This document shows, in pieces, positions 1 through 39,303 of a stretch of DNA of 39,303 nucleotides; position 1 is the first letter of the stretch, and every line of letters starts with the position of its first letter. Origin of the DNA: Flavobacteriaceae bacterium (lineage in GTDB: Bacteria; Bacteroidota; Bacteroidia; Flavobacteriales; Flavobacteriaceae). The notes beneath the pieces were generated by a model. It was not told where the DNA came from. It worked only from the letters and a program-made list of their open reading frames with translations, and made no database searches. The position numbers were made by a program, and so were the translations under genes. The DNA lies in the NCBI GenBank assembly GCA_017856205.1, contig JAFMFL010000005.1, forward strand, positions 1-39,303, written 5' to 3'.

Positions 1-267
1 TGGGTCAAAAGACACATAGGCAGTTTTACCTTCAAAATCTACTTTAGATGACATAACGCCTTCAGATACAGCTACTTTCTTCTCGATACGAGCAGCGCAT
101 CCCATCTCACATGTCATACCTTCAATGGGGAATGAAATATGAGACAAATCAGCAGACAATTCTATTATTTTTTCCTCGTTATGCGTAACGGATTTTTTCT
201 CTGATTTTGAAGCTGTCGTGCAGCCAACAAATAGTATGACTAAAATGTAGTAATAAGGGCGTTTCAT
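1..267 (-). CDS. HMA (heavy-metal-associated) domain lipoprotein, C-terminus truncated by window edge
   Basis: Reverse-strand reading from ATG at 267: MKRPYYYILVILFVGCTTASKSEKKS...FPIEGMTCEMGCAARIEKKVAVSEGVMSSKVDFEGKTAYVSFDP; lipobox-like VGC and GMTC...C HMA motif. Confidence 0.8.
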   Translation of the reverse strand, partial: MKRPYYYILVILFVGCTTASKSEKKSVTHNEEKIIELSADLSHISFPIEGMTCEMGCAARIEKKVAVSEGVMSSKVDFEGKTAYVSFDP

Positions 268-338
268 AATATTGAATTTTACTCAAATGTAGGAAATTAT
301 TGCTATTTGTCATTGAATTTTACCAGCTTTGCCGTGCT

Positions 339-1226
339 ATGCAATTGATTCCACAAAACAAATGGCTCTATCTATTTTTACTTTCTCTTATTTGGGGAAG
401 TTCTTATATTCTTATAAAACGCGGACTTGTTGGACTAACGCCCATACAGTTGGGTAGTGTGCGCATTATTTTTAGTACAATTTTCTTGCTTTTTATGGGA
501 TACAAATCACTAAATGGACTTTCCAAAAAGGAGTGGAAATGGTTGGTAATAACAGGGTTTTTAGGAACCTTTTTTCCCTCCTTCTTTTTTGCGTTTGCAC
601 AGCAATATATTGATTCTGCTGTTGCTGCTATTCTAAATTCGCTTACGCCAATTTTTACACTACTAGTGGGGGTTGCTTTTTTTGCTAGCAAAATTTTGAC
701 TCGTCAATATGCGGGGGTTTTGTTAGGCTTTATAGGTTCTGTCGGATTGATATGGGGTGGCTCTCAAATTGCTGAAAATCAACCTACGGAATATGTGCTG
801 CTAATCATATGTGCGTCTATGTGCTATGCAGTAAACATTTATTTTCTTAAACACAAACTTGCCAACGTGTCACCCATGGCAATGACGTTGGGAAACTTTA
901 TTGCTATCCTTCCACCAGCCGTTGTGCTGTTGTTATTTTCCGATTTCTTTTCCATGCAACAGCTACAGTCCAACAAGGTACTTTCGAGTCTAGGTTTTGT
1001 TGCCTTGCTTGCCTTTTTTGGTACTGCCATCGCCAAGGTTATGTTTAACCGATTTGTAAAAATGGCATCTGCCGTTTTTGTGTCTTCGGTTACCTATACA
1101 CTGCCTATTGTGGCACTATTTTGGGGGATGCTTGACGGCGAGCGCATTGGTGGTTTTCAACTTTTGGCTACCGCCATTATTTTAATTGGAGTTTCGCTAT
1201 CGAATCGACCAGCGAAAGCCAAATAA
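339..1226 (+). CDS. EamA/DMT family transporter
   Basis: ORF 300..1226; likely ATG at 339 (MQLIPQNKWLYLFLLSLIWGSSYILIKRGL). Multiple TM segments and WGSSY...K start typical of EamA proteins. Confidence 0.8.
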   Translation: MQLIPQNKWLYLFLLSLIWGSSYILIKRGLVGLTPIQLGSVRIIFSTIFLLFMGYKSLNGLSKKEWKWLVITGFLGTFFPSFFFAFAQQYIDSAVAAILNSLTPIFTLLVGVAFFASKILTRQYAGVLLGFIGSVGLIWGGSQIAENQPTEYVLLIICASMCYAVNIYFLKHKLANVSPMAMTLGNFIAILPPAVVLLLFSDFFSMQQLQSNKVLSSLGFVALLAFFGTAIAKVMFNRFVKMASAVFVSSVTYTLPIVALFWGMLDGERIGGFQLLATAIILIGVSLSNRPAKAK

Positions 1227-1228
1227 CA

Positions 1229-3280
1229 CTATTGTTCAGGGTTAACTTCTACACTATCTAGCGATAGTAAAATATCTTGCCCTCCCATGTTAAAACTCTT
1301 TTTTCCAGGAACTGTCAAGCCCGAATTTTCAGTGTACTCCGAAAAATCTGTGGTATTGGTTTGCATTTGCCCCCCAAAGTTTACCATTGTAGATTCTCTA
1401 AGTTTTAGCCCCGAATCTACCCCATAGTAATAGGTATAGCTCACACCCGTTCCAGGAACCTTTATTGTGTAGGCATTTTCTCCATTGATATCTTCTATAC
1501 CTTCTAACGAGACCTCATCGCTGTTAAGCAATGCCATTTCTGGGAGTACGCCCAAAGTCTTCTTCATATCGTCGTGAATCATTTTAGGTAAGTCCATTTG
1601 ATTTGAACCTTGTTTCATATAAGCACTTGCTTCCGAAACCACACTGGTCATCATGGTATTTCCACCAACTGAAATCACCTGCTTTTGTTCATCTGCAGAA
1701 TAGGTTTCTTCCACTTCAAGTGCAGTTTGCATAAATTCTCCTTTATACGTCAATTTCAATGCCTTTAAATTGGAAATAGCACTAACCCCTATTTTTTCCA
1801 TGTAAGTGTTCAATACACTTTTGGCCGTGACACCTCCCGAAACAGCGGTTTTTCGAGGGCGCTCAATTGGAATTCCGTATTTGTCATAATACGAAACACC
1901 AAGCTTTGCTCCGTTAAATACTACATTTTCCAAGTTGTCCAGTACATCTACCCCCTTACCAGTTACTACTACCCGCGCTTGATTTACATTAAAATATTTT
2001 TGCGCTACGCGTTGCACATCTTCAGCCGTAACGGCATTGATATTATCCAAATAGTTTTTATAAAAATCCGTATCCAAGTTTTCGGTGGCAACCTCCAAAG
2101 CAAATCGGGCTATTGTAGCAGGATTTTCCAAAGATCGCACAAAACTTCCCACATATTTTGCCTTTGCTTTTTTCAATTCACTTTCCGTGACCAGTTCCGT
2201 ACGGATGCGTTTAATTTCGCTTAATAGTTCAACAACGGCGCTATCGGTAACTTCGTTGCGCACACTTGCCGTTGCACGGAATCGTGTAGCTGTGCGTTTG
2301 TTGTTCCCAATGCTAGAGTAAGAGCCATAGGTATAGCCTTTGTCTTCGCGTAGGTTTAAGAACAAACGTGCCTCACCACCGCCGCCAAGAATGGAATTTG
2401 CCATCAGCACTGGAAAATAATCCGGGTCTTTTTTTGCCAAATGCGCAGTGCTTTGCACCACCACTTCCGACTGCACGGCATTGGGCATATTTACAAAATC
2501 GATTTGCGTTTTTGCAGGGTTAGTAACTTCAGGAAGCGGACTAGCAGCAACGGGTTGTGCTTTCCATTTATTGAAGTGTTTTGTGGCTAGTGCCTCTACC
2601 GTAGCCGCATCGATATCGCCGACAACCACTAAGTATGCGTTATCAGGTCTAAACCTAGCATCGTAAAAGCGTTGTATGTCCGCTAATTTGATGTTGTATA
2701 CCGTTCCAGAAGTGGTGTATTCACCATAGGGGTGATTGCCTCCATATGCCAACAGCGCCTCAACACGCCTTGCAGCAGAAGTAACATCTTTTTCATTAGC
2801 CTTTAAGGCGTCAATTAGCACATCACGCTCTTTAATAAATTCCTCCTCTGTGAAATTCGGATTAATTGCTGCATCGGCCATCATCTCAAAAACTCTTGGG
2901 AAATAGCGTGTCAGCGATTGCGCAATTGCACCCGATGTGCTAATGCTAATGTTGGCACCCATAAAGTCTACCTCATCATAAAAATCATCCTTTTTAATTT
3001 TCTTTGACCCTTTTCCCAGTAGACTACCCGTAAGCTGACTCATTCCAGATTTAATACCCTCCAAAATAGGTGGATTGTCAAGGGTTAAACTCGCGCTTAC
3101 TTGAGGTAGCTTTCGGTTTTCTACCACCATAACAGTAAGCCCGTTTTTGAGTTTGAATTGATGCGGTTCTTTCACCTGAATACTGGGCGCAGGACCGGGT
3201 TTGGGTTGTTGGCTTCGGTCAATTTGCGCAAATGCCGAAACGGTTAGTAGTGCGGTAAATAATACAAGTAATTTTTTCAT
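1229..3280 (-). CDS. M16 family peptidase-like subunit lacking the HxxEH motif, with a C-terminal extension
   Basis: M16 architecture (FKLKNGLTVMVVENRKLPQVSASL..., GGGGEARLFLNLREDKGYTYGSYS); signal peptide; extra ~200 aa at the C-terminus. Confidence 0.85.
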   Translation of the reverse strand: MKKLLVLFTALLTVSAFAQIDRSQQPKPGPAPSIQVKEPHQFKLKNGLTVMVVENRKLPQVSASLTLDNPPILEGIKSGMSQLTGSLLGKGSKKIKKDDFYDEVDFMGANISISTSGAIAQSLTRYFPRVFEMMADAAINPNFTEEEFIKERDVLIDALKANEKDVTSAARRVEALLAYGGNHPYGEYTTSGTVYNIKLADIQRFYDARFRPDNAYLVVVGDIDAATVEALATKHFNKWKAQPVAASPLPEVTNPAKTQIDFVNMPNAVQSEVVVQSTAHLAKKDPDYFPVLMANSILGGGGEARLFLNLREDKGYTYGSYSSIGNNKRTATRFRATASVRNEVTDSAVVELLSEIKRIRTELVTESELKKAKAKYVGSFVRSLENPATIARFALEVATENLDTDFYKNYLDNINAVTAEDVQRVAQKYFNVNQARVVVTGKGVDVLDNLENVVFNGAKLGVSYYDKYGIPIERPRKTAVSGGVTAKSVLNTYMEKIGVSAISNLKALKLTYKGEFMQTALEVEETYSADEQKQVISVGGNTMMTSVVSEASAYMKQGSNQMDLPKMIHDDMKKTLGVLPEMALLNSDEVSLEGIEDINGENAYTIKVPGTGVSYTYYYGVDSGLKLRESTMVNFGGQMQTNTTDFSEYTENSGLTVPGKKSFNMGGQDILLSLDSVEVNPEQ

Positions 3281-3290
3281 CGTCTATCAT

Positions 3291-4604
3291 TTAGTTGGTT
3301 TCAGATTCTGGTAAATATTCAAGCACCAAACGCTGGTTGGTGTTCAGGTACTTGTTGGCAATATCACGAATTTCTCCTCGAGAAATGGAACGGTAAATAT
3401 CAATTTCGTTGTTAATCAGATTGGTGTCGCCATACAGCATATAGTAGCGTGCTAGTGAATTGGCAATCCCTTCAATAGAGGCGTTACTGCTTACAAAATC
3501 ATTTTCGAATTTGTTCAGGAGTTTCTGATAATCACGTTCCGAGATTAAGTCGGTTTGCAATTTTGTAATCTCAGCATCCATTTCATCTTTTAAATCGTCT
3601 AACTGAAATTCACCTTGCGGGAGCCCATACAAAATGTACATGCCGTAGTCTTCTTGCGAAAAATTAAGTGTACCTGTTTGCAGTGCCATTTTCTTTTCAT
3701 CCACTAATTTTTTGTAGAGTTTAGAACTAGGTCCGTCGCTCAAATAGGTCGAAATCATATCCAACACTCGCGAATCACGTGCTTTGAACGATGGGGTGCG
3801 ATAGGCAGCAATTAGGGCAGGAATTTGAATATTTCCGTCGTATGCCGTTGCATTGCGTTGTTCGTTGATGGGGTCTTCTTTGAAGTTTTCTCTTACGATT
3901 TCCGCCCCTCTTGGAATATCCCCAAAATAGTCTTCAACCATTTTTTTGGTGGTGTCTATATCAATGTCTCCAGCCACTACAAGTACAGCGTTATTGGGCA
4001 CATAGAATTTTTTATTGAATACTAAAAACTCGTCAAGCGTTGCGGCATCTAGGTGCTCCATTTCGCCAATGGTTGTCCAGCGGTAAGGATGTTTGGTAAA
4101 AAGATGTTTTTTTACATTTTCCAAGAACTTTCCATAAGGCTGGTTGTCAACTCTAAGGCGTTTTTCTTCTTTTACCACTTCGTTTTGGGTATCCACGCCA
4201 CCTTGTTCAATAATGGGGTGTAGCATACGTTCCGATTCCATCCACAAGCCCAATTCTAAATTGTTGGAAGGAAAAACCTCGTAGTAATAGGTTCTGTCAT
4301 CGGTGGTATTGGCGTTGTTGGTACCCCCGTTTTCGGTGACGATAGAAAACCAGGCACCGTTTTCGATATTTGCTGTACCCTCAAAAAGAAGATGTTCAAA
4401 AAAGTGTGCAAATCCAGTGCGGTCGGGTTGTTCGTCTTTGGCACCCACGTGGTACATGACCGATGTGGTTACCACAGGAGCTGTATTATCTTGGTGCAGG
4501 ATTACGTGTAAGCCGTTGTTAAGGTTGTATTCCTCGAAGGAAACGGATTGTGCTGCCACAACTCCGGCTACGAATAAAAAGGCTAAAGAAGTGTATTTAT
4601 TCAT
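3291..4604 (-). CDS. M16 family zinc peptidase (catalytic subunit)
   Basis: HFFEHLLFEGT zinc-binding HxxEH motif; signal peptide MNKYTSLAFLFVAGVVAAQS. Confidence 0.9.
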   Translation of the reverse strand: MNKYTSLAFLFVAGVVAAQSVSFEEYNLNNGLHVILHQDNTAPVVTTSVMYHVGAKDEQPDRTGFAHFFEHLLFEGTANIENGAWFSIVTENGGTNNANTTDDRTYYYEVFPSNNLELGLWMESERMLHPIIEQGGVDTQNEVVKEEKRLRVDNQPYGKFLENVKKHLFTKHPYRWTTIGEMEHLDAATLDEFLVFNKKFYVPNNAVLVVAGDIDIDTTKKMVEDYFGDIPRGAEIVRENFKEDPINEQRNATAYDGNIQIPALIAAYRTPSFKARDSRVLDMISTYLSDGPSSKLYKKLVDEKKMALQTGTLNFSQEDYGMYILYGLPQGEFQLDDLKDEMDAEITKLQTDLISERDYQKLLNKFENDFVSSNASIEGIANSLARYYMLYGDTNLINNEIDIYRSISRGEIRDIANKYLNTNQRLVLEYLPESETN

Positions 4605-4644
4605 GTTTTAGGATTTTAACTGTCTAATATAATAATTAACGCTA

Positions 4645-4652
4645 ACAAATAT
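4645..4652 (-). promoter_or_regulatory. Candidate -7 element (TATATTTG on minus strand) for the M16 operon
   Basis: caaatata on + strand, about 40 bp upstream of the 4604 start; matches Bacteroidota TAnnTTTG consensus; no clear -33 TTG. Confidence 0.4.
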
Positions 4653-4690
4653 AACGACTTACTCAAAATATTGTTACACATAAAAAACGG

Positions 4691-4721
4691 TTGGTTGATT
4701 GGGAACAAGATTGTATATTTG
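4691..4721 (+). promoter_or_regulatory. Candidate rplU promoter (TTG ... TATATTTG)
   Basis: TATATTTG at 4714-4721 with TTG at 4691/4695; ATG at 4758. Confidence 0.5.
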
Positions 4722-4757
4722 CACCCGCTTCAACAGGAAGTGTTTAAAACTAAAAAT

Positions 4758-5285
4758 ATGTTTGCAATCGTAGAGATAGCAGGGCAGCAATTTAAAGTTG
4801 CAAAAGACCAGAAGGTATTTGTGCATCGTTTGGACGCCAAAACAGGAGATAAGGTTTCTTTTGATAAGGTGTATTTAGTAGCAGACGGTGACAAGGTATC
4901 TGTAGGCGCCCCGGCTGTAGCCAATGCTTCGGTAGAAGCAAAAGTGGTTCGTCATTTAAAGGATGACAAAGTAATTGTATTTAAAAAGAAACGTCGCAAG
5001 GGATATCGCGTAAAGAATGGTCACCGCCAGTCGTTGACGGAAATTCTTGTTGAGTCTGTGGGAGTTGGAACTGCTAAAAAAGCAGCACCTGCCAAAAAAG
5101 CCGCAGTACCCAAAGCAGCCGAGAAAAAAGAAGCTGCTCCCAAAGCCGCGCCAAAAGCCAAAGCTGTAGACTTTTCGTCTAAGACAGTAGCTGAGCTTAA
5201 AGAGTTGGCTAAAGAAGCGGGTGTTTCAGGTATTTCTGCGATGAAAAAAGCCGAATTGGTAGCGGCACTAGAAGCAAAAAAATAA
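4758..5285 (+). CDS. rplU: 50S ribosomal protein L21 with Lys/Ala/Pro-rich linker and C-terminal SAP/HeH/Rho-N-like domain
   Basis: MFAIVEIAGQQFKVAKDQKVFVHRL...KKKRRKGYRVKNGHRQSLTEILV is L21; extension ends TVAELKELAKEAGVSGISAMKKAELVAALEAKK. Confidence 0.95.
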   Translation: MFAIVEIAGQQFKVAKDQKVFVHRLDAKTGDKVSFDKVYLVADGDKVSVGAPAVANASVEAKVVRHLKDDKVIVFKKKRRKGYRVKNGHRQSLTEILVESVGVGTAKKAAPAKKAAVPKAAEKKEAAPKAAPKAKAVDFSSKTVAELKELAKEAGVSGISAMKKAELVAALEAKK

Positions 5286-5296
5286 ACGGATAAGCC

Positions 5297-5557
5297 ATGG
5301 CACACAAAAAAGGAGTAGGTAGTTCGAAGAACGGTAGAGAATCGGAATCGAAACGCTTGGGCGTAAAAATATTTGGGGGACAACTTGCAACTGCAGGTAA
5401 TATTATTGTCCGTCAGCGTGGTACCGCCCACCACCCTGGAGAAAATGTATATTTGGGAAAAGACCATACACTACATGCCAAAATTGACGGCGTAGTGCGC
5501 TTTACCAAAAAGAAAAACAACCGCTCGTATGTTTCTGTAGATCCTATTCAGGAATAA
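5297..5557 (+). CDS. rpmA: 50S ribosomal protein L27
   Basis: [61 protein letters not shown]. Confidence 0.98.
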
Positions 5558-5580
5558 ACCGCGAGAAGCAAGAAAAACAA

Positions 5581-5609
5581 AACCCCGATGCAACGCATCG
5601 GGGTTTTTT
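5581..5609 (+). terminator. Rho-independent terminator after rplU-rpmA
   Basis: AACCCCGATGC-AAC-GCATCGGGGTTTTTT perfect stem plus T-run. Confidence 0.9.
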
Positions 5610-5628
5610 GTTACTCGTTCAATAAATG

Positions 5629-5658
5629 AAAAAACCGAGACAACTGCCTCGGTTTTTA
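5629..5658 (-). terminator. Terminator-like hairpin, probably for ahcY (could act on either strand)
   Basis: AAAAACCGAG-ACAACTGC-CTCGGTTTTT hairpin with A-run and T-run on either side, between convergent rpmA and ahcY. Confidence 0.75.
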
Positions 5659-5679
5659 TCGTTTTGTGTTCTAAAAAAA

Positions 5680-6996
5680 TTAGTAACGGTAGTACTCTGG
5701 CTTATACGGTCCTTGTACGGGAACACTAATATAATCTGCCTGTTCTTGGTCTAATGCTTCCAATTCCACACCCAGTTTGTCAAGGTGCAAACGTGCTACT
5801 TTTTCGTCCAAATGCTTAGGGAGCATATACACCTTATTTTCGTAGCGGTCGGCGTGGTTCCAAAGCTCAATTTGTGCCAACGTTTGGTTCGTAAATGAGT
5901 TACTCATCACAAAACTTGGGTGTCCCGTAGCACAACCTAAATTTACCAATCGCCCTTCTGCCAACACAATAATGTCTTTTCCTTCAACCGTGTATTTATC
6001 CACCTGTGGTTTAATTTCCACCTTAGTGTTGCCGTAGTTATCGTTTAGCCACGCCATGTCAATTTCGTTGTCAAAGTGCCCAATATTACACACAATGGCT
6101 TTGTCTTTCATGGCACGGAAATGGCGTTCAGCCACAATGTCTTTGTTTCCAGTAGCGGTAACAATAATATCGGCATTGCCAATTACGGTATCCAATTTTT
6201 TCACTTCATAACCGTCCATAGAGGCTTGCAGCGCACAAATGGGGTCAATTTCGGTAACAGTAACAATAGCACCTGCCCCTTGAAACGAAGCCACGGTTCC
6301 TTTTCCTACATCGCCATAACCAGCAACCACTACACGCTTTCCAGCAAGCATAATGTCTGTTGCTCTGCGCACGGCATCTACGGCAGATTCTTTACAGCCG
6401 TATTTGTTGTCAAACTTTGATTTGGTTACCGAGTCGTTTACGTTAATGGCAGGCAAGGGAAGTGTTCCGTTCTGCACACGCTCATAGAGGCGGTGTACGC
6501 CCGTAGTGGTTTCTTCCGAAAGACCTTTGATGCCAGCAGCTAGCTCTGGATAATCATCTAAAATCATGTTGGTAAGGTCACCGCCATCGTCCAAAATCAT
6601 GTTTAGCGGTTGGCGATCTTCACCAAAAAATAAGGTTTGCTCAATACACCAATTAAATTCTTCTTCGTTCATGCCTTTCCACGCATACACGGGAATTCCT
6701 GCTGCGGCAATAGCCGCTGCTGCATGGTCTTGTGTGGAAAAAATATTACACGAGCTCCAGGTAACTTCTGCGCCCAGTGCCGTAAGCGTTTCAATAAGCA
6801 CCGCCGTTTGAATGGTCATGTGCAAGCAGCCCGCAATACGCGCACCTTTAAGCGGTTGCTCTTTAGCGTATTCTTCACGAAGTGCCATAAGCCCAGGCAT
6901 TTCAGCCTCAGCAAGTTCTATTTCTTTACGCCCCCAATCAGCAAGCGAAATGTCTTTTACTTTGTAAGGAACGTAAGCAGTTGTTTTAGTAGCCAT
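5680..6996 (-). CDS. ahcY: Adenosylhomocysteinase
   Basis: [44 protein letters not shown]...[20 protein letters not shown]...[20 protein letters not shown]...PEYYRY; start at 6996 preferred over 7053. Confidence 0.97.
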
Positions 6997-7009
6997 AGTT
7001 GTATATTTG
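6981..7009 (+). promoter_or_regulatory. Candidate promoter (TTG-N18-TATATTTG) for the PPTase/pnuC cluster
   Basis: TTG 6981-6983 and TATATTTG 7002-7009; ATG at 7046. Confidence 0.5.
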
Positions 7010-7028
7010 ATTCTTAGCAATTTGCAGG

Positions 7029-7059
7029 CAAAATTACGGTATTCTATGCCCATTTACAA
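7029..7059 (-). promoter_or_regulatory. Candidate ahcY promoter (TTG-N20-TAATTTTG on minus strand)
   Basis: caaaatta 7029-7036 and CAA 7057-7059 on + strand; ahcY ATG at 6996. Confidence 0.45.
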
Positions 7060-7684
7060 AAAATACATTGCGCCACACAATACCCAAATTTTGGTATGGC
7101 ATATTACGGAAGATGAAACTACGTTGAGCAGCGGAATAGTACTTACCAAATTGTGTATCAACAGATTAGGTCAGATGAAATCTGACATTCATCGTTGTGG
7201 GTTTTTAAGTGTACGGCAATTGCTAAAAGCGGCGGGATATTCGCCTAAGGACTTGTACTACGACCCCAATGGCAAACCACATTTGGCAGACGGAAGACAT
7301 ATTTCTATCTCACATTCGCATCAATTTTCGGCAATTGCCATCGGCGATAAACCTTTAGGTATTGACATTGAAAAAGAACGTCCCAAAGTGCATCGTATTG
7401 CATCGCGGTTTTTGCATAGCTCTGAGCTTACACCCAATGCCACAGACAGAATGCATACCACGCAATGGTGCATCAAAGAAGCCGCCTATAAAGCATTGGG
7501 CAAGAAAGGCATAAGTTTTTTGCACGATATTCGTACAACTCATTTGGATACTGAGTATCCCGTGGCGGAAGTGCAGTTGCAACACAACACCATAGCGCTC
7601 AAGAATTGGCTGTATTTTTGGGAGGATTATTCATGTGCCTTAGCTATTAAATCAGACTTAAGCGATTATGAACCAGCTTTTTGA
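7046..7684 (+). CDS. 4'-phosphopantetheinyl transferase superfamily protein
   Basis: Sfp-type motifs: [31 protein letters not shown] and [15 protein letters not shown]. Confidence 0.85.
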
Positions 7685-8297
7685 GTTGTTATTTGAGCAG
7701 TATTTGGAGTATAAGGGAGTTGATATTATACTAGAGGTTACTGCTGTGTTATTTGGATTTTTAAGTGTGTGGTATGCCAAAAAAAACCATATTTGGGTTT
7801 TTCCAACAGGACTTATTTCCACTGGAATTTTTGTGTATCTACTCTGTAAATGGGCGCTTTTAGGCGATATGATGATAAACGCATATTACTTTGCCATGAG
7901 TGTGTACGGATGGTATGTTTGGACGCGAATAACAAACGATAAACCAACACCCATAAGCCAAACCACCACCAAAGAAAAAAGGACTTCAATTTTCATTTTT
8001 ATCGCTACGCTACTTTTTGTTTATGCAGTATATCAATCAGTGGGAAAGTGGACATCTTGGACGGCGTATGTAGACACCATAACTACTGGCATATTTTTTG
8101 TCGGTATGTGGCTTATGGCACGTAGAAAGATTGAGAATTGGATATTTTGGATTGTTGGCGATATTATTTCTGTCCCACTCTATTTTTATAAGGGGCTAAC
8201 CTTTACAAGTATTCAATACCTTATCTTTACAGCCATAGCCATATACGGTTATATCGCATGGAAAAACATCTTAAACAACTCCCGAGTAATTGCATAA
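7668..8297 (+). CDS. pnuC: PnuC-family vitamin transporter (nicotinamide riboside or thiamine)
   Basis: FGFLSVWYAKKNHIWVFPTGLISTGIFVYLLCKWALLGDMMINAYYFAMSVYGWYVWTR is PnuC-like; hydrophobic. Confidence 0.9.
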   Translation: MNQLFELLFEQYLEYKGVDIILEVTAVLFGFLSVWYAKKNHIWVFPTGLISTGIFVYLLCKWALLGDMMINAYYFAMSVYGWYVWTRITNDKPTPISQTTTKEKRTSIFIFIATLLFVYAVYQSVGKWTSWTAYVDTITTGIFFVGMWLMARRKIENWIFWIVGDIISVPLYFYKGLTFTSIQYLIFTAIAIYGYIAWKNILNNSRVIA

Positions 8298-8839
8298 AAG
8301 TGGTATTGTTTGGTCCTGAATCTACAGGTAAAACCACATTAGCAAAAGCATTAGCTGAGCATTACAACACTACTTGGGTACCTGAATATGCCAGAACATA
8401 TCTCGAAAATAAATGGCATCAATCGGGAGAAATATGCGCTCCTGAAGATATTTTCCCTATTGCTGTTGGGCAAATAAGATTAGAAAATGAAGCAGTAAAA
8501 AAGGCAAATACATTTCTCTTTTGCGATACCACGCCGCTTTCTACACAGGTGTATTCGGAAGCGTATTTTAAGGGATGGTGTGACCAAAAAGTAGTTCATG
8601 CCAACAAAAAAAACAGCTACGATGTATACTTTTTGACCGATATTGACGTTCCTTGGGAGAAGGACTTGCTTCGTGACAGACCCAACCAACGCGAAGAAAT
8701 GCTCGAAACCTTTGCCTCTGCCTTAACAAAACGAAACCTTACTTACACCTTATTACAGGGTTCGCATAAAGAACGAATGAAACTTGCTATTGAAAAACTA
8801 AACAAGTTGTATGAAACACACATTTACGCAAAAGGATAA
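8258..8839 (+). CDS. NadR-like P-loop kinase (AAA family ATPase)
   Basis: KVVLFGPESTGKTTLAKALAEHYNTTWVPEYARTYLE Walker A; FLFCDTTPLSTQVYSEAYF; PWEKDLLRDRPNQREEML. Confidence 0.85.
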   Translation: MEKHLKQLPSNCIKVVLFGPESTGKTTLAKALAEHYNTTWVPEYARTYLENKWHQSGEICAPEDIFPIAVGQIRLENEAVKKANTFLFCDTTPLSTQVYSEAYFKGWCDQKVVHANKKNSYDVYFLTDIDVPWEKDLLRDRPNQREEMLETFASALTKRNLTYTLLQGSHKERMKLAIEKLNKLYETHIYAKG

Positions 8840-10331
8840 ACTTGTTTTACAAGAGTTAGGTATTTCGGAGACCAATGCAAGAGAGCAATTGCGCTTGTTG
8901 CAAAAGGGGGCAAATTATGCTCAACTAGAGCGAACCGCTACAGCAAATGATGGCATTTTAGTGTTATCGGAAAAAAAGAGCACCGAATACGTTTTGTTTT
9001 TTGATGAACAAAAATCCAATTTTTCAATCTCACGCTTTATTCCTGCTTCCGGTTTAGCAAGTCGTATGTTTAAATTTTTGCATTTTTTCCTGAATAGATA
9101 CGACAACAAAAAAGAAACCCTTCGAAGTTACTTAAATCGAAACAAAACCTACAAACTTGCAGTTTTTTTGGGGGGGATTGAAAAGCTTCCCTTTTATGCT
9201 CAAATTAAAAATGCAATTACCAAAACACAGAATGGAAGTATTGACAATGATTATAGATATGTGTTTACCGAAAAAGTTGTTGATAGCTTTGACAAACTAC
9301 CAAAAGCCCTAATTCCTTTTCACAACTACGGTAGTGAGCAAAGATCTGCTGCGGTAGAGCAATTGATTTTCTCAACAGAATTTCTAGTAAATAATGGCAA
9401 AATGGATATTCATTTTACCATACCACCAGGTGCTACAAAGGATTTTGAAAACCACCTTTCAAAAACAGTTTCGCAACTACAATCTACAGTTTCTGCTCAA
9501 ACGCATTTGAGTTTTTCGCATCAAAATAGAAATACGGATACATTGGCACTAAAAGAAGATGGCACTATACTACGTAATAATGATGGAGACTTAATTTTTC
9601 GCGTGGGTGGACATGGTGCCCTTATTGGGAATTTAAACGCTATTGAGAGTGAACTAATTTTTTTATCTAACATCGATAATATATCTGTGAGTAGCTATCA
9701 CAAACAAACAGCCAAATACAAAAAAATGTTAGCAGGTTTGTTGATTTCACTTCAAAATCAGATTCATCACTACGCACGCGCCTTGGCACAAGGCGATGCG
9801 ATTGACTTGATTGAAGTGAAAATGTTTTTGAAAGAAAAACTCAACGTGGATGTTCCGCAATCGTTGCACGGCAATCGGCTTACCGCATTTATTGAAGAAA
9901 AGCTTAACCGTCCGCTTCGTGTGTGCGGTATGGTAAAAAACGAAGGCGAGCCTGGCGGTGGTCCTTTTTGGGTGAAAAAAAATGATGAAGTCACCCTTCA
10001 AATTGTAGAGGAAGCACAAGTAAATACAAACGACAAAGCACAAAAAACCCTTTTCAAAAAAGGAACACACTTTAATCCTGTTGATATTGTTTGCGCTACC
10101 TACAACCACAAAGGGGTCAAGTATGATTTGACAGCGTTTGTTGATTATGAGGCCTGTTTTATTGCAGATAAATCTGTGGGGGATACTGAAATTAAGGCAC
10201 TAGAGCACCCTGGACTTTGGAATGGCGCTATGGCAAATTGGAACACTGTTTTTGTGGAAGTTCCCGTCCGCACATTCAACCCTGTAAAAACGGTAAATGA
10301 TTTGTTGCGCCCCATGCATCAATCCACATAA
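8811..10331 (+). CDS. DUF4301 family protein
   Basis: FIPASGLASRMFKFLHFFLN..., RVGGHGALIGNLNAI, VCGMVKNEGEPGGGPFWVKKNDEVTLQIVEEAQVN; recognised as the DUF4301 type. Confidence 0.75.
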   Translation: MKHTFTQKDKLVLQELGISETNAREQLRLLQKGANYAQLERTATANDGILVLSEKKSTEYVLFFDEQKSNFSISRFIPASGLASRMFKFLHFFLNRYDNKKETLRSYLNRNKTYKLAVFLGGIEKLPFYAQIKNAITKTQNGSIDNDYRYVFTEKVVDSFDKLPKALIPFHNYGSEQRSAAVEQLIFSTEFLVNNGKMDIHFTIPPGATKDFENHLSKTVSQLQSTVSAQTHLSFSHQNRNTDTLALKEDGTILRNNDGDLIFRVGGHGALIGNLNAIESELIFLSNIDNISVSSYHKQTAKYKKMLAGLLISLQNQIHHYARALAQGDAIDLIEVKMFLKEKLNVDVPQSLHGNRLTAFIEEKLNRPLRVCGMVKNEGEPGGGPFWVKKNDEVTLQIVEEAQVNTNDKAQKTLFKKGTHFNPVDIVCATYNHKGVKYDLTAFVDYEACFIADKSVGDTEIKALEHPGLWNGAMANWNTVFVEVPVRTFNPVKTVNDLLRPMHQST

Positions 10332-10337
10332 TTCAGT

Positions 10338-10345
10338 TATCTTTG
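10338..10345 (+). promoter_or_regulatory. Candidate -7 element (TATCTTTG) for the riboswitch/TonB transcript
   Basis: TAnnTTTG match immediately 5' of the TPP aptamer; no convincing -33 TTG. Confidence 0.4.
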
Positions 10346-10351
10346 CCCCAT

Positions 10352-10421
10352 CTCTAGGGGTGCCTAACGGCTGAGATTATACCCATTGAACCTGGGCAGG
10401 TAATGCTGCCAAGGAATATTG
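10352..10421 (+). ncRNA. TPP riboswitch (THI element)
   Basis: ctctaGGGGTGCCtaacGGCTGAGAttatACCCattGAACCTGggcaGGTAATGCtgccaaggaatattg matches the conserved TPP aptamer blocks. Confidence 0.95.
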
Positions 10422-10471
10422 TTTAACTAAAATCCATTGTAAATAATACCCCTTTATTTGCCTTTACGCAA

Positions 10472-12679
10472 ATGAAAACCATTATTACATTAATGCTTGC
10501 GGGCAGCCTGATGGCGCAGCAAGCCAAATCTGAGATAGATACATTAACTGTTAATACCGTAGCACTTGAATCGGTTACGGTAAGCGCCCTTCGGGCGAAA
10601 GAAGATACGCCTATGGCGTTTACCAATGTCTCCAAAAAGGAGCTAGCCAAGCAAAACGTTGGGAAAGACTTACCAGTGTTGTTGCGTTTTTTACCTAACG
10701 TAGTTACCACAAGCGACGCGGGAGCAGGCGTGGGTTATACAGGAATTCGCATTCGTGGTAGCGATGCTACAAGAGTGAATGTGACCATTAATGGAATTGC
10801 CCTTAACGATGCCGAATCGCATGGCACCTTTTGGGTAAACCTTTCCGATTTTGCCTCCTCTGTAGAAAACCTTCAAGTGCAGCGTGGTGTAGGAACATCT
10901 ACCAACGGTGCAGCCGCTTTTGGCGCAAGTATTAACCTGGAAACAGACAAAGCATCGGAAAAACCCTATGCTCAACTTGCCTCTAGTATAGGTAGTTTCA
11001 ATAACTTTAGAAATACGATTAAATTCTCCACAGGAATTTCTGAAAGTGGGTTTGAATTTAGTGGACGCTTGTCAAACATCACCTCTGACGGTTATATCGA
11101 CCGTGCTTCTTCGCAGCTTAAAGGATATTTTCTGCAAGGAACCTACACCAAAGCCAATACTAAAATAAAGGCATTGACTTTTGGCGGTCATGAGCGCACT
11201 TACCAAGCGTGGTATGGCGTAGACCCAGCAACAATGGTAGCAAACAGAACCTATAACCCTGCTGGTGAGCAATACGACGATAACGGTAAATTACAAGGTT
11301 ATTACGACAACCAAGTGGATAATTATAACCAAGACCACACACAATTACATATTGAACAAAGATTATCCAATTACGCCAGACTATCTTTAGGATTAAATTA
11401 TACCCATGGATATGGCTTTTACGAAGAGTTTTATGATTTGTGGTACGATCAAAATGTTAGCTTTAGCGGGGATACTTCGTACAGTTATTTAAAGTTGCCA
11501 CCATTAAGCATTAACGGACAAGCTATTACTGAAACAGAAAATGTAGTGCGCAAATGGTTAAATAACGACTTTTATGTAGCTAATTTGCTCTATCATTACG
11601 AAAAGGGAAATCACATCTTAAGTGCAGAGGCATATTACAGTGCTTATAACGGATCGCATTTTGGCGAGTTGTTATGGGCTTCTACCGCCAATATAAATCC
11701 AAAACACCGTTTTTATGAAAACCGCGGAAAGAAAAAAGATGGTAATATTTTTGCCAAATGGGATGTTTCTTTAAATGACAATTGGAAGCTCTACGCCGAT
11801 GCACAAGTTCGCTGGATTGATTATGCCGTAGCTGGAGAAGTTGCCGGTCCTGAGACATTTACAGTCAACGATGCGCATACCTTTTTTAACCCCAAAGCGG
11901 GCATGGTATATAAACCCAATGCTGCCCATCAATTTTATGCTTCTTATGCCAAAGCACATAAAGAACCCAACCGAACCGACTATGAAAATGGCAATCCTGT
12001 TCCTGAAGAATTGAATGACTTTGAGTTGGGCTGGCGATGGAAAACAAAAGCGGCGTATGTAAATGCAAACCTGTACTATATGGGTTATAAAAACCAATTG
12101 GTGCTTACGGGAGCTATTGATAATGTGGGTGCACCCATTCGTGAAAACGCTGGGGATAGTTACCGCCGAGGGATAGAGTTAGACGCTGGCTGGGTATTTG
12201 CGCCCAATTGGAGTTGGCAAGCCAACCTATCCTGGAGTAAAAACCGAAATAAGGATAACTATTTTCAGCGCAACGGAGTACTACAAGCATTGGGCGATAC
12301 GCATTTATCCTATTCTCCTTCGTTGATTGCTTCCGATCAATTGACGTACGCCCGCGACTCATGGTCGATTTCGCTTGTTAGCAAATTTGTGGGAGAGCAA
12401 TACATGGGGAATATTGATGCAGAATTGTCCAAATTGGAAAGCTATTCTGTGCAGGATATTTTATTTCAGGCCGTTGTGTTAAACAAGCCAAACGCACCCC
12501 GTTTGGATGTAAATGTTCATATCTATAATCTTCTTGATGAAGGTTATATTTCTAATGGATATTTTTACACCTATGATGATGATTGGAGCACTCCAACTGC
12601 CGTTACAACCATAGAAGGTGTGGGGTATTACCCCCAAGCAGGACGTCACTTTTTGGCGGGATTAACGCTTAAATTTTAA
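10472..12679 (+). CDS. TonB-dependent outer-membrane receptor, TPP-riboswitch controlled (probable thiamine/thiamine-precursor uptake)
   Basis: Signal peptide, plug domain (VTTSDAGAGVGYTGIRIRGSDATRVNVTINGIALNDAESHGTFWVNLSDFASSVENLQVQRGVGTSTNGAAAFGASINLET), C-terminal beta-barrel ending in GRHFLAGLTLKF. Confidence 0.93.
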   Translation: MKTIITLMLAGSLMAQQAKSEIDTLTVNTVALESVTVSALRAKEDTPMAFTNVSKKELAKQNVGKDLPVLLRFLPNVVTTSDAGAGVGYTGIRIRGSDATRVNVTINGIALNDAESHGTFWVNLSDFASSVENLQVQRGVGTSTNGAAAFGASINLETDKASEKPYAQLASSIGSFNNFRNTIKFSTGISESGFEFSGRLSNITSDGYIDRASSQLKGYFLQGTYTKANTKIKALTFGGHERTYQAWYGVDPATMVANRTYNPAGEQYDDNGKLQGYYDNQVDNYNQDHTQLHIEQRLSNYARLSLGLNYTHGYGFYEEFYDLWYDQNVSFSGDTSYSYLKLPPLSINGQAITETENVVRKWLNNDFYVANLLYHYEKGNHILSAEAYYSAYNGSHFGELLWASTANINPKHRFYENRGKKKDGNIFAKWDVSLNDNWKLYADAQVRWIDYAVAGEVAGPETFTVNDAHTFFNPKAGMVYKPNAAHQFYASYAKAHKEPNRTDYENGNPVPEELNDFELGWRWKTKAAYVNANLYYMGYKNQLVLTGAIDNVGAPIRENAGDSYRRGIELDAGWVFAPNWSWQANLSWSKNRNKDNYFQRNGVLQALGDTHLSYSPSLIASDQLTYARDSWSISLVSKFVGEQYMGNIDAELSKLESYSVQDILFQAVVLNKPNAPRLDVNVHIYNLLDEGYISNGYFYTYDDDWSTPTAVTTIEGVGYYPQAGRHFLAGLTLKF

Positions 12680-12699
12680 TTTCAGAATTGCAGAAGGTT

Positions 12700-12726
12700 G
12701 AGGATTTCCTTAAAATCCTCTTGAAC
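12700..12726 (+). terminator. Hairpin, likely terminator of the TonB receptor transcript
   Basis: GAGGATTT-CCTTA-AAATCCTC followed by TTGAACTTTT. Confidence 0.5.
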
Positions 12727-12731
12727 TTTTG

Positions 12732-12759
12732 GTTCGTTTTGTTTCAAGACAAAATGAAC
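12732..12759. repeat. Inverted repeat GTTCGTTTTGT-TTCAAG-ACAAAATGAAC (possible dispersed intergenic hairpin)
   Basis: 11-bp arms with a single G:U-type mismatch. Confidence 0.5.
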
Positions 12760-12819
12760 GAGGGTCTTAAAGTCGGTAATGAAGGTTTTGAATGAAACGT
12801 AAGACTATTAAAAAAAGTC

Positions 12820-13233
12820 TTAATTATATATCCGCACCGAAGTCCCGTTTTGCTGCACCTTGTAAAACAGTAGGCTATAGGTGGCTCCTTCCGTGAGGGG
12901 CTGTCCTGTAGCCAAACTGTACTTATAGTCTTCACAAGAACAAGAGGCTGTAACGCCATTAATTTGCAATGTAGAGCAACTATTTGGTGTATGATTAGGA
13001 CAACTTGCCTCCCATGCCATGATAGTTCCTGAAAGATTAAACAGCAACAATCCTCTAATCCCTCCATTTGCCCAATACAAACTTCCGCCTTGATAATTCA
13101 GGTTATCAAAAGCGGGAAGTGCTAAATTGATGCTCTGTTCAAAGCGTGTTTCGTATAAATATGGATTGCGTTCTACGCTGTTTTTGTTACAGCTCAATAA
13201 AAATAAAAACCCTGAAAAAACAACATATTTCAT
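12820..13233 (-). CDS. Small lipoprotein with Rieske-like but ligand-degenerate domain
   Basis: MKYVVFSGFLFLLSCNKNSVERNPYL... lipobox LLSC; ASCPNHTPNSCSTLQINGVTASCSCEDYKYSLATGQPLTEGA resembles Rieske boxes. Confidence 0.65.
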   Translation of the reverse strand: MKYVVFSGFLFLLSCNKNSVERNPYLYETRFEQSINLALPAFDNLNYQGGSLYWANGGIRGLLLFNLSGTIMAWEASCPNHTPNSCSTLQINGVTASCSCEDYKYSLATGQPLTEGATYSLLFYKVQQNGTSVRIYN

Positions 13234-13314
13234 GTCTATAAAACGGAAGAAAAAGGAAAATTGTATATTTGCATTCATCCCTTAAACATAAGGGATTTTT
13301 TTAACTATACCCCA

Positions 13315-13788
13315 ATGAGTACAGTTTCATATTATACTGCCGAAGGGCTAAAGAAATTACGAGAAGAGCTCAATCATCTAAAAGATGTTCAGCGTCCGCG
13401 TGCGTCACAGGCAATTGCCGATGCGCGTGACAAGGGTGATTTGAGTGAAAACGCCGAGTACGATGCTGCTAAGGAGGCGCAGGGTATGTTGGAGATGAAA
13501 ATTTCCAAGATGGAAGAAACCCTTGCCAATGCTCGTTTAATAGACGAATCACAGTTGGACGTTTCTAAGGTGTTGGTGCTGTCAAAAGTGCGCATCAAAA
13601 ATCTTAACAACAACATGGAAATGAACTATACCCTTGTTGCTGAAAGCGAAGCCGATTTAAAATCGGGAAAAATTTCGGTGAGCTCTCCCATTGGAAAAGG
13701 ACTTTTGGGCAAAGCTGTAGGCGAAATCGCAGAAGTGACCGTTCCCAACGGCATACTTAAATTCGAAATTTTATCCATTGAACGCTAA
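13315..13788 (+). CDS. greA: Transcription elongation factor GreA
   Basis: MSTVSYYTAEGLKKLREELNHLKDVQRPRASQAIADARDKGDLSENAEYDAAKEAQGMLE. Confidence 0.97.
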   Translation: MSTVSYYTAEGLKKLREELNHLKDVQRPRASQAIADARDKGDLSENAEYDAAKEAQGMLEMKISKMEETLANARLIDESQLDVSKVLVLSKVRIKNLNNNMEMNYTLVAESEADLKSGKISVSSPIGKGLLGKAVGEIAEVTVPNGILKFEILSIER

Positions 13789-14180
13789 TGGCGTCTATTT
13801 TTAGCCGAATTATTGCACGCAAACTTCCCGCCTATATTGTTGCGGAAGACGACAAGCATATTGCTTTTTTAGATATCAATCCCAATGCTTTTGGGCATAC
13901 ACTTTGTGTACCAAAAAAAGAAGTGGATAAGTTATTTGATTTAGATGAAGAATCCTACTTGGCATTGATGCAATTTAGCCGCCGCGTGGGTGTAGCACTA
14001 AAACAAGTAGTACCTTGCAAACGAATTGGTTTAACAGTTATTGGTTTGGAAGTACCGCATGTTCATGTTCATTTGATTCCACTTAACGAAATGGCAGACG
14101 CTACCTTTCAAAAAAAGGTTTCGCCTTCTAAGGAGGAGATGAAAACCCTTGCCGAAAAAATCAGTGCGGCTGTTGTGTAA
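13788..14180 (+). CDS. HIT family protein
   Basis: MASIFSRIIARKLPAYIVAEDDKHIAFLDINPNAFGHTLCVPKKE...VIGLEVPHVHVHLIP (HxHxH). Confidence 0.95.
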   Translation: MASIFSRIIARKLPAYIVAEDDKHIAFLDINPNAFGHTLCVPKKEVDKLFDLDEESYLALMQFSRRVGVALKQVVPCKRIGLTVIGLEVPHVHVHLIPLNEMADATFQKKVSPSKEEMKTLAEKISAAVV

Positions 14181-15336
14181 GCGGTAGTTGAATCTCAAAA
14201 GTCGATCCTTTTTCGGAGCTTTCTACAAGTCTTAGTTTGCCTCCGTGATATTGTTCCACAATACGTTTTGCCAAAGATAATCCGAGCCCCCAGCCTCTTT
14301 TTTTGGTGGTAACACCAGGTTTAAAAATAGTTTTCTGAATTTTTTTTGGAATACCGCTTCCTGTATCTCGAACCTTAACCATTGCCGTGTTTTCCCAAAT
14401 TAAATCAATCGTGATTGACCCTTTTCCCCGAATCGAATCTATGCTGTTTTTGATTAAATTTTCCAGTACCCACGCAATAAGTTCTGCATTGATTTCAACC
14501 AAATCTTCATGACCACTTTTGTTAACACGAAGCGTAATTCCTTTTGGCATCCGAATTTCCATATACGATACCAGGTCATAAACTACAGTGCTCAGCTTCA
14601 TATCTGTTTTGTTTGGTAGTGAGCCAATTTTAGAAAACCGCGCACTAATCGTCTCCAAACGTTTGATATCGCTTTTTATTTGGGCTAATATCTTCTTGTC
14701 TATATCGTGCTGCTCTAAAATAGTTAGCCAGCCTAAAAGAGAAGAAATGGGTGTTCCCAATTGATGTGCTGTTTCTTTTGCCATTCCAGTCCATAGCTTA
14801 TTGGAAATGACCTTCTGCGTACTTTTATAATAGGCAACCACGATACCTCCTAAAAAGAGCACAATCAGATAAAAAGCAATGGGATAATAGCGTAATTGAT
14901 TAATCAACTTAGAATTCCCGTAATACATTTTTTGGTTCAAATTGTCTCCGTAGACGATTTCTATTGGTGGATGCGTAGTGCTAAATTCCTGAATTAATTT
15001 CTCCACATACCCAACAGAGTCTTGCGCTAATTTCCGTTGATTTATATTATTTGAAAAGAGTAGATTTTTTTCGCTATCTACCACAATCATAGGAATGCTG
15101 TTTTCCCCTGTCAGCACTTGAAATGTTAATGGATCAACAGCTTGATTAAGATCTGTGCTAGAGGCTAGGTCTTGCTGTGCCAAGCCCCAAAGTTCCATCT
15201 GTTGACGCTCATCTTGTTGAATACGCTGAATAAGTTTATTGGTGTTCCAAAGTGTAAACCCAACAAAGCAAAGGGCTAACACAAAGCCTGTCGTACGGAT
15301 GTTTCGTTGGTTTACATAAGAGAAGTCAAATCTCAT
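14161..15336 (-). CDS. Membrane sensor histidine kinase, no adjacent response regulator
   Basis: Two TM segments, H-box AKETAHQLGTPISSLLGWL, N-box ENLIKNSIDSI, G-boxes VRDTGSGIP, KRGWGLGLSLAKRIVEQYHGG. Confidence 0.93.
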   Translation of the reverse strand: MRFDFSYVNQRNIRTTGFVLALCFVGFTLWNTNKLIQRIQQDERQQMELWGLAQQDLASSTDLNQAVDPLTFQVLTGENSIPMIVVDSEKNLLFSNNINQRKLAQDSVGYVEKLIQEFSTTHPPIEIVYGDNLNQKMYYGNSKLINQLRYYPIAFYLIVLFLGGIVVAYYKSTQKVISNKLWTGMAKETAHQLGTPISSLLGWLTILEQHDIDKKILAQIKSDIKRLETISARFSKIGSLPNKTDMKLSTVVYDLVSYMEIRMPKGITLRVNKSGHEDLVEINAELIAWVLENLIKNSIDSIRGKGSITIDLIWENTAMVKVRDTGSGIPKKIQKTIFKPGVTTKKRGWGLGLSLAKRIVEQYHGGKLRLVESSEKGSTFEIQLPLTQQPH

Positions 15337-15364
15337 GTTTACGAATATACTATATTTTCAAGTG

Positions 15365-15393
15365 TTGCATTCGCAACAAATTGAGTAAATTTG
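15365..15393 (+). promoter_or_regulatory. Candidate promoter (TTG-N18-TAAATTTG) of the DUF3127 gene
   Basis: TTG 15365-15367, TAAATTTG 15386-15393; ATG at 15416. Confidence 0.55.
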
Positions 15394-15415
15394 TATTAAC
15401 ATCATTAACCACCGC

Positions 15416-15781
15416 ATGGAAATTATTGGAAAAATAAAACAAATAGACGACACCAAAGAGTACGGGTCAAACGGCTTTCAAAAACGTGAATTGGTTATCA
15501 CAACCGAAGAGCAATACCCTCAACACCTTCTCGTTGAATTTGTGCAAGACAAGTGTTCACTTCTTAATGCATTTGCTGTTGGGCAGCGTGTAAAAGTGGG
15601 AATCAACCTTCGTGGACGTGAGTGGCAAAGTCCGCAAGGTGAAATCAAATACTTCAATTCCATTCAAGGTTGGCGCATAGACGCTGTCGAAGCAACAACG
15701 CCACCTCCTCCTGCTGCACCGCCATTTGAAACCATGCCAGATGCACCTGCAAAAGAAGAGCCAGACGATTTGCCCTTCTAA
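15416..15781 (+). CDS. DUF3127 family protein, OB-fold/SSB-like candidate with SSB-Ct-like tail
   Basis: MEIIGKIKQIDDTKEYGSNGFQKRELVITTEEQYPQHLLVEFVQDKCSLLNAFAVGQRVKVGINLRGREWQSPQGEIKYFNSIQGWRID + Pro-rich linker + EEPDDLPF. Confidence 0.85.
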   Translation: MEIIGKIKQIDDTKEYGSNGFQKRELVITTEEQYPQHLLVEFVQDKCSLLNAFAVGQRVKVGINLRGREWQSPQGEIKYFNSIQGWRIDAVEATTPPPPAAPPFETMPDAPAKEEPDDLPF

Positions 15782-15789
15782 CTAAAAGC

Positions 15790-16422
15790 ATGTATCATTT
15801 ATCGGAAGAATTGCGTTTTCCTTCGCCCCACTTGGCCACTGAAGAGGGTATTGTTGCTGTGGGTGGTGACTTACGCCCCGAAAGGGTACTATTGGCATAC
15901 CAAAAAGGCATTTTTCCATGGTTTGAGCAAGATGAGTTTTTGATTTGGTGGAGTCCAGATCCTCGAATGGTGCTCTTTCCAGAACAATTGCGTATTTCAA
16001 AAAGTATGCGCAATTTTTTGCGCAAACATCCCTATGAAATTACGTTTAACAAAGCTTTTAACGAAGTTGTAAAATCCTGTGCGGGAGTTAAACGATTTGG
16101 TCAAACAGGCACATGGATTACGCCAGGATTGATGGAAGTTTACGGAGTTTTGCACGAACAAGGACACGCACACTCGGTAGAGGTTTGGGATGGCGCTGAG
16201 CTTGTAGGGGGGCTTTACGGCATAGACGTGGGTCAAGTGTTTTGCGGAGAAAGTATGTTTTCTCGAGCAAGTAATTCCAGTAAGTTGGCACTGATTTATC
16301 TCACTCGTGAACTAAAGAAAAACAAATACAAACTCATTGACTGTCAGGTGCCTACAGCACATTTGGCAAGTATGGGCGCCACACCAATTTCTCGCAAAGA
16401 ATTTCTTAGCTATTTGGACTAA
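15790..16422 (+). CDS. aat: Leucyl/phenylalanyl-tRNA--protein transferase
   Basis: FPSPHLATEEGIVAVGGDLRPERVLLAYQKGIFPWFEQDEFLIWWSPDPRMVLFPE...VFCGESMFSRASNSSKLAL. Confidence 0.97.
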   Translation: MYHLSEELRFPSPHLATEEGIVAVGGDLRPERVLLAYQKGIFPWFEQDEFLIWWSPDPRMVLFPEQLRISKSMRNFLRKHPYEITFNKAFNEVVKSCAGVKRFGQTGTWITPGLMEVYGVLHEQGHAHSVEVWDGAELVGGLYGIDVGQVFCGESMFSRASNSSKLALIYLTRELKKNKYKLIDCQVPTAHLASMGATPISRKEFLSYLD

Positions 16423-16990
16423 GTGCTGCCACTTCGCGATGCCTAAAGCAGTCTACCACGTGGTCGTTGACCATGCCTACAGCTTGCATATGGGCATACA
16501 TCGTAATTTTTCCAATGTATTTAAATCCACGTTTTTTGAGGTCGTTGCTCATTTGGACAGCCAAAGCCGTAGTTTGTGGAAGTTCATGTGTTTGTGAATA
16601 GCTATTTTGAATGGGGATACCGTTGGTGTATGACCACATAAAATCACTAAAACTCCCCACTTCTTTTTGTATTTCGATAAACGCACGTGCATTGGCAATG
16701 GCTCCCGTAATTTTACCCCGATTTCGAATGATTCCTTTGTTAAGTAGCAGTTTTTCTACATCATAATCTGTCAACTGCGCTACACGGTGTACATCAAACC
16801 CGTGAAAGGCTTCACGAAAATGTTCGCGTTTTTTTAAAACGGCCCACCAAGACAATCCCGCTTGAAAGGTTTCAAGCAAAAGTGCCTCAAAAAGTTTATG
16901 GTCGTCAAAAATGGGTACGCCCCATTCGGTATCGTGATAAGCGATATAAGTATGATTTGCCAAACACCAATCGCAACGAAAAGGTTCCAT
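16406..16990 (-). CDS. tag: DNA-3-methyladenine glycosylase I
   Basis: RCDWCLANHTYIAYHDTEWGVPIFDDHKLFEALLLETFQAGLSWWAVLKKREHFREAF...HVVDCFRH. Confidence 0.96.
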   Translation of the reverse strand: MEPFRCDWCLANHTYIAYHDTEWGVPIFDDHKLFEALLLETFQAGLSWWAVLKKREHFREAFHGFDVHRVAQLTDYDVEKLLLNKGIIRNRGKITGAIANARAFIEIQKEVGSFSDFMWSYTNGIPIQNSYSQTHELPQTTALAVQMSNDLKKRGFKYIGKITMYAHMQAVGMVNDHVVDCFRHREVAALSPNS

Positions 16991-16992
16991 AA

Positions 16993-17700
16993 TTACGATT
17001 TTTCTTCTAAGTTATGCAAAAAGGCGTCAAGAGTCAAGCTATCGGTAAGATTGTAGCTTCCAATAGCTGTTCTGCAAAGTGATGTTAAGTGTGCACCGCA
17101 ACCAAGGCTTTGCCCAAAATCGTGCGCCAATGAACGAATATAGGTGCCTTTGCTGCACGAAACTGAAAAGGCGACATCTGGTAAATTGATTTTGGTTAAC
17201 TCAAAAGACGTAATCGTAATGTCACGCGATGGAATTTCGGTGGTTTCTCCAGCTCGTGCAATAGTGTAAAGTCGTTTTCCGTCTTTTTTTATGGCAGAAT
17301 GTAGGGGAGGTTTTTGTTGGATTTTACCCAAAAAAGAGTTGCGAGTTTCCTCTAATAAGGCATTCGTGATATGATCAATAGATTTTGGATTAGTTACAGT
17401 AGTTTCCAAATCATAAGATGGCGTAGTTGCGCCCAACCGAAACGTGCCAGAATAGGACTTGTCCATGCCCATAAATTGGTCTATTTGCTTGGTCATTTTT
17501 CCTGTGAAAATAAGCATTAGTCCTGTGGCAAGGGGGTCTAACGTTCCTGCATGACCTACTTTTATTTTTTTGATTCCGTAGGTTTTTCGAATCGCCCATC
17601 TAATTTTATTCACCAATTGAAAGGAAGTCCACTCAAGAGGTTTGTCTAAGAGCAAAAGTTGCCCTTCAAGGAATGCGTCTTTGGAGAAAACTACGTCCAT
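16993..17700 (-). CDS. truB: tRNA pseudouridine(55) synthase TruB
   Basis: LLLDKPLEWTSFQLVNKIRWAIRKTYGIKKIKVGHAGTLDPLATGLMLIFTGKMTK. Confidence 0.96.
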   Translation of the reverse strand: MDVVFSKDAFLEGQLLLLDKPLEWTSFQLVNKIRWAIRKTYGIKKIKVGHAGTLDPLATGLMLIFTGKMTKQIDQFMGMDKSYSGTFRLGATTPSYDLETTVTNPKSIDHITNALLEETRNSFLGKIQQKPPLHSAIKKDGKRLYTIARAGETTEIPSRDITITSFELTKINLPDVAFSVSCSKGTYIRSLAHDFGQSLGCGAHLTSLCRTAIGSYNLTDSLTLDAFLHNLEEKS

Positions 17701-18485
17701 GCAATAATCGATGCGATGATTCCAATAACCAAACAATAGGCCCCAAAATAGCTCAGTTTACTTCGCTTTACAAGGGCAATCATCCATGTACACGCCACAA
17801 TACCAGAAATTAAAGCAGCAACAAAACCCGTGAGCAACGGCAATACATCAACAGTTCCAAAAACGGATGCCCCATTGTCAAGTAGGGTTTTTGCCATACT
17901 TCCTAATATGAGCGGAATCACCATCAAAAACGAAAAACGGGCAGCTTCGGGACGCGTTGCGCCAATAAGAAGTGCCGTGGCAATGGTGGCGCCACTTCTG
18001 GAAATTCCAGGCAGTATGGCTACGGCTTGGGCCACACCTATAATTAAAGCAATTTTGTAGGTAATAGATTGTTGTTTTTCATTTGCTCGATCAGTAAAAA
18101 ATAGGAGTAGAGCAGTAATACAAAGCATAGCGCCCACCAGTGCTAAATTAGACCCAAAAAGCGCCGTGATTTCTTCTTCAAAAAACAATCCAACCGCTAC
18201 GGCGGGTAGCATAGAAAGCACAATTTTCCCTACATAATGCCGCGCATTGGTATTGTCTTTTTGAAAAATACCCTGAATAAGTTCAGCGATATCTTTTCTA
18301 AAAACAACAATTGTAGCAAGTGCGGATGCAGCATGTACCAAAATGGTAAAAAGTAGATTTTCTTCTGGAAGTGTTTCACCTCCTAAAAGTGCTGTAAAAA
18401 GTGCCAAATGTCCACTAGACGATACGGGTAAAAACTCGGTCAATCCTTGAACAATCCCTAATAAAAGTGCTTCCCAAAAACTCAT
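17691..18485 (-). CDS. uppP: Undecaprenyl-diphosphate phosphatase
   Basis: MSFWEALLLGIVQGLTEFLPVSSSGHLAL...AILPGISRSGATIATALLIG. Confidence 0.97.
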   Translation of the reverse strand: MSFWEALLLGIVQGLTEFLPVSSSGHLALFTALLGGETLPEENLLFTILVHAASALATIVVFRKDIAELIQGIFQKDNTNARHYVGKIVLSMLPAVAVGLFFEEEITALFGSNLALVGAMLCITALLLFFTDRANEKQQSITYKIALIIGVAQAVAILPGISRSGATIATALLIGATRPEAARFSFLMVIPLILGSMAKTLLDNGASVFGTVDVLPLLTGFVAALISGIVACTWMIALVKRSKLSYFGAYCLVIGIIASIIAWT

Positions 18486-18715
18486 TGTTTTTTCTTTGTC
18501 GACAAAATGGCAACAACTAAAGTAGCAAAACCAGCCAGCACTAATGTTGGTGCTACACGAATGCGCAGCGGACTGTAAATTTCAGGATTAAACACATTGG
18601 GGTCGTCACTACCGCCCCCTGTCATAAGCACAAAACCCAACACAATCAATCCAAGTCCAACTGCCATAATGCGGTAGGCGCGTTTGCCAAACAAAAATTC
18701 TTTTTCATTTTTCAT
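18482..18715 (-). CDS. DUF3098 family small membrane protein
   Basis: 77 aa, FLFGKRAYRIMAVGLGLIVLGFVLMTGGGSDDPNVFNPEIYSPLRIRVAPTLVLAGF; position between ftsX and uppP. Confidence 0.85.
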   Translation of the reverse strand: MKNEKEFLFGKRAYRIMAVGLGLIVLGFVLMTGGGSDDPNVFNPEIYSPLRIRVAPTLVLAGFATLVVAILSTKKKQ

Positions 18716-18717
18716 AA

Positions 18718-19587
18718 TCAGTAGATAATGTCATAGGTTAAACGGAGGTGTTTGTGTGTAGCAAACCAAGCACTAATGCCACAAATAAGCACCGAACAGC
18801 CCAAAATAGCCGCAGCCAAAACTATAAGTGAGAATTGATTTTCCCACCAATTGATTTGTGGAACGAACTGCATCAAAAAGTTTAAAACTCCTATAAAACC
18901 TGCTAAAGCCAGCAGTGCGCTCAATGCGCCAAGCCCCATATAGCGCCAAATAAAAGGACGGCGGATAAAGCTCTTTTTTGCGCCAACTAGCAGCATGGTT
19001 TGAATGATGAGTCGTTTGCTGTAAATAGATAATTTGATGGAGTGATTGATAAGCAACAGCGCAATTGCTATAAAAACACCACTACAGACCAATAACCAAA
19101 ATCCAAATTTTTGAATGTTTTGATTGAGCAGCACAATAAGCGGACGGTCGTAAAGCACTTCGGAAACAAAGGGTTTTTGCTCCATTACGTCACTCAAACT
19201 GTCTAAAACTTCTGTGGTAACAAAATCGGCTTTTAGCCCAATATCAAGTGCGTCTTGCAGCGGATTATATCCTAAAAAATCCATAAAATCTTCCCCAATA
19301 GTAGCGCTATGCTCAGAAGCTGCCGTTTCTTTAGACACAAACCGCACCACTCTTGTAAAAGGAGCTAATCGCATGGTGGTAACCAGTTGTTCACGCTCCA
19401 TTTCTTTGGTTTCGTCTTCCAAAAAAACTGTCATGGTCACTTGCTCTTTAAAGTAATTGGCAATGGATTGACTGTTGAGTAAGACAAAGCCCAAAACGCT
19501 CAACACAAACAGTACGAGCGTGGTGCTGCTAACAACAGAAAAGTAGGAAGCAAAAAGGCGTCTTTTGTAAATGCGGGTTGCAGACAT
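18718..19587 (-). CDS. ftsX: Cell division protein FtsX-like permease
   Basis: MSATRIYKRRLFASYFSVVSSTTLVLFVLSVLGFVLLNSQSIANYFKEQVTMTVFLEDETKE; FtsX ectodomain and 4 TMs; start at 19587 preferred over 19860. Confidence 0.92.
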   Translation of the reverse strand: MSATRIYKRRLFASYFSVVSSTTLVLFVLSVLGFVLLNSQSIANYFKEQVTMTVFLEDETKEMEREQLVTTMRLAPFTRVVRFVSKETAASEHSATIGEDFMDFLGYNPLQDALDIGLKADFVTTEVLDSLSDVMEQKPFVSEVLYDRPLIVLLNQNIQKFGFWLLVCSGVFIAIALLLINHSIKLSIYSKRLIIQTMLLVGAKKSFIRRPFIWRYMGLGALSALLALAGFIGVLNFLMQFVPQINWWENQFSLIVLAAAILGCSVLICGISAWFATHKHLRLTYDIIY

Positions 19588-19688
19588 AGTTGTTCTAAGG
19601 CATAAAAATAGAAAATATGACCGAACAATCTTGCTACATTTTCTAAAGACCATACTTAAAGTGTTATTTTTGCTGTTTAATTGTTTAC

Positions 19689-22502
19689 ATGGGATATCCG
19701 TTTCAATATATAGAAGAAAAATGGCAAGCATTTTGGGCAGAAAAGCAAACCTACAAGGTTGAGCAACCTTCTGACAAACCCAAATTTTATGTATTGGATA
19801 TGTTTCCGTATCCATCAGGTGCTGGACTACATGTTGGGCATCCGTTAGGGTATATCGCAAGTGATATTGTGGCGCGCTACAAACGCCACAAAGGCTTTAA
19901 TGTGCTGCATCCTCAGGGATATGACTCTTTTGGGCTTCCCGCCGAACAGTACGCTATTCAAACCGGACAGCACCCAGCCATTACTACCGAAGCCAACATT
20001 AAACGCTATCGCGAGCAGTTAGACCGCATGGGCTTTTCTTTTGATTGGTCAAGAGAAGTACGCACTTCAGACCCATCGTATTACCGATGGACACAATGTA
20101 TTTTTTCGCTTTTGTTTGATGCGTGGTACGATAAAAAAGAGGATAAAGCACGTCCAATAGATGCGCTTATTCAGCATTTGGAACGATTTGGCACAACAGA
20201 TTTGAATGCCGCTTGTGATGACGATACCCCATCATGTACTGCTGCGGATTGGCATGGCATGAGTGTGGAGGAAAAGCAAATATTTTTACTTCGTTTTCGC
20301 TTGACCTATTTGGCAGAAACAGAGGTGAATTGGTGCCCTGCATTGGGAACTGTCTTGGCAAACGATGAGGTGGTGCAAGGCGTTTCGGAGCGTGGAGGTC
20401 ATCCTGTGGAGCGCAAAAAAATGAAGCAATGGAGTATGCGTATTTCGGCGTTTGCCGATAGATTGCTCAAAGGCTTTGACTCGTTAGATTGGCCCGAGCC
20501 ACTAAAGGAAATGCAACGCAACTGGATTGGAAAATCGGTAGGTGCCAGTGTTCGTTTTTGTGTTGAAAATAGCCACCGAGAAATAGAAGTGTTTACCACG
20601 AGACCTGACACGCTATTTGGCGTTACCTTTTTGACTTTAGCTCCAGAGTATGAATGGGTAAATGAAATTACCACACCCAGTCAAAAAGCGGAAGTGGACG
20701 CCTATGTTAAGCAAGCGGCACAACGCAGCGAGCGTGAACGTATGAGTGAAGTTGACCGCATTAGTGGGGTGTTTACAGGAGCATTTGCGCTTCATCCGAT
20801 TACCAACGAAAAAGTACCCATTTGGATTGGCGATTATGTGTTGGCAGGTTATGGAACGGGAGCCGTGATGGCTGTTCCATGTGGTGATCAGCGTGATTTT
20901 GATTTTGCAACGCACTTTGATTTGCCGATCAAAAATATTTTTAAAAATGTAGATGTTTCAGAGGCTGCGCATACGTCTAAAGAAAATACAAGAATTGCAA
21001 ACTCCGATTTTTTAGACGGTTTACCTGTTGCCAAAGCCACGCAAAAAGTGATAGAGGCACTTGCCAAAAATGGTATGGGCGAAGGCGCAACAACTTACCG
21101 CTTGCGCGATGCGGTATTTAGCCGTCAAAGGTACTGGGGCGAACCCATTCCAGTATATTATGTCAATGGGCAACCACAACTTATTCCAGACGAATGTTTG
21201 CCTTTAGAATTGCCTAAGGTTTCTAAATACTTACCAACCCCTGATGGCGCTCCGCCACTAGGAAATGCAACCGAATGGGCATGGGATACCACACAAAACA
21301 AAGTGGTTTCCAATGATAAAATGGATAACAAAACCGTTTTTCCATTAGAAAAAAACACCATGCCGGGCTGGGCAGGGAGTTCGTGGTATTTTAATCGCTA
21401 TATGGATGCGCACAACTCCGATGCTTTTGCAAGCAAAGAGGCTTTGGCGTACTGGAAAGAAGTGGACTTGTATTTGGGTGGTAGCGAACACGCCACAGGA
21501 CATTTGCTTTATGCCCGTTTTTGGCAGTATTTTTTGTATGATTTTGATTTCGTCCCCGTTGAAAATTTTGCTAAAAAATTAATAAACCAAGGGATGATTT
21601 TAGGGGAAAGTGCCTTTGTATATCGCATTCCAGATACTCAAACCTATCTTTCAAAAGGATTGTGCAAAGGGAAAAAAGTTATTCCTGTGCATGTAGATGT
21701 TTCCTTGGTATCGGCGCAAAACGAATTAGATATTGAAGGGCTTAAAAAGTGGCAACCTCACTTTGCTGAAGCAACATTTAAATTAGAAGACGAAAAGTAT
21801 ATTGTTGGACGTGAAGTAGAAAAAATGTCTAAATCCAAATATAATGTTGTAAATCCAGATGCGATTTGTGATCAATATGGGGCTGACACCCTTCGAATGT
21901 ATGAAATGTTTTTAGGTCCCATTGAGCAAGCAAAACCATGGAATACGGCAGGCATTTCAGGAGTGAGCAATTTTCTGAATAAATTTTGGCGCCTGTTTCA
22001 CAACGGAGAGACATTCGTTGTAAGTGATGATAAACCCACCAAAGAATCGCTTAGAATATTGCACAAAACCATTGCAAAAGTAACCCAAGATATAGAGCAG
22101 TTTTCACTCAATACTTCGGTTAGTGCGTTTATGATTGCTACAAATGAACTCACAAATCAAAAGTGTAATCATCGTGAAATTTTGGAGCCACTTATCGTAT
22201 TGCTTGCCCCTTTTGCGCCTCATATTTGCGAGGAACTATGGTCGCTTTTAGGGCATAACGAATCTGTGACAACGGCGAGCTATCCTGTGGCAAACCCAGA
22301 CTATTTGCAGGACGACACCAAAGCATATCCAATTAGTTTTAATGGAAAAATGCGCTTTACGCTGGAGTTATCGACTTCGCTTAGTAAAGACGAAATTGAA
22401 ACTGCCGTGATGCAAGAGGAACGCACCCAAACCTATTTGGACGGAAAAACACCCAAAAAAGTGATAGTAGTACCCAATAAAATTGTGAACATCGTAGTTT
22501 AA
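19689..22502 (+). CDS. leuS: Leucyl-tRNA synthetase
   Basis: MFPYPSGAGLHVGHPLGYIASDIVARYKRHKGFNVLHPQGYDSFGLPAEQYA (HxGH), EKMSKSKYNVVNPD (KMSKS). Confidence 0.98.
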   Translation: MGYPFQYIEEKWQAFWAEKQTYKVEQPSDKPKFYVLDMFPYPSGAGLHVGHPLGYIASDIVARYKRHKGFNVLHPQGYDSFGLPAEQYAIQTGQHPAITTEANIKRYREQLDRMGFSFDWSREVRTSDPSYYRWTQCIFSLLFDAWYDKKEDKARPIDALIQHLERFGTTDLNAACDDDTPSCTAADWHGMSVEEKQIFLLRFRLTYLAETEVNWCPALGTVLANDEVVQGVSERGGHPVERKKMKQWSMRISAFADRLLKGFDSLDWPEPLKEMQRNWIGKSVGASVRFCVENSHREIEVFTTRPDTLFGVTFLTLAPEYEWVNEITTPSQKAEVDAYVKQAAQRSERERMSEVDRISGVFTGAFALHPITNEKVPIWIGDYVLAGYGTGAVMAVPCGDQRDFDFATHFDLPIKNIFKNVDVSEAAHTSKENTRIANSDFLDGLPVAKATQKVIEALAKNGMGEGATTYRLRDAVFSRQRYWGEPIPVYYVNGQPQLIPDECLPLELPKVSKYLPTPDGAPPLGNATEWAWDTTQNKVVSNDKMDNKTVFPLEKNTMPGWAGSSWYFNRYMDAHNSDAFASKEALAYWKEVDLYLGGSEHATGHLLYARFWQYFLYDFDFVPVENFAKKLINQGMILGESAFVYRIPDTQTYLSKGLCKGKKVIPVHVDVSLVSAQNELDIEGLKKWQPHFAEATFKLEDEKYIVGREVEKMSKSKYNVVNPDAICDQYGADTLRMYEMFLGPIEQAKPWNTAGISGVSNFLNKFWRLFHNGETFVVSDDKPTKESLRILHKTIAKVTQDIEQFSLNTSVSAFMIATNELTNQKCNHREILEPLIVLLAPFAPHICEELWSLLGHNESVTTASYPVANPDYLQDDTKAYPISFNGKMRFTLELSTSLSKDEIETAVMQEERTQTYLDGKTPKKVIVVPNKIVNIVV

Positions 22503-22503
22503 A

Positions 22504-22761
22504 ATGTTAAACCCAGAATATATCGGCTTTTTTGCCGCCACATTGACCACCTCTGCCTTTTTACCACAGGCATATAAAATTTGGAAATCCAAAACAGCTG
22601 ACGGATTGTCACTGACCATGTATGCCGTTATGGGAACAGGAACGTTATGTTGGTTTATCTACGGTGTTTTGATTCAAAGTCATTCTGTAATTGTAGCAAA
22701 TGCGGTTTCAATTTCTATTATCATTTTTATTATTACCTTTATACTCCGCTCAAAAAAGTAG
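22504..22761 (+). CDS. SemiSWEET/PQ-loop family small sugar transporter
   Basis: 85 aa, 3 TM; GFFAATLTTSAFLPQAYKIWKSKTADGLSLTMYAVMGTGTLCWFIYG. Confidence 0.9.
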   Translation: MLNPEYIGFFAATLTTSAFLPQAYKIWKSKTADGLSLTMYAVMGTGTLCWFIYGVLIQSHSVIVANAVSISIIIFIITFILRSKK

Positions 22762-22797
22762 CGTGGTACGTTGTTTGCTTAGGCTTAATTAAAAATT

Positions 22798-23490
22798 ATG
22801 TACGGAGAATATTATTTACTTATCGCTGTTTTTGCTGGAGCTAGTATGTGGGTTCAACACAAACTTAAATCTAAGTTTAAGCAATACTCAAAAGTGCAGT
22901 TGCGTAATCAAATGTCAGGCAAGGAGATTGCAGAAAAAATGCTTTCAGACCACGGCATTCGAGATGTGAAGGTTACCGCCGTTCGCGGAAAACTCACAGA
23001 CCATTACAATCCAAAAAACAAAACCGTAAACCTTAGCGAAAGTGTATATCACGAACGCAATGCAGCTGCAGCGGCTGTTGCAGCACACGAATGTGGTCAT
23101 GCGGTGCAGCACGCACAAAGCTATGAGTGGTTGCAGTTTCGTTCGCTATTGGTACCAGTGGTAAGTGTGGCTTCGCAGTTATCCATGTACATTATTTTTG
23201 GCGGCTTTATGTTGGGAATTGGCTCTGCAATGGGCTATAATTTGGCACTAGCAGGAGTTGTCCTTTTTGGTTTGGGTACGCTGTTTAGCTTTATTACATT
23301 ACCTGTAGAATACGATGCCAGTAATCGTGCTTTGGCGTGGCTGCAACGAAAAAACATGGTAAGCCAACAAGAGTTTGTGATGTCAAAAGATGCCCTCAAA
23401 TGGGCTGCGCGCACCTATGTGGTTGCTGCCATTGGCTCACTGGCAACACTTATCTATTTTGCGCTCAGAGTGGCTAGCTCTAGACGCTAA
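22798..23490 (+). CDS. YugP-like membrane zinc metallopeptidase
   Basis: AAHECGHAVQHAQSYEWLQFRSLLVPVVSVASQ (HExxH), multiple TM. Confidence 0.9.
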   Translation: MYGEYYLLIAVFAGASMWVQHKLKSKFKQYSKVQLRNQMSGKEIAEKMLSDHGIRDVKVTAVRGKLTDHYNPKNKTVNLSESVYHERNAAAAAVAAHECGHAVQHAQSYEWLQFRSLLVPVVSVASQLSMYIIFGGFMLGIGSAMGYNLALAGVVLFGLGTLFSFITLPVEYDASNRALAWLQRKNMVSQQEFVMSKDALKWAARTYVVAAIGSLATLIYFALRVASSRR

Positions 23491-23957
23491 ATATTGATTT
23501 GACGATCGATTTGTTGGTGAAGTGAAATAAACGTTTCAGTTCTCGAAACTCCTTCAATAGATTGTATGTTATGATTGAGCAGTTGCATCAAGTGCTCATT
23601 GTTTTTACATAAAATTTTAATCAAAATACTCCAATTCCCTGTGGTGTAGTGGCATTCTACCACTTCAGGGATTTTTTTCAATTGGGACACCGCTTCGGGA
23701 TTTCGCATGGCTTTGTCCAAATAAACACCAATATAGGCTGTTGTGGTATAACCAAGCGAAGACGGATTGAGTTTGAGGCAACTGCCTAGTATAAGATTTG
23801 CATCTTCTAGTTTTTTGATGCGCTGATGCACTGCAGACCCCGAAAGGTTAAGCTGTCGTGCAATTTCTTGCACCGGTGTTCGGGCGTTGTCCATTAGCAC
23901 ACGCAAAATAGCCTTATCAATACCGTCTAGTGAAATGTGTTCTGCTATTTTTTTCAA
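23487..23957 (-). CDS. Lrp/AsnC family transcriptional regulator
   Basis: LDGIDKAILRVLMDNARTPVQEIARQLNLSGSAVHQRIKKLEDANLILG; RAM domain. Confidence 0.93.
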   Translation of the reverse strand: MKKIAEHISLDGIDKAILRVLMDNARTPVQEIARQLNLSGSAVHQRIKKLEDANLILGSCLKLNPSSLGYTTTAYIGVYLDKAMRNPEAVSQLKKIPEVVECHYTTGNWSILIKILCKNNEHLMQLLNHNIQSIEGVSRTETFISLHQQIDRQINI

Positions 23958-24010
23958 TCCATTTATTTTGGTGTATAAACATAGTAAACTATTTTAGAAA
24001 AAAATATACG

Positions 24011-24391
24011 ATGACACATAAGCAACGCAGCATCTGGGGGGCAATATTTTGCGGAACTGCCGTTATCCTGGGTGCTTTTGGTGCTCATTTACTTGAAAAT
24101 TACCTTACTGTTGATGCACTACAATCGTATGAGGTGGGTGTACGTTATCAGTTTTTTCATGGTTTAGCCCTGCTTTTTTTGGGTGTAGATAAACACGCAT
24201 TCGCAAAGCGTACCGCACTACTTTTTGTAGTTGGAACACTTTTGTTTTCAGGGTCTATTTATGGATTATCGCTTAACACTAATTTATCTGTAGCATTGTT
24301 GCCAAAACTACTTGGGCCTGTTACCCCAATAGGCGGACTATTGCTTATTCTGGGTTGGATAAATTTGGTAATAGGATACGTTCGAAGCTAA
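24011..24391 (+). CDS. DUF423 family membrane protein
   Basis: AIFCGTAVILGAFGAHLLENYLTVDALQSYEVGVRYQFFHGLALLFLG...KLLGPVTPIGGLLLILGW. Confidence 0.93.
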   Translation: MTHKQRSIWGAIFCGTAVILGAFGAHLLENYLTVDALQSYEVGVRYQFFHGLALLFLGVDKHAFAKRTALLFVVGTLLFSGSIYGLSLNTNLSVALLPKLLGPVTPIGGLLLILGWINLVIGYVRS

Positions 24392-25177
24392 TCAGCGCTT
24401 ATTGGCAATGGCAATATAGTCGTCAAGGGCCTTGGTCATGGAAGGATTTTCGGGCGTTGGCACCAAAATATCAATGCGAAGCCCTTTGTCTTCAGCAGCC
24501 TTTTTTGTAGAAGGACCAAATACCGCTATGCGCGTATCATTCTGCTCAAAATCAGGGAAATTGTGGAACAACGATTCAATCCCTGAAGGACTAAAAAACA
24601 CCAAAATATCATAATATACATCACGTAAATCTGACAAGTCACTGATAACTGTTTTGTAGAAAACTCCTTTGGTCCATGTAATACCCGAAGCGTCAATAGT
24701 CTTTGGAATACTTGGCTTTAACACATCAGAACACGGAAATAAAAACTTCTCTTCTTTGTATTTAACAGCTTCTTTTAGCACATCATCAAGCGTACGAAAT
24801 CCTACATATACTTTGCGCTTGCGATACACAATATATTTTTGGAGGTAAAAGGCAACTGCCTCAGACTGACAAAAATAACGCAATGTATTAGGTACTGTGT
24901 AACGAAGTTCCTCAGCAATACGGAAAAAGTGATCAACCGCATTTCGACTGGTAAAGATAATAGCCGAAAACTTGGTAATATCAATTTTTTGCATACGCAC
25001 TTCCCGTGAAGATACTCCCTCAACATGAATAAAAGGACGAAAGTCTATCACGACTTTTCGTTTTTCAATCAGTTGATTGTATGGAGAATTTTCAATGGAT
25101 GGCGCAGGTTGTGAAACCAATATGGTTTTCACTTTTGCGGGTTTTGTCAAAATTTGAGTGTTTGTGTCAAGAGCCAT
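24392..25177 (-). CDS. hemD: Uroporphyrinogen-III synthase
   Basis: VKTILVSQPAPSIENSPYNQLIEKRKVVIDFRPFIHVEGVSSREVRMQKIDITKFSAIIFTSRNAVDHFF...FFSPSGIESLF; start at 25177 or 25201. Confidence 0.88.
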   Translation of the reverse strand: MALDTNTQILTKPAKVKTILVSQPAPSIENSPYNQLIEKRKVVIDFRPFIHVEGVSSREVRMQKIDITKFSAIIFTSRNAVDHFFRIAEELRYTVPNTLRYFCQSEAVAFYLQKYIVYRKRKVYVGFRTLDDVLKEAVKYKEEKFLFPCSDVLKPSIPKTIDASGITWTKGVFYKTVISDLSDLRDVYYDILVFFSPSGIESLFHNFPDFEQNDTRIAVFGPSTKKAAEDKGLRIDILVPTPENPSMTKALDDYIAIANKR

Positions 25178-25788
25178 ATAGGGCCGATTTCTGAGGCGCA
25201 AATATACAAAATAATGTACACTTTTTTGATTGACCTGTATCTAAAATATAATTTCATAAAACGCAGGTGTATTGTTATTAATCCAAGCAGATACCCCAAT
25301 GCTAATAAGCGCGCAGCTACAGATGATAATGAAACGTAAATGAGCATTAACGTTAGGCAGCCAAATACAAAAGCCCATTTTTCTTTAAAAACAGCGCGTA
25401 TGTAAAAGATCTTTAAAAGCGCTTCATGTTTTCCCAACATGGCAACTAAGCCGCCTTCAATAAGTGTTTTTGCAGCCCAAAACAGCACAAATATCCCTGC
25501 CCACGACAAAACAGAGATATCAAAACTAGCAGCATCAAGAGTTTCAGAAAGAAACACCTGTGTCATAAGCCCAAAAATTAACGCTCTGAAAACAAAACCT
25601 TCCAGCGAAAAAGCTTTGGTTTTGTTAAAGGGCTTATTGAATTCTTCATTGCTACTGGTTCGTTTCCAAAAAAACACCATTGAATAATATCGATCGGGAT
25701 GGAGTAATTTTAGAAGTACAAAAAGCACAAGGACAACTAGTAGGTAGAGTCCTAAATACGATGTGCTAAGCTCCCGAAGCGTGTACAT
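25147..25788 (-). CDS. DUF4271 family membrane protein
   Basis: 213 aa polytopic; LLVVLVLFVLLKLLHPDRYYSMVFFWKR; directly upstream of hemD. Confidence 0.8.
   Translation of the reverse strand: MYTLRELSTSYLGLYLLVVLVLFVLLKLLHPDRYYSMVFFWKRTSSNEEFNKPFNKTKAFSLEGFVFRALIFGLMTQVFLSETLDAASFDISVLSWAGIFVLFWAAKTLIEGGLVAMLGKHEALLKIFYIRAVFKEKWAFVFGCLTLMLIYVSLSSVAARLLALGYLLGLITIHLRFMKLYFRYRSIKKVYIILYICASEIGPIWLLTQTLKF
25199..25206 (-). promoter_or_regulatory. Candidate internal -7 element (TATATTTG) for hemD inside the DUF4271 gene
   Basis: caaatata on + strand, about 21 bp upstream of hemD ATG at 25177; no -33 TTG found. Confidence 0.35.
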
Positions 25789-25851
25789 AGCACAAAAGTA
25801 TCCATTTTTTTACGGTAGGCTCACACATTTAAATACGTATTTTAGCTGTTT

Positions 25852-26583
25852 ATGAATCCAGTAGTAGTTGTTATCCCCACTTATAATGAGGCGGAAAATA
25901 TTCAGTCTATCATCAAGGCGGTTTTGGCATTGCCCATTGCCACTGATATTTTGGTTGTAGATGATAATTCTCCAGATGGGACAGCAGCAATTGTACAAGG
26001 TTTGATGAAGCATCACCCGCAAGTACAGCTTACCGTGCGCAATAAAAAAGAAGGGCTTGGCCCAGCGTATGTTAACGGATTTAAATGGGGGCTCGACAAA
26101 GGGTATTCCTATCTTTTTGAAATGGATGCTGATTTTTCACACCCGCCGCAGGCACTTATGCCTATGCTTGAGCTATTAGAGCATAACAAAGCTGATGTTG
26201 TTGTTGGCTCACGCTACAAAAAAGGAATTCGTGTTCAGCAATGGCCGTTGGGAAGAATCATGCTATCGTTGGGCGCGTCGCTTTACGTGCGACTAATTAC
26301 CGGACTTCCTGTGGCAGATCCCACAGCAGGATTTGTGGGATATCGCACTGATGTGCTTCGCGCGTTGGACTTAGAAGATATTCAGTTTAAGGGATATGCT
26401 TTTCAAATTGCGCTTAAATTTTGGGTGTGGAAAAAGGGTTTTCGTATTGCAGAATTCCCTATTATTTTTACAGACAGAACTCAAGGCGATTCAAAAATGA
26501 ACAGTTCCATCATAAGCGAAGCTATTTTTGGAATTTGGACCATGAAATGGCGGAGTATGTTCAAAAAACAAAAACATGAATAA
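25852..26583 (+). CDS. Polyprenol monophosphomannose synthase-like GT2 glycosyltransferase
   Basis: VVVIPTYNEAENIQSIIKAVL...DILVVDDNSPDGTAAIV...FEMDADFSHPP...VVGSRYKKG. Confidence 0.92.
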   Translation: MNPVVVVIPTYNEAENIQSIIKAVLALPIATDILVVDDNSPDGTAAIVQGLMKHHPQVQLTVRNKKEGLGPAYVNGFKWGLDKGYSYLFEMDADFSHPPQALMPMLELLEHNKADVVVGSRYKKGIRVQQWPLGRIMLSLGASLYVRLITGLPVADPTAGFVGYRTDVLRALDLEDIQFKGYAFQIALKFWVWKKGFRIAEFPIIFTDRTQGDSKMNSSIISEAIFGIWTMKWRSMFKKQKHE

Positions 26584-27913
26584 ATTACTCATTCAGGGCG
26601 CACAGGTGGTCAATGAAGGTAAAATAGTACAACTAGATGTGCTCATTGAAGGCGAACGCATCTCTAAAATTGCACCAACCATTGCTGCAACAAAAGACGT
26701 GGAAGTGATAGATGCGAGTGGAAAACATTTATTGCCGGGCTGTATTGATGATCAAGTCCATTTTCGCGAACCTGGACTTACACACAAAGCAACTATTGGT
26801 ACTGAGTCTAAGGCTTGTGTGGCGGGTGGAATTACCTCATACTTGGAAATGCCCAACACAAATCCACAAACTACCAATGCCGATGCTTACGCCAAAAAAT
26901 TAGCTGTTGCTGCCCAAACTTCTTGGGTGAATTATGGGTTTATGTTCGGTGGAACAAATGACAATTTGGAGCATATTAAAGCGATTGATCCAAAAACAAC
27001 ACCCGCCCTAAAGCTTTTTTTGGGTTCCTCTACGGGAAATATGCTTGTGGACGACCCCAACACATTAAAGGAGATTTTCTCCGCATTTAAGCTGCCCATT
27101 GCAGTGCACTGTGAAGATGAAGAAACCATCAAAACCAATTTGGCAAAATACAAAGAGACCTTTGGGGATGATATTCCTATTGCGCACCACCCAGATATTC
27201 GTTCTGAAGAGGCGTGTTATTTGTCATCGTCAAAAGCAATTGCACTAGCCAAAGAAACTGGGGCTCGACTTCATGTGTTTCACTTATCTACTGCAAAAGA
27301 GACAGCACTATTTTCAAACCAATTGCCTTTAGAAAAAAAGCAAATCACAGCGGAGGTTTGCATTCATCATTTGTGGTTTTCAGATGAAGATTATGCACAA
27401 AAAGGAACTCACATCAAATGGAATCCTGCCGTAAAAACAGCACATGACCGTGATGGATTATGGGAAGCATTAAACGATGATCGCATCGATATTATTGCCA
27501 CTGACCATGCGCCGCATACGTTGGAGGAAAAAGCGGAAGTATATACCAAAGCTCCCTCGGGGGGTCCTATGGTGCAACACGCACTTCCTGTGTTGTTGGA
27601 ATGTGTGCAACAGGGAAAAATAACACTCGAAAAAGTAGTCGAAAAAATATGTCACAATCCTGCTATCTTGTTTGACATTGAACAACGTGGCTATGTCCGT
27701 GAAGGTTATTTTGCCGATTTGGTTTTAGTGGATACGCAACAAACGCAAACGGTGACTCGGGAGAATGTGTTGTACAAATGCGGTTGGTCGCCATTGGAAG
27801 GCACTACTTTGCGTGGCACAGTCACGCACACCATCATCAACGGTAAAATGATATATAATCAAGGTAATTTTGCACAAGAGCCAAATGCCAAAGCACTTAC
27901 TTTTGCTAGATGA
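26576..27913 (+). CDS. pyrC: Dihydroorotase
   Basis: LLPGCIDDQVHFREPGLTHKATIGTESKACVAGGITSYLEMPNTNPQTT; ALKLFLGSSTGNMLVD; IIATDHAPHTLEEK. Confidence 0.95.
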   Translation: MNKLLIQGAQVVNEGKIVQLDVLIEGERISKIAPTIAATKDVEVIDASGKHLLPGCIDDQVHFREPGLTHKATIGTESKACVAGGITSYLEMPNTNPQTTNADAYAKKLAVAAQTSWVNYGFMFGGTNDNLEHIKAIDPKTTPALKLFLGSSTGNMLVDDPNTLKEIFSAFKLPIAVHCEDEETIKTNLAKYKETFGDDIPIAHHPDIRSEEACYLSSSKAIALAKETGARLHVFHLSTAKETALFSNQLPLEKKQITAEVCIHHLWFSDEDYAQKGTHIKWNPAVKTAHDRDGLWEALNDDRIDIIATDHAPHTLEEKAEVYTKAPSGGPMVQHALPVLLECVQQGKITLEKVVEKICHNPAILFDIEQRGYVREGYFADLVLVDTQQTQTVTRENVLYKCGWSPLEGTTLRGTVTHTIINGKMIYNQGNFAQEPNAKALTFAR

Positions 27914-28257
27914 AACAAACTTTTTTGATATTGATTTTTTTGATTCTTGCAGGATGTGCCCAAGATCGCATCTCAAAGCCAGATGCACTGATGTCTTCCG
28001 AACAAATGATTAATTTTCATGTTGATTTGGCATTGCTCAATGCATCCACCAACTATGCTAAAGACAACTTTATACCTATAGACTCGTTGTATGCCTTTCA
28101 CAATATTGACAGCACAACATTTGCACAAAGCAATGTTTATTACGCATCCAAACCCAAATTATATATAAAAATTTTTGAGTCGGTAAAAGCCGAATTGGAA
28201 AATATGCAAAAGCAGGACACTTTACAAGAATTGGAGAAATTAATGCGCCGAGAATAA
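27910..28257 (+). CDS. DUF4296 family lipoprotein
   Basis: MKQTFLILIFLILAGCAQDRISKPDALMSSEQMINFHVDLALLNAS; lipobox LAGC. Confidence 0.88.
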   Translation: MKQTFLILIFLILAGCAQDRISKPDALMSSEQMINFHVDLALLNASTNYAKDNFIPIDSLYAFHNIDSTTFAQSNVYYASKPKLYIKIFESVKAELENMQKQDTLQELEKLMRRE

Positions 28258-28272
28258 TTGTTGTATTCGCTT

Positions 28273-28301
28273 TTGGGTTCATTTGTAGAGGTCTATATTT
28301 G
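28273..28301 (+). promoter_or_regulatory. Candidate tyrS promoter (TTG-N18-TATATTTG)
   Basis: TTG 28273-28275, TATATTTG 28294-28301; ATG at 28316. Confidence 0.6.
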
Positions 28302-28315
28302 TAAAAACGAATTCT

Positions 28316-29617
28316 ATGGCATCATTTGTTGAAGAACTGACATGGCGCGGAATGGTGCACGACATCATGCCCGAAACTGCCGAAACCCTTGCCAAAGGCA
28401 TGACCGCAGGTTATATTGGCTTTGATCCAACAGCAGATTCGCTGCACATTGGGAGTTTGGTTCAAATCATGATTTTGATGCATTTTCAGCGATACGGACA
28501 CAAACCCTATGCGCTTGTGGGCGGTGCCACAGGGATGATTGGAGACCCATCGGGGAAATCGGCGGAGCGAAACCTATTGGACAACGAAACGCTACAGCGT
28601 AACTGCGCAGGGTTGGAAAAACAACTTGCCAAATTTTTGGATTTTGATAGCACCAAAGAAAATGGTGCTGTGTTGGTCAATAATTACGATTGGATGCAGT
28701 CGTTTAGTTTGATTGACTTTGCTCGTGATATTGGAAAACACCTGACGGTGAATTATATGATGGCTAAAGATTCGGTTAAAAAACGTCTTGACGCAGATGC
28801 CAAAGAAGGCATGTCTTTTACCGAATTTACCTACCAACTTATTCAGGGGTATGATTTTCTTCATTTGTACCAACATCACAACTGCTTGCTGCAAATGGGC
28901 GGAAGCGACCAGTGGGGAAACATCACCACAGGCACGGAACTTATTCGAAGAAAATTGGCAGGCAAAGCCTATGCGCTGACGTGTCCGTTAATTACCAAAG
29001 CCGATGGCACCAAATTTGGAAAAACGGAAGGCGGAAATGTTTGGTTAGATGCTGAAAAAACATCGCCTTACAAATTTTATCAGTATTGGTTGAATGCATC
29101 GGATGAAGATGCCGAGAAATACATTAAGATATTTACATTTTTGGGCAAAGAAGAAATCGAAGCATTAATTGCAACGCACCGTGAAGCACCGCATCAACGA
29201 CAGTTGCAGCGTAAACTAGCACAAGAAGTTACGGCTATGGTACACAGCGCAGCAGACGTTTCGCGTGCCGAGCAGGCAGCTCAAATTTTGTTTGGAAAAG
29301 CCACAGCAGAAACGCTCAAATCTTTAGATGCTCAAACCCTTTTGGATGTGTTTGAGGGTGTTCCACAAGCCGAAGTTTCCGCCCATTTGCTGGCTGGAGA
29401 CGGACTTGCTGTAATGGATGCATTGGCAGGAAGCACAGGATTTTTAAAATCGAATGGGGAGGCGCGGCGTGCGCTTAAAGAAAATTCGATTTCGGTGAAT
29501 AAAGAAAAGGCAACTGAAGCCAAAAACATTACTACGGCAGACATCATTTGCGATCGCTATGTGTTATTACAGCGTGGAAAGAAAAACTATTTTTTATTGG
29601 TGGTTACGCCGTCATAA
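28316..29617 (+). CDS. tyrS: Tyrosyl-tRNA synthetase
   Basis: [68 protein letters not shown]-terminal S4-like domain. Confidence 0.98.
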
Positions 29618-30542
29618 GCGAACACCCACGAACATCCGACGCATCAAAACGCCCGAGTACTTCAAACGGACCGTTACCGAGGCATTTTCCTAAATCTTGT
29701 GTGGCAATAAATGCGCATGACTCTTTGTTGGATAAGTCAATGATGTTAAGCCCGCCGGAACCTGTTGTTGATACTTTTTTTGGGTCGTGAACATCCCGTA
29801 CAAAAACACGCATGCTGGGCGAAGGTTCAAAAACACCATTTCTTTTGGAATAGGCTTGTGATAGCAGTTCTGTCATGCCGTATTCGCTGTGAATATTGTC
29901 CACGCCAAACCCTGCTTTGAGTCGTTCGTGCAGTTCCTCGCGGATAAGCTCTTTTCGCCTGCCCTTCATGCCTCCGGTTTCCATCACCGTGGTGTGTTGT
30001 AGCTGCATAGGAAATGCTTCACAAAAATCTAATAGGGCAAAACTGACACCAATAAGTAATGTTTTTTGTTTCTGTTGATTTAAATCAGTCAATGCGTGGT
30101 GTAAAGATTCAAATTGATTTAAATAAAACCCACTGTATTCTTTTTTGGCTTGATCAATTAAATCTTTGCACATAAATACTAGCGAGGAATTTGGACGCTC
30201 AAGATAGCCTGGCAAAAGTGCCAAAATATGGTAATCAGACGCTGCGCCGTAAAAATGAGAGAAGCCTGCATTGAAGCTTTGTTCGTAGGAGGCAAGCGAT
30301 GCCACATGATGCTGACTTACAGTTCCCCCTGTTCCAGAGCTTTCAAAAACCATTTCACTCTTTTCAGAGCAGCTTACGCGGTGCGATTTGAACAACGCAA
30401 TGGGTAAAAATGGGATTTCTGTGAGTTTCTTTACATCCGAAGGATTAACGTTTATTAAATCGCAATAAGAGCGATACACATCGTTATGATGGTATTGGTA
30501 TGCAAAAAGCTCAAATGCTTGTTTTTCGAAAGAAATCATCAC
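29604..30542 (-). CDS. LuxE/PaaK-like acyl-protein synthetase (acyltransferase)
   Basis: [71 protein letters not shown]. Confidence 0.85.
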
Positions 30543-30627
30543 TGCTCAAATGTATTGAGTATTTTTTTAACACAAGAACATAAAAACTATCTGTATTTTT
30601 CTATTTTTGAATGGACAACACCAAAGC

Positions 30628-31311
30628 ATGAAAAAAAAACACACCCGTATTTTATTGGTTGACGACGAACCAGATATTCTTGAAATTTTAGAATATAATT
30701 TATCTTCGGAAGGCTATCAAGTTGAGAAAGCAAGAAATGGTGTTCAGGCACTTGAAAAAGCAATTGAATGGAATCCTCATTTGGTGTTGTTAGATGTGAT
30801 GATGCCCGAAATGGATGGGATTGAAACTTGTGAGAAACTTCGGAAAAAGTCCACTGCCTCTAATTTGGCTATTGTTTTCTTAACAGCTCGTAGCGAAGAC
30901 TATTCACAAGTAGCTGGTCTTGAGGCAGGAGCTGATGACTACATCACCAAACCCATTAAACCAAAAGTTTTGATAAGTAAAATCAAAGCTATTTTACGAC
31001 GCTTTGAATCATCTGAATCAAAAAGTGAAGTTATTGAAGTTGGTGATTTGACCATTAATAGAGAGGAATACAAAATCATTTATAAAAATGAGCCAATTTT
31101 TTTACCACGGAAAGAGTTTGAATTACTTTCGCTATTGGCATCAAAACCACAAAAGGTTTTTGAGCGCGAAGAAATTTTAAGTAGAGTTTGGGGTAACGAG
31201 GTTGTTGTAGGAGGCAGAACCATAGATGTTCACATCAGGAAACTGCGCGAAAAAATTGGCGATAAACACTTTAAAACAGTTAAAGGGGTAGGGTACAAAT
31301 ACGTGGTATAG
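30628..31311 (+). CDS. OmpR/PhoB-family response regulator
   Basis: ILLVDDEPDILEILEYNLSSEGY...LVLLDVMMPEMDG...FLTARSE...ADDYITKPI; winged helix GRTIDVHIRKLREKIG; ATG at 30628 preferred; TATTTTTG at 30602-30609 as candidate -7. Confidence 0.95.
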   Translation: MKKKHTRILLVDDEPDILEILEYNLSSEGYQVEKARNGVQALEKAIEWNPHLVLLDVMMPEMDGIETCEKLRKKSTASNLAIVFLTARSEDYSQVAGLEAGADDYITKPIKPKVLISKIKAILRRFESSESKSEVIEVGDLTINREEYKIIYKNEPIFLPRKEFELLSLLASKPQKVFEREEILSRVWGNEVVVGGRTIDVHIRKLREKIGDKHFKTVKGVGYKYVV

Positions 31312-31312
31312 C

Positions 31313-32389
31313 ATGGCAAATAAACCACGTAAAGCATACCGATTTTCATTAATGTTATCCCTTTTGATAACCATTTTTGTTATCAGTGTTAATGCAATTC
31401 TATTAGTTGTATTTACCAAAGAAACCCCCTTTAAGCAGGAAAATATACTTCCGTTCACGTTATCTTTTATTGTTGTTTTTTTGGTTTGCTTTTTAATATT
31501 CAGATACCATATCGAAAATTACATCTATCTGAAAATCAAGCATATATATCAAGATTTAGAGCCAAACCTTAGCGATGAGCTGAACGATATTCTCATTACC
31601 AACGACATGGATTCTTTACTCAACAATGTAAAGCAAGTTGCTTTAAAACGTAACGTTGAACTTGACAGTTTGAAAGATCAGGCCGCTTTTAGACGTGAAT
31701 TTTTGGGCAATATAGCACACGAGCTTAAGACACCATTATTTACTGTTCAAGGGTATATATTAACCCTTTTGGATGGTGCTATGAAAGACGAAAATGTAAA
31801 CAAAAAGTATTTGTCACGAGCTAGCAAGGGTGTGGAACGGTTGATTTATATCGTGAAAGACCTTGATTTGTTGACCAACTTAGAGAAAGGAAATACAGAG
31901 TTAGATTTGTTTTATTTTAATATTGTTGATTTGATTCAAGGCGTGTTTGACATGTTAGAAATGCAAGCTTCTAAGTCAAATATTAACCTTGAATTTGATA
32001 GAAAATATGAAGAACCCATTACTGTTTACGCAGATAGGGAACGGGTACAACAGGTGCTTACGAATCTTATTATGAACTCTATAAAATATGGTAAAAAGAA
32101 AGGGACAACAGAGGTGAGCATTCAGCCTATTTATGAAAACAAAGTGATAGTCCGAATACGCGATAACGGAGAAGGTATTGAGGAAGAGCACTTGCCGCGT
32201 CTTTTTGAACGCTTTTACCGTGTTGATAAAAGCGGAAATCGCAGGATGGGTGGTTCGGGATTAGGTCTTTCAATTGTGAAGCATATTATTGAAGCGCATG
32301 GCGAACAAATTTTTGTAGAAAGTCAAGCTGAAATTGGCTCCGAATTTTCGTTTACTTTAAACAGGGGTAAAGTTACCGCGTCAGCTTAA
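31313..32389 (+). CDS. PhoR-like sensor histidine kinase
   Basis: FLGNIAHELKTPLFTVQGYI H-box; LTNLIMNSIKYG; RDNGEGIEEEHLPRLFERFYRVDKSGNRRMGGSGLGLSIVKHI. Confidence 0.95.
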   Translation: MANKPRKAYRFSLMLSLLITIFVISVNAILLVVFTKETPFKQENILPFTLSFIVVFLVCFLIFRYHIENYIYLKIKHIYQDLEPNLSDELNDILITNDMDSLLNNVKQVALKRNVELDSLKDQAAFRREFLGNIAHELKTPLFTVQGYILTLLDGAMKDENVNKKYLSRASKGVERLIYIVKDLDLLTNLEKGNTELDLFYFNIVDLIQGVFDMLEMQASKSNINLEFDRKYEEPITVYADRERVQQVLTNLIMNSIKYGKKKGTTEVSIQPIYENKVIVRIRDNGEGIEEEHLPRLFERFYRVDKSGNRRMGGSGLGLSIVKHIIEAHGEQIFVESQAEIGSEFSFTLNRGKVTASA

Positions 32390-32397
32390 TATGTGTT

Positions 32398-33087
32398 TTG
32401 GGAAGTAAGAATAAATTAAAGCGTTTTAAAGAGAATGAGTCGTTTGTAAATGTCATTCAACCCACTCGTGAGGAGTTGTTGTCTGAAACATTTTTGCATA
32501 AAGGCGCTTGGAAAACCTATTTTGGCAACACAAATCCCATTGTACTAGAACTCGGTTGTGGTAAGGGCGAATACACGGTTGGACTGGCACGAAAAACCCC
32601 AAATACAAACTACATAGGCATTGACATTAAAGGCGCTCGGTTTTGGCGTGGTGCCAAGACAGCTATCGAAGAAGGTCTGGAAAATGTAGCATTTGTACGC
32701 ACACAAATCGAATTGTTAGAGCACGTTTTTGCCAAAGGGGAAGTCTCAGAAATTTGGATAACATTTCCAGACCCGCAATACAAATTTAAGCGCACCCACC
32801 ACCGACTTACGAACCCCACCTTTTTGCGGCGTTATCAGCAGGTGCTAAAACCACAGGGTGTGGTACATTTAAAAACCGATTCCGCTTTTTTGCACGGCTA
32901 TACACTAGGTGTATTAGACGGCTGGAATATTTCACCTCAGATGGCTCATCACGATGTGTATCAGTATGTGCATGCACCACAAGACGTTGTTGGTATTCAA
33001 ACCTTTTACGAGCAGCAATACCGCGAGCAAGGAATTCCCATTACATATCTTAAATTCTCATTTCCTACAGATGTCCCAACCGAATGA
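32398..33087 (+). CDS. trmB: tRNA (guanine-N7-)-methyltransferase, TTG start
   Basis: VLELGCGKGEYTVGLARKTPNTNYIGIDIKGARFWRGAKTA...ITFPDPQYKFKRTHHRLTNPTFLRRY. Confidence 0.93.
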   Translation: MGSKNKLKRFKENESFVNVIQPTREELLSETFLHKGAWKTYFGNTNPIVLELGCGKGEYTVGLARKTPNTNYIGIDIKGARFWRGAKTAIEEGLENVAFVRTQIELLEHVFAKGEVSEIWITFPDPQYKFKRTHHRLTNPTFLRRYQQVLKPQGVVHLKTDSAFLHGYTLGVLDGWNISPQMAHHDVYQYVHAPQDVVGIQTFYEQQYREQGIPITYLKFSFPTDVPTE

Positions 33088-33394
33088 TTTTTTTGAACGC
33101 GTATATGAAGTTGTGCGCCAAGTGCCTTATGGAAAGGTAACCACCTATGGCGCAATAGCCCGTTTTTTGGGAGCTGCGCGTAGCGCGCGAACCGTAGGAT
33201 ATGCCATGAATGCGGCACATGCCCTGCATGATGTTCCTGCACACCGGGTGGTGAACCGTAATGGCGTACTTACAGGGAAACATCATTTTGGGGGGATTAA
33301 CACCATGCAACAACTTTTGGAGTCTGAAGGGCACACCATTTTTGATGACCAAATTCAAGGTTTTGATAAAGTTTTATGGGTTCCAAATGAATAG
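33071..33394 (+). CDS. MGMT-fold alkyltransferase-like protein (ATL), PAHR motif
   Basis: FFERVYEVVRQVPYGKVTTYGAIARFLGAARSARTVGYAMNA...VPAHRVVNRNGVLTGKHHFGG; active-site Cys replaced by Ala. Confidence 0.9.
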   Translation: MSQPNDFFERVYEVVRQVPYGKVTTYGAIARFLGAARSARTVGYAMNAAHALHDVPAHRVVNRNGVLTGKHHFGGINTMQQLLESEGHTIFDDQIQGFDKVLWVPNE

Positions 33395-33416
33395 GACTAT
33401 TCTTAGCCCGATGCCC

Positions 33417-33424
33417 TATATTTG
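33417..33424 (+). promoter_or_regulatory. Candidate -7 element (TATATTTG) for mrp
   Basis: TAnnTTTG match 19 bp upstream of ATG 33443; no -33 TTG seen. Confidence 0.4.
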
Positions 33425-33442
33425 TATTCTTATTTAGATTTA

Positions 33443-34585
33443 ATGAAAATTACACGCTCCGCAATCGAAAACGCACTGACAACCATTAGTTTACCCGGTG
33501 AAGGGAAAAGTTTAATGGAGGCCAATGCAGTAAAAAACATCAACATTTTTGGCGATGAGGTTGTGGTGGATATTGTGATGGGCAATCCTACGCTGCAAGC
33601 CAAGAAAAAAGTGGAGGTGGAGGTTATGAAAACCATTCACGATAAGGTGTATGAGAAAGCAAAAATTACCGTAAACATTACCGTAAGTGCTCCCGAAAAA
33701 AAGCAAAATGCAAATCTAATCAAAGGGAAACCCATTCCGGGCATTCAAAATATTGTGGCGGTAGCATCTGGAAAAGGCGGTGTGGGAAAATCTACCGTTA
33801 CGGCAAATTTGGCGGTAACGCTATCCAATATGGGGTTTAAGGTTGGCGTGCTAGACGCCGATATATATGGCCCTTCTATGCCACTGATGTTTGATGTGAC
33901 AAACGAAAAACCATTGGCAAAAAATATTGATGGTGTGTCAAAGATGGTTCCTGTAGAAAATTTTGGCGTAAAACTACTTTCCATCGGTTTTTTTACCAAA
34001 CCCGACCAAGCCGTTATTTGGCGCGGTCCTATGGCTGCCAAAGCATTAAATCAAATGATTTTTGATGCTGCATGGGGCGAATTAGACTTTTTGTTGATTG
34101 ACTTACCGCCGGGCACAGGCGATATTCATTTAAGCATCATGCAGTCGTTGCCTATAACAGGTGCGGTTGTGGTAAGTACTCCGCAAACGGTTGCTCTGTC
34201 AGATGCCAAAAAAGGCGTGGCGATGTTTCAGCAAGAAAACATTCAAGTACCAGTATTGGGCGTTATTGAGAATATGGCGTATTTTACACCTAAGGAACTT
34301 CCAAATAACAAATATTATATCTTTGGAAAAGCAGGTGCACGCTATTTGGCTTCCGATTTGGATGTGCCGTTTTTGGGCGAACTGCCGTTGGTGCAAAGCA
34401 TTCGGGAGGCAGGAGATATTGGACGCCCAGCAGCGATGCAGGAAAACACGGCTGTTGCCGATGCTTTGACTAAAGTTACCCGAGAAGTGGTGCAACAAAT
34501 AGTAGCGCGTAATGAGCAATTACCGCCCACCGAGGCAATAAAAATAACCACCATGGCAGGTTGTGCTGCCGTGACAAAAAAGTAA
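33443..34585 (+). CDS. Mrp/ApbC/NBP35-family Fe-S carrier P-loop ATPase with N-terminal MIP18-like domain
   Basis: VASGKGGVGKSTVTANLAVTLSNMGFKVGVLDADIYGPSMPLMF; DFLLIDLPPGTGDIHLSIMQ. Confidence 0.95.
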   Translation: MKITRSAIENALTTISLPGEGKSLMEANAVKNINIFGDEVVVDIVMGNPTLQAKKKVEVEVMKTIHDKVYEKAKITVNITVSAPEKKQNANLIKGKPIPGIQNIVAVASGKGGVGKSTVTANLAVTLSNMGFKVGVLDADIYGPSMPLMFDVTNEKPLAKNIDGVSKMVPVENFGVKLLSIGFFTKPDQAVIWRGPMAAKALNQMIFDAAWGELDFLLIDLPPGTGDIHLSIMQSLPITGAVVVSTPQTVALSDAKKGVAMFQQENIQVPVLGVIENMAYFTPKELPNNKYYIFGKAGARYLASDLDVPFLGELPLVQSIREAGDIGRPAAMQENTAVADALTKVTREVVQQIVARNEQLPPTEAIKITTMAGCAAVTKK

Positions 34586-34587
34586 TA

Positions 34588-34815
34588 ATGAGTGACCTAA
34601 ATCAACGCGTAGAACAAGCTCTCGATGAAATTAGACCTTTTTTAAAATCCGACGGCGGCGATATTGCACTTTTAGGCATAAAAAACCAAACCGTAAAAGT
34701 GCAACTTTTAGGTGCCTGTGTGGGGTGCTCCGTAAACCAAATGACCTTAAAACAAGGCGTAGAGCTCACCATTAAAAAATACGCTCCCGAAATTCAGGAA
34801 GTGGTGAATGTGTGA
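34588..34815 (+). CDS. NifU-like C-terminal domain protein
   Basis: RVEQALDEIRPFLKSDGGDIALLGIKNQTVKVQLLGACVGCSVNQMTLKQGVE (CxxC). Confidence 0.95.
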   Translation: MSDLNQRVEQALDEIRPFLKSDGGDIALLGIKNQTVKVQLLGACVGCSVNQMTLKQGVELTIKKYAPEIQEVVNV

Positions 34816-34841
34816 TAGCTCAATGCCCTCTCTATATTGCT

Positions 34842-35819
34842 TTATTTAACTAATAATTTTCTGAAAAAAACATTGTCTTCACTGTTTATTTGAACAACAT
34901 AAACACCTCCATTTATGTTTAGTTGAATGTTGCCCGAAGTGCCCTCTACATTTTTAGAAACAATCTCTCTGCCTGATAGGTCAAAAATTTGAATTGTATT
35001 TACCCTAACTGTAGAATTAAAGTTAAGGTAGTCATTTGCTGGATTTGGGTACATCTCAAAATTTGAATCAAATGTTATGCTTTCTGAGCCTAATGTTTGA
35101 GCCTGATTATTCCATGTAGTTGATAGAGAAGTAGTTCCTGATAACTGCACATATCTATTTGTTCCAACTGGGTCAGCAGCTATATTTTCTGTGCCAACAG
35201 TTATACTAGAAAAGTCTTCTTGCTCTGACCAATCATTAATTGTAAACTTGAACTGATAAGTTTTTTCTGCCAACCCTGTCATAGTAACAGTCCAAGTACC
35301 ATCACCGTTATTTGTTAAAGGATTACTGTTTCCACTCCAACTATTGAATTCACCACTTGCATAAACAGTTTTACCTGTCAAATCACCATAACCAGACATA
35401 TCGACTGTGAGTGTTAAATCATGCGGACCAAGATTTGACTCAGACTCTACACATGAATTCCATTTAGGAGTCGGAACTGTAGCTGCACCGTCAACAATAA
35501 TTGTTCTATTAGTATTCCCATAATTAGTAGTAGTGCATACATCTCCTTTTGTGAATGCCTCTTGGCTACCCCAATCTTTAGTAATGAATTTATATTCATA
35601 ATAACCATTATTCAAAGCTAATGTTCCTGTCCAAGTACCATCTCCATTATCAGAAAGAGCATTTGAATTTCCACTCCATCCATTAAGAGTTCCAGCAATG
35701 TAAACACCATTAGATGTGTCAATTCCAGATCCAGTCATATCAACAGTGAAAATAACGTTATGTTGCGTATAGCCTAGCGTAGCTACGAAGTAAAAAGTAA
35801 TAAGTAAATAATTTCTCAT
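34842..35819 (-). CDS. Secreted protein with two tandem starch-binding/E-set-like domains and T9SS type A sorting domain
   Basis: Repeats VYIAGTLNGWSGNSNALSDNGDGTWTGTL and VYASGEFNSWSGNSNPLTNNGDGTWTVTM; C-terminal FEMYPNPANDYLNFNSTVRVNTIQIFDLSGREIVSKNVEG...VYVVQINSEDNVFFRKLLVK. Confidence 0.85.
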   Translation of the reverse strand: MRNYLLITFYFVATLGYTQHNVIFTVDMTGSGIDTSNGVYIAGTLNGWSGNSNALSDNGDGTWTGTLALNNGYYEYKFITKDWGSQEAFTKGDVCTTTNYGNTNRTIIVDGAATVPTPKWNSCVESESNLGPHDLTLTVDMSGYGDLTGKTVYASGEFNSWSGNSNPLTNNGDGTWTVTMTGLAEKTYQFKFTINDWSEQEDFSSITVGTENIAADPVGTNRYVQLSGTTSLSTTWNNQAQTLGSESITFDSNFEMYPNPANDYLNFNSTVRVNTIQIFDLSGREIVSKNVEGTSGNIQLNINGGVYVVQINSEDNVFFRKLLVK

Positions 35820-35870
35820 AATTAAATATTAAAAGGCTAAACAAAATTTTCATAACAATATTTTTATTCA

Positions 35871-38732
35871 TTATTCAATCAGCACTTTACACAGTCCAAA
35901 TTGATGGGTTGCACTGTTTTTAAGTACGACAAAATAAATACCTTTTTGAGCTGGTGCTGAAATGGTTAGCACCTTTAAGCCTTTATGTTTTCCATTGGAT
36001 ACTTCTTGTCCCAAGGCACTGTATAATTTATAACTGTAAGTGTCTTCGGTGGGAAGGTCAATTTCAATACGTTCTTTTACTGGATTTTGGCGTAAGCCTA
36101 AGTGCAACAGTTTTGGATTGTGGTTGCTTAGCGTAGCTTGCTGGTTACCAAAAATTTTAAATTCTCCTGGAGCTAATGTAACCACCTGCGCTGTTGAACT
36201 TACGCTTAAGGTGCTATCATCGATCAAATTATACCAAGTGCCTGTAAACGGAAAATTGGAAGTTACATTTTGGGTGGTAACATCAAAGTTGGCAAGGATA
36301 ACCACATTTTTAAGTCCGCTAAGCGTTTCATTCCAAACATAAATGCGTTGCACAAGATTGTTAGTGCTTAAGGGACTAATACTAGAACTCCCTCTAAACA
36401 CTTCATTACTCTGTTTTAGGTCGTTTATTCGGCTCCAATCATCGTAGATTTTTTTACGTTGTGTGTTGGTTAGCCAATTGTTTGTCCATTGCGGTTGAGG
36501 CTTGGTATCCAATCGGCAACCATTCACCGTACCGTCAGTACACGTATCAAGTGACAGGTCCATACCTAAATCACCAAAGTGCCAAATCATTTTAGGTCCT
36601 GGCACCAGTAAACTCACAGCACCAATCGCCGACATTCGGCTAAGCGCAACGTTTAGGTTTTTAACATTATGGCTAGTTTGTGTTGTATTACCAAACTGAA
36701 GATTTTTATACATCAGTCGTTCTTCGTCGTGGCTTTCTGCATAACCTACTAAGCGTTTTCCGTTAAAGCCGCGGCTTTCAGATCGCATTCGTTCAATGCT
36801 GTTGCTCGAGTTATGTCCCATGCTGAGTTGGTTGTATGGATCGGTCATTTTACCCCAAAGCATGATGCCTTTTCCTTCACTCAAACGGTAGTCTGCCCAC
36901 TCTTTTTCTTCAGTATCCCCACCCAAATGCTCAAAAATTACATAATGATTAGCGTCTAAAGACCATGAATAATCGGCGTATTCTTTTAATACAGCAACTC
37001 TGTCAGCTTGATAGCTTCCTGTACAACCCTCGTCGCTGTCCGAGCAGTTTTGCGTAAATCCTTTGGTTAAATCCCAACGGAATCCATCAATCTTATATTC
37101 TTCAATCCAGTGTTTAATCACTCGCTTGGTAAAGTTTTTTGTCATCGTAGATTGATGATTAAAATCACTCCCTACATTGTAGCTATGTTTGGGCTCTTCG
37201 TTAAAATAGGGGTTTTCACTAGAGGGGTCCCCCCAGCCGTTCCCGTCTGGGTCGTCCATCCACATGCGTACACCGGGTGCACGTCCATAGGCATGATTAA
37301 TAGCCAAATCTAAAATTACGGCAATACCATTTTGGTGAAAGGTGTCAACGAGTTGTTTAAACTTTTCGGGTGTACCGTAAAATTTATCCAACGCCATATG
37401 AAAGGCGGTATTGTAGCCCCAACTTTCGTTGCCTTCAAACTCCATTATAGGCATCAACTGAATGGCATTGATGTTTAAGTTTTTAAAATAAGACACTTGA
37501 TCGATCAGGTCTTGAAAAGACCTATTGGCATCAAAATCACGTATCAACACCTCGTAAATTACTAAATCCTCTTTGGCGGGTTTTTGAAAATTAGACACTT
37601 GCCAGTTGTATGCGTTCTGACCTGTTTGTAAAACGGTCACTTCTCGCTCTTGTCCGGTAGGATAGGCGGGAAGATTTGGATAGGAACCAGCTGGAATATA
37701 TGGGTCATCAAATGGAGACAACACCAAAGTAGAGTAGGGATCTGCAGTTTTGACAATGGCAGGACTGTTGGTTACAGGATCAGTGTCATAAACCCAATAT
37801 TGGTAATGGTATATTTCACCAGAAGTAAGCCCAGTTAGCTCTAACCAAAACAAATCGGATGTTGTATCTTTTTTCATTAGGTATGCGCTGCTTGTGGTAT
37901 AGTTATTAAAACTACCTGCCACATACACATAGTCTTTGTGGGGGGCATTAAGCACCAAAGTTGCTTTTGAAGTGTCGGTATGGTAATTGATGCCCTCTTG
38001 TAGCCCTGTTGGAATAGCCTCTTCAGTTACGGTTGGGGCTACCTCAACAGTAATTTCAATTTTGGCTGTTTCATTAGAACTGAAAGGGCTACCCTCAATT
38101 CTAAGTGTTCCATTAGAATTCACGTTTAAACTTAAATTATAAGTTGGATACCCATTTCCACTATCAATTAGTTGGTCATTAAAAAAACTTGAAAAAGAAC
38201 CTGCTTCTTGGGCTCCATTCTCAGTCATTACAGCGTAAACATTTGTGTTTTGATTGGCATTAACTAAAATTGTATTACCAGAGTGGGAGGTAATAGTCAT
38301 GAGCACCTTACCCACATCAATTAGAAAATCTTGAGTTTTACGTTCTCCAGATCCTTGGTCTTCACCATTTTTTGCCTTTACTAAAACCCCCATTTTAGTG
38401 ATACCAGTGTCGTTGAAAAATGTATTTGGAGTTATAGAAAAGCTGTATGTCCCATCGTTATTATTAGTCAATTTAAGCGCTTCATTTGAATTACTCCAAT
38501 CACCATTACCTATATCTGGTCCTCCTGTTTGTACACCATTTTTAAAATACCAAGCCCATAAATACACATCATCACTTCCCCATTGTGAAGTAGAAATTCC
38601 ACTAAACTTAAGTGTTACAGATTCATCTTCGTTAAAGGTTTCAGGTGTGGTAATTAAAGTTGCATTTTGAACTTGGCCAATTGCCAAAGCACAAAAAAAA
38701 GTAAACATTAATGTTAGAAGAATTTTAGACAT
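35871..38732 (-). CDS. GH13 alpha-amylase family enzyme with N-terminal E-set/CBM48-like domains and T9SS-like C-terminal sorting domain
   Basis: GH13 blocks AINHAYGR, GFRWDLTKG, YVIFEHLGG, YAESHDEERL; upstream YVAGSFNNY; C-terminal YKLYSALGQEVSNGKHKG...GIYFVVL...; signal peptide MSKILLTLMFTFFCALAIGQ from ATG 38732 (ORF opens at 38765). Confidence 0.93.
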   Translation of the reverse strand: MSKILLTLMFTFFCALAIGQVQNATLITTPETFNEDESVTLKFSGISTSQWGSDDVYLWAWYFKNGVQTGGPDIGNGDWSNSNEALKLTNNNDGTYSFSITPNTFFNDTGITKMGVLVKAKNGEDQGSGERKTQDFLIDVGKVLMTITSHSGNTILVNANQNTNVYAVMTENGAQEAGSFSSFFNDQLIDSGNGYPTYNLSLNVNSNGTLRIEGSPFSSNETAKIEITVEVAPTVTEEAIPTGLQEGINYHTDTSKATLVLNAPHKDYVYVAGSFNNYTTSSAYLMKKDTTSDLFWLELTGLTSGEIYHYQYWVYDTDPVTNSPAIVKTADPYSTLVLSPFDDPYIPAGSYPNLPAYPTGQEREVTVLQTGQNAYNWQVSNFQKPAKEDLVIYEVLIRDFDANRSFQDLIDQVSYFKNLNINAIQLMPIMEFEGNESWGYNTAFHMALDKFYGTPEKFKQLVDTFHQNGIAVILDLAINHAYGRAPGVRMWMDDPDGNGWGDPSSENPYFNEEPKHSYNVGSDFNHQSTMTKNFTKRVIKHWIEEYKIDGFRWDLTKGFTQNCSDSDEGCTGSYQADRVAVLKEYADYSWSLDANHYVIFEHLGGDTEEKEWADYRLSEGKGIMLWGKMTDPYNQLSMGHNSSNSIERMRSESRGFNGKRLVGYAESHDEERLMYKNLQFGNTTQTSHNVKNLNVALSRMSAIGAVSLLVPGPKMIWHFGDLGMDLSLDTCTDGTVNGCRLDTKPQPQWTNNWLTNTQRKKIYDDWSRINDLKQSNEVFRGSSSISPLSTNNLVQRIYVWNETLSGLKNVVILANFDVTTQNVTSNFPFTGTWYNLIDDSTLSVSSTAQVVTLAPGEFKIFGNQQATLSNHNPKLLHLGLRQNPVKERIEIDLPTEDTYSYKLYSALGQEVSNGKHKGLKVLTISAPAQKGIYFVVLKNSATHQFGLCKVLIE

Positions 38733-38736
38733 AATT

Positions 38737-38775
38737 AAAAAAAAGCGGTAGAGTGATATAATCACCGTACCGCTT
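38737..38775 (-). terminator. Terminator-like hairpin plus U8 immediately upstream of the GH13 start codon
   Basis: Minus strand AAGCGGTA-CG-GTGAT-TAT-ATCAC-TC-TACCGCTTTTTTTT; arms 38743-38750/38768-38775, T-run 38737-38744. Confidence 0.8.
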
Positions 38776-38795
38776 CAAAAATAGAATTTTATAAA

Positions 38796-39303
38796 TTATT
38801 TTCCTTCGGCTACAGTGATGGTTTTATTAACCGTGTCTATATCTACACGGTATAATCCAGTAGTACCCACAAAAGCAAAGTTATTATCACCGTCTTGCGC
38901 ATCTTCGAACTTTGCATCAATGGTGTAGCCGTCCCCCGCATATGTTGGGTAGTTTACCCCAGAACCCCAATTGTCTTTCTCAGTAAAGAAGCGGAAATTA
39001 TTATCTGCGCCACTGTTATTATTAAGATTCATAACAGAACTGTATACACCATTTCCATGACAGGGTAAATTCACTGGAGATGTCCATCCCCAACCAGCAT
39101 CAGGAACTCCTGCTCCTACAGCATATAAATTAGCGAAGTCACAACCTTCAGAACCGTCTTGTGTAAGAGTTATCGTTTTAGCAACAGCGTTAATTTCTAT
39201 GTGATATGTAGCAGAGTTTCCTACAAAAGCAAAGTTTTTATCTCCATCATCTTTTTCAGCAAACTTGGCATCAATAGTGTAACCATCTGAAATAAAAGTT
39301 GGA
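38796..39303 (-). CDS. SusE/SusF-like outer-membrane starch-binding protein, N-terminal part outside the window
   Basis: Tandem repeats GYTIDAKFAEKDDGDKNFAFVGNSATYHIEINAVAKTITLTQDG and GYTIDAKFEDAQDGDNNFAFVGTTGLYRVDIDTVNKTITVAEGK; frame open to the window edge; next to GH13. Confidence 0.75.
   Translation of the reverse strand, partial: PTFISDGYTIDAKFAEKDDGDKNFAFVGNSATYHIEINAVAKTITLTQDGSEGCDFANLYAVGAGVPDAGWGWTSPVNLPCHGNGVYSSVMNLNNNSGADNNFRFFTEKDNWGSGVNYPTYAGDGYTIDAKFEDAQDGDNNFAFVGTTGLYRVDIDTVNKTITVAEGK

Follow-up and report, generated by a model that had tools for sequence, protein, structure and literature searches.

What a small protein assigned to a family filed as unknown, DUF3127, might do with a C-terminal tip of the kind carried by single-stranded DNA binding proteins (SSBs) is the question raised by a gene at positions 15416..15781 (+ strand) of the window, by which we mean the whole 39,303-nucleotide stretch of Flavobacteriaceae DNA analysed here. 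The open reading frame runs from an ATG start to a TAA stop and encodes 121 amino acids ending in ...AKEEPDDLPF; the initial annotation had placed EEPDDLPF exactly at this end, which the translation bore out. Its assignment to DUF3127 was equally sound, with residues 2-88 matching the Pfam family (PF11325, E=4.5e-30, 104.1 bits against a gathering cut-off of 27). On the + strand, the protein divides into a predicted OB-fold domain (residues 1-90, 15416..15685), a Pro-rich linker predicted to be disordered (residues 91-113, 15686..15754; pLDDT about 55-64) and the acidic tip (residues 114-121, 15755..15778). That a Pro-rich linker follows the first ∼90 residues had also been noted, and it is evident both in the composition of residues 92-121 (10 Pro, 7 acidic and 1 basic) and in the low pLDDT of this region.

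The surroundings of the gene gave few clues to its role. A possible Bacteroidota-type promoter was picked out by eye at 15365..15393 (+ strand; TTG at 15365-15367, an 18-base spacer and TAAATTTG at 15386-15393), judged against what we take to be the Bacteroidota consensus; scans for sigma-70 promoters and terminators gave nothing better than shuffled sequence. Upstream lies a divergent sensor histidine kinase gene (14161..15336, − strand; PF02518, E=2.7e-21), which synteny indicates is a conserved neighbour in the family. Downstream, aat, encoding leucyl/phenylalanyl-tRNA-protein transferase (15790..16422, + strand; PF03588, E=7e-74), starts 8 bases past the DUF3127 stop codon and adjoins DUF3127 in 6 of the 6 Flavobacteriaceae loci checked, although its function is probably unrelated. 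Both neighbours were considered as a functional clue; they were seen in the Flavobacteriaceae loci alone and judged uninformative. The neighbourhoods of host DUF3127 genes in 80 named genomes revealed no conserved DNA-metabolism operon.

The structure of the window protein was modelled as a monomer with AlphaFold2, using 40 homologues. Block mean pLDDT was 92-96 over residues 1-90, and the last 30 residues were of low confidence, as expected of a flexible tail. The model contains strands at residues 2-10, 21-30 and 37-43, a helix at 44-52, and strands at 58-71 and 77-90. When it was compared with the PDB using Foldseek, all 50 matches listed were bacterial SSBs (best E=1.1e-6, TM-score on the target up to 0.75), so the OB fold that had been guessed from the letters alone is what the model shows. 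Among predicted viral structures, the named matches were DUF3127 proteins and phage SSBs. A second AlphaFold model, of a distant host homologue, kept the five long strands, and its Foldseek matches, which were marginal (E about 1e-3), comprised SSB, archaeal SSB, PriB and RPA folds. From these models, the N-terminal domain of DUF3127 is predicted to adopt an SSB-type OB fold.

Comparison at the sequence level was much less telling. A phmmer search with the single window protein against PDB sequences returned nothing useful and the DUF3127 family profile reached an SSB chain (5odp) with E=2.3 at best, so that sequence alone does not reach SSB. The window protein gave no match to the bacterial SSB family PF00436 in the Pfam search (the best among 40 homologues had E=0.057), and NCBIfam holds no model for DUF3127. 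IF3_C (E=0.052) and other weak Pfam matches of DUF3127 fell below cut-off and were rejected. Comparison of OB-only profiles of DUF3127 and Bacteroidota SSBs with hhalign was weak (probability 13.6%, E=0.002), and the alignment rests mostly on G-x-x-V-x-V...R-x-W, with GREW of DUF3127 sitting opposite TRKW of SSB. This weak alignment sets W70 of the window protein opposite the tryptophan equivalent to W88 of E. coli SSB, one of the listed base-stacking residues (PMC3991886); of the E. coli stacking aromatics W40, W54, F60 and W88, only W88 seems to have a convincing equivalent in DUF3127. Conserved aromatic and basic positions of the family include F/W21, K23, Y34, W/Y/F70, Y/W79, F/Y80, W86 and R/K87, residues of these two kinds being retained at 21, 23, 34, 46, 68, 70, 79, 80, 86 and 87. 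The term 'SSB paralog' used in the initial annotation is therefore valid for the fold and layout but not for the sequence family, because there is no PF00436 match and the profile comparison of the OB domains is weak.

The acidic tip proved to be the most conserved feature of the protein. Homologues were collected with an OB-domain profile or with patterns lying outside the tip, so counting tips among them is not circular. Terminal PF was present in all 106 distinct bacterial DUF3127 proteins, drawn from across the Bacteroidota, with [DE]x0-1[LIVMA]PF ending 104 of them and DLPF 84; an acidic tip of the (D/E)DLPF kind, whose conservation had been proposed as a check, is thus kept in the host proteins. 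The control set, made up of 826 other open frames near the DUF3127 genes of named genomes, each at least 150 aa long, contained none that ended in [DE]x0-1[LIVM]PF. The tip is beyond chance. A scan of the window's own genome (1.41 Mb, 83% complete) for GANNTNCCNTTYTRR, representing an acidic residue, xPF and a stop, gave 13 DNA matches, only three of which end frames longer than 60 aa: those of the canonical SSB, DUF3127 and DnaB. In two other genomes the pattern scan found two more tip-like frame ends, EIDLPF and QDELPF, indicating that a bare [DE]LPF end can arise by chance in larger genomes; the QDELPF end belongs to a 285-aa open frame, which could be a further tip-bearing protein or a chance match.

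The confinement of the tip, among own-genome frames longer than 60 aa, to SSB, DUF3127 and DnaB bears on the idea that DUF3127 is an RNA-binding OB protein, related to cold shock or translation, that carries its tip incidentally. OB folds often bind RNA, and both the sub-threshold match to IF3_C and the adjoining aat gene of the Flavobacteriaceae would fit such a role, but the restricted occurrence of the tip does not, and the Foldseek matches listed were SSBs rather than cold-shock or S1 domains. Taken with the DNA recombination context of the phage copies described below, this makes an RNA-binding role highly improbable.

Of 393 genomes sampled from the phylum, 219 carry DUF3127, nearly always as one copy; for the window's class the figure is 102 of 105, not counting the window's own genome, and the other three class members had no detectable copy. 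Named carriers include Runella, Emticicia, Dysgonomonas, Flavihumibacter, Chryseolinea and a Marinifilum assembly, the named genomes leaning towards other orders of Bacteroidota, as they were found with a non-flavobacterial subset of the alignment. A plasmid search for DUF3127 gave only four weak records. A canonical SSB, with which comparison had been suggested at the outset, does exist in the same genome; it adjoins a mutY-like gene and has a similar tail (...PASDDDLPF). This genome also encodes a 108-aa PF00436 SSB that has neither linker nor tip (L003:1486-1812), beside a CBS-domain-like protein, and a similar tail-less PF00436 protein was seen in another genome. A canonical SSB is encoded in each of the 25 genomes checked, of which 22 have DUF3127 and three do not, so DUF3127 is an addition to SSB and not a replacement for it. 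PriA and RecO, which are known SSB-tip partners elsewhere, are both encoded in the window's own genome.

The family is also carried by phages, DUF3127 being present in 115 phage records, nearly all with Flavobacteriaceae hosts. The window protein matched the PHROG 4932 profile (phrog_4932, 'single strand DNA binding protein') over its full length, tail included (residues 1-121 on profile positions 1-117 of 117, E=4.1e-45). The same profile matched 40 of 40 DUF3127 members, and other phage SSB families matched weakly. RefSeq phage DUF3127 records are labelled 'single strand DNA binding protein', and a Pantoea phage paper, the only one on DUF3127 found among 5.39 million open papers, noted an SSB with a DUF3127 domain. 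The statement in the initial annotation that DUF3127 lacks an assigned function consequently does not wholly hold; the chromosomal copy is still called DUF3127. No mention of PF11325 was found in the open-access literature searched, nor any experiment on the family; the phage family has been labelled SSB by computation, and there seems to be no description in that literature, most subscription journals lying outside it, of the tip or of the chromosomal copy that is so widely conserved.

In Nonlabens phage P12024L the gene order is Erf annealing protein, YqaJ exonuclease, DUF3127, one small gene, DUF3310 and primase, and in Cellulophaga phages genes for a RecT annealing protein and DnaA lie near DUF3127. 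A YqaJ-type exonuclease gene was located at most three genes from DUF3127 in 25 of 49 phage loci (IMG/VR), directly upstream in 22 of these. None of 39 phage contigs with DUF3127 had a PF00436 SSB above cut-off, although many are fragments, which makes its absence less certain for any one contig. In phages of these bacteria DUF3127 thus appears to be the sole SSB-type protein in use. Terminal PF was present in 29 of 43 distinct phage DUF3127 proteins; most of the others are only 88-95 aa long and end where the OB domain does. Since some phage copies of this length have lost the tip, there are settings in which it can be dispensed with. These short copies, which have neither linker nor tip, are still near a YqaJ exonuclease gene in most cases. 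One record, IMGVR_UViG_3300020045_005114, has two different DUF3127 genes, both products ending in LPF; the second (E=1.1e-21 to PF11325, ending DDLPF) looks nearer to the non-Flavobacteriaceae type.

The phage loci are informative about whether DUF3127 might instead be a tip-bearing regulator, its OB domain binding DNA poorly or binding something else, which would occupy SSB-tip pockets as a competitor or adaptor and so tune the partners of SSB. In favour of this, the tip is conserved above all else in DUF3127, and the OB domain is without most of the recognisable ssDNA contacts of PF00436; moreover, every DUF3127 genome checked has a canonical SSB, so that bulk coating of ssDNA is already provided. 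However, phages without a PF00436 SSB keep DUF3127 beside exonuclease and annealing-protein genes, and some phage copies without a tip retain the OB domain. This context and the tip-less copies fit ssDNA binding better than competition for tip pockets, and we regard a mainly regulatory role as quite unlikely.

The third protein found in the tip scan, DnaB (C96:9743-11257), ends in SSSDDDMPF, on a tail outside the helicase domain. Among 30 Flavobacteriaceae genomes (own included), DnaB ended in [DE][VMI]PF in 29 and in DIPY in one; across families of the phylum a PF end was seen in 23 of 29 and an F end in 28 of 29, in most cases preceded by acidic residues. One genome has a second copy of DnaB, which has no acidic tip. 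Judged from these C-termini, DnaB of the phylum seems to end in an SSB-like acidic tip, and the open-access literature searched contained no report of it. A tip that partner proteins are known to read on SSB would be an unexpected feature of a helicase.

A tip on DnaB could suggest tip-based loading, and would be compatible with DUF3127 acting as a PriB-like primosome factor, that is, as an OB protein on ssDNA at stalled forks that helps PriA to load DnaB. DUF3127 is an OB protein about as small as PriB, PriB folds were among the weak matches of the second model (ranks 9 and 48), and PriA is present in the genome. Nevertheless, no PriB was among the 50 PDB matches listed for the window protein, and the phage context is one of exonuclease and annealing protein, not helicase loading alone. 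In addition, PriB is described in PMC8509808 as being without the SSB C-terminal region, which DUF3127 has in every distinct host homologue. A PriB-like function is accordingly unlikely.

The interpretation of DUF3127 as an SSB-like protein is supported, and we consider it very probable that it serves Bacteroidota and their phages as a compact, dedicated protein of SSB type, binding ssDNA and using its tip to recruit genome-maintenance proteins. The N-terminal OB domain would bind ssDNA, and the protein is probably oligomeric, so that several acidic D-D-L-P-F tips would be displayed, one at the end of each flexible Pro-rich linker. They may then dock in the SSB-tip pockets of enzymes such as PriA, RecO, RecQ and similar, bringing them to the ssDNA. 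This arrangement, with the OB domain on ssDNA, the tips held out on linkers and partners recruited, is likely, given the predicted structure and the conservation. In phages without a PF00436 SSB, DUF3127 would be the phage SSB serving a Red-type module of exonuclease and annealing protein. In the cell it would act beside the canonical SSB, most plausibly on ssDNA arising from recombination, repair or fork restart; such a division of labour, with DUF3127 as a second SSB for these processes, may well exist, an idea that we place just short of probable. A broader and more doubtful possibility is that canonical SSB, DUF3127 and DnaB all bring a tip to the replication forks of the Bacteroidota, where the three compete for shared tip-binding partners or pass them on to one another, and that DUF3127, as a phylum-specific second SSB, is also the source or a derivative of the recombination modules of Flavobacteria phages.

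A protein that is near-universal in the sampled class is still classed as unknown, yet its predicted fold and its tail suggest a core role in DNA maintenance. Should it prove to be a second SSB, two tip-bearing SSBs would have to be reckoned with in work on replication, repair and genetic tools for the Bacteroidota, which include gut, oral, fish-disease and environmental species, and a DUF3127 partner may be needed in recombineering systems derived from phages of these bacteria, as Sak4 needs its own SSB.

Among the nearest known systems is the bacterial SSB family PF00436, including E. coli SSB and B. subtilis SsbA, which has, like DUF3127, an OB fold (predicted in DUF3127), a disordered Pro-rich linker and an acidic tip ending in PF, and which is found with it in a genome that encodes PriA and RecO. 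DUF3127 differs in having a shorter OB domain (about 88 residues compared with 105), in having no PF00436 match and in occurring on top of the canonical SSB. PHROG 4932 is the same family as DUF3127, as the full-length match indicates, but PHROGs is restricted to viruses and the label was assigned computationally, whereas the nearly ubiquitous chromosomal copy still goes by DUF3127. In phage HK620 the SSB can recruit and stimulate the Sak4 annealing protein only with its last six residues, NDYPPF (PMC5928155); like phage DUF3127, this SSB is encoded beside a single-strand annealing protein gene, but its role was tested by experiment, whereas that of DUF3127 is a proposed one, and the two may belong to different sequence families. 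Second SSBs of the SsbB type, in S. pneumoniae and B. subtilis, are described in PMC3128108 as having a separate role on ssDNA beside the main SSB; SsbB is a paralogue from within the SSB family that serves competence, whereas DUF3127 represents a different sequence family, distributed across a phylum and the phages that infect it. Finally, PriB is an OB fold without the SSB C-terminal region, from which DUF3127 is set apart by a tip present in 106 of 106 distinct host homologues.
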